A DNA stretch of 64,000 bases from a bacterium (GCA_029565675.1 JAKQNP010000008.1:124001-188000), one strand, 5' to 3'; shown: positions 1-64,000, numbered from the stretch's first letter. Notes: generated by a model from the letters alone, not told the origin. Numbers and translations are program-made.

Positions 1-437
1 GTCAGCTCCCGATTCGAGTTGCGCACCACCTCGATCAGCATTTTTTCCGAGATAAAATCGCGGGTGATGCCGTCGATGATATCGTCCAATCGGCTGTGTG
101 CATTGCGTTCGTTGTTCACCGATTGATAGAATTTGAGCGGATCGACGATGCGCCAGCGCGCAAAGGTGTCCACCAGGATGTATTTCTTGTCCGAGGTGGG
201 GATTTGATTGGGATCGCCATCCCACTGGATGATGCGTTTTTCGAAAAACGTTGCCTTTTGAATAAACGGCATCTTTATTTTCAAGCCGGCGGTGGTCACC
301 GGATCTCCGATTGGATCGCCGAATTGGGTGATGATGGCCAGATGTGTTTCATCGACGATATAAAAGGTATCGCTGAGCAGGATCAGGAGCAAAATGATGA
401 CAGCAACAATCACATAGCGGGAGGTTTTCGCGTTCAT
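1..437 (-). CDS. hflC: HflC, FtsH-associated SPFH/prohibitin-family membrane protein (C-terminus cut off by window edge)
   Basis: Translating the minus strand from the ATG at 437 gives a short N-terminus, one membrane segment (about residues 7-22) and then a stomatin/prohibitin (SPFH) domain with the motifs VDETHLAIITQFG and GLKIKMPF that are typical of HflC. Only about 145 residues lie inside the window; HflC proteins are usually near 280-330 residues, so the C-terminal half is missing because of the edge and not through damage. Its start overlaps the hflK stop (TGATG), so the two are translationally coupled. In known systems HflK and HflC form a complex around the FtsH protease in the inner membrane and modulate its activity. 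Identification is firm from sequence and gene order. Confidence 0.93.
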   Translation of the reverse strand, partial: MNAKTSRYVIVAVIILLLILLSDTFYIVDETHLAIITQFGDPIGDPVTTAGLKIKMPFIQKATFFEKRIIQWDGDPNQIPTSDKKYILVDTFARWRIVDPLKFYQSVNNERNAHSRLDDIIDGITRDFISEKMLIEVVRNSNREL

Positions 438-1420
438 CACTTCACCTCCTTTCCCTTGAGCTGCAGCAGCGGCAGAAACGATTTCATCTCCTCGTCAACC
501 ACAATTTTATTGGGAATCTTGTTCAGGATCTCTTCCATGGTTTCCACATAAAAACGGGTTCGGGTCACATCTTTGGCTTTGCGATATTCCTGCCAGACGT
601 TGATAAAACGATCGGCATCACCGCGGGCGCGATTGACGCGATTGGTGGCATAGCCTTCTGCCTCGAGCACGACCTGCTCGGCCTGTCCCCGGGCGCGCGG
701 AATGGCTGTGTTGTAGGCTTTCCACGCTTCGTTGATGATGCGTTCGCGCTCCTGTCTCGCTTCGTTGACTTCGTTAAAAGCTGGCTGAACCGGTAAGGGC
801 GGATTCACATCCTGCAGATTGACGGTGACGATATCGACGCCGGTTTCATAATCGTTCAACAGGGTTTGCATTTCAGTTTGTGCCTGCAGCGCGATATCCT
901 TGCGGTTGAGAATGATCACTTCGTCGACGCTGTGGTCGCCCACCACTTGCCGCATGACCGATTCGGAGACATCCCGGATCGTGCCCTCCACATCGCGCAC
1001 GCGAAAGAGATAGGCAACTGGATCCTTGATCCGGTATTGCACAATCCATTCGACCAGAGCGGAATTGAGGTCGCCGGTCAGCATCAGGGACTCACTGCGA
1101 AAATCATCCGAAGAATATTCAGAATGGACCCCTGCGCGAACAGTGCGAAATCCGAATTCCTCTTTGAAAACCCGTTGCACCTTGACTTTTTTAATGCTTT
1201 CGATGCCCCAGGGCAGCTTCAAATGCAACCCGGGTTCGGTGGTGCGCACGTAGGCGCCGAAACGCTGAATGATGCCCACCTCATCCGCTCCAACAGTGTA
1301 AAACGATGAGATGAGAACGATCAAAAGAACGACACCGACCGCCAGATAGAGCAACGGTTTTTTGCCCGGGTCGGGGAGTTCGATCGTTTCGCCTCCAATA
1401 TTGACAACTCTTTTTTTCAT
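437..1420 (-). CDS. hflK: HflK, FtsH protease modulator, SPFH family
   Basis: 327 residues. There is a short cytoplasmic N-terminus, a membrane segment at about residues 23-43, then an SPFH domain (VGADEVGIIQRFGAY, EPGLHLKLPWGIE). The helical stretch with NEARQERERIINEAWKAYN and PRARGQAEQVVLEAEGYA is characteristic of HflK. It pairs with HflC to form the cage-like complex that encloses FtsH in the inner membrane. It lacks the long Gly/Pro-rich N-terminal extension of the E. coli protein. The stop overlaps the hflC start, so hflK-hflC is one transcript. The start is supported by a GGAGAA ribosome-binding site just upstream. There is no nearby ftsH. Confidence 0.93.
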   Translation of the reverse strand: MKKRVVNIGGETIELPDPGKKPLLYLAVGVVLLIVLISSFYTVGADEVGIIQRFGAYVRTTEPGLHLKLPWGIESIKKVKVQRVFKEEFGFRTVRAGVHSEYSSDDFRSESLMLTGDLNSALVEWIVQYRIKDPVAYLFRVRDVEGTIRDVSESVMRQVVGDHSVDEVIILNRKDIALQAQTEMQTLLNDYETGVDIVTVNLQDVNPPLPVQPAFNEVNEARQERERIINEAWKAYNTAIPRARGQAEQVVLEAEGYATNRVNRARGDADRFINVWQEYRKAKDVTRTRFYVETMEEILNKIPNKIVVDEEMKSFLPLLQLKGKEVK

Positions 1421-1788
1421 GTTCTCCTTTCTCCTGGTTCGGGTTAACAGAATAAATGAAAAAGAGAGAATCGCTCTGTTGGGGCACTATCGAGCGGTTT
1501 CACTTTTTCAACGAAAAAGACAAGCCAACTTATTCCGAATGGTCTCCATTTTGCAAGATAGCAAACTGTGCTGACAATCAAAAGCAATTACTCGACAAGG
1601 CCGACCTGCAAAAGAGTGGAATATCGAGGGATAAAGGTATTGACCCAGGGTCAAGAGTTTTATATATTGAAAAAACTGCAACAACCGTCGATCAAAAAGC
1701 AGGACAATCGGTTTGAAGGGTGCAAGCCAAGCCGGCGCCGGTTGTCGAACTCCTACTGGTTTTTAGAAAATGGAAAGGAGCTTCCACC
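1421..1788. other. Intergenic region between divergent hflK and glycosyltransferase genes
   Basis: This 368-base stretch lies between two divergently read genes and should hold both promoters. The plus-strand promoter and palindrome at 1640-1668 are listed separately. Small open frames inside it have no convincing ribosome-binding site or recognisable product, so I see no gene here. Confidence 0.6.
1640..1668 (+). promoter_or_regulatory. Sigma70-like promoter with a 15-bp palindrome over the -35 element
   Basis: TTGACC at 1640-1645, a 17-bp spacer, then TATATT at 1663-1668 form a good vegetative promoter for the glycosyltransferase that starts at 1789. The -35 element lies inside a perfect inverted repeat, TTGACCCAGGGTCAA (1640-1654), which could be an operator. 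Expression from here would leave a leader of roughly 110-115 bases. Confidence 0.6.
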
Positions 1789-3360
1789 ATGAAGCCGAAA
1801 ATCACCATACTTTTACAGGCCAATTCCCAGGCGCCTTATGGTCTGGCCGGCATGCAAAAGACTCTGGATTCCCTGGAAAAACAAGTCGAATCCAATCATG
1901 AGGTGCTGCTGTACGGGGACTGGAAAGAGGCTGAAAAAGAAGCGATGAAGCGCGGTCATCGCTTTGTCACTGCCAATTTGAGCACCCCTTCCCAGGCCTT
2001 GAATGCCGCATTTGCCGCCGCAGACGGTGACTATCTGTTGATCTGCGATACAGCCCGGAACGCGATCGAATTCAAGAGCGCGGCAACTCTCTTCTATCGG
2101 CTGGTTATGGAACGCCACCCTGACGCGGTCATGCTCTACAGCGACTATGATTTGATCGATGCCGGGAAGCATCTCGAGCGCAAACTGCTCGAATTTCATC
2201 CTGGCCGGCTCATGGATTCCTGGGATATGGGCTATTGTCTGCTGTTTGCACGGACGTTTCTCAATGCCGTGGGATTCTGCGATGAAAAAATCCGCTTTCA
2301 TCCGCTTTACGACTTGCGCCTCAAGGCTTTTGAAACCCAGCGCATTGTCCATGTCTCAAACCGTTTTAACGGTGTTCCCTATGTGGTCTACGCAGCGGCC
2401 AAGGGCCAGGATGTCTTTGCCTATCTGAAAGCGGGCAAAGCGGTTGCCCAGGAGCTGGAAGCGATCTGCACCGAGCACCTGAAACGGATCCACGCCTATC
2501 TGGCACCCGGGCAGAATTACCACTCGGTTGTCTATACCGGGGAAGAAGAAAAGAGTTTTCAGGCGTGTCTGGCGTCTGTGGTGATCCCGGTTTTCAACCG
2601 ACCGGAATTTATCTGTTCCGCCATCGAGTCGGTACAGGCACAGACGGTGTCGAATATCGAATGCGTGGTGGTCTGCAACGGCGGCGAAAGCGATCCCACG
2701 GTCGAGCAGGTGCAGCGCTATATGCCGGGAGGCGATCGCTATCGAGCCGATAAACCGGCGGTGCGAGTGATCGTCCTCGACATGAATAACCTGGGTCTCT
2801 GTTTCAATGCCGCGCTGCAAACGTCCAAAGCCAAATATTACGTTCAGCTGGATTCCGACGATCTGCTGTTCGAGGATGCTGTGGAAAAGATCCTTGCTGT
2901 CTATGAGCAGGACGATCGCATCGGCATGGTGATCGGTTCCTATCAGGTCTATGAAAAGAAGAGCGGCGGATCGGTGGTACCGGTGCTGGTGGAAGGCAAA
3001 CCGTTTATCGTTACCCATGACGAATGGACAGAGGAAAACGGCCGCAACAATCTGCTGCGCATCAACGGCGCCGGCGCGCCGCGGTCGATCAAGCTCAAGG
3101 TTCTCAAAGAGGTGGGCTGGTTCGGCATGAACGATTCGCCCTATTGCCGCAATTACGGCGAGGATTACGAGTTGGTCAACAAGGTGGCCGAGCGCTATCG
3201 AATCGGTCGGGTATGGGATCCGATCTACAAGGTCGTCCGCCACTCCGGCGGCACGGATCACCAGATCGATCAGGTAACCATCGATGTGAATGACAACGCA
3301 AAGGATCACATGCGGCTGGAAGCCATCAAACGGCGCCAGGCCATCAACCTCAACGATTGA
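1789..3360 (+). CDS. Family 2 glycosyltransferase with a degenerate N-terminal GT-like half
   Basis: The ATG at 1789 follows GGAAAGGAG at good spacing and gives 523 residues. Residues about 260-490 form a GT-A domain: VVIPVFNRPEFICSAIESV for nucleotide-sugar binding and QLDSDDLL with the DxDD metal site at D355-D357-D358, followed by GEDYELVNKVAERY, typical of GT2 enzymes. Residues 1-250 look like a second, diverged GT-A fold (ALNAAFAAADGDYLLICDTA, YSDYDLID) that may still bind a sugar or act as a scaffold. No membrane segment is apparent, so it is probably cytoplasmic or peripheral. It is monocistronic: its own promoter is upstream and a strong hairpin follows. The acceptor sugar or protein cannot be read from the sequence. 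Confidence 0.85.
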   Translation: MKPKITILLQANSQAPYGLAGMQKTLDSLEKQVESNHEVLLYGDWKEAEKEAMKRGHRFVTANLSTPSQALNAAFAAADGDYLLICDTARNAIEFKSAATLFYRLVMERHPDAVMLYSDYDLIDAGKHLERKLLEFHPGRLMDSWDMGYCLLFARTFLNAVGFCDEKIRFHPLYDLRLKAFETQRIVHVSNRFNGVPYVVYAAAKGQDVFAYLKAGKAVAQELEAICTEHLKRIHAYLAPGQNYHSVVYTGEEEKSFQACLASVVIPVFNRPEFICSAIESVQAQTVSNIECVVVCNGGESDPTVEQVQRYMPGGDRYRADKPAVRVIVLDMNNLGLCFNAALQTSKAKYYVQLDSDDLLFEDAVEKILAVYEQDDRIGMVIGSYQVYEKKSGGSVVPVLVEGKPFIVTHDEWTEENGRNNLLRINGAGAPRSIKLKVLKEVGWFGMNDSPYCRNYGEDYELVNKVAERYRIGRVWDPIYKVVRHSGGTDHQIDQVTIDVNDNAKDHMRLEAIKRRQAINLND

Positions 3361-3367
3361 CTCGAGC

Positions 3368-3405
3368 CAGGTTCTGCCGGGCAACCGGTAACCCGGCAGA
3401 ACCTG
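3368..3405 (+). terminator. Strong 14-bp perfect hairpin after the glycosyltransferase gene
   Basis: CAGGTTCTGCCGGG (3368-3381) pairs perfectly with 3392-3405 around a 10-base loop, starting 8 bases after the stop codon. The nearest T run (five T at 3418-3422) is 12 bases away, so it may act as an mRNA 3' end stabiliser or a Rho-assisted end and not a classical intrinsic terminator. Confidence 0.6.
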
Positions 3406-3440
3406 ATCCCACCCGACTTTTTGCCCAATTATTTTTCATA

Positions 3441-3456
3441 CCACTACATTTAGTGT
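3441..3456 (+). promoter_or_regulatory. NrdR box 1 upstream of nrdD
   Basis: CCACTACATTTAGTGT matches 14 of 16 positions of the NrdR consensus ACACWATATWTWGTGT as I know it. It touches the -35 element of the nrdD promoter. NrdR is the ATP/dATP-sensing repressor of ribonucleotide reductase genes; nrdR itself is not in the window. Confidence 0.75.
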
Positions 3457-3484
3457 TGAATTTCAAATTTGTACGCTATATATT
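3456..3484 (+). promoter_or_regulatory. Sigma70-like promoter of the nrdD operon
   Basis: TTGAAT at 3456-3461, a 17-bp spacer and TATATT at 3479-3484. It has the same architecture as four other promoters proposed in this window. NrdR boxes overlap both hexamers, so repressor binding would block RNA polymerase. The leader to the ATG at 3581 is about 90 bases. Confidence 0.65.
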
Positions 3485-3488
3485 TACA
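3473..3488 (+). promoter_or_regulatory. NrdR box 2 upstream of nrdD
   Basis: ACGCTATATATTTACA fits the left half and centre of the NrdR consensus, but its right half is poor. It begins exactly 32 bases after box 1, the roughly three-turn spacing usual for paired NrdR boxes, and covers the -10 element. The spacing makes it more credible than its sequence alone would. Confidence 0.6.
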
Positions 3489-3580
3489 TCGGGGAGTATC
3501 GAGCACCTGATGGTCATGCAGCGCCAGTGAAATCCGCTTTGTTCGATATCTTTGCCTGCGGTTTGTGGGAGGAGATTGTT

Positions 3581-6313
3581 ATGCCTGACAGTGGAAAAAA
3601 AATTGACGGATTTTTGAAACGGAATGGCTTTGTGGTCGAGTTTCATGCCGAAAAGATCGAAAAGGCCATCCAGCACGCTTTTGCTGCCGTTGCCCGTCAG
3701 ACCGGCGAGCAAGTCGACGACAGCATTGCCAGAACCTTGACTGAACAGGTCATTGCCCAGCTCAATGATCCTTTCAGCGAGTATTATATCCATCCGGATG
3801 CAAACGGCCGGCGGATACCCAAGATCGAAGATGTGCAGGATCTCGTCGAGATTGTCCTGGCCGAGAACCAGTTCCCGGTGGTCGTCGCCGCATACAAGCG
3901 CTATCGCAAACAGCGTGAACTCGCGCGCCGCAAGATCCGCGTGCGGACGACGAACGGCGAGCTGTGCAAAGATCCAACCGATGCTTCTCTGCTGTTGGTC
4001 GAATCTTTGAGCAGCAACAGCACCGACTTTTGGGATCGCGGCCGAATCATCAACCAGCTGGTGGACGAGATCGGTCTCCCCGGCGAGATCGCCATCTCGG
4101 TGGCCAAGGCTGTGGAAAATCAGGTTATTGAGAGCAATGTCAGCAGTGTGAACACGGCCTTGATCCGCGAATTGGTCAACAATGAGCTCGCCTTGCGGGA
4201 CTTGCGCGAACAGCTGCGCGATCTGGAGATCTACTCGGTGCCCAAGCAATACATCGACAGTTTGATGAACACCAAGTCGACCGAGAACAGCAACATCGTC
4301 AACAACAATCCAGAGGCGGTCAATCTCGGCATTGCGGAGCTGGTTTTGAAGCAGTGGGCGCTGGATCGCATTTTTTCCGCCGAGGTCAAGCGCGCTCATC
4401 ACACCGGCATGGTTCATCTTCATGATTTGGGTTATCCACATCGGGTTTACTGTTCTTCGCATTCGGTCGAATATGTGAAAAAATACGGTTTGCAGCGGTT
4501 GTTGAACTTGAATACGGTTTCCAAGCCGGCGCGCAGTGCTACGGTGTTGACCGGCCATCTGAACACCTTTCTGGCCACCATGCAGGCCAACTATGCCGGG
4601 GCGCTGGGAATCGCCTATATCAATGTCTTTTATGCCCCTCTGCTCGTCGGCATGTCGCCGGTGGAACTCAAGCAAATCGCGCAGGAACTGATCTTTAACG
4701 GCTCACAGAACGCCTTTTCTCGCGGCGGTCAGACTCTCTTTCTCGATTTTAACATTCACAGTGGCGTGCCTTCCTACCTCAAAAAAGTGCCGGCGATCGG
4801 ACCGGGAGGAAAATATTTGCTGCGCAAGGCGGACGGCACGATCGTGCCGTTGACCGAGATGAACCGCGATGAGACCGACGCCCAGGGTTATTCGCTGATG
4901 AACCTGGTCGTGCAGGAAGAGGGAAGGCCGAGGCTGGTTTGGAAGGAAAACCACGATCCGAGCAAAGGGATCGCGATCGATGCGCAGGTGGCGGCGGAGG
5001 TGGCCGAGCGCGGCGAAAAAGTCATGACCTATGGCGACTATGAAAAACAAGCCCGCGATTTTGCCCTTGCCTTGTTGCAAGTTTGGGAAGAAGGAGATAA
5101 GAACGGCAGGGTGTTCGAATTTCCCAAATGCGATTTTCATATCAACGAGGACAGTTTTACTGACCCGGAGCAGCTCAAAATTGTGCAGCGTGCGTGTGAA
5201 GTGGCCAGTCAAAACGGTTCCACCTATTTCATTTTTGACCGCGACGAGGTGACGCTGTCCGCCTGTTGCCGCTTGCGAACGACCATCACGGACAACCGCA
5301 TGCTGCAGCATCCGGAGTCGATGCGCTTTTGCGGATTCCAGAACGTCACGGTCAATGTTCCGCAGGCAGCTTTTCGCGCGGCGCGCAAGAGTCAGAAGGA
5401 CTTGCCGGGGTTGCTGAACGAGATCGATGCTGCGATGGAAATCTGCGCCCAAGCCCATCTGCAAAAGCGCCAGACCATCCGCAACATGATGGCCGAGCGC
5501 GGACAGCCTCTTTATCAGATCGGCCAACCCTCCTGTGACGGCAAACCGTATGTCGATCTGGATACCTGCACCTACATCATCGGTTTGATCGGCGTCAATG
5601 ATGCAGTCAAATTTCTCACCGGTCAAGAATTGCACGAGTCTGAACAAGCGCAAGAGATGGGGCTGCGCATTGTCGCGCACATGTTTCTCAAGGCCAAAAA
5701 GATGTCGCGCAAATACAAGATGAAATTCAGCCTGGAAGAGTCGCCGGCGGAAAGCGCCGCCCGCCGTCTGGCCAAGAGCGATCTCAAATATTTTGCTCCT
5801 GAAGCCACGCCGATCGTCAAAGGTTCGATCGATGACGATTCGGTTTTCTATACCAATTCGATTCACCTGGCGGCAGACGCCCCGGTATCGATCGTCGAGA
5901 GAATCCGCCAGCAAGCGAAATACCATGGTTTGATCGAATCGGGTGCCATTATCCACGCCTTTGTCGGCGAAGAAAAACCCTCATCGCAATCCATTTTCCA
6001 GCTGGTCGAGAAGACTTTCCGCCGAACGCAGTGCGCTCAGCTGACGATCTCACCCGAGTTCACCTATTGTCTGGAATGCCACCAGCAAAGCCGCGGATTG
6101 GAAGAAACCTGTCCTCGTTGCGGATCGGATCAAGTATATGGCGAAACCCGGGTGGTGGGCTATTTCAGCAAGATCGAAAATTGGAACAAATCCAAACGCT
6201 ATGGTGAACTGGTTGCCCGCCAACGCGGTCGCTATCGCGTCGAAACCGCTGAAGAGTCGCTGCCTTCGCGGATCGATTCTTCGATGGCGGTTTCTGCGGG
6301 TGATCCGCACTAG
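3581..6313 (+). CDS. nrdD: Anaerobic (class III) ribonucleoside-triphosphate reductase NrdD
   Basis: 910 residues from the ATG at 3581, chosen because GGGAGGAG (3567-3574) sits 6 bases upstream; an in-frame GTG at 3527 lacks such a site. An ATP-cone regulatory domain occupies about residues 12-105. The barrel follows, with HDLGYPHRVYCSSHS and FRFCGFQNVTVNVP. The C-terminus carries a Cys4 zinc site (C830-x2-C833, C844-x2-C847) and the glycyl-radical loop RVVGYFSKIENWNKSKRYGE, with the radical Gly near residue 860. The enzyme reduces ribonucleotides to deoxyribonucleotides without oxygen, after Gly radical formation by the activase encoded two genes downstream. It leads a probable four-gene operon under the NrdR-box promoter. 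Length and motifs match the family. Confidence 0.96.
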   Translation: MPDSGKKIDGFLKRNGFVVEFHAEKIEKAIQHAFAAVARQTGEQVDDSIARTLTEQVIAQLNDPFSEYYIHPDANGRRIPKIEDVQDLVEIVLAENQFPVVVAAYKRYRKQRELARRKIRVRTTNGELCKDPTDASLLLVESLSSNSTDFWDRGRIINQLVDEIGLPGEIAISVAKAVENQVIESNVSSVNTALIRELVNNELALRDLREQLRDLEIYSVPKQYIDSLMNTKSTENSNIVNNNPEAVNLGIAELVLKQWALDRIFSAEVKRAHHTGMVHLHDLGYPHRVYCSSHSVEYVKKYGLQRLLNLNTVSKPARSATVLTGHLNTFLATMQANYAGALGIAYINVFYAPLLVGMSPVELKQIAQELIFNGSQNAFSRGGQTLFLDFNIHSGVPSYLKKVPAIGPGGKYLLRKADGTIVPLTEMNRDETDAQGYSLMNLVVQEEGRPRLVWKENHDPSKGIAIDAQVAAEVAERGEKVMTYGDYEKQARDFALALLQVWEEGDKNGRVFEFPKCDFHINEDSFTDPEQLKIVQRACEVASQNGSTYFIFDRDEVTLSACCRLRTTITDNRMLQHPESMRFCGFQNVTVNVPQAAFRAARKSQKDLPGLLNEIDAAMEICAQAHLQKRQTIRNMMAERGQPLYQIGQPSCDGKPYVDLDTCTYIIGLIGVNDAVKFLTGQELHESEQAQEMGLRIVAHMFLKAKKMSRKYKMKFSLEESPAESAARRLAKSDLKYFAPEATPIVKGSIDDDSVFYTNSIHLAADAPVSIVERIRQQAKYHGLIESGAIIHAFVGEEKPSSQSIFQLVEKTFRRTQCAQLTISPEFTYCLECHQQSRGLEETCPRCGSDQVYGETRVVGYFSKIENWNKSKRYGELVARQRGRYRVETAEESLPSRIDSSMAVSAGDPH

Positions 6314-6351
6314 CCATTTCAGCACGAGCCGGATTTCGTCAAGGAGACAGC

Positions 6352-6759
6352 ATGCCCAAAAAGTTTCGGATCGAAGTGTTCGGCAAACCCGGGTGCGCCA
6401 AGTGCGCCTTGCTCAACAAACGCTTGGATCAGATGCTCGCCGAAAACCGCTGGAAGGATTTTGACAAGTGCTATCACAACGTCGAGACTGTGGATGGGCT
6501 GGTCGCTTTCGCTCAGACCGAATGTATGAATCCGTCCCGAATCCCGGGCTTTGTGATTCGAGTTTGGAACGAAGAACGGCAAACCTACGATTTTGTGGCG
6601 CAAAAAAGCGAACCCGTCCAGCAGGGCAAAAAGCCCAATAATTTTCTCAGTGTCTACCTGGGGGTGGAAACGGATTACAGCGAAGACGGCAAAGGTTTGC
6701 TGTCGCCGAACTTGATCCAGGCGGTCCTGCAAACGGCTGTCGACGACGGCCGATCCTGA
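6352..6759 (+). CDS. Glutaredoxin/thioredoxin-like protein between nrdD and nrdG
   Basis: 135 residues, starting at an ATG 7 bases after AAGGAGA, 38 bases behind nrdD. It opens with a thioredoxin-fold strand and a CxxC redox pair in FGKPGCAKCALLNKRLDQML (C15, C18), as in NrdH/glutaredoxins. The rest is longer than a classic glutaredoxin and includes SRIPGFVIRVW, which may correspond to the cis-Pro region but lacks the usual TVP. Two further Cys (C40, C57) lie between. Placed between reductase and activase, it most likely supplies electrons to NrdD or keeps its cysteines reduced. That role is inferred from context; class III enzymes use formate or thiol reductants depending on subtype. Confidence 0.75.
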   Translation: MPKKFRIEVFGKPGCAKCALLNKRLDQMLAENRWKDFDKCYHNVETVDGLVAFAQTECMNPSRIPGFVIRVWNEERQTYDFVAQKSEPVQQGKKPNNFLSVYLGVETDYSEDGKGLLSPNLIQAVLQTAVDDGRS

Positions 6760-6768
6760 GCGGTTTTT

Positions 6769-7467
6769 ATGAGTGATTCTCCGGTCTATGCGGTTCAAAA
6801 ACAGCCGTCGCTGATCGATTATCGCGGTCATCTGACTGCTCTTGTTTTCGTTTCGGGCTGCAATTTTCGTTGCGGTTTCTGCCACAACGCCTCTCTGCTG
6901 CAAAAGCGGCAGATCGGCATCAGTTGGGAGCGCCTGGGCAAACTCTGTCGCCAATTTGCTGACCACTGGGTCGATGCGGTCACCATAAGCGGCGGCGAAC
7001 CGACCATCTGGCCGGAATTGCTGGATTTGATCGAGTTTTTTAGAGGATTTGGCTTTGCCATCAAACTCGATACCAACGGCTCGCATCCGGAAAGGTTAAA
7101 GCAGCTCTTGCCGTTTTTGGATTATGTTGCCATGGATCTCAAAGGCGCGCCGCAGCAGTATGCAGCCCTGACCGGTTTTGACCATCCGGATAGGCTGCAG
7201 GCGAGCATCGATCTGTTGCGCGGCTGGGACAAAGAGTACGAGTTTCGCACCACCCTGGTGGAAGGTCTTCATGACGATGAACGGATGGCCGAGATGGCTG
7301 CCTGGATTGCCGGCGCCACACTCTATGTTTTGCAGCCCTTTCTTCCCCATCCCGACATTCCGGATCCATCCTTGCGCGACAAGCCAAGAACCTCCGATGC
7401 CTTTTTGCATCGCATGGCCAAAATCGCTGAACCCCATGTGGAAAAAGTGCTGGTCATCGGCGATTGA
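6769..7467 (+). CDS. nrdG: Radical SAM activase of anaerobic ribonucleotide reductase (NrdG2 type)
   Basis: 232 residues. The radical SAM motif CxxxCxxC is C31, C35 and C38 in FVSGCNFRCGFCHNASLL, and the SAM-binding GGE motif is in TISGGEPTIWPELLDLIEF. It resembles the longer NrdG2/PflA-like activases and not the short E. coli NrdG. It should use a [4Fe-4S] cluster and S-adenosylmethionine to abstract hydrogen from the NrdD glycine. It starts 9 bases after the glutaredoxin-like gene, within the same operon. An alternative reading is a PflA-type activase for another glycyl radical enzyme, but adjacency to nrdD decides the matter. Confidence 0.9.
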   Translation: MSDSPVYAVQKQPSLIDYRGHLTALVFVSGCNFRCGFCHNASLLQKRQIGISWERLGKLCRQFADHWVDAVTISGGEPTIWPELLDLIEFFRGFGFAIKLDTNGSHPERLKQLLPFLDYVAMDLKGAPQQYAALTGFDHPDRLQASIDLLRGWDKEYEFRTTLVEGLHDDERMAEMAAWIAGATLYVLQPFLPHPDIPDPSLRDKPRTSDAFLHRMAKIAEPHVEKVLVIGD

Positions 7468-7514
7468 TCTTGCACAAAATCAGACAAGAGAGATAATTGA
7501 TTCGAGGAGTTGCA

Positions 7515-7838
7515 ATGGCTTCTAGCGTTATTCATGCCGGAATTTGTGGTTTCGTCACCCGTGTTGAGGCACACCTGCAAGGCGATCGCTGTCTTGTCGC
7601 CATCGACAGCGATTGTCAACACATCCGCAATTTGGCCGAACACATCGTTTCTGTCGATCCTTTTCAGGAAATTTCCTTCCACGGTCAAATGCCGACAATC
7701 CTGCAGCAGGCGGCCATTTTTTGCACACATGCCGCCTGTCCGGTTCCTGCAGGAATCATCAAGGCCGTCGAGGTGGCCGCCGGCCTGGCGTTGCCGGCCG
7801 ATGTCAGCATTCGAATCGCCAATGACCCGCTTGAATGA
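7515..7838 (+). CDS. Small conserved Cys-rich protein downstream of nrdG (possibly DUF6951)
   Basis: 107 residues from the ATG at 7515, preceded by CGAGGAG. It contains five cysteines (C11, C26, C34, C70, C75) in short conserved-looking blocks: IHAGICGFVT, DSDCQHI, FCTHAACPVPAGIIKAVEVA. The pattern recalls a short family of anaerobes that I remember as DUF6951, which I could not verify. There is no signal peptide or membrane segment, so it is cytoplasmic. It lies 47 bases after nrdG on the same strand and probably belongs to the nrd operon. The cysteines suggest metal or Fe-S binding or a redox role, but no function is established from sequence. Confidence 0.7.
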   Translation: MASSVIHAGICGFVTRVEAHLQGDRCLVAIDSDCQHIRNLAEHIVSVDPFQEISFHGQMPTILQQAAIFCTHAACPVPAGIIKAVEVAAGLALPADVSIRIANDPLE

Positions 7839-7962
7839 CGCCTTTTCCTGAGGAATATCGTCCGCTTTTCTCCAGGCAAAATTCGCCGTTGCGCATTTCC
7901 CGCCGATGCGTTACATTTCATTCCGAGTTCGCAGCACTCGAATCGACTCTGCAGGAGGAGGC

Positions 7963-9747
7963 ATGCCCAGGCTAGTCTTTTCGCTTTTGGTTATCGCTGT
8001 TTCTGTCGGCCCGCTGTCCGCGCAGTTTTTGCCGATAACAGAAATCACGGTTCCCGAGCTCTACCAGCACATCGCTTTTTTGGCTTCCGATTCGCTCAAG
8101 GGCCGGGCCCCTGGCACGCCCGAGGATTGGGTGGTTACCGATTATTGCCGCCGAGATCTGTTGCAGAGCGGCTGGCAACTCATGGGGGAGGATGGCCGGC
8201 AGCCGTTGCAGGTGGTAACCGCAGTGGATACCGGTTCCGGCAATTTTTTTCGCTGGTCTGATCAGACAGTTAAAATCGGCCGGGATTGCATGCCGGTTGC
8301 GTTCAGCGCCAACGGCCAGAGATCGGCGGCGTTGCTATTTGCCGGTTATGGGATGGACTTTAGCGAGGACAGCCTGAGCTGGCATGACTATCGCGACATC
8401 GACGCGGCCGGCAAGTGGGTGATGGTGTTGCGCGGGGATCCGGAAGCCGAGCAACCCATGAGCAGATACAGCGTCTACAGCGATTTGCGCAAAAAAGCCT
8501 TGACGGCGCGGGACCGCGGTGCGATTGGGGTGGTGTTTGTGTCGGGTTCGCAGTTCGATGCCGAAGAAAAATGGCTGCCGTTGACAGCCGACGGCGCCCC
8601 GCGTTTGGACGATCTGCTGGTCGTCCAGATCAAGCGCGAGGTGGCCGATCTTTTGTTGCATAAAACCGGGCAGTGTGTGGACAGTCTGGAGGCGCGCCTC
8701 AATCGACAACTCCGGCCGGAATCTTTTGCGCTGGGAGTCGATATCGAGGCCGGAGTCGATTTGCTGGAAAAGCAATGCACCACCCACAACGTCCTGGCGA
8801 TCTTGCCCGGGGCGGATTCGGAGGTCCAGGGTGAGGTCATTTTGTTGGGCGCCCACCACGATCATCTCGGCTGGGGCGGTCCGCACTCCGGCTCGCGCCG
8901 GCCCGATACCACCGCGATTCACAACGGCGCGGACGACAACGCGTCCGGCGTTGCGGCGGTGCTGGAAATCGCCGAAAAAATCGCTGCTCGAGATTATCCC
9001 CTGCGCCGCAGTGTCCTGGTCGCGCTCTTTGCAGCCGAGGAACGCGGCCTGCTGGGCTCGCGCCACTTTGCGGAAAATGGCCCGGTGGATCTGCACCGCA
9101 TCAAGAGCATGGTGAACATCGACATGGTTGGCCGACTCGACCCGGACAACCGTACAGTGATGGTGGGGGGAACCGGAACCAGCCCGATTTTTGCCGATTT
9201 GATCGAAAAGCAGATTCGTTCGGACCTTTTTGTTGTTTCGATGTCGCCGGAGGGATACGGCCCCTCAGACCACGCCTCGTTTTATGCACGGGATATTCCG
9301 GTGCTCTTTTTTACCACTGGCGCGCATGAGGATTATCATACCCCGACCGACGATGCGGAGCGGATCGATCTGGAGAGCGAGAAAGCGATCGCTGACGCGA
9401 TCGCAGAGCTGATCGTCGAACTTGCCGATACCCGGGAAGAGATCCCGTTTCAGGAGGCTGGGCCCAAAGAGATGCCCCGGCCCCGACGCTTCAAGATCAC
9501 CCTCAACATCACCCCGGACCACGGGGCGAGGGATGTCCAGGGACTGCGCGTGCAGGTGGTGACGCCTGGCGGCCGCGCTCAGCGCGCCGGCATCCTGAAA
9601 GGCGATGTGATTGTTGAAATCGACGGCCGACCGGTTCGCGATATCTATGAATATATGCACAGATTGTCCGAACTCAAATCAGGGCAGCGGAGCAGTGTGG
9701 GGGTTTTGCGAAACGGCAAGAAAAAAATATTTATCGTCGAACTCTAA
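7963..9747 (+). CDS. Secreted M28-family zinc aminopeptidase with C-terminal PDZ domain
   Basis: The ATG at 7963 follows AGGAGGAG and begins a clear signal peptide (MPRLVFSLLVIAVSVGPLSAQ); 594 residues. A PA-type insert spans roughly 120-260. The M28 domain then shows the two-zinc ligands: GAHHDHLGWG (H298), GADDNASGVAAVLEIAE, EERGLLGSRHF, NIDMVGRL and EDYHTPTDD. About residues 510-594 form a PDZ domain (GGRAQRAGILKGDVIVEIDG) that may bind substrate C-termini. It likely trims peptides in the periplasm or at the cell surface. It ends convergently with the next gene, sharing bases at the stops. No T9SS sorting domain is present, unlike other secreted enzymes nearby. Confidence 0.9.
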   Translation: MPRLVFSLLVIAVSVGPLSAQFLPITEITVPELYQHIAFLASDSLKGRAPGTPEDWVVTDYCRRDLLQSGWQLMGEDGRQPLQVVTAVDTGSGNFFRWSDQTVKIGRDCMPVAFSANGQRSAALLFAGYGMDFSEDSLSWHDYRDIDAAGKWVMVLRGDPEAEQPMSRYSVYSDLRKKALTARDRGAIGVVFVSGSQFDAEEKWLPLTADGAPRLDDLLVVQIKREVADLLLHKTGQCVDSLEARLNRQLRPESFALGVDIEAGVDLLEKQCTTHNVLAILPGADSEVQGEVILLGAHHDHLGWGGPHSGSRRPDTTAIHNGADDNASGVAAVLEIAEKIAARDYPLRRSVLVALFAAEERGLLGSRHFAENGPVDLHRIKSMVNIDMVGRLDPDNRTVMVGGTGTSPIFADLIEKQIRSDLFVVSMSPEGYGPSDHASFYARDIPVLFFTTGAHEDYHTPTDDAERIDLESEKAIADAIAELIVELADTREEIPFQEAGPKEMPRPRRFKITLNITPDHGARDVQGLRVQVVTPGGRAQRAGILKGDVIVEIDGRPVRDIYEYMHRLSELKSGQRSSVGVLRNGKKKIFIVEL

Positions 9748-10313
9748 AAATTTTCCAACCATTGGGTGGCAATCGGAGCAAAGTCGCTCTTCGGCATCAC
9801 CACCACCAGATGGCTTAACAGCCGCCGGCAGCGCTCGGCATTGCCCAGCTGCCAATGGAGCATCGCCGAGCGCAACAAAACATCATCCCGCTTTTCTTCG
9901 CTCGCCCCGGGCAAATAAATGGCGAAATCGCCCAGAGCGGCTCTCCTGTCGCCCAGCTGGGCAAGACATTCCCCGCGCCAATACCAGCTGTCCCAATCGC
10001 TCTCCTGTTCACAAGAGTTGGTAAAACAGGCCAACGCTGCCCTATAGTCGGCTCGATAGAAAAGCCGCAATCCGCGGGTCATCCACGATTGCTTTGCGCC
10101 ATTTTCAGGGATAAAAGCTGCGGCCTGGGTGGCCATTTGTGGGCTGGAGCAGGGAAGGACTCGAATCTCGATTTTGCCGTTGCTCTCGGCAGCGATCTGT
10201 TTGATGCGCTGCAGGCGGCGATCAAAATCGCGCGCATGGACAGCGCCGGTCCGCATCGGCAGCAGAACCAGCAACAGAAATAAAATTAACCACGAACGAG
10301 CCGAAAATTTCAT
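9744..10313 (-). CDS. Small secreted protein with TPR-like helical repeats
   Basis: 189 residues starting at the ATG at 10313, behind AAAGGAT; a further upstream start in the same frame would hide the signal peptide. An N-terminal hydrophobic segment (SWLILFLLLVLLPMRTGAVHA) is a signal peptide. Residues about 80-189 look like tetratricopeptide repeats: GLRLFYRADYRAALACF, WYWRGECLAQLGDRRAALGD, RSAMLHWQLGNAERCRRLL. Such proteins act as periplasmic scaffolds. It converges on the M28 peptidase gene, with stop codons overlapping by three bases. I do not recognise a specific family. Confidence 0.65.
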   Translation of the reverse strand: MKFSARSWLILFLLLVLLPMRTGAVHARDFDRRLQRIKQIAAESNGKIEIRVLPCSSPQMATQAAAFIPENGAKQSWMTRGLRLFYRADYRAALACFTNSCEQESDWDSWYWRGECLAQLGDRRAALGDFAIYLPGASEEKRDDVLLRSAMLHWQLGNAERCRRLLSHLVVVMPKSDFAPIATQWLENF

Positions 10314-10441
10314 CGATTCATCCTTTTTGGGCGTTCGTTGCACGGTAGACAACCAGACACGCTTTGCTCTTGACATGTTCGAAACAGCAAAGCAAATTTT
10401 GCGCCAAATCAATCAGTGCAGGCGATGAATCGAAAATTCGA

Positions 10442-10469
10442 CTCGGAGACGCTGTTGCGTGGCTCCGAG
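10442..10469 (-). terminator. Hairpin downstream of the DUF3160 gene
   Basis: CTCGGA (10442-10447) pairs with TCCGAG (10464-10469), with an inner ACGC/GCGT helix. It begins a few bases after the stop of the minus-strand DUF3160 gene. The T run that follows on that strand is weak, so termination efficiency is uncertain. Confidence 0.5.
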
Positions 10470-10473
10470 GACA

Positions 10474-13038
10474 TTATTTGATCAACAAAAGCTTGATGCT
10501 CTTTTGTGTTTCTCCATTTTTGATTAGACAATAGTAGATGCCTGAAGCACAGTCGTCGGCGGACCAGTTCAGCCGATAGCGGCCCGGGAGATGATGGCGG
10601 TCCAGCAATACTTCCACTTGCCGACCGACCCCATCGTAGATCGCCATCTGGATCGACTGGGGTTTTGAAACCGTATACTCGATCGTCGTTTGTGGGTTGA
10701 AGGGATTGGGATAACTGTGCAGTTCAAATGATTCTGGAATGGACGCTTTGCCGGCAGGAACCTGGCTTTGAACGATGCCGGGAATGATTCGGCCCGCTTC
10801 GAATTCTCCCCCTTTTGTATCTGTCAAATAGGCGTTTACCCAGTCGGGACGGGCCGGGGTTTGCCCTGATTCGACCAGGGACGACCACTCTTCATCGGTC
10901 AGCCGCTTGAAATTGTCGGTGATCTGTTCATAATAGGACATCATCGGCCCGACAAAGGCGGTCGGCGTGCCGTTGACATCGGCGAGAACAACGCCCAGAT
11001 TCAACTTTCCGACTCCCACATGCAACACCCGCCCAACCACTGCACCGGTTTCGTCGGTTGGTTGGGTGTGCACGTCCGCAATCACGTAATCGCCTTCGGC
11101 CGCCTTGAGAGGATCATAATAGAGATCCGCATACCAACCGGAGAAGGGCGGCGTGCCGCTGCCGCCTTCGACAAACAACATCCGTTTCAGCCAGTCTTTT
11201 TCTTCAGGGCTGAGGGGCTGACGGTCGAGTTGTTTTTGCGCGATAACGGCCAGTTGTGTCGAGACGGTGTTGAGGCGGTTGAAATAGTCCTGGATTCCTT
11301 CAATTTGGTAATCCAGATTCGGAATGGTCAAAAAGTAATTGCCGGCGATTTCTGCAAAACCGGCGATTTGCTGAAAGAATTGCGGAATCGGTTCGACAAA
11401 GGAATGGGGATAGGAGCAGCCGGTGCCGCCGGTGTAGGATTGTTTGCCGTACAGCAGATTGTCGTGCCGGAGCTGCGCCCACGAGGCGAGCTGGGTGTTG
11501 AGCTTTTGCTGCTGCCAGGCAGTGGTCTGCATGAACATGGGGTGAAGGGACAAATCCGCGGGGGGATTCAGGGCGCGCAGCGCCTGCAGCCAGACGTTGT
11601 AGAGCGAGCTCTGCCAAAAGCTTTCATCATAGGCATCGGTCAAATAGCGCAGCGCAGCCAACTGGCCTGCATAAGAGTAGCGCTCGAGCTCCTTTTGCAG
11701 CAGCGGCAAGGCAGCGTTGTTGCCGAGCACGAACATCGCATCCAGGGGATCCGGCATCGGCCGCCAGATTTTTTGCCCCTGATAGATGATCCGGTCATAG
11801 ACCACGTTGGAAAAAATATAAGAATCGATGATGAACCGCTGACCGGCGAGGCGATAGGAGACGGGCAAAGGATCCGGTTCGGAAGCAAACGGATCCATGA
11901 GGAAAAAATTCGAGAGAATCCGTTGTCCGGCATCGCTGCTGTTGGACAGCGCGTTTTGCAGCCGGTCGAATTGGTCTTCCTGATAAAGCATGGCGGCATC
12001 CGCCAACTGCAACGAATCGAGGATATCGCTGAATTCGCCGGGCGTCAGGTTGTCCGATTCGCCGACCATAAAGGTGATGATCCGATCGTTTTCGGAAAGC
12101 AGCTCGCTCGCATCGGCCAATCCCAGCAGCTCGTGCAGCAACAGGGCGCTGATGTTCATGCGGCGGATTTCATCCCGCGACCACGGTTGTTCCCAGGGAT
12201 TATCCGGAGGAGGCGTCAACAGAAAATCGATGCGTCCCAGCCACATCATACAGCGAAAGTATTCCGCCAGGGTTTTGCCGCTGCCCGGGTAGGGGACTTC
12301 CTGGGTATAATGGCCGCGGACCGTGAACTGGCTGAAATCCAGGCGTCGATTGCGTTCAGAGAAAAGCGGCATTTGGGTCATCTGTTCCGATTCTATCGCA
12401 TTCCATAGGGTGCGCAAGTCGGTATCTGAGCAATACGGTCCGGCCGGATGAAACAGCTCGCCCAGAATCAGCGATCTGGCTATGGTGACAAACAGATCCA
12501 CATCGCCGAGATTGCTGTGCAGCGCCGGGACCTGCTCATATTTTTTCAGCAGCACCGGATAGGCCTGCACCAGGCGATTGCACACCTCGATCAGGTTGGG
12601 CTCGAGGAGAGCGCTTTCCAGATCCATCAGCAACTTGTCATAGGAAACATGCAGAGCATGGAGAACCGCATCGGTGGTGATAAAAACCGGCAGATCGTTG
12701 ATATAGATGTCGTGCAATGCCCGGCCAAAGCAATCGAAATTCAGCCGCTCAGAGACGACAAAATGGTTCTTTTCCAGCAGCGCCAATTCGTCAGCGGTCA
12801 GGCCGTAGATCTGGATGATGGAATCGAGGTAAGCGTGTTCTTTAGGATGAGTGGCAACATCAAGTTTGCTGTAGAGCGGGGTGGGCAGGGATTTTTGCTG
12901 CTGCAATGCCTGAAAAGTCAGGTTTTCGGTTTGCTGCAGGTATTGGCGATAGGCTTCTGGCGAAAACTGGCTTTGTCCCATCACCCAACCGATCGCCATC
13001 AACAGCAAAAGGATTGTGAGTCTGATCTTTCTTTTCAT
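10474..13038 (-). CDS. Large secreted DUF3160 protein with T9SS C-terminal sorting domain
   Basis: 854 residues, starting at an ATG preceded by GAGGGA. A signal peptide (IRLTILLLLMAIGWVMGQ) is followed by a long helical body with the block FDCFGRALHDIYINDLPVFI and then FITTDAVLHALHVSYDKLLM, which I associate with the DUF3160 family (function unknown, found in secreted proteins of several phyla). The final 80 residues are a type A sorting domain: SYPNPFNPQTTIEYTV, SGIYYCLIKNGETQKSI and a short hydrophobic-basic tail LLLIK. The protein should therefore cross the outer membrane by T9SS and be anchored or released outside. It is probably monocistronic. Confidence 0.82.
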   Translation of the reverse strand: MKRKIRLTILLLLMAIGWVMGQSQFSPEAYRQYLQQTENLTFQALQQQKSLPTPLYSKLDVATHPKEHAYLDSIIQIYGLTADELALLEKNHFVVSERLNFDCFGRALHDIYINDLPVFITTDAVLHALHVSYDKLLMDLESALLEPNLIEVCNRLVQAYPVLLKKYEQVPALHSNLGDVDLFVTIARSLILGELFHPAGPYCSDTDLRTLWNAIESEQMTQMPLFSERNRRLDFSQFTVRGHYTQEVPYPGSGKTLAEYFRCMMWLGRIDFLLTPPPDNPWEQPWSRDEIRRMNISALLLHELLGLADASELLSENDRIITFMVGESDNLTPGEFSDILDSLQLADAAMLYQEDQFDRLQNALSNSSDAGQRILSNFFLMDPFASEPDPLPVSYRLAGQRFIIDSYIFSNVVYDRIIYQGQKIWRPMPDPLDAMFVLGNNAALPLLQKELERYSYAGQLAALRYLTDAYDESFWQSSLYNVWLQALRALNPPADLSLHPMFMQTTAWQQQKLNTQLASWAQLRHDNLLYGKQSYTGGTGCSYPHSFVEPIPQFFQQIAGFAEIAGNYFLTIPNLDYQIEGIQDYFNRLNTVSTQLAVIAQKQLDRQPLSPEEKDWLKRMLFVEGGSGTPPFSGWYADLYYDPLKAAEGDYVIADVHTQPTDETGAVVGRVLHVGVGKLNLGVVLADVNGTPTAFVGPMMSYYEQITDNFKRLTDEEWSSLVESGQTPARPDWVNAYLTDTKGGEFEAGRIIPGIVQSQVPAGKASIPESFELHSYPNPFNPQTTIEYTVSKPQSIQMAIYDGVGRQVEVLLDRHHLPGRYRLNWSADDCASGIYYCLIKNGETQKSIKLLLIK

Positions 13039-13362
13039 ATTCCGTCCCTCTTGGTGGTGTCATAACAGAGGCGCCACCAACTTGGCTTTAATGAGAACAG
13101 AAATTTAATCGAATTTGTCTAATCGATACCATGCGAATGCCGTGTCGAGCTATAGATCGTATTGAAATTTATAGCAGGTTTCCAGGCTAAAGTCTGGACA
13201 TTCGAGAGTCCTTTTAATCCTGCACGGATGAAGAAAATCGACAGGGCTGTGCAGACGAGCAGACAGGCTTTTGCATCCAGAGTGTTATATTGATATTAAC
13301 GATTCCTCTTGCGAATTTGTTTCTGCAAAATTGCCGACAAGAAATTCGACCTCGGTCGGTTT
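13039..13362. other. Intergenic region with leader hairpin and a REP-like palindrome
   Basis: 324 bases upstream of the minus-strand DUF3160 gene. A TTGGTGG/CCACCAA hairpin (13051-13080) lies just before the ribosome-binding site of that gene. An 18-bp imperfect palindrome (13181-13198, TCCAGGCT-AA-AGTCTGGA) resembles short repetitive palindromes of other genomes, though no second copy was noticed here. No gene or clear promoter was seen. Confidence 0.5.
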
Positions 13363-14001
13363 TCATGCCAGGGATTTCAACTCCTCAGGCGTCAGGCGCA
13401 GGCGATTCTGCCGGCGCAGGAAATCCTGCAGCGCCTCCGTGTGTTTCATCTTGGCGGTCAAGTGCGCGGCATGTTTTGTGATAAAGCTTTGCAGCAAGAG
13501 GTTACGACTGTGAGTATCGCTTTCCCGCAGGGCCTGTCGATTCACAGCCAGAGCCGCCAGGTTTTTCTGCACACCAGCCGGCACCGACCACCATCCGAAA
13601 AGGGCGCAGAGTCCTTGTTTTCGAACGGCGATCCGTCGAAGACAGCTTGGACAGGACAGCACGCACACCGTCTTTTGATAATGAAACAACACCAGGCCGA
13701 CGGAGAGGCGGGTGAGAGCGGCATTTAACGGATTGGCATGAGACCCGCAATTTGGACATGGCAAGGTGGTCAATCGTTCATAGAGCTGCGCCCGGGCGGT
13801 ATCGCCGAGGCCGGCGAGCTGAAGATCGATCGCGGCATCGTAATCGAAAGGCCGTTTGCGACGGCGCAACTCAAGGCGCAAAACATCGATCGCATCTGCT
13901 GTCAAGTCGCGGACTTCATAGAAAGCGATCTGTTCGAGTTGCTCGATGGCAAAGGAGGCATAGTGCTGGCGCAGATGATCTTCTTTGGAGCCTGTAGCCA
14001 T
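13363..14001 (-). CDS. Uncharacterised zinc-ribbon protein with GWW membrane-proximal motif
   Basis: 212 residues from the ATG at 14001 (a GTG one codon earlier is also possible; AGGAG precedes both). The N-terminal 70 residues are helical and acidic. A zinc ribbon is formed by C82-x2-C85 and C117-x2-C120, with an extra C113. It is followed by the short hydrophobic motif ALFGWWSVPAGVQKNLAALA, then a charged C-terminal helix. Similar GWW-P motifs occur after zinc ribbons in uncharacterised, possibly membrane-associated proteins, but I cannot name a family. It follows the sirtuin gene on the same strand after 110 bases. Function unknown. Confidence 0.7.
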   Translation of the reverse strand: MATGSKEDHLRQHYASFAIEQLEQIAFYEVRDLTADAIDVLRLELRRRKRPFDYDAAIDLQLAGLGDTARAQLYERLTTLPCPNCGSHANPLNAALTRLSVGLVLFHYQKTVCVLSCPSCLRRIAVRKQGLCALFGWWSVPAGVQKNLAALAVNRQALRESDTHSRNLLLQSFITKHAAHLTAKMKHTEALQDFLRRQNRLRLTPEELKSLA

Positions 14002-14111
14002 CACAATCGTTCTCCTGGCAAAGGCAAACTACCGATCTTGCGGTCAGATAGAAATCCGGCTTTGCAAAGGGCGTTGGTGCTATGGCACGTTTTAGTTTGC
14101 GTGTCAGGCCG

Positions 14112-14879
14112 CTATACGAGGCCGCCTTTTATCCGGATTGCTTTTTCGACTTGTTCAGCCAATTGAGAAAGAGACTCGGTTGCCCGTCCCTGCAGAAAAA
14201 TGTCGCTCGTTTTTTCGGTAAAGAGAGAAGCGCTGGTGTTGCATTCGATAATCGTCGCGCCGTGGTTTTTGGCCACCTCAGGGATCAGGTTGGCCGGCAT
14301 CACTTCGCCGGTCGTGCCGACAATCAACAGCACATCGCAGCGCTCGGCAGCTGCAAACGAATTTTGCCAGGCTTCCTGTGGGATGGTTTCGCCAAAAAAG
14401 ACAAAATCGGGTTTGAGCAAGTGGCCGCATTTTTTACATTTGGGCGGCAGGCTGGCAAAGATGGCCGCTGAGGCCTGCCACAATTCGCCGCATGCCGTGC
14501 AGATCAGCCTTTTGGAATTGCCGTGGAATTCGTAGATTTTCTCGCTGCCGGCTTCCTGATGCAGATTGTCGATATTCTGGGTGATGACGCATTTGATTTT
14601 ACCCGAGCTTTCGAGATCGGCAAGGGCGCGGTGGGCGGCGTTGGGTTGGGCGCGATCGAAATGATTGTAAAATAGCTCTTTGATCACCGCCCACGATTTT
14701 TCCGGACAGGAATAAAAAGTGTCGAGGTCAAGGATGTTCGGATCGACTTTGCTCCACAAACCGTCTTCGCCGCGGAATGGGGGGATGCCGCTCTCGACCG
14801 ATATGCCGGCGCCGGTAAAGGCAATCGCGTAACCCGAATTTACCACTGCGTCGACAGCCCGTTGCATCTTTTCATCCAT
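14112..14879 (-). CDS. Sir2-family NAD-dependent protein deacylase
   Basis: 255 residues, start behind AAGGA. The Rossmann NAD-binding signature FTGAGISVESGIPPFRG (residues 21-37) and TQNIDNLHQEAG (100-111) are intact. The catalytic His is H119 in EFHGN. The structural zinc is held by C127, C130, C148 and C151. The sequence FFGETIP is the usual substrate-groove loop. The enzyme removes acyl groups from lysines, consuming NAD and yielding O-acyl-ADP-ribose and nicotinamide. Whether it prefers acetyl or succinyl groups cannot be decided. It probably shares a transcript with the zinc-ribbon gene downstream. Confidence 0.93.
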   Translation of the reverse strand: MDEKMQRAVDAVVNSGYAIAFTGAGISVESGIPPFRGEDGLWSKVDPNILDLDTFYSCPEKSWAVIKELFYNHFDRAQPNAAHRALADLESSGKIKCVITQNIDNLHQEAGSEKIYEFHGNSKRLICTACGELWQASAAIFASLPPKCKKCGHLLKPDFVFFGETIPQEAWQNSFAAAERCDVLLIVGTTGEVMPANLIPEVAKNHGATIIECNTSASLFTEKTSDIFLQGRATESLSQLAEQVEKAIRIKGGLV

Positions 14880-14966
14880 CTATCGTTCCTTGTGCCGGAG
14901 ATTGCGAAACAAATTCCTGCTTTAAGTGTATACAATCACACAGCAATTTGCAAGCAAAACTTGGCT

Positions 14967-14995
14967 CCGGACTCGGCGCAGGGCACCGAATCCGG
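14967..14995 (-). terminator. Possible hairpin between OsmC and sirtuin genes
   Basis: CCGGACTCGG (14967-14976) pairs with CCGAATCCGG (14986-14995) with one mismatch, 40 bases past the OsmC stop on the minus strand. No clear T tract follows on that strand. It may separate the two genes or act as an mRNA end. Confidence 0.35.
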
Positions 14996-15033
14996 TTTTC
15001 GATCACCAGATTCTGAATCAGCAGGCGGCAGAA

Positions 15034-15411
15034 TCAGGAATAATGGGTTTCGATGCGGATTGTTGGCGGGTCGAGGAGGTGCTTTTTGACCGCACATTGA
15101 TCGGCGGCGCGGATGACCGCTTCGCGATATTTTTCCGGAAAACCAGCCGGCAAAGCGATGTCGAGGGTCAAGGTTTTGATCATTTGGGTTGCGGGATCGA
15201 AATCCATTTTCTGGGTGATGAGCATTCCGTCCGTCGGGATGCTGCGCTGGCGGCAAAACGCCAGCACATAGATGCCGGCGCAGGTGCCGATCGACGCCAG
15301 AAACAGCGCGAACGGCGGCGGCACGGTGCCGTCCTGGTTGGTCGGGATGGTGAAGGGTCCGTATTCTGCATCGACTCGCAAGTCGCCGGGGAATTTGACG
15401 GTAAGATCCAT
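15034..15411 (-). CDS. OsmC/Ohr-family protein
   Basis: 125 residues, start behind AAGGAG. The family fold is indicated by PPPFALFLASIGTCAGIYVL and AADQCAVKKHLLDPP, with the two redox cysteines C44 and C106 in the expected spacing. OsmC/Ohr proteins reduce organic hydroperoxides through this Cys pair. Many members of this short subgroup are unassigned, so peroxidase activity is inferred. It is transcribed divergently from the tricorn-type protease; the 95-base gap has no promoter I could recognise. Confidence 0.85.
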   Translation of the reverse strand: MDLTVKFPGDLRVDAEYGPFTIPTNQDGTVPPPFALFLASIGTCAGIYVLAFCRQRSIPTDGMLITQKMDFDPATQMIKTLTLDIALPAGFPEKYREAVIRAADQCAVKKHLLDPPTIRIETHYS

Positions 15412-15506
15412 GGTTTCTCCTTATGTTTTCATTTTTAGATGCAAAAAATGTGCATTGGTTTCAGAGAATTCTGTCCATGAACCCTAAAGATCAAACAGGA
15501 GGTGCT

Positions 15507-18500
15507 ATGAAAAAAGCGTTTTTGTGGTTGTTCTTGCTTGCAGGTTCGGTTTTTTCGCAGGAGGAAGCTCGCCTGTTGCGTTTTCCGGCTATCCACGGAG
15601 ACCGCATCGCTTTTGTCTATGCCGGCGATCTCTATACCGTCGCCAGCCAGGGCGGCGTCGCCCGGCGCCTGACCAGTCATTTGGGTTTTGAGTCGTTTCC
15701 GCGTTTTTCGCCTGACGGCACCTTTCTGGCATTCACCGGCCAATATGACGGCAACACCGAAATCTACCTCATCCCCGCCGAAGGCGGAATCCCCAGGAGA
15801 TTGACCTATACAGCGACTCTCGGCAGGGATGAACTTGACGATCGCATGGGGCCCAACAACATTGCCATGGGTTGGGCTCCCGACGGCGAAAAAATCATCT
15901 TTCGCTCGCGCATGCGCGAACCCAACGATTTCCTCGGCCAGCTTTATTTTGTGAACCTCAAAGGTGATTTGCCGGAGCAACTGCCCCTGCCCCGCGGCGG
16001 GTTTTGTTCCTTTTCGCCCGACGGCAAAAGAATGGTCTACAACCGAGTTTTTCGCGAGTTCCGCACATGGAAACGCTACCGCGGCGGCATGGCCGATGAT
16101 CTCTGGCTCTATGATTTCGCCAGCAAAACGACGGAGAATCTGACCGACCACCCCGCCCAGGATATTTTCCCGATGTGGCACGGCGACCAGATCTATTTTC
16201 TCTCTGACCGCGATGAAAACAAACGCATGAATCTCTATGTTCTGGATCTGGCCAGCCGTCAGATAAGGCAGCTGACTCGCTTCAGCGATTTCGATATCAA
16301 GTTTCCGTCCCTGGGTCCCGACGCGGTGGTTTTTGAAAAAGGCGGCTTTCTGTATCGCTTTGATCTGGCCACTGAGCAAGCGGAGCAGGTGCATGTGGTC
16401 ATTGCCAACGATCAGGTGACCCAACGCGGCGGTCTCGAGGATGTCAGTCAGATTGTCCGCTACGCGGATCTGTCGCCGGAAGGCAATCGCGCTCTTTTGG
16501 GTGCGCGCGGCGAGATTTTTTCGCTTCCGGCCAAAGAGGGCATCACCTACAATCTGAGCCAAACCCCCGGTGTGCATGAACGCAACAGCACCTGGTCGCC
16601 GGACGGCCGCTGGATCGCTTTTATCGCCGATCCTACCGGTGAGAACGAAATCTATGTCCGGCGGACTGATTTGCAAAGCAAAGCTGTACAGCTGACCAGC
16701 GGCAGCGACACCTATATCTTCGACATCGTCTGGTCACCGGACAGCCGCAAGATCCTGTTTTCGGATAAAAAACTGCGTCTGTCCTTTGTCGACATCAACA
16801 GCAAAACCATTGTGCAAGTGGCGCAGGCGGAAGCCTGGGAAATTCGCGACTATTCCTGGTCGCCGGACAGCAAGTGGATCGCCTATACACGTCCGGAGCG
16901 AGAAGTGATGAACAAGATCTGCCTCTATGACGTGGATGGCAAAAAGACCATCGAAGCCACAGACGGCTGGTTCAGCGCCTCGTCGCCGATCTTTAGCAGC
17001 GACGGCAAATATCTCTTTTTTGTTTCGGATCGCGATTTCGATCCGAAATGGAATGCGGTGGAATGGAATTATTCCTATCAAGACATGCAGCGGATCTATC
17101 TGTTGACGCTGGCCAAAGAGACGCCGTCGCCGTTTGTCCTCAAGAACGACAGCGTCGCAGTCAAAACCGATGCGCCCAAGCCGCAGGAGAAAAAGAAAGA
17201 CGAAAAACCGGCTGCGGAAAAACCGGTCATCGTCCGTGTCGACAGCGACGGATTGCGCGATCGGATCGCGGCCTTGCCGATCAAGCCGGCGGCCTATTCC
17301 GGATTGATTTCCATCGGCGACCAGCTCTATTACCGCCGCAACGCAGCCGCAGATGAAAAACCACAGCTCTGCGTTTTTCAGTTTAAAGACAAAAAAGAAA
17401 TCGAATTGGGCGCCATCGGCGGCTATACGGTCTCGGCTGATCAAAAAAAGATGCTGGTCATGGAAAACAAAAAGATCGCCATCATCGATGTGCCCGCACA
17501 AAAGCTGGAAATCAAAGAGTATCTCGATCTGTCCGGTTTGAAAGTGCGGCTGGACCGCAAGCAGGAATGGGCGCAGATTTTCGACGAGAGCTGGCGGCAG
17601 ATGCGGGATTTCTTTTACGATCCCAACATGCACGGAGTAGACTGGCCGGCGGTGCGCGCGCAATACCAGCCGCTGGTCGATCATGTGGCCCACCGCGCCG
17701 ATCTCACCTATATCATCGGCGAGATGATCGGTGAGCTCAATGTGGGACACGCGTATGTCGGCGGCGGTGATGTGCCGAAAGTCGAACGCATCCAGACCGG
17801 CTTGCTCGGAGCCGATCTCGAACGCGATGCCGCCTCGCGCTATTACCGCATCAAAAAAATCCTGCGCGGCGAGAACTGGACTGCTGAGCGCCGCTCGCCC
17901 TTGACCGAAATCGGCGTGCAGGCCCGCGAAGGGGATTATATTCTGGCCGTAAACGGCAAACCGACGAACGAAATGGACAACTTTTACGCCTGGATGCTCG
18001 ACACACCGGGTAAAACCGTGTCGTTGCTGTTGAACGACAAGCCCGGCATTCAGGGGGCTCGCGAAGTGTTGGTCAAACCCATCGCCGACGAACAGGGTTT
18101 GGTCTATTACAACTGGGTGCAAGAAAATATCCGCAAGGTCTCTGAAGCGACCGACGACCAGGTGGGATATATCCACATACCCGACATGGGTTCAGCCGGT
18201 CTGAACGAATTCGTCAAGCATTTTTATCCGCAATTGCGCAAAAAGGGGTTGATTGTCGACGTGCGCGGCAACGGCGGCGGCAACGTCTCACCGCAGATTA
18301 TCGAGCGCCTGCAGCGCCGCGCGGTGATGATGGATCGCGCGCGCAATACGGCTTACAATCCCGATCCCGGAGCCCTTCACCATGGCCCCAAGGTAACCCT
18401 GATCGACGAGTTTTCCGCTTCGGACGGCGATCTTTTTCCCTATCGATTTCGCCGATCCGGCCTGGGCAAGTTGATCGGCAAGCGCACCTGGGGAGGCGTG

Positions 18501-18755
18501 GTCGGGATACGCGGCTCGCTGCCGCTGTTGGACGGTGGGACGCTAAACCGGCCGGAATTCGCTTCTTACGACGTGGAAGGAAAAGAGTGGATTATCGAGG
18601 GGCATGGGGTGGAACCGGATATCTTTGTCGACAACGATCCGGCGCGGCAATACGCGGGCATCGACGATCAGCTCAACAAGGCGATCGAGGTGATTCTGCA
18701 GGAACTCGAAGGGTACAAAGAGCTTCCTGGGCCGCCGCCCTATCCAAAGAAATGA
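15507..18755 (+). CDS. Tricorn-type protease, periplasmic, with beta-propellers, PDZ and serine protease core
   Basis: The ATG at 15507 follows ACAGGAGG and opens a signal peptide (MKKAFLWLFLLAGSVFSQ); 1082 residues, close to the archaeal tricorn length. Residues about 30-560 hold repeated beta-propeller blades (FSPDGTFLAFTGQYDGNTEI, WSPDGRWIAFIADP). After a Lys-rich linker near 560-575 come the C1, PDZ (REGDYILAVNGKPTNEMD) and C2 regions. The catalytic His is H748 in NVGHAYVGGG, the nucleophile is S972 with D973 in FSASDGD, and the late Glu lies in HGVEPDIFV. The Ser preceding His in Thermoplasma tricorn is Gly here. It probably degrades peptides in the periplasm. It is monocistronic with a good terminator. 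Confidence 0.92.
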   Translation: MKKAFLWLFLLAGSVFSQEEARLLRFPAIHGDRIAFVYAGDLYTVASQGGVARRLTSHLGFESFPRFSPDGTFLAFTGQYDGNTEIYLIPAEGGIPRRLTYTATLGRDELDDRMGPNNIAMGWAPDGEKIIFRSRMREPNDFLGQLYFVNLKGDLPEQLPLPRGGFCSFSPDGKRMVYNRVFREFRTWKRYRGGMADDLWLYDFASKTTENLTDHPAQDIFPMWHGDQIYFLSDRDENKRMNLYVLDLASRQIRQLTRFSDFDIKFPSLGPDAVVFEKGGFLYRFDLATEQAEQVHVVIANDQVTQRGGLEDVSQIVRYADLSPEGNRALLGARGEIFSLPAKEGITYNLSQTPGVHERNSTWSPDGRWIAFIADPTGENEIYVRRTDLQSKAVQLTSGSDTYIFDIVWSPDSRKILFSDKKLRLSFVDINSKTIVQVAQAEAWEIRDYSWSPDSKWIAYTRPEREVMNKICLYDVDGKKTIEATDGWFSASSPIFSSDGKYLFFVSDRDFDPKWNAVEWNYSYQDMQRIYLLTLAKETPSPFVLKNDSVAVKTDAPKPQEKKKDEKPAAEKPVIVRVDSDGLRDRIAALPIKPAAYSGLISIGDQLYYRRNAAADEKPQLCVFQFKDKKEIELGAIGGYTVSADQKKMLVMENKKIAIIDVPAQKLEIKEYLDLSGLKVRLDRKQEWAQIFDESWRQMRDFFYDPNMHGVDWPAVRAQYQPLVDHVAHRADLTYIIGEMIGELNVGHAYVGGGDVPKVERIQTGLLGADLERDAASRYYRIKKILRGENWTAERRSPLTEIGVQAREGDYILAVNGKPTNEMDNFYAWMLDTPGKTVSLLLNDKPGIQGAREVLVKPIADEQGLVYYNWVQENIRKVSEATDDQVGYIHIPDMGSAGLNEFVKHFYPQLRKKGLIVDVRGNGGGNVSPQIIERLQRRAVMMDRARNTAYNPDPGALHHGPKVTLIDEFSASDGDLFPYRFRRSGLGKLIGKRTWGGVVGIRGSLPLLDGGTLNRPEFASYDVEGKEWIIEGHGVEPDIFVDNDPARQYAGIDDQLNKAIEVILQELEGYKELPGPPPYPKK

Positions 18756-18756
18756 C

Positions 18757-18793
18757 AAAAGGCTGCTCCTCTTTGGGGAGCGGCCTTTTTTTT
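18757..18793 (+). terminator. Rho-independent terminator of the tricorn gene
   Basis: A 12-bp stem (18758-18769 with 18777-18788, one G-U pair) with loop TCTTTGG is followed by an uninterrupted T tract to 18793, directly after the stop codon. This is the clearest classical terminator in the window. Confidence 0.88.
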
Positions 18794-19069
18794 GGCACAG
18801 AACACCTTGTCCGCCGCGAATCGAATTGATGAGGTATCCTTTTGTCGGGCAACGGGTCGGTGTTTTGGGCGGCCGCAGTCACCCGGTTTTGGATGTTTCG
18901 AAAGGGGGTGTTTGCATGGTTGACTGGAGCGATTTTTTTGTTTAAACTCTTTTGCTTTTTATCATCCGCTGTGGAGGGTCGGGTTTGGCGGTGCGAAGGC
19001 GCCAAATCCCAGATTTCAGGCGATTTTGGGTCATGGAAAAACGCTTTTTGAGCGAAAGGGCGAAACGCG
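18794..19069. other. Leader region of the GH42-like gene
   Basis: 276 bases between the tricorn terminator and the next gene. It contains the promoter at 18920-18948 and a 10-bp stem-loop (18981-18990 with 19000-19009, one G-T pair) within the likely 5' leader. Small frames in the region lack ribosome-binding sites, so no gene is called. Confidence 0.5.
18920..18948 (+). promoter_or_regulatory. Sigma70-like promoter for the GH42-like gene
   Basis: TTGACT (18920-18925), a 17-bp spacer containing seven T, and TAAACT (18943-18948). It lies about 120 bases before the predicted GTG start. Confidence 0.5.
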
Positions 19070-21964
19070 GTGCAACATCACAGAATCGGTTTTGGTAAAA
19101 CTCACCAAAGATTGATCGTATTTTGCGCGAGAACGCCATGGCGAACGGCTGTGGTGCTGCTGATGCTGTTGGTATCGATGGGATCCGCGCTGGTCGATGT
19201 CGCGGTGGAGACCACCCCTGGAGGGCCGCGGATCGAGGTGAACGGCCGTCCCGTGCCGGCGCGCATGTTCTGGGGGCAGCCGGGATTTGGCACGGTGGCC
19301 GCCTTCTATCGATGGACGGAGCAGTCGTTTGAATTCACAGCGCCCTTTGCCGCTCAAGCGACTCTGCACTTTCGTTTCGGAAAGCAAGCCGGCCGGATTT
19401 GGCTGGCGGATCTGCGCTTCGAGGCGATCGATAATGGCCAGGCGGTGCTGCCGCACCAGAGCTTTGGCGATGCGGCTTGCTTTGCCGATTTGTGGAATGT
19501 CTTTCCGCCCGACGAACGCAACACCGTGGGTGAAGCGCAAATCGCTGATTCGATGCTCTGCATTCAACTCGTTGATCCGCCGGCAGGAGCTTCGTGGCCC
19601 GATTTCCACCTCTGGAGCGATGTCAAAAATCTTTCAGCGGGCAGACGCTATCGCTGTTCGTTCCGGGTCAAGGCTTCGCCTGCGCGCACCATCACCCCCA
19701 CGCTCTATCATACCAGCTCCGGCAGCTGGACGGCGATCGCGGGCCCTGCGGGTCCGTTTCTTCACGAAGTCGAGCTGGCCCGCGATGCCGGTGTGAATTT
19801 TATCTCTTTTGGCATTGCCAACTGCTGGGCGCCGCCCGAACAAAAGCCGGACTGGCGCCACATCGAAGCGGTTTTTCGGCGCATCATCGAGGTTCATCCC
19901 CATGCCCTGCTGGTTCCCCGGGTCAGTTTGGATGCGCCGGCCTGGTGGAAGGAGCGCCATCCTGATGCATTGATGGTTTACGAAGACGGCAGCGTCGGAT
20001 CCAAGGCTTCGATTTCGCATCGGCAATACCGTACCGACGCGGCGACGCACCTGGAGCGGCTCTGCCGCTATCTGACGGAAACTTTTCCTGACCATTTTGC
20101 CGGCATTCATCCCTGCGGTCAAAACACGGGCGAGTGGTTTTACGAGGGCGCCTGGGGCGCAAACTTGAGCGGCTATGATTCGGCGACGCTGCAGGCCTGG
20201 CAGTCGCACCCCGACGGCGGCGGGCCGGTGCCGACCGCAGCCGAACGGCGAACGGCAGCCCAGAGTCTGCTGCTCGATCCGGCTTTGCAGCAACCGGTCA
20301 TTCGCTTCAATCTTTTTCTGCAAGAGGAGATGGCGGATTTTATCACAGAACTGGCTGCGGCCGCACGGCGCGGAACCGACGGGCGCAAGCTGGTTTTCAT
20401 CTTTTATGGCTACCATTACGAGTTCGGTCCGGTCTGGAACGGGCCGGCCGCCAGCGGTCATTACGGCCTGTCGCGGGTGTTAGAGTCACCCGATATCGAC
20501 GTCTTGTGCGGCCCCCTGTCCTACCGCGACCGTCACTGGCTGGGCACCGGTCCGGTCATGAGTTCGGCGGAGAGCATCACCGGCGCAGGAAAACTGTGGT
20601 TCAACGAAGACGATACGCGAACCTATCTCAATCGCAATCCGGAGGATCACGCCCGGCACGGCGGTCTGGCCGACCTGGAGCAGACGCAATCCGTGTTGCT
20701 GCGCAATACCGCCCAGGCTTCGTTGCGCGGACTGGGCGCCTGGTGGATGGATCACGGCGCCGGCACCGGCGGCGGCTGGTTCGCCGATCCCGCGCTCTGG
20801 CAGGTGATGCAGTGGATGCGTCCGATCGATGAGGGGCTGCTCGAGCGAAACACCCCCTTTGTTCCGGAAATCGTTGCCATCATCGACGAAAAGAGCCTGT
20901 TGCACCTGGCCGGCGGATCGACAGCCATCGGCAGTGCGCTGATTTCCGACTCGCGTGCGGCACTGGGACGCTGCGGCGCACCCTATGGACAATACCTGCT
21001 GGAGGATATACTGGCGGACAGAGTCGATGCCAAGCTGCAGATTTTTCTCGCCGCCTGGTCTCTGACGCCCGAAGAGCGGGGGATATTGGAGGCGAACCGG
21101 CCGCCCGGCATCACTCGGGTCTGGTGTTATGCGCCGGGATATATTTTGCCGGACGGACTCAGTGTTACGGCCATGAAATCCGTGACCGGATTCAGTCACC
21201 GGCTGGTCGATGCGCCCACGGCTGTAGCCGCGCCGACTGCCAGGGGGCTGTCGCTGGGGTTGATCGATGCCTGGGGGCCGGCGGCCAGAATTCACCCGCT
21301 TTTTTCAGCGGTCGCCAATGCCCAGGAAGTGCTGGCCACCTACAGCGACGGTTCGCCTGCCGTGGCGATGCGCAAAAGCGATCGCGGCACGGATGTCTTT
21401 GTGGGGACGCCGCAGCTGACGCCGGAATTGATCCGCGCTCTGGCGCATTCAGCCGGGGTTCATCTCTACACGGAAAAGGATGCCGGGATCTGGGCAGCGG
21501 AATCGGTTCTTTCGGTGCACGACGTCGGCGTGGGATCGCTGGCGCTGGATATCGGCAGCGACTCGCCGGTTGTCGATGCGCTGAGCGGCGAGATGCTCGG
21601 CAAGGGTCCTGTGCTCTATCCGTCGCTGTCAATGGGTGAGACAAGGGTCCTGCGATGGGAGCAGGAGGTAAGAGTCGATCCCCACGCGCATAGCGGGCCA
21701 TCGAGCTTTGTGCTTTATCCCAACCATCCCAATCCCTTTAATCCTCATACCACCTTGCGGTTCAGCGTACCGGAAGAAGGGCATGTATTGCTGGAAGTTT
21801 TTGATCTGTTGGGGCGGTGTGTCTCACGGTTGATCGACGGCAGAGTTAAGGCGGGCGAACACCAGATGGTTTGGCATGCCGGGCAGCTGCCCGGCGGAGT
21901 CTATTTTTGCCGGTTGCAAGCAGGTGGGCAGGTCTTGCGGAGCAAGTTGGTCCTGGTCAAATAA
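19070..21964 (+). CDS. Secreted GH42-like glycoside hydrolase with T9SS sorting domain
   Basis: Up to 964 residues from a GTG at 19070; the true start is uncertain because the signal peptide (TAVVLLMLLVSMGSALVDV) begins about 25 residues in and no strong ribosome-binding site precedes the GTG. An N-terminal beta-rich part (1-230) precedes a TIM-barrel-like region: GVNFISFGIANCW, LVPRVSLDAPAWWKERHPDA, FAGIHPCGQNTGEWFYEG and GKLWFNEDDTRTYL. These resemble GH42-type beta-galactosidases, with Glu in NTGEW and NEDD as candidate catalytic residues. The last 80 residues are a T9SS sorting domain (YPNHPNPFNPHTTLRFSV, PGGVYFCRLQAGG, tail KLVLVK). It probably attacks galactosides or related polysaccharides outside the cell. 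The exact family is not certain. Confidence 0.72.
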   Translation: MQHHRIGFGKTHQRLIVFCARTPWRTAVVLLMLLVSMGSALVDVAVETTPGGPRIEVNGRPVPARMFWGQPGFGTVAAFYRWTEQSFEFTAPFAAQATLHFRFGKQAGRIWLADLRFEAIDNGQAVLPHQSFGDAACFADLWNVFPPDERNTVGEAQIADSMLCIQLVDPPAGASWPDFHLWSDVKNLSAGRRYRCSFRVKASPARTITPTLYHTSSGSWTAIAGPAGPFLHEVELARDAGVNFISFGIANCWAPPEQKPDWRHIEAVFRRIIEVHPHALLVPRVSLDAPAWWKERHPDALMVYEDGSVGSKASISHRQYRTDAATHLERLCRYLTETFPDHFAGIHPCGQNTGEWFYEGAWGANLSGYDSATLQAWQSHPDGGGPVPTAAERRTAAQSLLLDPALQQPVIRFNLFLQEEMADFITELAAAARRGTDGRKLVFIFYGYHYEFGPVWNGPAASGHYGLSRVLESPDIDVLCGPLSYRDRHWLGTGPVMSSAESITGAGKLWFNEDDTRTYLNRNPEDHARHGGLADLEQTQSVLLRNTAQASLRGLGAWWMDHGAGTGGGWFADPALWQVMQWMRPIDEGLLERNTPFVPEIVAIIDEKSLLHLAGGSTAIGSALISDSRAALGRCGAPYGQYLLEDILADRVDAKLQIFLAAWSLTPEERGILEANRPPGITRVWCYAPGYILPDGLSVTAMKSVTGFSHRLVDAPTAVAAPTARGLSLGLIDAWGPAARIHPLFSAVANAQEVLATYSDGSPAVAMRKSDRGTDVFVGTPQLTPELIRALAHSAGVHLYTEKDAGIWAAESVLSVHDVGVGSLALDIGSDSPVVDALSGEMLGKGPVLYPSLSMGETRVLRWEQEVRVDPHAHSGPSSFVLYPNHPNPFNPHTTLRFSVPEEGHVLLEVFDLLGRCVSRLIDGRVKAGEHQMVWHAGQLPGGVYFCRLQAGGQVLRSKLVLVK

Positions 21965-22021
21965 GGAAAATTTTCCTAAACAAAAATGAGGTGGGCAAGG
22001 ATCGGCCCAGGCGGCCGCCTG
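21964..22021. repeat. Two perfect 14-bp palindromes between convergent genes
   Basis: AGGAAAATTTTCCT (21964-21977) starts at the stop codon of the GH42-like gene, and CAGGCGGCCGCCTG (22008-22021) follows 30 bases later. Both are perfect palindromes in a convergent intergenic gap. They have no loop, so they are poor terminators; a protein-binding role is possible. Confidence 0.4.
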
Positions 22022-22084
22022 AGCATATTGAACGAACATCAGCCCCTTTCTTAGACCTTCCTGTCAATCGTGTCTTCAACCGCG

Positions 22085-22573
22085 TCAGGGCTGGTGGTGC
22101 GGCGGCTCTGATTTGTTGCCGTCGGCTGTTGTGCCCCAAATGACCAGGCCGGCGCTGGCCAGCACCAGGTTTTTAATGATGTATTGGCCTTCCAAGGTGG
22201 CGGCATAGGGAATCCGAAAAAAGACCTCGTTGGGGAAAAAGAAAATGGGCATCACCGTGCCGACCAATTGGAGAAACAGAAGGAATAAAGTGGTTCGCAA
22301 GAACAGCTTAAAGATCAGGCCGATGCCGATGAGGCATTCCCAGGTTGCCAAAAGCAGAATGGAAACATTGCCCGGAATCAGGCCGAAGGAGAGCACATCG
22401 ATGGTCCGGATCGCCAGATCCTGAGCCGGGCTGAGGCCGGGAAAGAATTTCAGCACGCCAAACCAGAAATAGATCACACCCACACTGATTCTCAGCACGG
22501 TTGTGCCGTGGCTGACTGTCCAGTCGGTCACGCGTCTTTCAATCGTTTGGTATCGCTTGTACAGACCGTTCAT
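22085..22573 (-). CDS. DoxX/YkgB-like integral membrane protein
   Basis: 162 residues, start behind CTGGAG. Four predicted membrane helices are visible: around VLRISVGVIYFWFGVLKFF, VSILLLATWECLIGIGLIF, TTLFLLFLQLVGTVMPIFFF and NLVLASAGLVIW. The first-helix pattern RISVGVIYFWFGVLKF is common to the DoxX/DUF417 superfamily, whose members are poorly defined but are linked to redox stress in some bacteria. It follows the desulfurase-SelD fusion on the same strand after about 70 bases, so they may share a transcript. Confidence 0.72.
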   Translation of the reverse strand: MNGLYKRYQTIERRVTDWTVSHGTTVLRISVGVIYFWFGVLKFFPGLSPAQDLAIRTIDVLSFGLIPGNVSILLLATWECLIGIGLIFKLFLRTTLFLLFLQLVGTVMPIFFFPNEVFFRIPYAATLEGQYIIKNLVLASAGLVIWGTTADGNKSEPPHHQP

Positions 22574-22645
22574 CCCGCTGCTCCAGCAAAATATTCTTTA
22601 TCCATTATAACTCTTTCGCCATCTATTTATTCCCGGCCTCTTTTC

Positions 22646-24859
22646 TCAGGACAAATTTTTGCGCACAAAGATTCGCCCTCTGGGGCTGTCGGTGATGCGG
22701 CCGATAATCGCAGCATGGCAGACGCCCTGTTTGTGCAGTTCTGCCAGCGCAGCCGCGCTTTCTTCCGCCGGCACGGCGGCGCACAATCCGCCCGAGGTCT
22801 GCGCATCGTTCAGCAACAGCCGGCGGATCTCCGAGAGCGATTCATCATAGTCGGTGCGCTTTTCGGTAAAGGCAAAATTGTCGCGCGTACCGCCGGGGAT
22901 CACTCTGGCAACCGCCAATTCGGCTGTCTGCGGCAGAAGAGGAACGGCGGCGCTCCACAATTCCGCACCAATGGCTGAATCGCCGAGCATCTCCAGAAGA
23001 TGACCGAGCAAGCCGAATCCGGTGATGTCGGTGCAGGCATGGACGCTATAGCGCGCCAGCGTTTCGGCGGCGGTGCGGTTCAGTTCCGCCATTCGCCGAA
23101 TCAGCAGTTCGGCTGTGTCGGAATCGAGCTGTTCCTGCTTGAGCGCAGTGCTGAGAATACCGGTGCCGATCGGTTTGGTGAGGATGAGGTGATCCCCGGG
23201 CTGCGCGCCCTGGTTGCGCCAGATGCGCTGTGGATCGATGCGGCCGGTGACCGCCAGGCCGAATTTCGGTTCATTGTCATCCACGGTGTGCCCGCCGATT
23301 ATGGTGATGCCCGCCTCTTGCGCCTTGTCGCGAGCGCCGCGCAGAATATCGTGCAGCACCGAAATCGGCAGCCGGTTGCTGGGAAAAGCGACGATGTTGA
23401 GCGCAAACAGCGGTTGTCCGCCCATGGCATAGATGTCGCTCAACGAATTGGCCGCCGCGATGGCGCCGAAAGCGTAGGGATCATCGACGATGGGAGTGAA
23501 GAAATCCACGGTCTGCACCACAGCCAGCGAGTCGTTTAAAAGATAGACCGCGGCATCGTCGCTGGTGTCGGCGCCGACGAGAACCGCCGGATCGCCGGAC
23601 AGCGGCAGGTCGCGCAACACCTCTTCCAGCAGCTGGGGCCGCAACTTGCAGGCACAGCCCAGTCCATGCGTATAGCGGGTGAGTTTGATATTTTCAGCTG
23701 ATTCGGCGATCGGCGCGGACGCGCCTTGGGGGCGCAGTCGCTTGACCGCTCCGATGATCCGCTCTGCAGCGCGATCGATCTCTTGTTCCGTGGTCATACG
23801 GCCGACTGAAAACCGCAGGGTGCCCATGGCGATCTCCTGCGGCACCGCCATGGCGCGCAGCACAGGCGAAAGCTCGACTTGGTCGCTGTGGCAGGCGGCG
23901 CCGGCAGAGGCGGCGATCTCGGTCATCTCGGCGAGCAGGGTCGCGGCATCGAGGCCGGGAAACGCGATACTGGCCGTGTTGGGCAGACGCAACTGCGGGT
24001 GGCCGTTGATCACCCGGTCGGGCAGTTCCCGGCCGATCGCCGCCTCGAGCCGGTCGCGCAGTTCGGCGAGCCGGGTTTGCGTTTCATCCAGGGCTTCGGC
24101 GGCCAGCGCGCAGGCAGCACCGAGACCGACGATCTCGGGGACGTTTTCGGTGCCGGCGCGGCGGTTCTGCTCGTGGTCGGCGCCATGCTGAATTTTGGCC
24201 ACGCGCACCCCGCTGCGCACAAAGAGCGCTCCCACACCTTTGGGTGCGTAAAACTTGTGTCCGGCGATGGAGAGCAGATCCACCCCCAATTCATCGATGC
24301 GCACCGGAATCTTGCCGACCGATTGCGCCGCATCGCTGTGCAGCAGGATTTTTTGCTGATGCGCAAGAGCCGCGATTTCGGCGATCGGTTGCAGCGTGCC
24401 GACCTCGTTGTTGGCGTGCATGACCGTGATCAGGATCGTCTGGAGTGTGATCGCTTTTTCGATGTCGCGGACATCGACGCGCCCAAAGCGATCGACCGCA
24501 ACCCGAGTGATGCGAAATCCCCGTTTTTCCAGGTCGTTGCATACCTCGAGCACAGCCGGGTGCTCGATGGCAGAGGTGATGATGTGGTTGCCGCGATCGC
24601 GCCGGGCCTCGGCGACTCCCTTGATCGCCAGGTTGTTGCTTTCGGTGCCGCCGCTGGTAAAAATGATCTCCTCACTGCTGCAGCCGATCAGGTGTGCAAC
24701 TTGCTGCCGCGCTTGTTCCACAGCGATTTTGGCTTGCCGACCGAAAAAATGCGAGCTGGAAGGATTTCCAAAGTGGGTGCGCAGATAGGGCAACATGGCC
24801 TCCACAACCCGGGGATCGACCGGTGTGGTGGCATTGTAATCGAGATAGATGGGCTGCAA
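22646..24859 (-). CDS. selD: Bifunctional cysteine desulfurase - selenide, water dikinase (SelD) fusion
   Basis: 737 residues from a TTG at 24859 preceded by AGGAG. Residues 1-380 are a NifS/SufS-type PLP enzyme: DYNATTPVDPRV, TSGGTESNNLAIKG, PLP-binding K202 in AGHKFYAPKG, and sulfur/selenium-accepting C323 in SAGAACHSD. Residues 392-737 are selenophosphate synthetase with the catalytic pair C402 and K405 in HGLGCACK, then TSDDAAVYL, GHTVDDNEPKFGLAVTG and TDITGFGLLGH. The N-terminal half can release Se from selenocysteine and pass it to the C-terminal half, which makes selenophosphate from selenide and ATP. The catalytic residue is Cys, not selenocysteine. No selA, selB or selC is in the window, so the user pathway (Sec or selenouridine tRNA) is unknown. 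Confidence 0.94.
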   Translation of the reverse strand: MQPIYLDYNATTPVDPRVVEAMLPYLRTHFGNPSSSHFFGRQAKIAVEQARQQVAHLIGCSSEEIIFTSGGTESNNLAIKGVAEARRDRGNHIITSAIEHPAVLEVCNDLEKRGFRITRVAVDRFGRVDVRDIEKAITLQTILITVMHANNEVGTLQPIAEIAALAHQQKILLHSDAAQSVGKIPVRIDELGVDLLSIAGHKFYAPKGVGALFVRSGVRVAKIQHGADHEQNRRAGTENVPEIVGLGAACALAAEALDETQTRLAELRDRLEAAIGRELPDRVINGHPQLRLPNTASIAFPGLDAATLLAEMTEIAASAGAACHSDQVELSPVLRAMAVPQEIAMGTLRFSVGRMTTEQEIDRAAERIIGAVKRLRPQGASAPIAESAENIKLTRYTHGLGCACKLRPQLLEEVLRDLPLSGDPAVLVGADTSDDAAVYLLNDSLAVVQTVDFFTPIVDDPYAFGAIAAANSLSDIYAMGGQPLFALNIVAFPSNRLPISVLHDILRGARDKAQEAGITIIGGHTVDDNEPKFGLAVTGRIDPQRIWRNQGAQPGDHLILTKPIGTGILSTALKQEQLDSDTAELLIRRMAELNRTAAETLARYSVHACTDITGFGLLGHLLEMLGDSAIGAELWSAAVPLLPQTAELAVARVIPGGTRDNFAFTEKRTDYDESLSEIRRLLLNDAQTSGGLCAAVPAEESAAALAELHKQGVCHAAIIGRITDSPRGRIFVRKNLS

Positions 24860-24975
24860 TGTTTCTCCTGTCGAGATCGAGGTTTTTACAAACAGCGGTC
24901 TTGCGTTGATTTAGAACAAGATCCGCAAAACTTGGAAGAAGCGCAAGGCAAAAAACAGCTGGCCGTGGAAAAGTC

Positions 24976-25004
24976 TTGACTTTCCGCGGTTATTTTAATA
25001 TATT
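24976..25004 (+). promoter_or_regulatory. Sigma70-like promoter of the double-MerR gene, with palindrome
   Basis: TTGACT (24976-24981), a 17-bp spacer and TATATT (24999-25004). The -35 overlaps a perfect inverted repeat AAAGTC-TT-GACTTT (24970-24983), a plausible operator, perhaps for the MerR protein itself. The desulfurase-SelD gene is divergent from the same 194-base gap. Confidence 0.6.
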
Positions 25005-25053
25005 CATGTACGTTCACTGTCGATTATAATTAATATATACGCAGAGGTTCATT

Positions 25054-25767
25054 TTGGAAAAAGGGATCTTTATCCGGGATGAATTGATCGCCCAGGCGGC
25101 GATATCGGCCGAGCAACTGGCGGAATGGGAGCAGCTCAAGCTCATCAAGCCGTTGGGAGTCGCCGACGACGGTCAGCCATTTTATTCCGACAGCACAGTC
25201 CAGCGCATCGAGCAGATCAACAGCTTGGTGCAGGTCGGCTATGATATCCGCGAAGTGCAAAAGATCATCAAAAAAATCGGGCTGCCGCACAGCGCTCAGG
25301 TGGGAAAACAATCCGATTCCGGGCAATATCTGACGGTCGGCGATCTGGCGGAAAAGGTCGGCGTCAGTCCCCGCACCATCAAGCACTGGGAAGACAAAGG
25401 CATCATCGATGCGGAGTTGCGCAGCCAGGGCGGCTTTCGCCTTTATCCCGAGAATTACGTCTATATCTGCAAGCTCGTTCAGGATTTGCAGCTTTTCGGT
25501 TACACCCTGGAACAGATTAAACTGATTGCCGATGCGTATCGCGAGTTGCTCGCCATGCAGAACAACAGCGCTCTCTATGCCAGGTCAGACACCGAGGTCA
25601 AGCTGGAGGCGATGCGGAACGAGATCGACCTTCTCGATAAACGGATTTCGCAGTTCCGCGAGGGTATGCAGCGATGGGAGGATCTGCTCAAAAAGAAGCG
25701 AAAAGAGATCAACCAATTGGCGCAGCAGAACAAAAAGCGGACCGTTGCCAAAGCGGATAACGATTGA
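25054..25767 (+). CDS. Transcriptional regulator with two tandem MerR-type DNA-binding domains
   Basis: 237 residues from a TTG at 25054, chosen because GAGG lies 6 bases upstream and no in-frame ATG exists nearby. Residues about 1-75 form a diverged MerR-like winged helix (ISAEQLAEWEQLKLIKPLG, DSTVQRIEQINSLVQVGYD). Residues about 90-165 form a canonical one (YLTVGDLAEKVGVSPRTIKH, GGFRLYPENYVYICKLVQDL). The C-terminal 70 residues are a coiled coil with a basic end (LLKKKRKEINQLAQQNKKR), without an obvious effector-binding domain or metal-binding cysteines. It is divergent from the desulfurase-SelD gene and may regulate it. That is inferred from position only. Confidence 0.82.
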   Translation: MEKGIFIRDELIAQAAISAEQLAEWEQLKLIKPLGVADDGQPFYSDSTVQRIEQINSLVQVGYDIREVQKIIKKIGLPHSAQVGKQSDSGQYLTVGDLAEKVGVSPRTIKHWEDKGIIDAELRSQGGFRLYPENYVYICKLVQDLQLFGYTLEQIKLIADAYRELLAMQNNSALYARSDTEVKLEAMRNEIDLLDKRISQFREGMQRWEDLLKKKRKEINQLAQQNKKRTVAKADND

Positions 25768-25847
25768 ACAGGTTCTGACTGCTGTTGCCGGTTTTTTACC
25801 TGCTTGGGCTGTTGTAACGGCCCGGGTGAATGCAAAGGATTTGTCTG

Positions 25848-26597
25848 ATGGTGCAGAAACGAATTTTGATCGCCGGCGATTCGATCGCCCGCGGTATTTC
25901 CTATGATGATGAAAAAGACCGCTATCTGCCGCTGCGACGTTCGTTTGTGAACGTGCTGAGCGAATCGCTGAGCGCGGTTGTGCGCAACAGCGCGCGATTT
26001 GGCAACACCCTGCAGCGCGGCGCCGACCGGCTGCGCACCGAGGTCCAGACCTGGAAACCCGATCTCACCCTGATCGAATTCGGCGGCAACGACTGCGATT
26101 TCGACTGGCGGGCGGTGGCGGAAAATCCGGCAGGCCGGCACCATCCCTCGACGGATTTCAGCCGTTTTCACTCTCTGTTGTTGGAGCTTGTGCGCGATGT
26201 TCGTTCCCTGGGATCAGAGCCGGTGCTGTTGACCTTGCCGCCGCTGGATGCGGATCGCTATTTTCGCTGGATCAGCGGCGCCGATGACGAACGCGGCAAC
26301 CGGATTCTCAAATGGATCGGCAGCATCACCCGGATCTATTGGTGGCAGGAGCGCTACAATGCCGCGATCCTCGAGGTCGCGCGCGAGACCGAAACGCGCT
26401 GTATCGATGTGCGCAGTGCTTTTCTGCACGATGCCGATTATACTCAGCTGATCTGTCGCGACGGTATTCATCCGAATGAATCCGGCCATCAGTTGATCGC
26501 CCGCCGCGTGTTGGGTTTTTTCCGCTCCCTGGATCCCGGCTTGCTGCTGCAGCCGTCGCCTACCAACGCTTCTCTGCCCTTGCCAGCCGCCGGTTGA
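25848..26597 (+). CDS. SGNH/GDSL-family hydrolase
   Basis: 249 residues from the ATG at 25848, 7 bases behind AAAGGA; an earlier ATG lacks this. The SGNH blocks are present: GDSIARG (block I, Ser nucleophile), GNTL (Gly block), GGNDCD (Asn block) and DGIHPNESGH (Asp-His of block V). These enzymes hydrolyse esters on lipids, sugars or peptides. There is no signal peptide, so it is cytoplasmic. It converges with the GH78 gene, 29 bases apart, and might remove acyl groups from the same sugars; this is an inference from position. Confidence 0.85.
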   Translation: MVQKRILIAGDSIARGISYDDEKDRYLPLRRSFVNVLSESLSAVVRNSARFGNTLQRGADRLRTEVQTWKPDLTLIEFGGNDCDFDWRAVAENPAGRHHPSTDFSRFHSLLLELVRDVRSLGSEPVLLTLPPLDADRYFRWISGADDERGNRILKWIGSITRIYWWQERYNAAILEVARETETRCIDVRSAFLHDADYTQLICRDGIHPNESGHQLIARRVLGFFRSLDPGLLLQPSPTNASLPLPAAG

Positions 26598-26626
26598 TGT
26601 CCTGCAGCCCCGCAGCTGCTCGCAGC

Positions 26627-29530
26627 CTACTGTTTTAAGGTCAACCTGATTTCTGTCTTTTCCCTTTCCAGCTCCAGCTGCCATTCCTTGTCCATACGGC
26701 GACAGGAGGTAACGCCGGCGATTTTATCTCGCTCGGGATTCAGGCCGTCGATGCGCAATTCAGCGGTTTGCGACGGCGCGACGGGCAGCACGGCCGTTAC
26801 CCGCATTCGGCATGGACAGGCGAATTTCAACACAAACTCCCAATCATCGAGTTTCCATTCGACATGAATCGTTCCCGCCGGTGTCGGTACATCACCGCGA
26901 GCCCAGGTCAAATCGACCGGCTGTGGCGCGATGTGCACGGCCTTAAAGCCGGGCTCTGCCGGCGAGACGCCGAGCTGGTAGCGGCTGAGAAAATAGGTCG
27001 GCGCAGCCGACCAGGCATGGCAGTGGCTGCGGGTAGGCACATCTTTTTCGAATCCGGGAAAGGTTTCCCAGAACGTGGTGGCGCCGGCGTCCAGCATGAA
27101 ACCCCAGCGATCGCGGATCCACCACAGGATATCGGCCTGGCGATCCTGGTGCGCCAATTCTTCGAGCAGGAAAAAGACGGCAAAAGGACTGCCAAACCGC
27201 ACCATGAAATCCGGGGGCTTGCTCACCAATTGCTGCAATGCCTCCACATGCTCCTGCGGCACCGCAGAGTAGAGCAGCGCCAGGGTGTTGGTCTGCTGGC
27301 TGATCGTGGTGCTCGGCGCACCGTCGGCATGGATGCTGTCGACGTAACAGCCGGCTTTGTTCGACCAAAGATGGCGGTTGATGTTGTCGATCAGTTCGGC
27401 TCGCCAGTCATGCCATTGCTGCTCATCCGCAATGCCGAGCGATTTTGCCATGCGGCCGGCCCGGCGAAAGGCTTCGGCGAGAAACAAATTGTTGTGGGCG
27501 TTGATGGCATGTTCCGAGTCCATACCGGCCCAGTCGAACATGTTCCAGGCTTCGATCTGCAAAAGCCCCCACGGATTGTCGCACCGTTCCCGACAGGCGA
27601 GCAAGGTCTGTTTGACCGCCGGATAGAGATCGCGCACGGTTTGCAAGTCATCGCTATACCAGCCGTATTCCTCGATCATAAAGATCCACAACAAGCTCCA
27701 GGCGGTGAGGATGTTCTGCCAGCTGCTCGGCACCTGCGATTCAGGCAGCGGACTGCGGTAGAGCGATTCCGCCGGCAGCTGGGCGCAGCGCTGGGCGAGC
27801 GCCCATTCGCCAAAAGCCGCATAACAGACGAGCGCTTCGTTGCGGGCATCGCCGACCCAATAGGTCTGCTCATAGGTCGGACAATCGGTGAAGGTGTCTT
27901 CCATACAGCAGAGCAGCGTATGGCGGCCGACCTGCCAGATGCGGTTGAGCCGATCATCCGAGCACTGAAAACTGCCGCGGAATTCCGCCGGATAGGTTGC
28001 GAACAGAGTCCGGATCGCGCCGATCTGCACTGCGGCCGGGCGGTTGCGGATGGTGAGGGCGGCGTAGCGGAATCCCCGCCGCCATTCGCTGGTAAAGCGC
28101 TGCGTGCCGTCGCGGCTGATGTAGCGAAAGGACGAGCGGTTGCTGTAGGTTTCCTGGCGCACGCCGTCATTGATGGCCTCGAAGAAAAAGAAATCAAAGA
28201 TAACCCCGGCCGGTGCGGAGACGACAAACTCGGTGTAGCCTATCAACTCCTGACCGAAATCGAGCAAGAGTTCCACATGGTCATCCCCGGCAGGGACAGT
28301 GGTCCACCCGGCGTTGTCTGCCAACAGAGCGGTCGGTTGTTGAACCGCCGGTGCACCGGGCAAAGCGGTTTGGGAATAACAGAGATTCCAAATATCGGCG
28401 GTCATTTCTTCAGCGCCGGCAGTGGTGAAATTCCACAGCTCGGGATAGGCTTGCCAGCGGCTCGGGTCCAATAATTCGGTCGCCACCTCCCGGGCGCTTT
28501 GCGGATCGGGGTCGAGGGGACCGAGAAGCAGCCATTTGCCTGGACCCTTGCATGGCGCGCGCAATTCAACCGGCAACGGCGCGTCGATGGCCAGGGTGAA
28601 TTCGTTGAAATGGTGTTTGCCGATCAGGTTGGCGATGAACAGGTTGCTGCCGGCTTGCAATTCGATCTCGGTGCCGTGTTTAAAGGGATGCGGAATTTCG
28701 CGTCCGTTCAGGGTCCAGGGACCGAGATAGATGGAAAACTGGCGGGGGAGCCGGGCTTTTTGTGCTTTGGGACTGATGATTTCCGTACAGATCAAGCCGC
28801 GGTAATCCTGCATATTGCTGGTGCGGTCACCCGGGCGCAGCGTCGATTTGATGTTGACCGTTTCGACCAGACCGGCGGGTTTGACCTTTTGTATGCCGAG
28901 AACGGCGATCGGGTATTGGGGGGTACGGCTCAGAAACGGAATGGTTCGCGGACACAGCTCGATCCAGGGTGCTGTGCCGACAGGGCCGATTTCCACGGCA
29001 TCCGGCCATTGTCTGTCGTCGAATCCAGGCAGCCATGCTTCCGGCGGAAAGAGTCGGGCGTCGTATTGTTCCTCGAACGGCATCTGGCAGCTGATGCGGG
29101 GAACCGCGGTCGAATAGGCCGAGAGGGGCAAAATCTTCCAGGTGCGGTCGCTGGAAATGATGAGTTTTTCGCCGCGACGATTTTCGATATCGATCTGGCA
29201 CAAGACCGCGGCGCGGCCGAGGATATAGTGAAAAGTGCCCTCGCCATAGTGCACGGCGCTGATCGCCACGGTGTTGTCGCCGATGTGCAAATACGGGGCG
29301 ATGTCGTACAAATCAAACTGCTGGCGGTGCGGAAAACTGCGCGCCGGGCCGTCACCGATCCACTGACCGTTGATCATCAGCCGATAACGGCTGTCGGCGC
29401 TGATGGCGAGCTCGGCTTTGACCGCCGGATCGGCGAGCCGAAAGGTCTTGCGAACGACCACATGCATATTGCGCGGCTGTGCATCGCCGTCGATCCAGAT
29501 CCATTTTGCTGTCCAATTGCGTTTTGGCAT
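26627..29530 (-). CDS. GH78-family alpha-L-rhamnosidase-like enzyme
   Basis: 967 residues, start behind AAGGA, no signal peptide, so cytoplasmic. The N-terminal part resembles the beta-sandwich of GH78 enzymes (AKWIWIDGDAQPRNMHVVVR, FRLADPAVKAELAISADSRY). The catalytic (alpha/alpha)6 barrel shows FTDCPTYEQTYWVGDARNE, matching the family block in which Asp and Glu are catalytic, then EYGWYSDDLQTVRDLYP. The C-terminal beta domain follows (AEPGFKAVHIAPQPVDLTWA). It should release terminal alpha-L-rhamnose or a similar sugar from imported oligosaccharides. It is the last gene of a four-gene minus-strand cluster. Rhamnose specificity is inferred. Confidence 0.86.
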   Translation of the reverse strand: MPKRNWTAKWIWIDGDAQPRNMHVVVRKTFRLADPAVKAELAISADSRYRLMINGQWIGDGPARSFPHRQQFDLYDIAPYLHIGDNTVAISAVHYGEGTFHYILGRAAVLCQIDIENRRGEKLIISSDRTWKILPLSAYSTAVPRISCQMPFEEQYDARLFPPEAWLPGFDDRQWPDAVEIGPVGTAPWIELCPRTIPFLSRTPQYPIAVLGIQKVKPAGLVETVNIKSTLRPGDRTSNMQDYRGLICTEIISPKAQKARLPRQFSIYLGPWTLNGREIPHPFKHGTEIELQAGSNLFIANLIGKHHFNEFTLAIDAPLPVELRAPCKGPGKWLLLGPLDPDPQSAREVATELLDPSRWQAYPELWNFTTAGAEEMTADIWNLCYSQTALPGAPAVQQPTALLADNAGWTTVPAGDDHVELLLDFGQELIGYTEFVVSAPAGVIFDFFFFEAINDGVRQETYSNRSSFRYISRDGTQRFTSEWRRGFRYAALTIRNRPAAVQIGAIRTLFATYPAEFRGSFQCSDDRLNRIWQVGRHTLLCCMEDTFTDCPTYEQTYWVGDARNEALVCYAAFGEWALAQRCAQLPAESLYRSPLPESQVPSSWQNILTAWSLLWIFMIEEYGWYSDDLQTVRDLYPAVKQTLLACRERCDNPWGLLQIEAWNMFDWAGMDSEHAINAHNNLFLAEAFRRAGRMAKSLGIADEQQWHDWRAELIDNINRHLWSNKAGCYVDSIHADGAPSTTISQQTNTLALLYSAVPQEHVEALQQLVSKPPDFMVRFGSPFAVFFLLEELAHQDRQADILWWIRDRWGFMLDAGATTFWETFPGFEKDVPTRSHCHAWSAAPTYFLSRYQLGVSPAEPGFKAVHIAPQPVDLTWARGDVPTPAGTIHVEWKLDDWEFVLKFACPCRMRVTAVLPVAPSQTAELRIDGLNPERDKIAGVTSCRRMDKEWQLELEREKTEIRLTLKQ

Positions 29531-29545
29531 CGTTTTCCTTGTGTG

Positions 29546-30922
29546 CTAGATTCTTCGCATCGAGGATTTGCTGGCCACGCGTCCGGCAATCGAAACCGGA
29601 TCCCAAACGGGAGCTAGTTGCGGGATGTAGCTCAGATCCAGATAGGCCAGTTCTCGCGCCGTCATTCCGGCGGTCAACACCGCAGCGAGGATATTGAGGC
29701 GGTGGCCGCTTCCCGGCGGACCGCTGATTTGGGCGCCGAGCAATTTGTCGCTCTTTTTATCGCTGATCAACGCCACGGTCACGGGACGGTTGTCTGGAAT
29801 GTATTCGGAGCGATCGGGGTGGGAAATCGCCGTGGTTTGCGGATCGTAACCGGCGGCGCGCGCCTGGTCAGCATTCAAACCAGTGGCCCCCATTTCCAAA
29901 CCGAAAACGCGCACCAACGACGAGGCGAGCACGCCCGGAAAAGGATCGGCTTTGCCGCCGATGTGACTGCCGGCTGCTTGACCTTGTTTGCTCGCCACGC
30001 CGGCAAACGGAGCCCACACCGGTTTCCGGGTCAGCAGGTGAATCGATTCGCAGCAATCGCCGACCGCATAGGTGTTGAGGCGATCGGTTTGCTGATAGCG
30101 GTCGACGTGAATTGCACCGCTTTTGCCCAGCGGAATATTGGCTGCTTGGGCCAAAGAGACCTCGGGTTCGATGCCGACGGCGATAAACAGCAAGTCACAC
30201 GGCAGCGGGGGTTGGTCCTTTACCTCGACCTGGTCGATATGCCCGTCCCGGCACCTGACGCCGGTGACACTGCAGTTGCAGTGCAAGGCGATGTCGTGTT
30301 GTTGAACGGTTTGGATCAGAGGCTCGACCAGCGCTTCTGACCAGGCTGCAAACGGTCGCGATGCCTGTTCGACAATCGCCGTTCGAATTCCCCGTTCATG
30401 GAGCGCTTCGGCGATTTCCAGGCCGATATAACCGGCTCCCACCACCACCGCCTGTCTGACCGGGTGCTGGTCGAGATAGGTTTTTAGCCGTTCGGCGTCG
30501 GCATAGGTTCGCAAAGTGAACAGATTGTCCGCTTTTTCCTGGGCCCAGGCAGGAATTCGCGGTCGCGAACCGGTCGCCAGAACGAGTTTGTTGTAAGGCT
30601 GTTCAAAGATCTCTCCGCTTTGCAGATCGCGCGCGACCACCATTCGTTTGACCGCATTGATTTCAAGCGCTTCGCAGCGGTTGCGGATGCAAATTTGGCG
30701 CTCCTTTTCCAGCTCGGCGGGGGGACGGCCTGCCACAAGAGTCTGGTCCACCTGGCCGGCGATGTACAACGGCAGACCACAGGAAGCATAGGCGCTGTGG
30801 CTGGTGCGCTCGATTACGGTCACTTGCCATTGCGGATCGAGACGTTTGGCGCGGCCGGCCGCGCTGAGACCGGCATCATTGCCGCCGATCACAACCAGTG
30901 ATTTGCTATGGGTAATTGCCAT
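29546..30922 (-). CDS. FAD/NAD(P)-dependent disulfide reductase, CoA-disulfide reductase/NADH oxidase type
   Basis: 458 residues; the ATG at 30922 follows AAGGA. The FAD-binding site is LVVIGGNDAGLSAAGRAKRL, the single redox cysteine C48 lies in YASCGLPLYIAG, and the NAD(P)-binding motif is VVVGAGYIGLEIAEALHERG. The C-terminal dimerisation domain is present. The single Cys in this context is diagnostic of the CoA-disulfide reductase, NADH oxidase and peroxidase group. Its physiological role may be thiol-disulfide recycling or peroxide reduction. It sits inside the sugar cluster, only 15 bases before the GH78 gene, which is unusual company for this enzyme. Confidence 0.88.
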   Translation of the reverse strand: MAITHSKSLVVIGGNDAGLSAAGRAKRLDPQWQVTVIERTSHSAYASCGLPLYIAGQVDQTLVAGRPPAELEKERQICIRNRCEALEINAVKRMVVARDLQSGEIFEQPYNKLVLATGSRPRIPAWAQEKADNLFTLRTYADAERLKTYLDQHPVRQAVVVGAGYIGLEIAEALHERGIRTAIVEQASRPFAAWSEALVEPLIQTVQQHDIALHCNCSVTGVRCRDGHIDQVEVKDQPPLPCDLLFIAVGIEPEVSLAQAANIPLGKSGAIHVDRYQQTDRLNTYAVGDCCESIHLLTRKPVWAPFAGVASKQGQAAGSHIGGKADPFPGVLASSLVRVFGLEMGATGLNADQARAAGYDPQTTAISHPDRSEYIPDNRPVTVALISDKKSDKLLGAQISGPPGSGHRLNILAAVLTAGMTARELAYLDLSYIPQLAPVWDPVSIAGRVASKSSMRRI

Positions 30923-30968
30923 AATCAAATTCCTTGTTTAGCCTGGATCCGGTGCGCAGCACCAGATC

Positions 30969-32225
30969 TCACAGGAGATCGATTACTTTGTTTTGCCGCC
31001 GTGCTTTTTCCGCAGCAAAGACCATGAGGTGCGACTCGAGCGATTCTTCCGGGCCGGAAAGAATCTGCTTCTGATCCCCGTCGGCGACCGCTGCGGTAAA
31101 ATGCTCCATCAGACGGTAATCGCCGCCGCCGTGGCCGCCCAGCAGAGTGGCGTGGCCGGACGATACGGGGGTTTTCGACCAGGTGTCGGAAAGAAAATCG
31201 AAGCGAGATATGGTTTCGCCGTCGCTCCACATCTCGCCGTGGGTGCCGAAAATCTGGGTTCGCCGGTGTCCGATTTCGGTAAAGGCAGTCATGGTAAACG
31301 CTGCAGTTTGCCCGCCGCAAAAATTGAGGATGACCACCTGATGATCGACCACATTGTTATCGCATTCGTAGACGCAGCGTCCATAAGGACCGTTGCGCAA
31401 AGCGTCGGCGATCGATTCGACAGTGACTGACGAGGTGAGAATGTCGTGCGGCCAGCCGGTCTCGCCTCTTGCCGCCCGCTGCAAATAGATTTTGCGGGCT
31501 GAATAAGGGCATCGAGCTTCCACTTCGGCGGGACAGTCCTGCAGGCAGCGGGTTCCCGCGTTTGGCGGTTTGGCCTGGCGGGTAAAATGAGAAAGCGCGC
31601 CGAAGGAAGCCACCGAGCGGCAGGGCTCGCCGACGATGAAGCGGATCCAGTCCAGATCATGGCAAGATTTTGCCAACAACATGAAGGTCGATTCCTTTTC
31701 GTTGCGCCAATTGCCGCGCACAAAGGAATGAGCCTGATGCCAGTAACCGACCGGTTCGAGATGCTGCAGGCTGATGATGTCGCCGATTTGATCGCTCAGG
31801 ATTTGTTCGCGCAAGTTCCGGGTCAGATCTGTATAGCGCAAGACGTGGCAGACACCGAAAAGCACGCCGCTTTTTTTAACCGCATCGATGATGCGCCGGC
31901 ACTCCTCTTCGGTTGGGGCCATGGGCTTTTCGAGCAGCAGGTGATAGCCGGCGCGCACCGCAGCGATGGCGGGTTCAGCATGCAGGTTATCCTGGGTGGC
32001 GACGATGGCGGCATCTGCAAAGCGCGGAACCGCCAGGGCGTCTTCCCAGGTGGTGAATTGCTGCCGGCCGGGAATGGCATGGCGTTCAGCCAAACGTCGG
32101 CGAAAAAAGTCGCGCGGTTCAGCGACACCGACCACTTTTGCCTTTTCCGGATGTTCACGGGCGTATTCGGCATAGGTGGTGCCCCGCGATCCACCTCCGA
32201 GGATGAGATAGGTGACGGGTTTCAT
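30969..32225 (-). CDS. Gfo/Idh/MocA-family NAD(P)-dependent oxidoreductase
   Basis: 418 residues. The Rossmann motif YLILGGGSRGTTYAEYAREH and the block LLLEKPMAPTEEECRRIID with the family EKP motif are clear. A longer C-terminal half contains a cysteine-bearing segment (NAGTRCLQDCPAEVEARC), seen in some members of sugar-acid and inositol clusters. These enzymes oxidise or reduce hydroxyl groups of sugars, inositols or their derivatives. It lies between the UroD-like and flavoprotein genes on the same strand. The ribosome-binding site is weak (GAAAGA). Confidence 0.9.
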   Translation of the reverse strand: MKPVTYLILGGGSRGTTYAEYAREHPEKAKVVGVAEPRDFFRRRLAERHAIPGRQQFTTWEDALAVPRFADAAIVATQDNLHAEPAIAAVRAGYHLLLEKPMAPTEEECRRIIDAVKKSGVLFGVCHVLRYTDLTRNLREQILSDQIGDIISLQHLEPVGYWHQAHSFVRGNWRNEKESTFMLLAKSCHDLDWIRFIVGEPCRSVASFGALSHFTRQAKPPNAGTRCLQDCPAEVEARCPYSARKIYLQRAARGETGWPHDILTSSVTVESIADALRNGPYGRCVYECDNNVVDHQVVILNFCGGQTAAFTMTAFTEIGHRRTQIFGTHGEMWSDGETISRFDFLSDTWSKTPVSSGHATLLGGHGGGDYRLMEHFTAAVADGDQKQILSGPEESLESHLMVFAAEKARRQNKVIDLL

Positions 32226-32348
32226 GTGAATCTTTCGTGTGAAGGTTATTCGGGATTGGTGCGGAGTTAAAACTCCAAATCCTTATTCGTTCACTTGGGC
32301 CGCTCGAGTCAGATCTGGCGGCAGTTGGCCGTTGGCCAACGCATGAAT

Positions 32349-33413
32349 TCAATAGGCGCCCAGGATTTTGGCAGTATTGACAATGGTGCGAAAATCGTTC
32401 AGACTGACGCTCGAAGGCACCGAGTGGTCCGACGAGAAAATATAGCCGCCGTTTTCTTTGAGCGTTGGAATCACTCTTTCCATTTCGGCACGAATCGCTT
32501 CAGGATCGTTCCACAGCACAGCGTTGATGCCGCCGTGCAGAACCAGCCGATCGCCGTATTCGGCTTTGAGCTGCAAGGGATCCATCCCGGCCTTGACTTC
32601 CAGCGGATTGAGAGCGTCCAGACCGATATCGAGCAACTCCGGGATGAGGGGCCGGATATCGCCGCATGAATGGAGGTGGGCGGGGATACCCTTTTGATGC
32701 GCCCAGTCGATGGCCCGCTGGTGGACCGGTTTGAGAAGGTTGCGGTACATATCGACGGAAAAGAACTGATGGCCCTTATAGCCCATATCGTCGGGCCACC
32801 AGATCGAATCGAAGTGCAGTCCTGCCTCCCAGACACGGTCGAGCATTTGCAGCTGGACTTCCAGCAGATGGTTGAACATCTCTTTCACCCATTCGGGATT
32901 TTCGATCAGCGCAAAGAGAATGCGTTCTGTACCGACAATCCAGGAATGGGTGACATCGAAACCGAACCACAGGGAGGCTTGAATCCAGGCTCCTTGCCGG
33001 CACCAGGTTTTGTATCGGCTTTTGAGATTGGGCCAGTCGATGCGCTCTTCGCTGGGAGCCATGCGCTCTTTATGTCGCCGCCAGGTATCCGGATCGGTGA
33101 TGGTAAAATCGAGAAATTCCGGCGTGGAGGCGGCGTGTTTCCATTGTTTTAGGGTGACTCCCCATTCGCTGGTATAGACGCGGTATTCTGCCGTGTCCTC
33201 GAGCACTTTGGTCGGCAAGCGCGGAGAGTTGTCGAGATGGATTTTTTCTACGCGGTCGAGATCGAAAAAATCGACAAAGGAGCGGTCTTTGGGCAAGCCT
33301 TCTTTTTGCCAGCGTTCGATGGTGGCATCCCAAGGGTCATCGATAATGGGAATTCGGTCGGCTTCCTGGTGTTTAAAGATACGGGAGAATCTCTCTTTGC
33401 TGTTCATCAGCAT
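32349..33413 (-). CDS. Uroporphyrinogen decarboxylase-like (UroD/MtaA superfamily) protein of sugar cluster
   Basis: 354 residues; AGGA precedes the ATG at 33413, and a second ATG two codons on is also possible. The TIM-barrel superfamily is shown by MNSKERFSRIFKHQEADRIP at the start, WWPDDMGYKGHQFFSVDMYR, PAHLHSCGDIRPLIPELLDI and GLDALNPLEVKAGMD, the last typical of UroD/methyltransferase MtaA relatives. The HSCGD motif suggests metal binding as in cobamide-dependent methyltransferases. True heme synthesis is unlikely, as no other heme gene is nearby. UroD-like proteins recur in carbohydrate clusters of several phyla with undefined roles. It is the first gene of the minus-strand cluster. Confidence 0.85.
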   Translation of the reverse strand: MLMNSKERFSRIFKHQEADRIPIIDDPWDATIERWQKEGLPKDRSFVDFFDLDRVEKIHLDNSPRLPTKVLEDTAEYRVYTSEWGVTLKQWKHAASTPEFLDFTITDPDTWRRHKERMAPSEERIDWPNLKSRYKTWCRQGAWIQASLWFGFDVTHSWIVGTERILFALIENPEWVKEMFNHLLEVQLQMLDRVWEAGLHFDSIWWPDDMGYKGHQFFSVDMYRNLLKPVHQRAIDWAHQKGIPAHLHSCGDIRPLIPELLDIGLDALNPLEVKAGMDPLQLKAEYGDRLVLHGGINAVLWNDPEAIRAEMERVIPTLKENGGYIFSSDHSVPSSVSLNDFRTIVNTAKILGAY

Positions 33414-33754
33414 TGATTCCTGCTAAGCGGAACTTTTTGCCTTCCAACGGCTTTAAGAATTTGAATGTTTGCCTACAATATAACATCGCCGCAGAAACAT
33501 GCAACAGCTTTCTCGGGTGCGAATCGACAGTTTGGTCGAAACAGCTGCCTATTTTCGTCGAAGAGGCAGGTCGGCGGCAAGGGTGATCAGGTTTTTACGA
33601 TCGAAAGAGGTGCGATCTGCGGGTAAATCGGTCTTTGCCGTCACTTCAGCGATAAGATTGGTTTTTGGCACGCAATTTGAAGGTTGTCAGCAGGTGTTGT
33701 TAAGTTGCCAAACGGGTAATTGATGCGAACAGCTAATTTTACAAGAGGGTAGTC
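33414..33754. other. Divergent intergenic region upstream of the UroD-like gene
   Basis: 341 bases between the divergent UroD-like gene and the small secreted protein gene. A minus-strand promoter is proposed at 33477-33504. No convincing promoter for the plus-strand gene, no structured RNA and no gene were recognised in the rest. Confidence 0.5.
33477..33504 (-). promoter_or_regulatory. Possible promoter of the UroD-like/sugar cluster
   Basis: On the minus strand, TTGCAT (33499-33504) and TATATT (33477-33482) are separated by 16 bases, about 64 bases upstream of the UroD-like start. It resembles the TATATT promoters elsewhere in the window. Confidence 0.42.
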
Positions 33755-34129
33755 ATGATCACTAAAATTTTTCCGATGCTTGTTGCGGCGATGCTCTTTG
33801 CGCTGGGAGCAGCATGGGCATGTGAAATAACCGTCACCAATGATGGCGAGGCCAAAGAGTTTTATTCAATAGGTGACCAGGTAATTTTGAAAGTCACGGT
33901 GGTTTTAACCCACAGAAATTGCCGCGAAGGCATCGATGCAACCAAGTTTCAACCCGAAGGATTGGAAATTTTGGGAGCAACTCCCTGGAAAGAGACCAAC
34001 CGCAACACCTATGAGCGGCTGATCAAAGCCGAAATCGACAGCGCTGCCGAAAATGAGGCGATTCTGCACGCGCGCCGGACCTGCAACAAAGAAGGCGGCT
34101 ATGGAGCCATCAAGCTGTTGATCAAGTAG
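33755..34129 (+). CDS. Small secreted Cys-containing protein of unknown function
   Basis: 124 residues, start behind AAGAGGG. The signal peptide (MITKIFPMLVAAMLFALGAA) is followed by about 100 residues of probable beta structure: CEITVTNDGE, YSIGDQVILKVTVVLTHRNC, LEILGATPWKETNRNTYE and HARRTCNKEGGYG. The three cysteines are C23 (at the likely cleavage site), C56 (THRNC) and C110 (RRTC). It sits 14 bases before a 4Fe-4S membrane protein gene and is probably co-expressed. An immunoglobulin-like periplasmic protein that binds a metal or docks to the redox protein is conceivable, but I do not recognise a family. Confidence 0.7.
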   Translation: MITKIFPMLVAAMLFALGAAWACEITVTNDGEAKEFYSIGDQVILKVTVVLTHRNCREGIDATKFQPEGLEILGATPWKETNRNTYERLIKAEIDSAAENEAILHARRTCNKEGGYGAIKLLIK

Positions 34130-34143
34130 ACAAGGATGGCGAT

Positions 34144-35067
34144 GTGCGATATCGAATCGTGTTTCTGTTGATTGTTTTAATCGTTCTGTTGCCTGCAGCG
34201 CCCTACCCGGTATGGTCGCAAGAGGAGATCGAATGGGGGGCTCTGGACGAACAAACCGTTGTCCTCGGTGAGGATTCCAACCCGATCCAACCCGATTCGC
34301 GGCACAGCGGTTTTTATTATGCCATCGGTGCGATTGCCGCTGCAGCTCTGGCGGGAGTGCTGTTGCGCTATAGCTGGTTCCGCCGTCTGCGCCCGTTGAT
34401 CCTGTTGACAAGTTTGATCGTGCTCGGTTTCTTCAATGGCGGTTGTCCGTGCATGATTTCGAGCATGCAGAATTTTGTGCTGTGGTCGTTCGGTGAATCC
34501 GTGCGGGTGCACAGCCTGTTCTGGTTTCTCGCTTTGCTTCCATTGACCTATTTCCTGGGCCGTGTTTGGTGCGGCTGGATCTGTCACCTGGGTGCGTTGC
34601 AAGAATTTTTGCATCGCAGCCCTTTGTCAAAGTTCCGCAGTCGGCGAAGTCAAAAGATTCTGCGCGCCATGCGATGGATTTTGTTCGTTCTTTTGATCGT
34701 GCAATTGGCGATCACCCGCAACAATATTTTTATCCACTATGATCCTTTTAAGGTGGTTTTTAACCTTTTTTCCGCCAACCATCTGGGATGGTGGCTGGTT
34801 GCACTATTGTTGCTGAGCTCGCTTTTTATCTACCGGCCTTTTTGTCAGGGTGCTTGTCCGGTCGGTCTGATTCTCAGCTGGGTCAGCCGCCTTCCCGGGG
34901 CCTACAAACTGTCCACCAACTGCAAATGCACGGACTGCGGGGTCTGTGCGAGGCACTGTCCCACCGGGGCCATCGCCTCAAATCGCGAGTTCGATTCCGG
35001 CGAGTGCGTGATGTGCGGTGTGTGCCTGGATTGCTGCAAAAAAAACGCGATTGAATCCCACCGGTGA
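34144..35067 (+). CDS. Membrane 4Fe-4S ferredoxin-type protein (NapH/NosR/YccM-like)
   Basis: 307 residues from a GTG at 34144 preceded by AAGGAT. It has a signal-anchor, several membrane helices, and the paired motifs VWCGWICHLG (C143, C147) and PFCQGACPVG (C234, C238) typical of NapH/NosR-like quinol-dehydrogenase-associated proteins. Two [4Fe-4S] ferredoxin motifs follow (C262-C265-C268-C272 and C288-C291-C294-C298). A further NGGCPCMISSMQN pair (C101, C103) is less usual. These proteins pass electrons from the quinone pool or cytoplasm to periplasmic acceptors. The immediate upstream partner is the small secreted Cys protein. Its electron acceptor is unknown. Confidence 0.85.
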   Translation: MRYRIVFLLIVLIVLLPAAPYPVWSQEEIEWGALDEQTVVLGEDSNPIQPDSRHSGFYYAIGAIAAAALAGVLLRYSWFRRLRPLILLTSLIVLGFFNGGCPCMISSMQNFVLWSFGESVRVHSLFWFLALLPLTYFLGRVWCGWICHLGALQEFLHRSPLSKFRSRRSQKILRAMRWILFVLLIVQLAITRNNIFIHYDPFKVVFNLFSANHLGWWLVALLLLSSLFIYRPFCQGACPVGLILSWVSRLPGAYKLSTNCKCTDCGVCARHCPTGAIASNREFDSGECVMCGVCLDCCKKNAIESHR

Positions 35068-35414
35068 TGTTTCCGCGCGAACCGCAAGAGCGGAAAAAGT
35101 GGCCGCCCTTGTGCGCGGTCCATACAAGATAGCCCAATCCCAACAATTTGCCCGCTGTTTTGCTCTCCGTATAAATGTCGAACCAATTGTGTCCCATCAT
35201 GGCGCATCATCCAAGTCAGCTGCAACAACAACGGCAAAAATCCGGAGGATCTCGCGGTCAGACGGGGCACTCCGGATGCAGAATAATTGTTTTGTGTCTG
35301 GATAATCATTATATTGGACAAACATGGACTCGATCAGAACAACCAGTAACCCCTGGTTTTCTTGGTTATTTTTTTTATGATGCGCATGGCATTTATCGTG
35401 GAGACAGGCGATTC
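35068..35414. other. Intergenic region upstream of cardiolipin synthase
   Basis: 347 bases containing the promoter at 35287-35315. A frame on the opposite strand covering 34902-35321 mirrors the ferredoxin motifs and was rejected. No other gene or RNA was recognised. Confidence 0.55.
35287..35315 (+). promoter_or_regulatory. Sigma70-like promoter of the cardiolipin synthase gene
   Basis: TTGTTT (35287-35292), a 17-bp spacer and TATATT (35310-35315), 100 bases before the ATG at 35415. Confidence 0.55.
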
Positions 35415-36854
35415 ATGTGGGCCACTATCAACAATCATATATTTATTACATTATATATTTTATCTCTGTTTTTCATTCCCTATATCATCACGCAAAAAAA
35501 GAATCCGGTTTCGGCTTTGGCATGGATCATGGCAACTGTACTCTTGCCGTTGGTCGGACCGCTTTTTTATCTTTTTTTCGGTACCAATCGGATTCGCAAT
35601 CGGGGTTTGGCAAAGTTGTTTTCCAATACCCGAATGCGCAAGAAACTGCGTGAGATCGAAAGCCGCTCTGAGCCCGACACAACCATTGAGCGGTTTTTGC
35701 AGGCGGATTCTGCCATGGCCGATATCATCAAGATCTGTAAAAAATTCAGTTTTTTCGATGCGGTGGCCGACAACCAATTGGAGTTGTTGATCGATCCGGA
35801 GGCGACCTATCAGCGCCTTGAGGAGATCATTGCAGAAGCCAAACATGAAATCGCGATCAATTTTTACATTTTCGAAGCCGATCGCATCGGTATGCATTTT
35901 TTAACTCTTTTGCAGGAAAAGGTCAAGGCCGGCGTGGCGGTCTATTTTCTCTATGATGCCATCGGCTCGCGGCGGTTGGGTTTTCGGCGCCGGCTTTTAA
36001 GGGATTTGCGGCGGGCGGGAATCCAGGTGAGTGAATTCCTCGCGTTGCGAAATTTTTTCAAGTTATGGAATCTGAATTTGCGCAACCATCGCAAAATTGT
36101 GGTGGTCGACGGCCAAACAGCGGTGGTTGGCAGCCTCAACATCGGAGCTGAATTTCTCAGCAACGACAAAGAGAGCTGGCGGGAGACCAGTGTTTTGGTC
36201 AAAGGGCCGGCGGCAGCACAACTGCGCTGGGTTTTCAGCGAAGATTGGTATACCGCCACAGGCCAGGTTTTAGCCGCTCCACAACTGGGAAAGCACATTA
36301 AATATGGCAATTCTGTTGCCCAGGTGGTTGCCAGCGGACCCGACGAGCGCGGTCAGGCGGTTTATCATGCTTTTATCATGGCGCTCGCAACCGCGCAAAA
36401 AACGGTTTATCTGACCACCCCCTATTTTATTCCCGATCATGCTTTTGAATTGGCGCTCAAGCTGGCCGCCCTGCGCGATGTGGATGTCCGTTTGTTGGCA
36501 CCCGGCCGCAGCGACCATCCCTTTGTCCGTCTGGCCGGCCGTTCCTATTACAACGATTTGCTGGAAAACGGTGTGCAGATCTATGAGTACAACGGCGGCA
36601 TCCTGCATGCAAAAATGATGACAGTCGATGGCTTGCTGACCATCATCGGTTCGGCCAACACGGACATCCGCAGTTTTCGCTACAACTTTGAGGTCAATCT
36701 GCAAGTCTATGATCATGACTTTGCCTGTCAGGCGGAGCAGGTTTTTTTTCGCGATTTGCAGCAAAGCCATAGACTGGGTGAAAAATTTTTACAGCGATCT
36801 GCCCCTGCCCGGTTTGGCGAAAATGTATTCCGCCTGACCAGCCCTTTGTTATAG
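35415..36854 (+). CDS. cls: Cardiolipin synthase (phospholipase D superfamily)
   Basis: 479 residues from the ATG at 35415, the usual length of bacterial Cls; upstream in-frame starts would add an unrelated 80-residue extension. Two N-terminal membrane helices (ITLYILSLFFIPYIIT and AWIMATVLLPLVGPLFYLFF) precede two HKD motifs: H225 in NHRKIVVVDGQTAVVGSLNI and H398 in HAKMMTVDGLLTIIGSANTD. The enzyme condenses two phosphatidylglycerol molecules into cardiolipin at the inner membrane. It is monocistronic behind its own promoter. A phosphatidylserine-synthase-type role is less likely given the N-terminal architecture. Confidence 0.93.
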   Translation: MWATINNHIFITLYILSLFFIPYIITQKKNPVSALAWIMATVLLPLVGPLFYLFFGTNRIRNRGLAKLFSNTRMRKKLREIESRSEPDTTIERFLQADSAMADIIKICKKFSFFDAVADNQLELLIDPEATYQRLEEIIAEAKHEIAINFYIFEADRIGMHFLTLLQEKVKAGVAVYFLYDAIGSRRLGFRRRLLRDLRRAGIQVSEFLALRNFFKLWNLNLRNHRKIVVVDGQTAVVGSLNIGAEFLSNDKESWRETSVLVKGPAAAQLRWVFSEDWYTATGQVLAAPQLGKHIKYGNSVAQVVASGPDERGQAVYHAFIMALATAQKTVYLTTPYFIPDHAFELALKLAALRDVDVRLLAPGRSDHPFVRLAGRSYYNDLLENGVQIYEYNGGILHAKMMTVDGLLTIIGSANTDIRSFRYNFEVNLQVYDHDFACQAEQVFFRDLQQSHRLGEKFLQRSAPARFGENVFRLTSPLL

Positions 36855-37072
36855 GCTGATCAGAGATGTTTCGTCGTCAAATCCGACACCTACAGGGGCC
36901 GATCTAAAGTCAGAAGCAAACCCGGGCAGCCTCTGTCCCAAGCCGCCCTGCAGCGTTTTGACTATAAAGCGAGCCAATTTGCCATGCGCGCGGCCGAAAG
37001 TCCGCTAAGAGAATTAACGATTGAATGTTTTTGATTCGGCTAACACCGAATCTGAGTCGGAGACAAGCTGGT

Positions 37073-37849
37073 ATGAATTTCAGGACGGCGGCGTTGTTTG
37101 CCATGTCGATCATCTTAACGTTATCTTTGCCTGCCTATCCACGACAAACGAAAAGGAGTTCAGAAATGTTGTTGCCAACACCACCGATCGGCCGTTGCCA
37201 TCGAATCGACAGGCCACTTGCTTTGACCGGCAGAATTGACGACCCCCTGTGGGCAAAGGCTGAAAATTTTGCTCTGGTCGATGCCGTAAGCGCTGAAAGA
37301 CCCGAACAGGAGACGACGGTGAAATGTCTCTATAGCGACCGCTATCTCTATGTGGCCTTTAGCTGTGAGGACAGCTATATCTGGGGCACCCACACTGAAC
37401 GCGACAGTCCGATTTTCGAACAGGAATGTGTGGAGGTTTTTATCAACCCTGCCGGCGCACCCCATCACTATTATGAAATCAACCTCAGTCCGAGAAATGT
37501 TGTCTATGATTCCCATATCATCAACAACCGCACCCCCGACAATCCCTTTGCAGACTTTCTCGGATTCCCGCAGTTGAACATTGTCGACTTGCACACCGCA
37601 GTTTGGATCGATGGGGAGCTCGGTGTTCAAGGCGGCGCCCGCGGCTGGCGTGCGGAATTTGCGATTCCGTTGGCCGAATTGTACGGCGCGCCCCATTGCC
37701 CGCCGCAAGCCGGCGATCAATGGCGAATCAATTTTTACCGCATCGACTCTCCGCAAATGAACCAACGCCGCCATTCTGCCTGGAGCCCGACCGGACGCGA
37801 AGCGTTTCATCTTCCCTGGCGTTTTGGCACTCTGATTTTTGCCGATTGA
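37073..37849 (+). CDS. Secreted CBM9-like (carbohydrate-binding family 9 type) protein
   Basis: 258 residues from the ATG at 37073, preceded by GGAGA; an earlier in-frame start would bury the signal peptide (NFRTAALFAMSIILTLSLPA). The mature part is one CBM9-like beta-sandwich: ALTGRIDDPLWAKAENFALV, VKCLYSDRYLYVAFSCEDSY, FEQECVEVFINPAG, YYEINLSPRNVVYDSHI and GWRAEFAIPLAELYG. This fold occurs in xylanases, sugar-degrading enzymes and cytochrome-linked domains. As a stand-alone protein it may bind glycans in the periplasm. There is no catalytic domain and no sorting tail. Confidence 0.78.
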   Translation: MNFRTAALFAMSIILTLSLPAYPRQTKRSSEMLLPTPPIGRCHRIDRPLALTGRIDDPLWAKAENFALVDAVSAERPEQETTVKCLYSDRYLYVAFSCEDSYIWGTHTERDSPIFEQECVEVFINPAGAPHHYYEINLSPRNVVYDSHIINNRTPDNPFADFLGFPQLNIVDLHTAVWIDGELGVQGGARGWRAEFAIPLAELYGAPHCPPQAGDQWRINFYRIDSPQMNQRRHSAWSPTGREAFHLPWRFGTLIFAD

Positions 37850-37939
37850 TCCGCGCTTTACTGCCTTTTCGGAATAAGATTTGGTTCCCTGCTGTTACAT
37901 TTCTTCGCTTCTTATACAAACGGCCAACAGGAGGATACC

Positions 37940-39046
37940 ATGAACACTCGCTACCGTAATCTGCTCTTTGCTGCCACCCTGATCTTTGCCGGTTCCGGCC
38001 AAGGACAGATCCAATTCACTGCTGATGATTTCAGCCAATTCGTCAATACCAGCCACGTCCTGCAGACGGATACAATGGAGACCCGTACTGTGAATGTCGG
38101 CTCGGCCGGTGCCAATCAGATATACGATTTCTCTTCTTTGTCCTTATCTGGTCCACAGATGAACACGACTTTTCTCAACGCATCTGCAACCCCATTTTTC
38201 GCCATGTTTCCAGGGGCAACTCACGCGGCAAAAATGATGGAAAAAAACGTACCAACAAGTGACCGCTTTTATCATTATCTCAATGTCAGCAACAGCGGCA
38301 TCACTTCTCTCGGCATGGTCTATGCAAACCAGAATGATCAGCTGCAAGGCATGGATCAGGATGACGAATTTACCCCGGTGCCCCTTGTCTACAACAAACA
38401 GTGGCAGACCCAGTCAAGCGATACACTTTCCGCTGGTGGATTTGTGACGATCAACAGCATGCAAACGAAACACCACATCGATGGCTGGGGCAAGATTCGC
38501 TTGCCGATTGGCGAACAGAATTGCCTGCGCTGGCGGCAGGACGTTACCATTATTTCCACCAGCACCTATGGCGGGATGACCCTGGCGGCCGATACCAGCG
38601 TGACCGTGGATTTCAACTTTATCGGCAAAAATTCGGTTTACTATGCTCTGGTGAGTGGGGTGCCGGACGACGATTACCCCGATGTGCTGATCACCAGCGA
38701 TGTCAGCGTGTTGGCCGAGTTGTCGCGGCTTACAGATGTGGAAGATAGGGAGACAGTCATTCTGCCGGACGAATTCGTCCTGTTGCCCAATTTCCCCAAT
38801 CCTTTCAATCCACAAACACAACTGAGCTTTCACTTGCCCAAACACCAGCATGTGCGGTTGGAAATTTATAACAGCCTCGGTCAAAACGTCCGCACCCTGG
38901 TGGACCAACCCCTGGCCGATGGTTTGCACACCCTGACCTGGGACGGCCGCGATCAGGAGGGGAACAATCTCGCCAGCGGCAATTTTTTGGTCGTGCTGCA
39001 AGCAGCCGATCAGCAGCGGGTGCAAACCATCACCCTGTTGAAATAG
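37940..39046 (+). CDS. Secreted protein of unknown function with T9SS sorting domain
   Basis: 368 residues, start behind ACAGGAGG. Signal peptide (NTRYRNLLFAATLIFAGSGQ). The middle 250 residues are beta-rich with no recognised motif (GGMTLAADTSVTVDFNFIGK). The final 80 residues are a type A T9SS sorting domain: PNFPNPFNPQTQLSFHLPKH, LEIYNSLGQNVRTLV, LASGNFLVVLQAADQQ and the tail TITLLK. It should be exported across the outer membrane. It follows the CBM9-like gene by 90 bases and ends with a strong hairpin. No homolog comes to mind for the main body. Confidence 0.75.
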   Translation: MNTRYRNLLFAATLIFAGSGQGQIQFTADDFSQFVNTSHVLQTDTMETRTVNVGSAGANQIYDFSSLSLSGPQMNTTFLNASATPFFAMFPGATHAAKMMEKNVPTSDRFYHYLNVSNSGITSLGMVYANQNDQLQGMDQDDEFTPVPLVYNKQWQTQSSDTLSAGGFVTINSMQTKHHIDGWGKIRLPIGEQNCLRWRQDVTIISTSTYGGMTLAADTSVTVDFNFIGKNSVYYALVSGVPDDDYPDVLITSDVSVLAELSRLTDVEDRETVILPDEFVLLPNFPNPFNPQTQLSFHLPKHQHVRLEIYNSLGQNVRTLVDQPLADGLHTLTWDGRDQEGNNLASGNFLVVLQAADQQRVQTITLLK

Positions 39047-39539
39047 AAAGTGCAATCCAACCTGGAGCGCCGAAGGCGGCGCTCCAGGTTGTTCACCTCT
39101 ATTCCGCCATTTTGCCTAAAAGGGCCATTCAAACCACCTGCCAACCTCTCACTCCATTGTCCCTCCTGAGCAACAACTGCAAAAGAAATGTCATAATAAT
39201 GCCACACCTGGCAAAAGTCTCAGGCTACTCGTCGGTTTCAAGTGGTTTTTATTCACATTTGCGCATTATTTATTAAATGAAATATAATCAATTATTTAAA
39301 AAAAGGAAAATATGCCCAGCACAGCTGTCGATAAACGGTTATGCGTTGTCACTCTTTTGGTACAGTATTTGGATAAAAAAGTTACAACAAGCGCTTTCTC
39401 ATGAGATTCATCAAGGCACACCGATCAGGCGGGCCGTGGGAAGGGAGAGCGAACATGCTCCGCGTGAACAGCGGAGAACGGATCGACTGATCTGCAATTT
39501 ATGCGCGGATCTGGCCAACTGTATAAAGGAGCAATAACG
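39047..39539. other. AT-rich intergenic region and structured leader of the subtilisin-like gene
   Basis: 493 bases. It contains the strong hairpin 39059-39090, an AT-rich stretch around 39240-39310 and a foldable leader: GATCAG (39423-39428) can pair with CTGATC (39487-39492) around an inner CTCCGC/GCGGAG hairpin (39458-39463, 39471-39476). A short open frame at 39277-39537 lacks a ribosome-binding site and was not accepted. No known riboswitch pattern was recognised. Confidence 0.5.
39059..39090 (+). terminator. Strong 14-bp perfect hairpin after the T9SS cargo gene
   Basis: AACCTGGAGCGCCG (39059-39072) pairs perfectly with 39077-39090 around the loop AAGG, 12 bases after the stop codon. 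The T tract is poor, as for the hairpin at 3368-3405. Confidence 0.65.
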
Positions 39540-42500
39540 ATGCGATGGTTAGCCGTTTTGCTGTGTGGGGTCGTGCTGTTATCGACAGGGCAAAGTTTTG
39601 CCCAGGCGGTTCACAGCCGTGAAGAATTTTCCCGGTTGCAAATGCTCGCCGACCGCTATCGGCAGGAAATGGATTTGCGGCAGCAGGAAACCGATCGCCT
39701 GGCTGTTCAGCGCGGCTATGTTGTGCGTCAGATTTTGTCTGACGGCGGGTTGGTGCGCATCCGGAGAGTGGAGGAGGGATGTCCTTTTTACTACATCACC
39801 CACAATCTGAATGCGGCCCAAACGGTATCGACTGACTTGTTGTGGAGCGATGGCTTGTTGGGAAGCGGCATATCAATCGGTTTGTGGGACGGCGGCGATG
39901 TCTTGCTGTCGCATCAAGAGTTTGGCGGCCGGGTGGCTGATGCCGACGGTGCCAGCGGTGCGACCGCGTTGTGGCACCCGACTGCGGTGGCGGCCACGAT
40001 GGTGGCGGCGGGTATGCAGGCAGCCGCTAAAGGAATGGCGCCGCAAGCTCAGATCGACGCCTATGACTGGGATAGCGATATCGCCGAAATGTTGAATGCC
40101 GCCGCTGATCCGGGAATTTTGCTCTCCAATCACAGCTATGGCACGGTGGCGGGTTGGTCTTACGGCGCGTATGATCAGACTTTTGGTCAAGGTTGGTATT
40201 GGTTTGGCGATATCGACATCGACGACAGCGAATCCAACTTTTTCGGACGCTATGACAGCGAGGCGCAATCCTTTGATGAGATTATGGCTGCAGCGCCGCA
40301 CTATCTCATTGTTGTGGCGGCCGGCAATGATCGCTATGAAGGGCCTACCAATCAGCCGGTACCCCATTTTGCCCTGAGCAGCACCGCCAGGCCCGGCCAG
40401 TATTCCTGGGTAGCTTCTGATGTCACTCGGCCATTGGACGGGGTGATGGACTGTCTGGCCGGATTTGCCACCGCCAAGAACGTTTTGACTGTTGCGGCAG
40501 TCAATGACATACCTGATCATTACAGCGCCCCAGGCGACGTCACAGTATGGGGCAATATCACCAACCGCCGCGGCAGTTCAGCCGGGCCGACCGATGACGG
40601 ACGCATCAAACCAGATCTTGCCGCCAACGGCTTTGAACTCTATACCGCCTCTGAAGCCGGTAACGCACTTTACAGCAAAGGCAGCGGCACATCCTTTTCA
40701 GCACCGAACGCCACAGGCTCTTTGGCTCTATTGCAGGAGCATTATTATAAAACCCACGGTCAAACCGCTATGCAGGGCATGACCTTGAAAGCGCTGGCGA
40801 TTCACACCGCTGACGAAAGCGGACCTGCGCCAGGTCCGGACTATGAGTTTGGGTGGGGGTTATTGAACAGCAAAAAAGCGGCCGATTTGATTGCGGCCGA
40901 TGCCGAGCACCGCCTGTTGATCCGGGAAGCAGAGCTTTCTACAGGTGAAACGGTGACTTTGCAAGTCTGCTCACCGGGGAGCACGCCGTTGCGAGTGACG
41001 CTGGCATGGAGCGATCCGCCCGGTACCCCGGAATCCTTGCATCAGATCGATGCGGCCACACCCATGCTGGTCAATGATCTGGACCTGCGGATTTTATATG
41101 AAGGTCAGACTTTTTATCCCTGGACACTGGATCCCAACAATCCGCAGAATCCGGCCAATCGCGACCGCGACAACGCGGTCGATAATGTCGAGCAAGTGGT
41201 GATCGATTTGCCGCAAAGCGGCTGCTATACCATTCAGATCACCCACAAGGGGGTTTTGCAGGATGGTTTACAGACCTATGGCTTGATCCTTTCCGGCGCG
41301 ATCACGGAATTCGATTTCGGCGATGCCCCGGACGAGGCGGATCAAACCGATGATTACCCCACATTATCGGCGAGCAACGGCGCAGCCCACGCCGTGACTG
41401 CGGATGTCTTTTTGGGATCGCATCGCGATTCGGAAATAAATGGCCAATCCGACCCGCTTGCCCTGGGCGACGACAATCAGGGCTCGCAGGATGATGAAGA
41501 CGGCATTCTTTTTATGATGCCGCTTGTGCCAGGAACTTTGGCTGGTGTGCAAGCAATTGCCAGTGTTCCGGGTTATCTCAACGCCTGGTTCGACTGGAAT
41601 CGCGATGGGGATTGGGCGGACGATGGTGAGCACGTTTTCATCGACCGGCAGTTGAACGGCGGCATCAATAACCTGAACCTGTCTGTGCCCGCCTCGGTCG
41701 AGGCCGGCAGCCTGTTTGCACGGTTTCGATTCAGCACTGTTACCGGTCTTTCCTATACCGGCACGGCGCCGGATGGAGAGGTGGAGGATTATCTGGTGGC
41801 TATACAGCCCGATTCGGATGGCGACGGCATACCCGATGCGATCGAAGGAAACGGCGATCGGGACGGCGATGGTGTAATCGACGCACTGGATTATGATCCG
41901 ACCGGGTATTTCTACGATGAACTGTCCGGCGCCATCCTCTCGGGAGGTCAGGTAGCGATCGAGGGTCCGCAAGATGCAGTGGTTCTGTTGCTGCAGGACG
42001 GCAGCAACGGTTATTATCAGTTTCAAACCGACGGAACGCCCGGCATCTATACCTTGCAGATCACACCGCCGCCCGGATTTATATTGAACACGTCATGTGC
42101 GCAGATGACTCCCTTGCCTTTCGATCCGACCGGCAGCACCAACCCGGTGGTTCTGGGGTCAGCCGAGATCGGTAACACCGGTTATCTCGGAGAGTCGCAG
42201 TGTTCAGGCAATCCCTATAGTATGGTGTTCGATCTGCAACCTGGCGATCCGTGGATCATCAACAACAACATTCCGTTCAGCCAGTTAATTGCCATAGAGC
42301 TCTCTTCTTTTGTTGCCGAGCAGGTTGCCGGCGATGTGCTGCTGAGCTGGGAAACCCAGTCTGAAACAGAAAACCTTGGTTTCCACCTTTACCGTCGCCA
42401 TGCCGCCGATCAAGAGTACACCCGTTTGACCGACGAAATGATTCCTGGAGCCGGCAACAGCCAGGCGACCAGGCGCTATACCTTTGTGGACTCACAGATC

Positions 42501-42875
42501 GAGGTCGGCCAGACCTACCTGTATCAGCTTGAAGACATCGACTACAACGGTATATCGAGCCGACACCAGGTCATCGAAATCACCGTCGCCGCACCTCAGG
42601 CCTTTGCTTTGCAGCAAAACTATCCCAATCCCTTTAATCCGGAGACCACCATTCGATTCGATCTGGATTCCGAGGGCTGGTGCGAGCTGTCGATCTACAA
42701 TCTCTTTGGTCAGCGCTTGCGGCGCCTGGTCGAGGAATACCGATCAGCCGGCAGCCATGTGGTTGTCTGGGACGGCCGCGACGACAGGGGTGCGATGGCG
42801 GCGAGCGGAGTCTACATCTATCGTCTCGAGCACAACAGCCGGCAAATCACCCGCAAAATGCATTTGCTGCGGTAA
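39540..42875 (+). CDS. Secreted subtilisin-like (S8) serine protease with GEVED and T9SS sorting domains
   Basis: 1111 residues from the ATG at 39540, behind AAAGGAG; the signal peptide ends near QSFAQ. The S8 catalytic triad is D117 (GLWDGGDV), H146 (LWHPTAVAATMVAAG) and S385 (GTSFSAP). A P-domain-like beta module spans about 455-590. A GEVED domain follows (FDFGDAPDEADQTDDYPTL; NAWFDWNRDGDWADDGEHVF). Next come Asp-rich calcium-binding repeats (DSDGDGIPDAIEGNGDRDGD), an FN3-like domain (LLSWETQSETENLGFHLYRR), and a T9SS sorting domain (NYPNPFNPETTIRFDLDSEG; tail KMHLLR). It is an extracellular endoprotease. A foldable leader precedes it. Substrate unknown. Confidence 0.92.
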   Translation: MRWLAVLLCGVVLLSTGQSFAQAVHSREEFSRLQMLADRYRQEMDLRQQETDRLAVQRGYVVRQILSDGGLVRIRRVEEGCPFYYITHNLNAAQTVSTDLLWSDGLLGSGISIGLWDGGDVLLSHQEFGGRVADADGASGATALWHPTAVAATMVAAGMQAAAKGMAPQAQIDAYDWDSDIAEMLNAAADPGILLSNHSYGTVAGWSYGAYDQTFGQGWYWFGDIDIDDSESNFFGRYDSEAQSFDEIMAAAPHYLIVVAAGNDRYEGPTNQPVPHFALSSTARPGQYSWVASDVTRPLDGVMDCLAGFATAKNVLTVAAVNDIPDHYSAPGDVTVWGNITNRRGSSAGPTDDGRIKPDLAANGFELYTASEAGNALYSKGSGTSFSAPNATGSLALLQEHYYKTHGQTAMQGMTLKALAIHTADESGPAPGPDYEFGWGLLNSKKAADLIAADAEHRLLIREAELSTGETVTLQVCSPGSTPLRVTLAWSDPPGTPESLHQIDAATPMLVNDLDLRILYEGQTFYPWTLDPNNPQNPANRDRDNAVDNVEQVVIDLPQSGCYTIQITHKGVLQDGLQTYGLILSGAITEFDFGDAPDEADQTDDYPTLSASNGAAHAVTADVFLGSHRDSEINGQSDPLALGDDNQGSQDDEDGILFMMPLVPGTLAGVQAIASVPGYLNAWFDWNRDGDWADDGEHVFIDRQLNGGINNLNLSVPASVEAGSLFARFRFSTVTGLSYTGTAPDGEVEDYLVAIQPDSDGDGIPDAIEGNGDRDGDGVIDALDYDPTGYFYDELSGAILSGGQVAIEGPQDAVVLLLQDGSNGYYQFQTDGTPGIYTLQITPPPGFILNTSCAQMTPLPFDPTGSTNPVVLGSAEIGNTGYLGESQCSGNPYSMVFDLQPGDPWIINNNIPFSQLIAIELSSFVAEQVAGDVLLSWETQSETENLGFHLYRRHAADQEYTRLTDEMIPGAGNSQATRRYTFVDSQIEVGQTYLYQLEDIDYNGISSRHQVIEITVAAPQAFALQQNYPNPFNPETTIRFDLDSEGWCELSIYNLFGQRLRRLVEEYRSAGSHVVVWDGRDDRGAMAASGVYIYRLEHNSRQITRKMHLLR

Positions 42876-43027
42876 TCAACGGCGTTCCCCATTGGGACAC
42901 CACTATTCGGCAAGATATGCTCTCCACTTGGGCGCTGGGTGAGGTTGTGCTCCCCGGCGCCTCCTCTTTTGCCAAAACCACTCCTCCTTGGCTGGATCAA
43001 GCGATTGTGGGCGATCAGACGAATCGG

Positions 43028-43056
43028 TTGCATCTTGAATGAACAAGTTGTATATT
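43028..43056 (+). promoter_or_regulatory. Sigma70-like promoter of the DprA-like/addB/addA operon
   Basis: TTGCAT (43028-43033), a 17-bp spacer and TATATT (43051-43056), 66 bases before the GTG at 43122. It is the only clear promoter upstream of the three-gene operon. Confidence 0.62.
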
Positions 43057-43121
43057 TGAATATCGCCCTGAAATTCGAGCCTACGAATCAGCCATAGCCG
43101 GAAAAAGGGGAATCGGTTTCG

Positions 43122-43853
43122 GTGGATAAACGCAGAAAGAAACAAGCACAGCCGGTTTACCAGTTGGTTCGCCCTTCGCAATTGCCCGCCCACATGCGCA
43201 CCTACTTGTCTGCTGAATGGCAACAGCGCTGGTGGACCGCAGTCGGTTCTCTTCTGCCTCTGCAACCCAAAAAACTTGCCCTCTTTTCTTCCGTTTCCTG
43301 TCCAGGAGATCTGCTGATCAAGAGCTATGATCTGGCGCAGCTGCTGCGGCGGTTCGGCGTTGCGGTGGTTAGCGGATTTCAATCACCGGTAGAAAAAGCC
43401 TGTCTCGATCTGTTGCTATGTGGCATGCAGCCGATTATCATCGTACCTGCCAAAAGTCTGAAAAATTTTCGTGTACCGCCTGCCCAGCGCCGGTCGTTGT
43501 CTTTAAACCGTTTGCTCTATTTATCACCCTTTTCGCTTGAAGAGACCCGCACCAGTGTTCGTGCCTGCCTGCGGCGCAATCAAATGGTCGCTGCTTTGGC
43601 GGAAGAGATTCTTTTTGTTCATGCATCGCCGGGCGGCAAGTCGCAGAGACTGTTCGACGAATTGATTCGCCAGGAGCGAAAAGTCCATGTGGTGCAAAGC
43701 GACTTCAATCGCCACCTGGTCGAATGCGGCGCGCAGCCCATCGAAATCGGCGAATTGGCAAATTGGCTCAGCAGCAGCGGCCTGGCTCTGAGTTTGCCGC
43801 CGACGCTTCCTGCGCCGGTCACCCCGACCGACCGACAATTCAGCCTTTTCTGA
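43122..43853 (+). CDS. DprA-like Rossmann-fold protein linked to AddAB
   Basis: 243 residues from a GTG at 43122. The central part matches the DprA/Smf Rossmann fold: LALFSSVSCPGDLLIKSYDL, then LLRRFGVAVVSGFQSPVEKA and PIIIVPAKSLKNF, equivalent to the DprA VVSG and VlgcGld blocks. The ssDNA-binding GSR motif of DprA is changed to SSVSC, and the C-terminal winged-helix domain is not evident. DprA loads RecA on incoming single-stranded DNA; this diverged copy may have another nucleotide- or DNA-binding role. It stands 40 bases before the AddB-like gene. Confidence 0.7.
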   Translation: MDKRRKKQAQPVYQLVRPSQLPAHMRTYLSAEWQQRWWTAVGSLLPLQPKKLALFSSVSCPGDLLIKSYDLAQLLRRFGVAVVSGFQSPVEKACLDLLLCGMQPIIIVPAKSLKNFRVPPAQRRSLSLNRLLYLSPFSLEETRTSVRACLRRNQMVAALAEEILFVHASPGGKSQRLFDELIRQERKVHVVQSDFNRHLVECGAQPIEIGELANWLSSSGLALSLPPTLPAPVTPTDRQFSLF

Positions 43854-43893
43854 TTTTCGTCGTCACCACACCGACCAGAAGCGGGTAAGTCCT

Positions 43894-46770
43894 ATGAAGC
43901 CGATCGATTTCCAATTCTATCCCTTCGCTGAGGCGATTGTTCCATCCGCAGTGCAAAAATACGGTCAGGATAAAGCTGTTTTGATTTTCCCAACCGAGAG
44001 CAACAAGCGTTTGGCTGTGCAGGTGCTGCAAAAGAGTTGGGATTTTGCCAATGTTCAGCTGTTGACCATGGATGAGTTCAAAGAACGCGTTTTCTATGTC
44101 GACCGACCCCTGCTAAAAGAAGAAAAACGCACCATTGCTTTTTATCTTTCGTTGAGTGATCAAGATCGCGCTTATTTCAAGATCAACAATTATTTTCAAT
44201 CCATTGAATTGGCCCGCAATTTTTTCGACTTGTGGGAAGAATTCGACGAAGAGCGGGTCGGCGATCCGGTCGACCTCGATTTTTTTCTCGCAAACGGCAT
44301 CGATCTCTCCGCCTGGCAAATCGAAACCTTTGCCCGTCTGCAGCACATACGGAAGCAGTATCGCGATTTTTTACAAAAGCGTGGTTTTATCGACCAAATC
44401 TTTGTGGCGATACCGGAATACTTTCATCCAGCTGAACTGGCCGAATACGACACGTTCGTTTTTGTCAATCAATTCTATTATTCTCGATTGGAAAAATGGA
44501 TCATCGATCAGTTTGCCATTTTGGATAAACAGATTCATGTTCTTTATCAACTGCCTTCCGCTCTGGTGGTTCGCGATCAATTGGACGTCAATCCCTTTTC
44601 TCTCCGCGATTTGTTGACCGGCCAGACTCTCCCTTCACTGCAGATTGTGTGCGCCGACGAATCCTTTTCAATGCTGACCGCTTTTTTGCAGCAGCTCAAC
44701 CAAGAGAATGTTCACACTGCGGTGGATGTCGATTTTTGGAATAAACCCTACGCCAGCTATCTCTCTGCGGAAGCGTTTAAACTCAATTCCACCGTTCCCT
44801 TTTCCCGCACCTCGATCTACCGCATTTTCACGCAATTCCATAGGCTGATGCAGGCGTTGATCTATGACGGTCATCGCGTGCTGGTGCCGATGAATGCGCT
44901 GATGGCAGCGCTGGTAGCGGATGATTTTTTTCTCTATATCTGTCGCTCTGTCGGCATAAAAGAATGCGCGACTTTGCAGGAGCGCTGTCTGCAAGTTGTG
45001 ATGCAAAAACTCGACGACCTTTTCAGGGCTGTCGAACTTGCGCCGCCTATCGCTCAGGATTTGGGTATTGACGATCCGGATGTCTCCCGCTGGCTGCAGG
45101 GTTTTTACCGCACCGTCAATGCCTTGCGCGATATTTCGACCATCGCCGCCCTGGTCGATTTGATCGACAAAAAAGACGGAATCAAGGTGCACTGGATGAT
45201 CAGGCCTGGCGATCTTTGGACAACCGATGCTCTGGAAACTTTTTATCGCATGCTCTCCGATTTTTCCGCCATCGAAACTTTTCCGCTGGTCGATTCCTGG
45301 GTCGATTTTTTTGCTGCAGGATCACGACCGGCGGCAGCTGCAGCTGAAGTCTTGCGACTTTTCCTTGACTATATGAAGGCCAAACAAGTCCATCTTTCTG
45401 AAAACAAACCAGCGAAAGCGGTTGTACGGATGACCGATTTTCTCGATACCCGCAACATGAGCTATCCTTCGGTCGCTGTGCTCAATCTGGTTGAGGGTTC
45501 CTTGCCGCATTCCCGCCGCATTCCGTTTCTTTTTACCGAACCGCAGCGAAAGCTGTTGCATCTCAAAACCTATGAAGAGATCAAATTGCGGGAAAAGTAC
45601 TATTTTTACCGGCTGTTGCTCTCTTCACCGCGCGTCTTGTTGTTTACTTGCGCCAACCAGGAACAGGATATCGAGATGAGTTCTTTTCTCGAGGAGATCC
45701 TGCTCGAGTTTCCGGCGGCAGAAAACAACTTTTTTCACCAACGAGAGAGTTGTTACAAAGCGGTTCACAGCGAAATCAGCAGACCCAGAGTTGCACGGGC
45801 GCGCTATCGACCTCCGGACAATCCGGAGTATTTTCGTTTGCGCTATCAGAATGATTTTCCTGCGCAGGAGATCCAACTTACCTACACCAAATTTAAACAG
45901 CTGAAGAACAACAGCATGGTCTATTATCTTCGGGTTGTCTGCGGTTTACAAGAGCTGCCCGTGCAGGCCGAGGAAGATTATTCTTCTCGCCTGATCGGAA
46001 TGATCGTGCACGATGCGATGAATCTGGTTTGGCGGAATGTGTTGCGCGATCAACAGAACAAACCCGTTGTGCTGCGACAAGCTGATTTGTCGGCAGCCCA
46101 ATGGCATAAAGCTTTGCAGACCGTGCTGGGCAGTTCAGACTATGATTTAAAAGTTCCGCACAACTACACAGATGTCTACTTTGCCGAGATTGTCTTGCCG
46201 ATCGTGGCGGAAAATTGCAGCCGCTTTGTCGATCATTTGACTGGGAAGTGGGGTGAACGGCCGGTGATGATCTATCCCGAGGCAGAGTGGGAAAAACGCC
46301 AGTTCAAAGAGATCCTGTCCGCAACAGAGAATGCCCTTGAATGCCGGGTTTGCATTCACGGCCGCGCCGATCTGCGCCTGGAAGAGGTGAATGGCAATGA
46401 ATTCTATATTGTCGACTATAAAACCGGAGCCTACGACGCTGATCAGCTCAATTGGTACGAAAGCTATTACTATCTTCTCGAACACCCAGAATGGTCGGAA
46501 AGAGTGGATTCGATTTTTGTCGTTTTGACCGAAAACAGCGACAGACCGGTCATCAAGAGCAACAGGCGGCAGGGATTGCGCAGCGGTCCGCAGGTGATTA
46601 AGCTGCGGCTGCAAGAGATTTTGCAGCACATTGCACAAGATGGCTTTACCGTGCCGGCGCAAAAAACCCAGGCGCGAATTTGGCAGGAGGTCACTCGAGC
46701 CGATCTTTATACTCCGAACCTGCGCCGCCAAGGCAAAAATTCGATAGATGGAGATGAGGATGTCGAATAG
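43894..46770 (+). CDS. AddB-like PD-(D/E)XK nuclease/inactivated helicase subunit
   Basis: 958 residues. The N-terminal part resembles AddB/RecB-like exonuclease subunits in its order of blocks (FPTESNKRLAVQVLQKSW, then VAVLNLVEGSLPHSRRIP at the motif for chi-scanning proteins) but has no Walker A, so it should not hydrolyse ATP. The C-terminal nuclease contains HGRADLRLEEVNGNEFYIVD with D841-Y-K843, the PD-(D/E)XK core. The four-cysteine Fe-S cluster of Bacillus AddB is not visible: the block LTYTKFKQLKNNS lacks the expected Cys-Pro. It overlaps the AddA-like gene by 11 bases. Together they should form a helicase-nuclease that processes double-strand breaks. Confidence 0.82.
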   Translation: MKPIDFQFYPFAEAIVPSAVQKYGQDKAVLIFPTESNKRLAVQVLQKSWDFANVQLLTMDEFKERVFYVDRPLLKEEKRTIAFYLSLSDQDRAYFKINNYFQSIELARNFFDLWEEFDEERVGDPVDLDFFLANGIDLSAWQIETFARLQHIRKQYRDFLQKRGFIDQIFVAIPEYFHPAELAEYDTFVFVNQFYYSRLEKWIIDQFAILDKQIHVLYQLPSALVVRDQLDVNPFSLRDLLTGQTLPSLQIVCADESFSMLTAFLQQLNQENVHTAVDVDFWNKPYASYLSAEAFKLNSTVPFSRTSIYRIFTQFHRLMQALIYDGHRVLVPMNALMAALVADDFFLYICRSVGIKECATLQERCLQVVMQKLDDLFRAVELAPPIAQDLGIDDPDVSRWLQGFYRTVNALRDISTIAALVDLIDKKDGIKVHWMIRPGDLWTTDALETFYRMLSDFSAIETFPLVDSWVDFFAAGSRPAAAAAEVLRLFLDYMKAKQVHLSENKPAKAVVRMTDFLDTRNMSYPSVAVLNLVEGSLPHSRRIPFLFTEPQRKLLHLKTYEEIKLREKYYFYRLLLSSPRVLLFTCANQEQDIEMSSFLEEILLEFPAAENNFFHQRESCYKAVHSEISRPRVARARYRPPDNPEYFRLRYQNDFPAQEIQLTYTKFKQLKNNSMVYYLRVVCGLQELPVQAEEDYSSRLIGMIVHDAMNLVWRNVLRDQQNKPVVLRQADLSAAQWHKALQTVLGSSDYDLKVPHNYTDVYFAEIVLPIVAENCSRFVDHLTGKWGERPVMIYPEAEWEKRQFKEILSATENALECRVCIHGRADLRLEEVNGNEFYIVDYKTGAYDADQLNWYESYYYLLEHPEWSERVDSIFVVLTENSDRPVIKSNRRQGLRSGPQVIKLRLQEILQHIAQDGFTVPAQKTQARIWQEVTRADLYTPNLRRQGKNSIDGDEDVE

Positions 46771-49700
46771 CGTCAAAAAGGTCATCCGCGCCAGCGCCGG
46801 CACGGGTAAAACTTATCGCCTTTCTCTCGAATATATTGCCCTCCTTTTGCGGTTTCGCCGTCTGGGCATCCAGTTCAATGAAATTTTGGTGATTACCTTT
46901 ACCAAAAAGGCGACGGCAGAAATACGCGACCGCATTTTTGCCCACTTGAAATCGCTGACGCAAAACTCCGACAGCCAAGCGGCGCAAGCGCTGCATCAGA
47001 ACCTGCTCGCTTTTGGCATTCAACTGGCTGATTTCGATATAGACTATTTGCAGACGATTTATCGCGAAATGCTGAAGAACAAGGATCGCGTGCAGATCAG
47101 CACGATCGATTCCTTTACCAACACGATTTTTCACTCCATGATCGCCCCGGTAATGGGTATGACCCATTACGAAATCGATGAGGAGATCCGTCAGCAAAAC
47201 CTGTCGGAAATCAGCGAGTATTTGTTGCGCGACCCAAGCCATTTGGCGCTGATCAAGAAATTTTTGCAGCAAGGTGCACAACGCAATATCCAGGCCTATG
47301 AAAAATTGATCCATTCGATCATCGACAAGCGATGGATTTTTCATTTCATCGACGATGCCGGCATTCGGCGGAGCGATGGAAGGATCGCCGCCACCGAACT
47401 GGATAAAATGTATGATTTTTTTTCAGCCACCTATTTGCAGATCATCGATCGCCTGGTGCAATACCTGCATGAAGAACAGAATGATTCACCCGCCGGGGCG
47501 CTGTTGACGGCCGATTTTTATGCGCTTTTGCAAAATCGAACCGGCGATGTGCAAGAGTGCTTGCAGGCATTCAAACAAATGGTGCAGGATCCGCAAACCG
47601 CGCAGCCGTTTTTCAATTTGGTGTTGGCGAAAAGAACTTTTTGGCACGGCGGCAGGTTGCTGCGCAAAAAGAAAGATGCTGAACTCAAGGAGGAACTGAT
47701 CCAAAAGATTGCCAAGGCTGCCGGGGATCTGGGCGATTATCTGCTCTTCAGCTGTGTTTTTCCGGAACAAGAGATCCTTTTTGAGTTGGCCGATCGGGTT
47801 CTGGCCAAATACGACGAGATCAAGACGCGAGACAGAATTTTCACCCATTCCGATATCTCCTATTATACCTTTCGCCACCTCTATGATCCCGAATTGTCGT
47901 TGATCGATCAAGACAGGGTGACCAACTCTTTCTATGAGTATCTGACCAACCGTATTCGCTTTGTGCTGATCGATGAGTTTCAGGATACCAGTGTCTTGCA
48001 GCTCAAGATACTTCAACCGATCATCAATGAAGTGACCAGCGGTATAGGGGCGAGACCGTATGGGGGCGCGATCGTTGTCGGCGATGAAAAACAATCGATC
48101 TATGAATGGCGCGGCGGAGAGCGAGACCTGTTGCTGCGGATGCCGGCGATTTTGCAGTCAGATGAGGTGTCATCTCTGGATACGAGTTTTCGCAGTTCTT
48201 TTATGCTGATCGACTTTTTCAACCAACTTTTTTCTGATGCGGTCTTTCACGAACAGCTCAATCAGCGCGGCATTGAATGGCAATATCAGCAGATAAAAGC
48301 TTTTCGCCAGAATGATCCAGGATCAGCGGAAGTGCATCTGCGTGGATTTGGCAAAGCGGCCGAACAGGTTTCCAAACACGAAGTGTTGCACGAATATGTG
48401 CAAAAAGTGGTTTTGCCCAAAGTAACCGACCCAAGGGTCGCCGGCAACACGGCTATTTTGACGCGCAAGAACAGCGACTTGCAGGAAATTGCCGCCATTC
48501 TCGATGAAGAGCGCATCGATTATGTCCTCGATTCCTCCAAGTCGATTTTGGAGCACAGGATGATCCGCCCGCTTCTCCACCTCTTCCGCTTTCTCGTCTA
48601 TCGCCAGATGATCGACCTGTTGCGGTTCTTGCGTTCAGATGCAGTGCTGTTGGACAGCGATTCGCTCAAGGCGCTGTCGATCGCATATCGCGATTGGCAA
48701 AGCCAAGGACAGCCTGAATGTTGGATCGATTTTCTGCGCAGTGTTGCAGGGATACCGTTTATCTCAATTGTGCTGCAGATTGTTGAAGAATCTGTTGCTG
48801 TCCTCGATATCAGCGATCGCAGCGCCAGAGCCCCACAAGTCGGCAGCCGCACGGTGCTCAGCTTTGTCCACACTGTGATCGAACAGTTGGCGATGATTGC
48901 CTTGTTTGATCAGGAAAACGATATAAAAAATCTACATGCCTTTCTGGAACGGATCGCCGCTTTTGAACAACGAACAGGCGATTATGATCCGAATCTGGAA
49001 GGTTTTTTGCACTATTGCGAGGAGAACAAAAAACACCGGGAATTCGCGCAACAAGGTCTCGAGTCGGTGCAGATGGTGCAGTTGATGACCATTCACAAGG
49101 CCAAGGGACTCGAGTTCGACAATGTTTTTCTTTATCTCGATCTCTCTTCCCACGCCGGTTCAGATTATGGCCGCCTGCAGAGTTATTTGATTTACGATCA
49201 ACAATACAGGGGCGTGCAGGATTATCTGCTGACCTACCACTATGATGCGATTGTGCAGAATAGCATGAAGCGAACATTGGTTGAGGAAAGCGAAAGGCGC
49301 GGTCAAATCGAATCGTTGAACGCATTGTATGTGGCGATGACTCGGGCTCGTTTTAATCTGGTGGTGCTGGCGGCAGTCGACAGCAACAATTTAGCCGATT
49401 GGCTGCAGACGGAGGATGACGAGAAAAAGATCGAACGGTTGTTGTTGCGCCGTTTGGCTGCTCTTTTACTGGAACAGGATGCAGTGACCTGGGAAAGCGA
49501 CTCATATCTGCGCGGCCAGCTGGGCGAATATACTTTTGCTGCCGTGGAGAAGCCAACCGAGACCGTTGCGGCACCGTCCGCCGCTCCGAATATCGCCCGT
49601 TATATCGATTTTGATCGCCATCGATTGCGATCAGCGGTCACGGCGAAATTTGATTATGACAAGTATCCGGACTATCACACTGCCGCCCGGATCAACATCA

Positions 49701-50131
49701 ACGCCATAAAAGGCAACGTCATCCACTACTATCTTTCGTTTGTTCGCCATGACAGCGAACCAATTCGCCGGTGGGCGGCAGGCCGCACCTTTGCCTACTA
49801 TGGGAATTTGCTGCCAAAGCAGGAAATCGATCTTCTTGTCGCACGCGCAAACCATCTGATCGATGCGAATAACGATCTGTTTTCGATCGCACAATGGCCG
49901 CAGGTGTTCACGGAATGGGCGATGATCGATCCTGAGGGTCGGGAAGTCCGCCTCGATCGCTTGATGGTGAACCCCGATCACAAAGAGGTCTTGATCGTCG
50001 ATTTTAAAACCGGGGAGGCATACGAGGAGGAGCAAATCGGGCACTATGTGGAGACAGTGCGGGCGCTCGATTTTGTGCAGCAAAACGGCTATATTTGTAG
50101 AGGCAGATTTGTCGAGGTGGGTGAGATCTGA
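46760..50131 (+). CDS. addA: AddA-like UvrD-family helicase-nuclease
   Basis: 1123 residues from the ATG at 46760, which follows GAGATGAGG; it overlaps the AddB-like gene. Helicase motifs are complete: Walker A ASAGTGKT (11-18), ITFTKKATAEIRDRI, Walker B VLIDEFQDTS, VVGDEKQSIYEWRGGERDL, DTSFRSS, LMTIHKAKGLEFDNVFLYLD and YVAMTRARF. The C-terminal nuclease has D1081-F-K1083 in VLIVDFKTGEAY. Such enzymes unwind and degrade DNA from breaks, making 3' ends for RecA. It pairs with the AddB-like protein and the DprA-like protein. A bidirectional terminator follows. The alternative name RecB-like is possible. Confidence 0.9.
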   Translation: MSNSVKKVIRASAGTGKTYRLSLEYIALLLRFRRLGIQFNEILVITFTKKATAEIRDRIFAHLKSLTQNSDSQAAQALHQNLLAFGIQLADFDIDYLQTIYREMLKNKDRVQISTIDSFTNTIFHSMIAPVMGMTHYEIDEEIRQQNLSEISEYLLRDPSHLALIKKFLQQGAQRNIQAYEKLIHSIIDKRWIFHFIDDAGIRRSDGRIAATELDKMYDFFSATYLQIIDRLVQYLHEEQNDSPAGALLTADFYALLQNRTGDVQECLQAFKQMVQDPQTAQPFFNLVLAKRTFWHGGRLLRKKKDAELKEELIQKIAKAAGDLGDYLLFSCVFPEQEILFELADRVLAKYDEIKTRDRIFTHSDISYYTFRHLYDPELSLIDQDRVTNSFYEYLTNRIRFVLIDEFQDTSVLQLKILQPIINEVTSGIGARPYGGAIVVGDEKQSIYEWRGGERDLLLRMPAILQSDEVSSLDTSFRSSFMLIDFFNQLFSDAVFHEQLNQRGIEWQYQQIKAFRQNDPGSAEVHLRGFGKAAEQVSKHEVLHEYVQKVVLPKVTDPRVAGNTAILTRKNSDLQEIAAILDEERIDYVLDSSKSILEHRMIRPLLHLFRFLVYRQMIDLLRFLRSDAVLLDSDSLKALSIAYRDWQSQGQPECWIDFLRSVAGIPFISIVLQIVEESVAVLDISDRSARAPQVGSRTVLSFVHTVIEQLAMIALFDQENDIKNLHAFLERIAAFEQRTGDYDPNLEGFLHYCEENKKHREFAQQGLESVQMVQLMTIHKAKGLEFDNVFLYLDLSSHAGSDYGRLQSYLIYDQQYRGVQDYLLTYHYDAIVQNSMKRTLVEESERRGQIESLNALYVAMTRARFNLVVLAAVDSNNLADWLQTEDDEKKIERLLLRRLAALLLEQDAVTWESDSYLRGQLGEYTFAAVEKPTETVAAPSAAPNIARYIDFDRHRLRSAVTAKFDYDKYPDYHTAARININAIKGNVIHYYLSFVRHDSEPIRRWAAGRTFAYYGNLLPKQEIDLLVARANHLIDANNDLFSIAQWPQVFTEWAMIDPEGREVRLDRLMVNPDHKEVLIVDFKTGEAYEEEQIGHYVETVRALDFVQQNGYICRGRFVEVGEI

Positions 50132-50168
50132 AAAAAACAAGCCGGATGCTTACTCTGCATCCGGCTTG
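50131..50168. terminator. Convergent terminator between addA and the RND transporter operon
   Basis: CAAGCCGGATGC (50138-50149) pairs perfectly with 50157-50168 around TTACTCT. Seven A at 50131-50137 supply the U tract for minus-strand transcripts, so it is a good terminator of the efflux operon; it should also stop plus-strand reading less efficiently. Confidence 0.85.
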
Positions 50169-50179
50169 CGCAGTACGGA

Positions 50180-53100
50180 TTATTGAGCAAGGGCTTTGCG
50201 CCGGCGGCGCCGCAGAAAACCGCCCTTAAAGCGTCCTTTCAAATGTGCGCCAAAGGTTTCCATGCTGGCATAGATCACCGGCACAATGACCAGGGTGAGC
50301 AGCGTTGCAACCAGCAGTCCCCCCATCACCGCACGCGCCATCGGCGCCCAGATTTCGCCGCTTTCGCCGATTCCCAGAGCCAGCGGCAGCATGGCAAGGA
50401 TGGTGGTCAGCGAGGTCATCAGAACCGGCCGCATGCGGACCTTGCCGGCTTCGGCGATAGCAGCATACAGCTCAAAGCCGCGTTCCCGCAATTGGTTGAT
50501 ATAGTCGACCAACACGATACCGTTGTTGACAACAATTCCGACGAGCATGATGATGCCGATAAAACTCATCACACTGATGGTTGTGCCGGTGACGAGCAAT
50601 GCCAAGGCAACGCCGATCAGCGACAGCGGAATGGTGAAGAGGATGATAAAGGGATCGATCAGCGACTCGAACTGCGAAGCCATCACCATATAGGTCAACA
50701 AAATCGAGACCATCATTGCGATACCCAAATAGAAGAAGGATTCCTGCTGCTCTTCGGCAACACCGCCGATGTCATAGCGAAAATCGGGCGGCAGTTCAAT
50801 TTCTCGCATAATGTTTTCGACGTCGCGGGTCACACTCCTGAGATCGCGGTCGGCGATATCGATCGAGATGCTGACATATCTATCCTGGTCTTCGCGAGTG
50901 ATTTGTTGCGGCGCTCGAGTGTAGTCGATGGTCGCCAGTGCGCGCAGGGGAATCTGATCGCCGTGCGGGGTGGTGATCAGAATGTTTTCGAGATCCTGCT
51001 TCGTTTCGCGATACTCCTCGCCGAGCTGCACCCGGATATCGAATTCATCTCCGGATTCCCGATAGCGGGTAACCACGGAACCCAAAATGCTGGTGCTGAC
51101 CACCGAACCGATCTGCGCCGTGGAAAGGCCGAGATCGGCGATGCGCTGGCGATCGAGATTGATGGTCAGTTCCGGTCGCGATTCCTTTATGCTGACTTCG
51201 GTTTGCACGACGCCCTGGATCTTTTTGACGCGGTCGTCGATCGTGTTGGCAAGCGCTTCAGCAAAGACCAGATCATAGCCGATAAGTTTGAGTTCGATAT
51301 CGCTGCCGGCAAAGGCGTCGCCCATGCCGCCGCTGGCAAAGGTGGCTTTGACATCCGGAAGTTTGCCGATTTCTTCGCGCAACAATTGTTCGATATCCTT
51401 CAGATCTCGATCGCGTTCGCTGCGTTTCGGAAGTCGGATGCTGACCTCGCCTGCTGCCGAAGATTGGGACCCAAACAGTGCCATGATGCCTTCACCCTGG
51501 CCAAAGCTGCTGTAGATGAACTCCGCCTCCGGCACGTGCTCCCGAATGATGCGGTTGATCTCGTGAAAGGTTTTTTCCATTTCATCGAGACTGATCCCTT
51601 GCGTGCGTTCGACGCGAAATTCGAGATAGGCGTTGTCAGATTCAGGGATAAATTCACCGCCGCGCGCAACCAGAACGACCACCGCGAGAACAAAAGCAAT
51701 AAAAGTCGCCAACAACACTCTCTTGCGATGCAACAACGACCAACTCAGCAGACCCAAATAAAAAGTGCGGAAATTCTCCAAACCAGTCTGAATCGCATTT
51801 GCTGCTTTATTGAACAAACCCTTTGACGAAGACTTTTCTTTTGTTTTATTGAGCAAGCGCGATGACAGCAGGGGGATGAGAGTCAAGGCGACGAAAAGAG
51901 ATACCGCCAGCGAAAAACAGATCGTGATCGCCATTTCCTTAAAAAGCTCGCCGGAGATTCCCGGAACAAACAGGATCGGCACAAACACGGCAAGAGTGGT
52001 GAGCGTCGAGGCGGTGATGGCCATTGCAACTTCACCGGTTCCCTGGGTTGCCGCATCGCGGGATGAAGCTCCTTCCTGCCGGTAGCGAAAAATGCTTTCC
52101 AGCACCACGATGGAGTTGTCGACCAACATTCCGACTGCCAGCGCCAATCCTGCCATCGAGATCACATTCAGCGTCAGGTCGGCTTGGTCCATAACCGCAA
52201 AGGTCAGGATAATCGAGACCGGAATCGTAACCGCGACGATCAATGAACTGCGCACATTGCGCAAAAACAAGAGAAGCACGAGAAAAGCGAGAACCATTGC
52301 CTGAATGCCGTTGCTGCCCAGGTTGGAGACCGACTGATTGATGAATTCGGATTGATCCCAAAACACCTCGATGTTCACGCCCTGGGGAATCTGCAACCGA
52401 ATTTCCGGCAACCTGTCATTGACCGTTCGGCAGACTTGCACGGTGTTGGCATCCGATTGTTTCTGTACCATCATGACGACTGCAGGGTGGTCGTTTGCCC
52501 AGGTACGCGAGCGCTGTTCTTTAAAGCCATCGACGACCTGGGCGACATCGCGGATGCGGATCACTGAGCCGTTCAATGAAAAAATAGCCGTTTCTTCGAT
52601 TTGTTTCACGTTGGTGTATTCGCCGGCTGTCTGGATGCTATATTCCAATTTCGGAGTGTCGAGATATCCGGACGGGATTTGCAGATTGTTTTGCTGCAGT
52701 GCCGACACCACTTGTTGGATCGACAGCCGATGCGCGCGCAATCGGGTCGGATCGATCAACACTTTGATCTCCCGTTCCATGCCTCCGCCGGTAAAAGCGG
52801 TGGCTACGCCCTGCAGCCGCTCGATGCGCGGCTCAATGTCCTTTTCGGCGATGTGGCGCAACTCCGCCTGACCGTAAATATCCGAATTGACCGCCAGAAA
52901 CATGATCGGCTGTTGTGAGATATCAAAAGCAAAAACCAAGGGCTCAGTGGCGTCAGCCGGCAACACATCCCTGATCCATTCCATGCTGTTGCGAACATCG
53001 ATCTCAGCCTGGTTCATGTCGGTGTTCCAGGTAAATTCGATCACAACCAGCGAAAGGCCCTGTGAAGATTGCGAAGTGATCGACTCAACGTTTTCCACGG

Positions 53101-53317
53101 TTGCCAGATTTTCTTCCAAAGGCCGGGTGATGATATTTTCCATATCGAAAGGCCCCACCCCGGTATACTGGGTGATCACTGCGATGACCGGAAACTCGAG
53201 CTTGGGAAAGAGGTCGAGCTTAAGTCGCAGCAGGGAAAAGAGGCCAAAACCGACCATGATCAAATAGATCATGGCAAAGGTGACACCCCGGCGAACGGCT
53301 GTTTCGGTAATTTTCAT
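50180..53317 (-). CDS. RND-family efflux pump inner-membrane transporter (AcrB/MexB type)
   Basis: 1045 residues. Twelve membrane helices and two large periplasmic loops are expected from length and pattern; the start is KITETAVRRGVTFAMIYLIM. Key motifs: QSSQGLSLVVIEFTWNTD in the porter domain, GMLVDNSIVVLESIFRY in helix 4 and GIVVNNGIVLVDYINQLRER in helix 10. The proton relay of AcrB (D407, D408, K940) is here D-N and N, as in a group of related transporters. It exports drugs, bile-like compounds or other amphiphiles using proton force with the MFP and TolC proteins encoded upstream. Last gene of a tetR-tolC-MFP-RND operon. Confidence 0.94.
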   Translation of the reverse strand: MKITETAVRRGVTFAMIYLIMVGFGLFSLLRLKLDLFPKLEFPVIAVITQYTGVGPFDMENIITRPLEENLATVENVESITSQSSQGLSLVVIEFTWNTDMNQAEIDVRNSMEWIRDVLPADATEPLVFAFDISQQPIMFLAVNSDIYGQAELRHIAEKDIEPRIERLQGVATAFTGGGMEREIKVLIDPTRLRAHRLSIQQVVSALQQNNLQIPSGYLDTPKLEYSIQTAGEYTNVKQIEETAIFSLNGSVIRIRDVAQVVDGFKEQRSRTWANDHPAVVMMVQKQSDANTVQVCRTVNDRLPEIRLQIPQGVNIEVFWDQSEFINQSVSNLGSNGIQAMVLAFLVLLLFLRNVRSSLIVAVTIPVSIILTFAVMDQADLTLNVISMAGLALAVGMLVDNSIVVLESIFRYRQEGASSRDAATQGTGEVAMAITASTLTTLAVFVPILFVPGISGELFKEMAITICFSLAVSLFVALTLIPLLSSRLLNKTKEKSSSKGLFNKAANAIQTGLENFRTFYLGLLSWSLLHRKRVLLATFIAFVLAVVVLVARGGEFIPESDNAYLEFRVERTQGISLDEMEKTFHEINRIIREHVPEAEFIYSSFGQGEGIMALFGSQSSAAGEVSIRLPKRSERDRDLKDIEQLLREEIGKLPDVKATFASGGMGDAFAGSDIELKLIGYDLVFAEALANTIDDRVKKIQGVVQTEVSIKESRPELTINLDRQRIADLGLSTAQIGSVVSTSILGSVVTRYRESGDEFDIRVQLGEEYRETKQDLENILITTPHGDQIPLRALATIDYTRAPQQITREDQDRYVSISIDIADRDLRSVTRDVENIMREIELPPDFRYDIGGVAEEQQESFFYLGIAMMVSILLTYMVMASQFESLIDPFIILFTIPLSLIGVALALLVTGTTISVMSFIGIIMLVGIVVNNGIVLVDYINQLRERGFELYAAIAEAGKVRMRPVLMTSLTTILAMLPLALGIGESGEIWAPMARAVMGGLLVATLLTLVIVPVIYASMETFGAHLKGRFKGGFLRRRRRKALAQ

Positions 53318-54438
53318 CAGTCTTCAACCTCCTCAATCACCATCACCTTGCTCGACTCGCTGAGCTTGTTCTGTCCTTCGATCACCACCTTTTCTCCTGT
53401 TTGTGCACCTGAAGCGATGGCGATAAACTCTTCATCCATATATTGCACTTGAATGGGTCGCTGGATGACAGAATCGGCTTGGACGACAAAGATCGAATAG
53501 GATTTAATGACCTGATCGCGGTTGTCGATCCGTTCGAGACGGGTATTTTCGATAGCGGTATTGCGCGGGATAATCAGCACATTTTCCAGCTTGCCGGTGA
53601 TGACTCGCACCTTGGCAAACATACCGGGCTTGAGTTGTTGTTTGGGGTTTTCGATCAAAACTTCGACCGTTGCCATGCGCGTCAAGGGATCGAGGACCGG
53701 GCTGATTTTGAGCACCTTGCCGCTAAAGATCTGGTCTGGATAACTGCGCACATCGATTTGCGCTTGCAGCCCGACTCGCAAAACAGACAAATCCTCCTCC
53801 GTGGCATTGAAACTCACCTTGACACGGTTCATCTGAACAATCGATACCAGCGGCATGGCCGGATTGGCCATATCGCCTTCTTCATAGTAACGTTTGCCGA
53901 TAATGCCGCTGATCGGAGCGCTGACCGTGGCATCGGCCAATGTGCTTTTAATGCTTTTTAGACCGGCTTCTGCTTGCTGCAAGGAGGATTTCGCCGCTTC
54001 AAACTGCATTTCGACGAGGTCGAATTGCTGTTTGCTGATCGCATGCTCCTGGAAAAGGCGATTCATTCGGGAATATTCCACCTCTGTATTGGCATACTGT
54101 GCCTGCGCCGCCGCCAGGCCGGCTTCAGCCTGTCGAACCGTCTGTTGTATGGTCGTGGCAAAAATCTCGGCAATTCTGTCACCTTTGTTTACCCATTCGC
54201 TCTCATCGACATAAAACTTTTCGATGCGGTCTGGTATTTTAGAAAAAACCTTGATCTCTGTTTCGGCCACAATGTCGCCGCTATAGGTCAGGCTTTTGTT
54301 CAAGGTTCCGGGCTGCAATTCGCTGACTCTAACCGGCAGGAGAGCTTCTTTTTCATCGGTCAAGGATTTTTTTGTGCAACCCCAACCGGATAAGCCTACG
54401 ACAGCGATCAACAGACTCAATAAAAAAACTCGTTTCAT
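53317..54438 (-). CDS. RND periplasmic adaptor (membrane fusion protein)
   Basis: 373 residues. The N-terminus is a lipoprotein-like signal ending in LSGWGCTKK (lipobox LSGW-GC region, cysteine 21), so it is likely lipid-anchored. Barrel-sandwich and hairpin parts are visible: VAETEIKVFSKIPDRIEKFY, AAQAQYANTEVEYSRMNRLF, and APISGIIGKRYYEEGDMANP. It joins the inner-membrane transporter to TolC across the periplasm. The stop overlaps the transporter start (TGATG), so the two are coupled. Confidence 0.92.
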   Translation of the reverse strand: MKRVFLLSLLIAVVGLSGWGCTKKSLTDEKEALLPVRVSELQPGTLNKSLTYSGDIVAETEIKVFSKIPDRIEKFYVDESEWVNKGDRIAEIFATTIQQTVRQAEAGLAAAQAQYANTEVEYSRMNRLFQEHAISKQQFDLVEMQFEAAKSSLQQAEAGLKSIKSTLADATVSAPISGIIGKRYYEEGDMANPAMPLVSIVQMNRVKVSFNATEEDLSVLRVGLQAQIDVRSYPDQIFSGKVLKISPVLDPLTRMATVEVLIENPKQQLKPGMFAKVRVITGKLENVLIIPRNTAIENTRLERIDNRDQVIKSYSIFVVQADSVIQRPIQVQYMDEEFIAIASGAQTGEKVVIEGQNKLSESSKVMVIEEVED

Positions 54439-54466
54439 CGGATATTCCCTTTCTTGTTTCGCCGGT

Positions 54467-55855
54467 TTATAAGATTCCTGACAGATCGCCGATCATCTTG
54501 CGCAATTGGTAGCGCGCCATCTGATATTCAAACAATGAAGAGATGTGATTTAGTCTTGCTTGTGTCAGGGCCAAATTTGCATTCAAAACATCCAGCTGGG
54601 TGCTGACGCCTTCTTCATACATGAGGTTGGCCAGCCGCAAAGCCTCTTCAGCCAGGGCAACCGATTCGCTGGTCGATTGATAGTTTTGCGCGGTCTCTTT
54701 CAGCTTGTTATAAGCGACCTCGACCTGTGCATGAATGCCGTCGCGCAGCTGCTGCTCGGTGTTCAGCATGATCTGGTGGTTCAGTTTCGCCGTTTGGTAG
54801 GTCTTGGTGTTCTTGAATCCTGAAAAAAGCGGCATCTGCAAGCTGATCGCCGAAGTGAACCCCTTGCTGAAATCATCCTGGCGAAGGTCAAAATCATTGC
54901 GCATGGCTAAAAATGAATAATCGGTCACAAAGACGATTTTGGGCATGTAATTGCTGCGGGCCAGAGCGATGCTGCCCTGGCTGATGCGCTTTTGCTGCAG
55001 GAGAGCCGCGTATTCCGGACGGTGCTGCAAAGCCTTTTCATGCAATTCAGGCAATGAGGCGTTCAGCAGCGAATCCGGGGTGAAGTCGAGTCGGCCGTTA
55101 ACTTGAACTGGGGTTTCCTTGGGCAGCGCCAACAGGGTGCGCAGTTGGGTCAACGCCGATTGATAATTGTTGCGCGAGGTGATCACTCGCGGTTTAAGAT
55201 TGGCCACCTCGACTTCAGCGCGCATCTTGTCAAACCCGGATGCTATTCCGACATCGTATTTTTTGCTGACCACGTCGAGATTGACCTGTGCCTGGTCCAG
55301 GGCTTTTTCTTGCACCCGAACGAGTTCTTCAGCCAGCAGCACTTGATAGAACGCTTCGCTGCTGCGATAGATCAAGTTCTGTTTGATGGCGGTGTATTGT
55401 TGCTGCGCCGCTTCTCGTCCGGCTGAAGCCATATGGATCGATGCGACTCCAGCACCGCCGAGAAAGAGCGGCTGGGTCAGGTTCAAGCCGTACTGAAAAG
55501 TATTCTCCAGCCCAAACGAAAGTTGAACATAGTCTGGCATCATGCTGATTTCCGGAATCAAATCGGCCAAGGGCCCAAGCATCGGCTTGAGAAAGTTGGG
55601 AATGGTATTGGTTTGAATATCCCAGGCGTGTTGCACTGCCGCTGAGCCGTTGATCTGCGGCAGAATCGTCGAATACGCCTGCCACACTGCGGCTTGTGCT
55701 TTTTTAACTTCCTGCTCGGCGCTCCGGATTTCCGGGTTCTGTTGCAACGCCAACGCCACTGTTTCTTCCAGGGTCAGAACCCGAACCTGCTGTGCGGGTA
55801 CTGCAGTCGACATGAGCAGCGTCACGATCACCATCATCGGGATAAAGCGCGACAT
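54467..55855 (-). CDS. tolC: TolC-family outer-membrane efflux protein
   Basis: 462 residues with signal peptide (PMMVIVTLLMSTAVPA). Two repeats of long helices typical of the OEP family are clear: LALQQNPEIRSAEQEVKKA, VSKKYDVGIASGFDKMRAEV, and AEEALRLANLMYEEGVSTQL with LDVLNANLALTQARLNHIS. It forms the outer-membrane beta-barrel and periplasmic tunnel of the pump. It lies 15 bases after the tetR gene and 28 bases before the adaptor gene. Confidence 0.92.
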   Translation of the reverse strand: MSRFIPMMVIVTLLMSTAVPAQQVRVLTLEETVALALQQNPEIRSAEQEVKKAQAAVWQAYSTILPQINGSAAVQHAWDIQTNTIPNFLKPMLGPLADLIPEISMMPDYVQLSFGLENTFQYGLNLTQPLFLGGAGVASIHMASAGREAAQQQYTAIKQNLIYRSSEAFYQVLLAEELVRVQEKALDQAQVNLDVVSKKYDVGIASGFDKMRAEVEVANLKPRVITSRNNYQSALTQLRTLLALPKETPVQVNGRLDFTPDSLLNASLPELHEKALQHRPEYAALLQQKRISQGSIALARSNYMPKIVFVTDYSFLAMRNDFDLRQDDFSKGFTSAISLQMPLFSGFKNTKTYQTAKLNHQIMLNTEQQLRDGIHAQVEVAYNKLKETAQNYQSTSESVALAEEALRLANLMYEEGVSTQLDVLNANLALTQARLNHISSLFEYQMARYQLRKMIGDLSGIL

Positions 55856-55870
55856 TCTTCCTCCAATTCT

Positions 55871-56467
55871 TTATTCGTTCAAACCACGGAAATACAATTC
55901 GACAAGTTCATGGGTCAGCCATTCGATCGGGTGTTTCTCTTCGCCGTTGGCAAGCCGGCGTATAAAATGCATCAAAATTCCGGCAAAGATGTCGGTGGCC
56001 AGAACCGGATTAACCTGGGGTCCCAGTTCGCCGCTCTCTATTCCCTGCCGGATCAAAGTCTCAGTCCTGAGCCGATTGTGACGTTGATAATCGTCGATCT
56101 CTTCCTGAAAGGGCAACGGTTCCCATGCGGTTAAACGGCGGATGAAAAAACGCGAGACATCCGGATAAAGCTTGGCGAGTTGAAATCGGGAGAACAAAAT
56201 CTTTTTCAGTTTTTCCTTTAACGGCAGATCCGAAGCAAAAATCTCCTCGAGTTCGACATCGCCGTTTTTTAACCCAAGATCGATGAGCGCGCGGTAGAGG
56301 CCTTCTTTGTTGCCAAAATAATAATAGATGGTCGGCTTGGTCACCCCGGTCTTTTCGGAGATTTCGCGCATGGAGACGCCATCGTAACCTTTGAGGGCGA
56401 ACAGGTGGGCCGCTATCCGGATGATTTGGGCTTTGGTTTCTCGTGATGAATTGGCGATTTCGGCCAT
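55871..56467 (-). CDS. TetR/AcrR-family transcriptional regulator of the efflux operon
   Basis: 198 residues. The N-terminal helix-turn-helix is typical: AQIIRIAAHLFALKGYDGVS, MREISEKTGVTKPTIYYYFG, NKEGLYRAL. The C-terminal ligand-binding helices are not motif-rich. It heads the efflux operon and probably represses it until an inducer binds. A perfect inverted repeat lies 37-48 bases upstream of its start, a good candidate operator. Confidence 0.93.
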   Translation of the reverse strand: MAEIANSSRETKAQIIRIAAHLFALKGYDGVSMREISEKTGVTKPTIYYYFGNKEGLYRALIDLGLKNGDVELEEIFASDLPLKEKLKKILFSRFQLAKLYPDVSRFFIRRLTAWEPLPFQEEIDDYQRHNRLRTETLIRQGIESGELGPQVNPVLATDIFAGILMHFIRRLANGEEKHPIEWLTHELVELYFRGLNE

Positions 56468-56503
56468 TCGAATACCTGTTTTGACTAGGTTCTATTTTCT
56501 ACC

Positions 56504-56515
56504 TACCGTTCGGTA
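56504..56515. promoter_or_regulatory. Candidate TetR operator upstream of the efflux operon
   Basis: TACCG-TT-CGGTA is a perfect inverted repeat, with TCTA and TAGA extending it asymmetrically (TCTA at 56498-56501 and TAGA at 56515-56518 approximately). Its position before tetR suits autoregulation. The recognised family sequence is not known. Confidence 0.6.
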
Positions 56516-56685
56516 TAGAAGAGATAAACGAATTCGTATACTGTTTTATTCACAAAAAGTTTCAGATTTATTGCCTGAATGCAAAATATTTTTCATTTCT
56601 CTCCCTATTTGAAGGGCTCAGTGTTTCCCGCTTGAATTTTCCGGTATTTTTGTTTAGCTTACAGCCAAAGCGGGAATCGCTTTTT

Positions 56686-56714
56686 TTGCTTATTTTCGGA
56701 ATCGTATGTTAATG
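56686..56714 (+). promoter_or_regulatory. Weak sigma70-like promoter for rarA
   Basis: TTGCTT (56686-56691), a 17-bp spacer and TTAATG (56709-56714), about 35 bases before the rarA ATG at 56750. The -10 is a poor match. Confidence 0.35.
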
Positions 56715-56749
56715 TGCGAACGGTTTCTGTTTGACAGTGGAAATCAGAG

Positions 56750-58072
56750 ATGAGCGATTTGTTTGATGATAACTCAAACGCCGCAGGCGAGCGACCTTTG
56801 GCGGACCGTATGCGGCCGCAAACTTTGGCCGAGTTCATCGGTCAGAAGCATGTGCTCGGACCCGACAAGGTCTTGCGGCGAGCTATTGAAACGGATCAAT
56901 TGGTGTCGATGATTTTGTGGGGACCGCCGGGAGTGGGAAAGACCACGCTGGCGCGCCTGATCGCCAACGCGACCCGCTCGCAATTTTTCAGCCTGAGCGC
57001 TGTGTCATCCGGAGTGGGTGAAGTGCGCAAGGTCATCGCGCGTGCTGAAGAGTTGCGCCGCACGGCAAATCAACGGACCTTGCTTTTTATCGATGAAATT
57101 CACCGGTTCAACAAATCTCAACAGGACGCCTTGTTGCACAGCGTTGAAGACGGTACCTTGTTGTTGATCGGTGCCACCACAGAGAATCCGAGTTTTGAAG
57201 TGATCTCTGCACTTTTATCGCGTTGCCGGATCTACAAACTCGAACCCCTTGCAAGCAGCGAGCTCGAACAGATTCTCGACCGTGCACTGGAACAGGATTC
57301 GGTTTTTTCGGTTAAAAAATTGGCATTTGCCGATCAGGCCAAAGAGTTATTGATCACCCTGTCTTCCGGCGATGCGCGCACGTTGCTGAACGCCCTTGAA
57401 TTGGCGGGTAACCTGGTTGAGCCGAACGACTCCGGCATCTATCTGATCGATCGCACTCTGGTCGAACAGGCCATGCAGCGCCGTGCCTATCTATACGACA
57501 AGAAAGGCGAATACCATTACGATACCATCTCGGCGTTTATCAAAAGCGTTCGGGGTTCGGATCCCGATGCTGCCATCTATTGGTTGGCCACCATGCTGGA
57601 AGGGGGAGAGGATCCCAAGTTTATTGCCCGGCGCTTGATGATCCTTGCCTCTGAGGACATCGGCAATGCTGATCCGCATGCCCTGATGTTGGCGACCTCG
57701 ACTTTTGATGCGGTCCACACCGTCGGCATGCCTGAGGCGCGCATTATCCTGGCGCAGGCGACCACCTATCTCGCATCCGCACCGAAGAGCAATGCTTCTT
57801 ACCTGGCAATTGCGGAAGCGGAAAAAGATGTGCAGAACAATCCCGCCGGGGACGTCCCCTTGCACCTGCGCAATGCACCGACCGCTTATATGAAACAGAT
57901 CGGCTTTGCCAGCGGTTACAAGTATCCGCACTCTTTTGGCGGATTTGTCGATCAGGACTATTTCCCGCCTGAAGCCCGCCATCGAGTCTACTATCGGCCG
58001 ACCGAAAACGGTATTGAGCAAAAGATCAAACAGCGTTTGCAAAATCTATGGCCGCATCGCAAACGTTCATAA
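56750..58072 (+). CDS. rarA: Replication-associated recombination protein A (RarA/MgsA), AAA+ ATPase
   Basis: 440 residues. AAA+ motifs: ERPLADRMRPQTLAEFIGQK at the start, Walker A GPPGVGKT (58-65 region), Walker B LLFIDEIHRFNKSQQDALLH, sensor 1 GATTENPSFEV. C-terminal RarA domain: YHYDTISAFIKSVRGSDPDA and YKYPHSFGGFVDQDYFPPEA, both very characteristic. RarA acts at stalled forks and interacts with SSB and clamp loader. It precedes the LptD-like gene by 34 bases; the association may be incidental. Confidence 0.96.
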   Translation: MSDLFDDNSNAAGERPLADRMRPQTLAEFIGQKHVLGPDKVLRRAIETDQLVSMILWGPPGVGKTTLARLIANATRSQFFSLSAVSSGVGEVRKVIARAEELRRTANQRTLLFIDEIHRFNKSQQDALLHSVEDGTLLLIGATTENPSFEVISALLSRCRIYKLEPLASSELEQILDRALEQDSVFSVKKLAFADQAKELLITLSSGDARTLLNALELAGNLVEPNDSGIYLIDRTLVEQAMQRRAYLYDKKGEYHYDTISAFIKSVRGSDPDAAIYWLATMLEGGEDPKFIARRLMILASEDIGNADPHALMLATSTFDAVHTVGMPEARIILAQATTYLASAPKSNASYLAIAEAEKDVQNNPAGDVPLHLRNAPTAYMKQIGFASGYKYPHSFGGFVDQDYFPPEARHRVYYRPTENGIEQKIKQRLQNLWPHRKRS

Positions 58073-58086
58073 CTGAAAGGCCAGCA

Positions 58087-58102
58087 ACTCCATCTGTGGA
58101 GT
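58087..58102 (+). promoter_or_regulatory. Small hairpin enclosing the lptD ribosome-binding site
   Basis: ACTCCA (58087-58092) can pair with TGGAGT (58097-58102), burying GGAG, the Shine-Dalgarno sequence of the TTG-started lptD gene. This could limit translation or couple it to rarA translation. Confidence 0.45.
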
Positions 58103-58106
58103 GTGA

Positions 58107-60743
58107 TTGATCGGGTGTTTAACAAAAAGCGCTGTCTTGCTCCTTTTGGCTGCACGTCTGGCGTGGGCACAGCCCGTCGTCGGCGATTCGAGTAAAACCG
58201 AACCGCCACAGGTCTTGCGCCGCAGCGATTTGGATACGACGCTGCACTACAAAGCGCAAACGATTCACAATTCTGTCAGCCAACGGCAAACGGTTCTGCT
58301 CGGCAATGCAGAGGTTGTCTATAAGAACATCAAATTGCAGGCCGGGCGGATCGTGGTGGATTGGGATGGCAGAGAATTGACTGCCGAGGGGTTGGTCGAC
58401 AGTGTCTGGGTTTATAGTCAAGATCACCAAGATTCGACTCGGGTGGCTCGCATCAGTGAGGAGCCGGTGTTGATCGACGGCGGCACGCGCATGAACGGCC
58501 AACGGATGATGTACAACTATGCAAGCGAGAAAGGCCGCGTTGTGCGCGGTCGAACCGAGATCGAGGATGGCACTTATTTCGGCGCGCAGATTAAAAAAGT
58601 CGGCGATAAGACGTTTAACGTTTCGCAATCGGTTTTCACCACCTGTTCCCTGGATTCCAATCCACACTATCATTTCGAGGCGCGGCGGCTGAAAATGGTG
58701 GTGCAGGAAAAAGTGATCGCCAAACCTGTGGTTATGTATATCGGCCATATACCGATCATCGCCCTGCCCTTCGCGGTTTTTCCGACCGAACGCGGTCGGC
58801 AATCCGGAATTATCGCACCGACCTACGGTCAAAGCGCCAACGAAGGAAGGTATCTGCGAGGCCTGGGATACTATTGGGCACCAAGCGATTACTTTGATGC
58901 CAAAACGACCGTCGATTTTTATGAAAAGTCGGGTTGGTTGTTTCGCGGCGGCATCAATTATGCCGTGCGTTACAATTTGACCGGTACGATTTCCGGCAGC
59001 TTGACGCGCAAAAATTTTCGCTCGCTGTACCAACCCGATTACCAGGAGCGGCGCTGGGATCTGCGCGTTCAACACACGCAGACGATCGATCCGACATTTC
59101 GCATCGCCGCCAGCGGCTATTTCGTCAGCGACAACAGCTTTTATAAAGATTTGAGCACCAACCTCGCCATGCGTCTGACCCAGGAGCTGCGCTCCAACAT
59201 GACGGTTTCGAAGAATTGGCCGAATAAAAAAATCAGCTTGAGTGCCAATCTGTCGCGAACGGAAAATCTGCAAAACGGCAATGTGACCGAAACGCTGCCG
59301 CAGCTGACCCTGCGCAAATCACAGACCCAGCTGTTCAAAAACGCCAAGTCTTCTGCCGGCAGCCGCCAAAGCCGTTCGACCAAGTGGTATGAATCGCTCT
59401 ATTATTCCTATTCGAGCAATCTGACCAACACCCGCCGGGATTATACGATCGGAAGCGGTCAAAGCGCAGAACAACAGACCGACCGCGATCTCCGCATCAA
59501 TCACAACTTTAATCTGTTTCACAATAGCCCGAAAAAAGTTTTCGGCTGGCTGTCGCTGAACCAAAACCTCAACATCGATGAGGACTGGTTCGACAAGTCG
59601 AACGACTACCATTATGATCCCACTGCTGAACAGCTCAAGACGACCACCGTCAGCGGTTTTGCCGCCCGTCATACTTTCCGTTACAATGCCAGCGCCAACA
59701 CCAAGATTTATGGTTTGTTCGCGCCGCCAATCGGCGATCTAAACGCCATCCGCCATGTGGTGACGCCTGCGATCTCGTTTAACTATCAGCCCGATTTTTC
59801 TAAAGATTTCTGGGGCTATTATCAGGAGATCGAAAAGCCGGACGGCCAGACGATCAAACAGGATCGTTTTTCCGGCACTCCAAGGGGTGAAATCAAGGCA
59901 ATAAATCTGAGCATGCAGAATCTGTTGCAGATGAAGCGCGGTTCCGGTGAAAAGACGAAAAAAATCGATCTGTTTACCGTCAACTTGAACACCGGCTATA
60001 ACTTTGCCGCCACATCATATCGTTTGTCGGATTTGCAAAGCAATTGGCAAGCCAATCCCGCCAAAAATTTCAGCCTCAGTGCTGGAACCACCCACTCTTT
60101 TTACGGCTGGGATAAGGACAGCCGTTCCCGCGTCGATCGCTATCTTTTTTCCGGCGATGATCTGCGATCGGCCAGGTTGATGCGGTTGACCAACTTGCGT
60201 TTGAATTTTTCCTGGCGCCTGGAAAGCAAGGGTGAACAGCCGCGCTCTGAAGCCGACCGCGTGATGACCGATCCACAGGCGATCATGGAGGCTTTGAACC
60301 AGGCAGAGACGGAAGCGGCAGCAGAGGAACCGGGAGTTTTGGAAGAGAATGTGCGCGAGCAGGGCGATCGCTTTCAGGATGAATCAAATATCAGCAGGTT
60401 ATCCATACCCTGGAGGCTCAATCTCACCTTTAATTTTTCTCTTTCCCAAATCGATCCCAACAATCCGGTTCGGCGTTATTACCTCGACATCTCTGGAGCG
60501 CAGGTGCAACTGACTGAAAAGTGGCGCATTGGCTACTCCGCTCACCTTGATCTCAAGGAACAAAAAGTCAGCTATCAGCGATTCTCCATCTACCGCGATC
60601 TGCATTGCTGGGAAGCGCAAATCGATTGGGTGCCTTCCGGGATCAGCAAACGGATCTATGTGCGCATCAACATCAAAGCGCCGATGTTGCAAGACATCAA
60701 ATTGGAAAAACACGGTGGGACCGGCAGCGTGCTTGGCTATTGA
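58107..60743 (+). CDS. lptD: LptD-like LPS-assembly outer-membrane protein
   Basis: 878 residues from a TTG at 58107, the only plausible start as a stop lies directly upstream and GGAG is 5 bases before. Signal peptide (KSAVLLLLAARLAWAQ). The N-terminal OstA/LptA-like domain (QTVLLGNAEVVYKNIKLQAG, GTRMNGQRMMYNYASEKGRV) is followed by the large barrel with the LptD motif PHYHFEARRLKMVVQEKVIA and FAVFPTERGRQSGIIAPTYG. It inserts lipopolysaccharide or a similar glycolipid in the outer membrane, normally with LptE, which is not seen. It ends convergently with glgC. Some FCB lineages use this protein for non-classical LPS. Confidence 0.9.
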   Translation: MIGCLTKSAVLLLLAARLAWAQPVVGDSSKTEPPQVLRRSDLDTTLHYKAQTIHNSVSQRQTVLLGNAEVVYKNIKLQAGRIVVDWDGRELTAEGLVDSVWVYSQDHQDSTRVARISEEPVLIDGGTRMNGQRMMYNYASEKGRVVRGRTEIEDGTYFGAQIKKVGDKTFNVSQSVFTTCSLDSNPHYHFEARRLKMVVQEKVIAKPVVMYIGHIPIIALPFAVFPTERGRQSGIIAPTYGQSANEGRYLRGLGYYWAPSDYFDAKTTVDFYEKSGWLFRGGINYAVRYNLTGTISGSLTRKNFRSLYQPDYQERRWDLRVQHTQTIDPTFRIAASGYFVSDNSFYKDLSTNLAMRLTQELRSNMTVSKNWPNKKISLSANLSRTENLQNGNVTETLPQLTLRKSQTQLFKNAKSSAGSRQSRSTKWYESLYYSYSSNLTNTRRDYTIGSGQSAEQQTDRDLRINHNFNLFHNSPKKVFGWLSLNQNLNIDEDWFDKSNDYHYDPTAEQLKTTTVSGFAARHTFRYNASANTKIYGLFAPPIGDLNAIRHVVTPAISFNYQPDFSKDFWGYYQEIEKPDGQTIKQDRFSGTPRGEIKAINLSMQNLLQMKRGSGEKTKKIDLFTVNLNTGYNFAATSYRLSDLQSNWQANPAKNFSLSAGTTHSFYGWDKDSRSRVDRYLFSGDDLRSARLMRLTNLRLNFSWRLESKGEQPRSEADRVMTDPQAIMEALNQAETEAAAEEPGVLEENVREQGDRFQDESNISRLSIPWRLNLTFNFSLSQIDPNNPVRRYYLDISGAQVQLTEKWRIGYSAHLDLKEQKVSYQRFSIYRDLHCWEAQIDWVPSGISKRIYVRINIKAPMLQDIKLEKHGGTGSVLGY

Positions 60744-60758
60744 GCGGAAGCTGGAACG

Positions 60759-62048
60759 TTAAACCTGGGTGCCGTCCGGGATCACGGCATTTTTCGTCAC
60801 GATGACGATGCCGTTTCGTATCCAGATGCCTCGTTCAGGGTAATCCGCTTCCTCGATTTCAGCTTCGTTGAAAATGCGAACACCTGAACCGATTCGCGCA
60901 TTTTTGTCGATAATGGCTTTGCGGATAACCGTATCATGGCCGATGCCAACGGACGGCAATCCTTTTTGCTTATCTGCTTCTTTGGCTTCCCGCGATTGGT
61001 AGTAGTCGGCGCCCATCACCAGCGAGTTTTCGATTTGAGAATGCGAGCGAATAATCGAGCGCACCCCGATAATTGAGCGGCGGATGACCGCTTCTCGGAT
61101 AATACAGCCTTCACAGATCATGGCCTGCTGCACATCTGCTTGGAGAATTTTGCTGGGAGGCAAGAAGCGCTGATGGGTGATGATCGGTGCATGTGTATCA
61201 TAAAAACTGAATGCCGGATGGACAAAATCGGTCAGCCCGAGGTTGGCCTCATAGAACGATTGAATGGTTCCGATGTCTTCCCAATAGCCTTTGAAAAGAT
61301 ACGCCCGCACCTTGAATGAATCGAGGGCAATCGGAAGAATCTCCCGACCGAAGTCCTGGGTGTCCGGATGTGCCGCGAGCAGATCCTGCAACACCTGGCG
61401 TTTGAAGACATAAATGCCCATCGAGGCGATAAAAGGCATCTTGTTTGCTGCCATCGGCTCGAGCCCCAATTGGACGGTATCAACCTGCATTTTTTGTAGC
61501 TCTGCACCTTGCGGTTTTTCACAAAACTCGACCACACAGCCCTTGTTGTCAATTTTCAACAGACCAAACTCTGAAGCCTTCTCCATGGTTACCGGAATGA
61601 CTGACACGGTAATATCCGCGTTGTTCTGCCGGTGCTCGGCGATGAAATCTTGGTAGTTCATGCGATAGAGGTGATCGCCCGAGAGAATGAGATAGTCGTT
61701 CACGTTGTGCTCGAGAAAGGAGGGCAAATATTGTCGCACGGCATCTGCTGTACCCTGAAACCAATTTGAATGTTCCGGCGTCTGTTGTGCCGCGAGAATT
61801 TCCACGAAACCATCGCTAAACGGAGAAGCCGGATACGACTGTGAAATATGGCGGTTAAGCGAAGCGGAATTGAATTGGGTGAGGACGTATATTTTATGCA
61901 CATTCGAATTGATGCAATTGCTCACGGGGATATCGATCAACCGATATTTGCCGGCAATCGGTACTGCCGGTTTGGCACGCAGTTGCGTAAGAGGGAAGAG
62001 GCGGGTTCCGCGGCCACCGCCCAGAATTATTGCCAGCACATCGCGCAT
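60759..62048 (-). CDS. glgC: Glucose-1-phosphate adenylyltransferase (GlgC)
   Basis: 429 residues from the ATG at 62048 with GAGGAGG upstream; an upstream in-frame start overlaps bshA and lacks a ribosome-binding site. Motifs: ILGGGRGTRLFPLTQLRAKP for nucleotide binding, AGKYRLIDIPVSNCINSNVH, WFQGTADAVRQYLPSF, SGDHLYRMNYQDFIAEH and the substrate block SEFGLLKIDNKG. A C-terminal beta-helix with hexapeptide repeats follows. It makes ADP-glucose for glycogen. It starts 22 bases after bshA on the same strand, so both are likely co-transcribed. Confidence 0.95.
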   Translation of the reverse strand: MRDVLAIILGGGRGTRLFPLTQLRAKPAVPIAGKYRLIDIPVSNCINSNVHKIYVLTQFNSASLNRHISQSYPASPFSDGFVEILAAQQTPEHSNWFQGTADAVRQYLPSFLEHNVNDYLILSGDHLYRMNYQDFIAEHRQNNADITVSVIPVTMEKASEFGLLKIDNKGCVVEFCEKPQGAELQKMQVDTVQLGLEPMAANKMPFIASMGIYVFKRQVLQDLLAAHPDTQDFGREILPIALDSFKVRAYLFKGYWEDIGTIQSFYEANLGLTDFVHPAFSFYDTHAPIITHQRFLPPSKILQADVQQAMICEGCIIREAVIRRSIIGVRSIIRSHSQIENSLVMGADYYQSREAKEADKQKGLPSVGIGHDTVIRKAIIDKNARIGSGVRIFNEAEIEEADYPERGIWIRNGIVIVTKNAVIPDGTQV

Positions 62049-62070
62049 CGAGTTTGCCTCCTCTTGCTGT

Positions 62071-63255
62071 TCAATTTTTCTTTCTGTCCATTTCAGCCTG
62101 CTCGCCGTTGGACCGATTTGTGCGGGTATGCAAGATATCCCAATAATAAGATTCATACTGTGGGATGATTTTATCTTCAGCAAAACGGTCGATCGCAGCC
62201 TGACGACCGTTATTGCCAAAAGCGCGCAGTTTTTCTTTGTTGCCCAACAAGTCCAACGCCGCGTCCGCCATTGCCTCGACGTCACCCACCGGCAACAAGT
62301 AGCCGTCAACGCCGGAATCGATCACTTCCGGCAACCCGCCGATCCGGGTGGCGATGACCGGTGTTTTGCAGCTCAAAGCTTCCAGCGCTGCCAAACCAAA
62401 ACTCTCCTCCTCGCTGGGGAGGAGAAAGAGATCGGCACAACCGAGCAGGTTCTCGATGTAATCCTGGGTGCCGAGATAAATCACATGGTTTTGCACATCG
62501 AGATCGCGTGCCAGGTCAGTGGCTGCCTGGCGATCGGGGCCGTCACCGACGAGCAGCAATTTAGCCGGCACTTTTCTGCGAATCCGCGCGAGAATCCGGA
62601 TGGTATCTGGCAGGCGTTTTACCGACCGGAAATTGGAGGTGTGCATCAACAAGAATTCCCCCTCTGGCGCGAAATTCTTTTTGGCGCACAACGTTACCTT
62701 GCCATTGAATCGCTCGGGATCGACAAAATTGTGGATTTTTCGTATGTCTCGCGCAATGCTGAATTCTTTTTTGGTCTCGTCGCGCAAATAACCAGATACC
62801 GCAGTCACGCCATCCGATTCTTCGATGCTGAATTTAACCGCTTCATAGAAAGACGGCTCTTTGCCAACCAGCGTGATGTCTGTTCCGTGCAAAGTGGTGA
62901 CAATTTTAAGCCTGTTTTGGCGCATCATCTGTTTGGCCAGATAGGCGCTGATCGCATGGGGGATGGCATAATGAGCATGTACGATGTCGAGATGGTTCAA
63001 ATGGGCGACCTGCACGATTTTTGCGGCCAGACTCAGGTCGTATGGCGGGTATTTGAATAAAGGATAGGCCGAAACATCCACTTCGTGAAAATAGACATTG
63101 GATTGAAAAGCGCGCAGACGAAACGGTGAACTGTAACTGATAAAATGCACTTTGTGACCCCGCCGGGCCAGGCCGATTCCCAATTCGGTGGCAACCACTC
63201 CGCTGCCGCCGTGTGTCGGGTAACAGATCATGGCGATATTCAACGATTCTTCCAT
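62071..63255 (-). CDS. bshA: BshA, N-acetyl-alpha-D-glucosaminyl L-malate synthase
   Basis: 394 residues. The GT4 family signature and the BshA-specific N-terminus [20 protein letters not shown], with [11 protein letters not shown] and [20 protein letters not shown], identify it. Other blocks: [20 protein letters not shown], and [20 protein letters not shown]. It joins GlcNAc from UDP-GlcNAc to L-malate, the first step of bacillithiol synthesis. The gene pairs with glgC downstream; bshB and bshC are not in the window. Bacillithiol use is known in Firmicutes, Bacteroidota and relatives, in keeping with the inferred lineage. Confidence 0.95.
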
Positions 63256-63630
63256 TCTTTTGTCTCCGGAACAAGCGAGCGAACAAACCGATCAAACTAA
63301 AGATAGAGGTGAAATTTTTCCTGATGGAGGATATCCGTGCAATATATCCAATTCCCAAATGGTTGTCAACGAAAAGCTAAGCGTGGTATCGCTGTCAGGT
63401 TGAATTGTTACTCATCTCCGCATCCTCCGCAGCCGGAGTCGATCCACCCGTTATAAAAAGATAAAATTCATTGATTATTGCTTGTTTTTTTTGTATTTTT
63501 CACGATGTTCGCGATTTATTGGGAAAACAGAATCCGGGCAGAAAAAGCGGGGAAGAAATTCCCCGACAGGTTGTTTTGATCTTGTTGGACAAATCAACGA
63601 ATCAATCGATATTCGAGAGTGATGAACAGA
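63256..63630. other. Divergent region upstream of lepA and bshA
   Basis: 375 bases between divergent genes. The lepA promoter at 63471-63499 and a hairpin CGGGGAA-GAAA-TTCCCCG (63548-63565) in its leader are visible. No gene was recognised. Confidence 0.55.
63471..63499 (+). promoter_or_regulatory. Sigma70-like promoter of lepA
   Basis: TTGATT (63471-63476), a 17-bp spacer with an eight-T run and TATTTT (63494-63499), about 130 bases upstream of the lepA ATG. Confidence 0.5.
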
Positions 63631-64000
63631 TGTATCATGAAAACATTCGAAATTTTTGTATCATCGCCCACATCGATCATGGCAAATCGACTTTAGCCGA
63701 TCGTTTGCTCGAAGCTACGGGAACACTGGCCAAATCGGAGATGAAAGAGCAGGTTCTGGACAGCATGGATCTCGAGCGCGAACGCGGCATTACGATCAAG
63801 ATGCACGCGATTTGTATGAGTTATAAAGGCCGGAACGGACAAACCTATTCATTCAATCTGATCGACACCCCCGGCCATGTGGACTTTACTTATGAAGTAT
63901 CGCGCAGTTTAGCGGCATGCGAAGGTGCTTTACTGATTGTCGATGCAGCGCAAGGCATCGAAGCGCAGACTGTCAGCAATCTCTATTTGGCGATCGAGAA
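63631..64000 (+). CDS. lepA: LepA/EF4, ribosome-bound translational GTPase (C-terminus cut off by window edge)
   Basis: The first 123 residues from the ATG at 63631 are inside the window. G1 is AHIDHGKST in [20 protein letters not shown], the effector region has [17 protein letters not shown], and G3 is DTPGHVDF in [20 protein letters not shown]. The N-terminus MYHENIRNF matches LepA better than EF-G or TypA. LepA binds ribosomes and influences initiation and elongation. Full length would be about 600 residues. An earlier in-frame start is possible but would add an unrelated leader. Confidence 0.94.

Follow-up and report, generated by a model that had tools for sequence, protein, structure and literature searches.

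The stretch of DNA considered here, 64,000 nucleotides from a bacterium and called the window in what follows, is part of contig C56 of genome G000 (4.43 Mb, 95% complete). It encodes a DprA-like protein of 243 residues, given the name DprL in this work (gene dprL), just ahead of the two subunits of an AddAB-type helicase-nuclease, which raises the question whether DprL is a partner of AddAB, and in what capacity, or simply a neighbour. The genes of this trio and the element that follows them are:

43122-43853, + strand: dprL, 243 aa, with a GTG start
43894-46770, + strand: addB-like gene, 958 aa, PD-(D/E)XK nuclease subunit
46748-50131, + strand: addA-like gene, 1127 aa, UvrD-type helicase with a C-terminal nuclease motif
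50137-50169, no strand assigned: terminator-like stem of 13 bp, between addA and a convergent RND efflux gene

The gap between dprL and addB is 40 nt long (43854-43893), and addB and addA overlap by 23 nt (about 11 nt should the true addA start be its second ATG, at MSNSVKK), so that the ORF coordinates bear out the arrangement described in the initial annotation of this DNA. Position 43028, from which that annotation had the unit begin, is not a gene start, and the single promoter that it proposed for the three genes found no backing, since promoter-like sites occur in the region at chance level (6 seen against 5.9 expected) and none was detected upstream of dprL. Secreted-protein and efflux genes flank the trio. 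The explanation favoured here, and put forward tentatively, is that DprL is an accessory of AddAB that would bind DNA and, in the genus of the window, dock on the sliding clamp.

A genome-wide search located a full-length canonical dprA on the same contig (C56:8624-9721, 365 aa; match at C56:8876-9493, 265 bits), which rules out DprL as the sole dprA of this organism and makes it a second, divergent protein. Its relation to DprA is weak by sequence, with 25.1 bits against PF02481 in the profile search (cut-off 29.6) and 19.8 bits against TIGR00732 (cut-off 191.15), and clear by predicted fold: an AlphaFold2 model calculated from 36 family members reached a pLDDT of 92.1 and a pTM of 0.87, and the first 14 matches in a Foldseek search of the PDB were all DprA or ShosA, with TM up to 0.71. 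The best PADLOC match was PsyrA (48.7 bits). DprL has the Rossmann fold and an invariant RN in common with DprA/Smf, and its size is close to that of the solved H. pylori DprA structure, a bare Rossmann core. It differs from DprA/Smf in scoring below both curated cut-offs, in the replacement of the GSR and GID motifs, in its separate clade and in its operon with addBA; moreover, neither a winged helix nor an N-terminal SAM/HHH domain was found in DprL, whereas the genome's own DprA has them. The altered GSR motif reported initially was confirmed. The sites concerned, together with the end of the protein, are:

43287-43295, + strand: S-S-V, residues 56-58, at the position of the canonical GSR
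43371-43394, + strand: SGFQSPVE, residues 84-91, in place of the canonical SGxAxGID; E91 is invariant in the family
43575-43580, + strand: R152-N153, invariant, equivalent to the RN of canonical DprA
43836-43850, + strand: C-terminal QFSLF, end of a disordered tail, fitting the beta-clamp consensus QxxLF

Written as a consensus, the replacement of the canonical GxxxGID reads SGF[HQ]SPxE, and the GSR arginine is absent from all four DprLs linked to AddAB. In H. pylori DprA this arginine takes part in ssDNA binding, so that DNA binding of the DprA kind may be reduced in DprL. The DprA fold is also common to DprL and ShosA, the antitoxin of ShosTA (8zva, a Foldseek match); however, it is the genome's canonical DprA that scores 232 bits against ShosA and DprL only 11, and the DprL locus has no PRTase gene.

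These features bear on the possibility that DprL is a RecA mediator, helping RecA to displace SSB and to load on the single strands made by AddAB. AddAB makes ssDNA, the substrate for RecA loading, and DprL has the DprA fold. RecA is an interaction partner of canonical DprA, which loads it on ssDNA (PMC12386762). Such a role is nonetheless unlikely for a protein that has lost the GSR arginine in every AddAB-linked member as well as the two flanking domains, in a genome that already has a full canonical DprA, and whose relatives occur in restriction-like operons, where RecA loading would have no clear use.

The helicase motifs of AddA and the nuclease motif of AddB are intact; AddA has Walker A (ASAGTGKT), LDRL and DFKTG, and AddB has GRADL and DYKTG (residues 823-845) in its nuclease motif. 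As in AddAB/RexAB, AddA joins a UvrD-type helicase to a nuclease motif, AddB carries a nuclease motif, the genes overlap, and AddA is present in one full-length copy, the other match in the genome being a UvrD-like protein. They differ from the known enzyme in scoring below the NCBIfam equivalog cut-offs and in the upstream DprL gene, which is not a known AddAB component. AddAB also occurs outside the family: most genomes of the order carry it, as do some of the class, with identities of about 40%. The gene preceding addB (in one broken locus, the gene preceding addA) could be read at 13 of these outside loci, and dprL adjoins AddAB at none of them. AddAB is thus an inherited, ordinary housekeeping resection enzyme of the order, and the simplest account is that one family added dprL to it.

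Within that family the order dprL-addB-addA is kept in the four genomes examined (three genera), with dprL-addB spacings of 40, 20, 35 and -4 nt, although the identity of DprL to the window protein falls to 33% (33-39% across the three genera) and the gene upstream of dprL has changed in one of them (G002). The conservation for which the initial annotation proposed a check therefore extends to three genera of one family and not across FCB genomes. Between G000 and its congener G001 identities are 58% for DprL, 54% for AddB and 60% for AddA, with dN of 0.34, 0.38 and 0.33, respectively, and saturated dS; DprL evolves at about the same rate as the two subunits. Trees of AddA and AddB did not group the sequences of the family into one clade and neither confirm nor exclude one history for the operon. 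The AddA and AddB of the family have no diagnostic residues, and family-specific docking insertions were discarded except for a shared 3-column insertion in AddA, a possible mark of contact with DprL.

The relatives of DprL have a different usual place, as the third gene after an HKD(PLD)-SNF2 helicase and an Eco57I-type methylase/nuclease. One or both of these genes lie on the same strand as DprL in 18 of 29 other loci, four viral contigs included, and DprL is often 3 nt away or overlaps by 4 nt; the loci that show this as the most frequent arrangement come from family f4, a second copy in G004, the class to which the Desulfobacterales MAG L004 belongs, and viral contigs. Elsewhere DprL precedes an HsdR-like gene (viral contig L155), follows genes for a UvrD-type helicase and a YhcG nuclease (L004) or, in every genome of family f2 (loci L020-L025), adjoins LptF/LptG or ferritin; in two of the f2 genomes MutY accompanies LptF/LptG beside DprL. 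A scan of the genome collection matched only L003, from a candidate division KSB1 MAG that is the nearest named relative of G000, and L004, and a tblastn search of plasmids and phages found no DprL relative.

The operon made of an HKD(PLD)-SNF2 gene, an Eco57I/type IIG methylase-nuclease gene and a small DprA-like gene (L128, L130, L131, L133, L146, L026, L027, and viral contigs L151-L154) is in itself a candidate for a defence system of the restriction-like type, its third component having the DprA fold. Downstream of its HKD-SNF2 and Eco57I genes, L027 carries a pair of DarT/DarG-type appearance (with a macro-domain gene) and an FRG-domain gene, which DprL adjoins (L027:8876-12373). A similar gene pair, HKD helicase and N6-methylase, characterizes the Type-2 BREX-related systems, other parts of which include DUF499 and DUF3780; no DprA is mentioned for them, in contrast to the operons described here (PMC12839542). 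Such a system is absent from the AddAB-linked genomes, and no HKD-SNF2 helicase of the DprL-operon type was found in any of the four; DprL there does not serve one, and service in trans is ruled out for these genomes.

A tree of 44 proteins unites the 36 DprLs in a single clade (100/100), with canonical DprA and the two PsyrA sequences outside it. Inside this clade the four AddAB-linked DprLs group together (96/92), so that recruitment to addBA probably happened once. Their restriction-linked sister group is weakly supported (81/52) and long branches meet in the tree, which leaves the deep forks unsure; perhaps DprL was recruited from a restriction-type operon.

PsyrA/RqlI, partner of the RecQ-like PsyrT/RqlH, resembles DprL in its DprA fold and in sharing an operon with a helicase, and in two members of the phylum it has a clamp-like QxxLF end as in the window protein. 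However, PsyrA is 335-473 aa long and accompanies a RecQ-PRTase, whereas DprL has about 150-255 aa and accompanies HKD-SNF2 or AddAB, and it falls outside PsyrA in the tree; identification of DprL as a PsyrA was rejected on these grounds of partner (addB here), length and clade. Pairs of a RecQ helicase and a DprA-like protein were seen in L102, L103 and L156-L158, of which L158 (NZ_OX030731.1) has the pair between hsdS and hsdR of a type I restriction locus and L156 (NZ_CP090068.1) between pglX and pglZ of a BREX-1 locus.

RqlI, through a DprA-like region, constrains the helicase RqlH (PMC4670107), and several systems use a DprA homologue as their antitoxin (PMC9122126). By analogy DprL, the product of the first gene of the trio, might keep AddAB off the cell's own DNA. 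This is rather improbable: the toxicity of RqlH sits in a PRTase domain, which the trio does not have, and the AddAB of sister families runs without a linked DprL, so that restraint is not generally needed.

A further reading, also improbable, takes DprL as co-transcribed with addBA and working elsewhere, as its f2 relatives seem to do. All f2 genomes keep DprL in unrelated neighbourhoods and the link to AddAB is seen in a single family, but coincidence fits poorly with an order retained over three genera, where identity is 33-39%, the genes stay close together and the flanks have changed in G002.

The initial annotation had suggested a unit for DNA-end processing or DNA-entry control, possibly with a part in phage defence. 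The separate dprA and the order conserved over three genera make end processing plausible, whereas entry control has no specific support, ComEC being present in the genome but unlinked to the trio. Phage defence or entry control is the least supported reading of the trio and very improbable: DprL relatives do occur in restriction-like operons and on viral contigs, and DprA-like proteins in defence systems (PMC9122126), but AddAB is the housekeeping enzyme of the order rather than an island gene, the flanks code for secreted and efflux proteins, and the HKD-SNF2 partner is missing from the AddAB-linked genomes.

For DprL as an accessory of AddAB, the C-terminus offers a possible mode of action. 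The model is disordered after about residue 220 (tail pLDDT 49-57), and the window protein ends in this accessible tail with QFSLF as its last five residues. The beta-clamp-binding consensus is QL[S/D]LF or QxxLF, QMGLF being the clamp motif of B. subtilis DnaE (PMC12309361), and C-termini are a frequent site of such motifs (PMC4549789). The DprL of G001 ends in QICLF, keeping Q and LF in a tail that has otherwise diverged; that of G003 ends in PMGLFA (PMGLF, without the Q) and that of G002 has only LPGFF, so within the family the canonical motif, as read from these sequences, is limited to the two congeners. The pattern Q..[LMI]F within the last 12 residues was found in 5 of 379 distinct ORFs of at least 200 aa across the loci examined, and all five are DprA-like: two AddAB-linked DprLs, two PsyrAs and one other DprL, a doubtful case. 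In this last (L133) the relatives of the QAKLF near the end read WAxLF, which is likely a C-terminal helix and probably no clamp motif. The two PsyrAs of the phylum (L102:6056-7153 and L103:5386-6390) end in QADLFV and QMGLF, and motif-like peptides also occur in linkers or tails of the PsyrAs of L156-L158, which come from E. coli (QPELF, QMGDLF), Nostoc (QLSLL, as the terminal residues) and Acinetobacter (TLDMF). A limited literature search found no report of a clamp motif in DprA-like proteins.

The proposed course of events begins with a subfamily of minimal DprA-fold proteins whose usual partners are an HKD-SNF2 helicase and an Eco57I-type methylase/nuclease; one member of this subfamily would have been placed once, in one KSB1-type family, ahead of the housekeeping addBA. 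There DprL most likely binds DNA, as single strands or ends, that AddAB makes or approaches, and regulates or positions AddAB. In the genus of the window its disordered tail, ending in a clamp-binding motif, probably tethers AddAB to the sliding clamp, which would direct resection to replication-linked breaks. The fold, the conserved gene order, the one full-length AddA, the distinct dprA, the clade and the tail motif are observed, whereas contact with AddAB, DNA binding, clamp binding and the direction of regulation are what we infer. In favour of this reading are the order and tight spacing in four of four genomes despite changed upstream neighbours in G002, with a sequence constraint like that of the neighbouring genes; the single clade of AddAB-linked DprLs, the one full-length AddA and the tail motif; the position of other DprLs beside helicase-nuclease genes, together with AddAB-linked genomes devoid of the HKD-SNF2 helicase; and the precedent of RqlI/RqlH, in which a DprA-like protein holds back its helicase (PMC4670107). 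On the other side, the AddAB linkage is limited to one family and four genomes, AddA and AddB show no diagnostic residues and do not unite the family in their trees, the motif is canonical in two congeners only, and the GSR arginine is lost.

The DprA fold, AddAB and pairs of DprA-like proteins with helicases (RqlHI, PsyrTA) are already known. A limited literature search found no description of the DprL subfamily, its placement with HKD-SNF2 and Eco57I genes, the operon with AddAB or the clamp-like tail. A broader proposal, itself doubtful, is that minimal DprA-fold proteins, several of them clamp-tailed, are general and swappable accessories of ATP-driven helicase-nucleases that act on DNA (SNF2-type restriction enzymes, RecQ-PRTase, type I restriction and AddAB), and that one of them has turned, in the family described here, into a third component dedicated to AddAB, coupling resection to the clamp. 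Both AddAB and RecBCD are taken to be complete in themselves, and DprL, if this is true, would be a recruitment or control subunit. The DprA-like proteins of defence systems have so far been poorly explained, and the adaptor idea, which is directly testable, would unite PsyrA, ShosA and DprL as DprA-fold adaptors for DNA helicase-nucleases.
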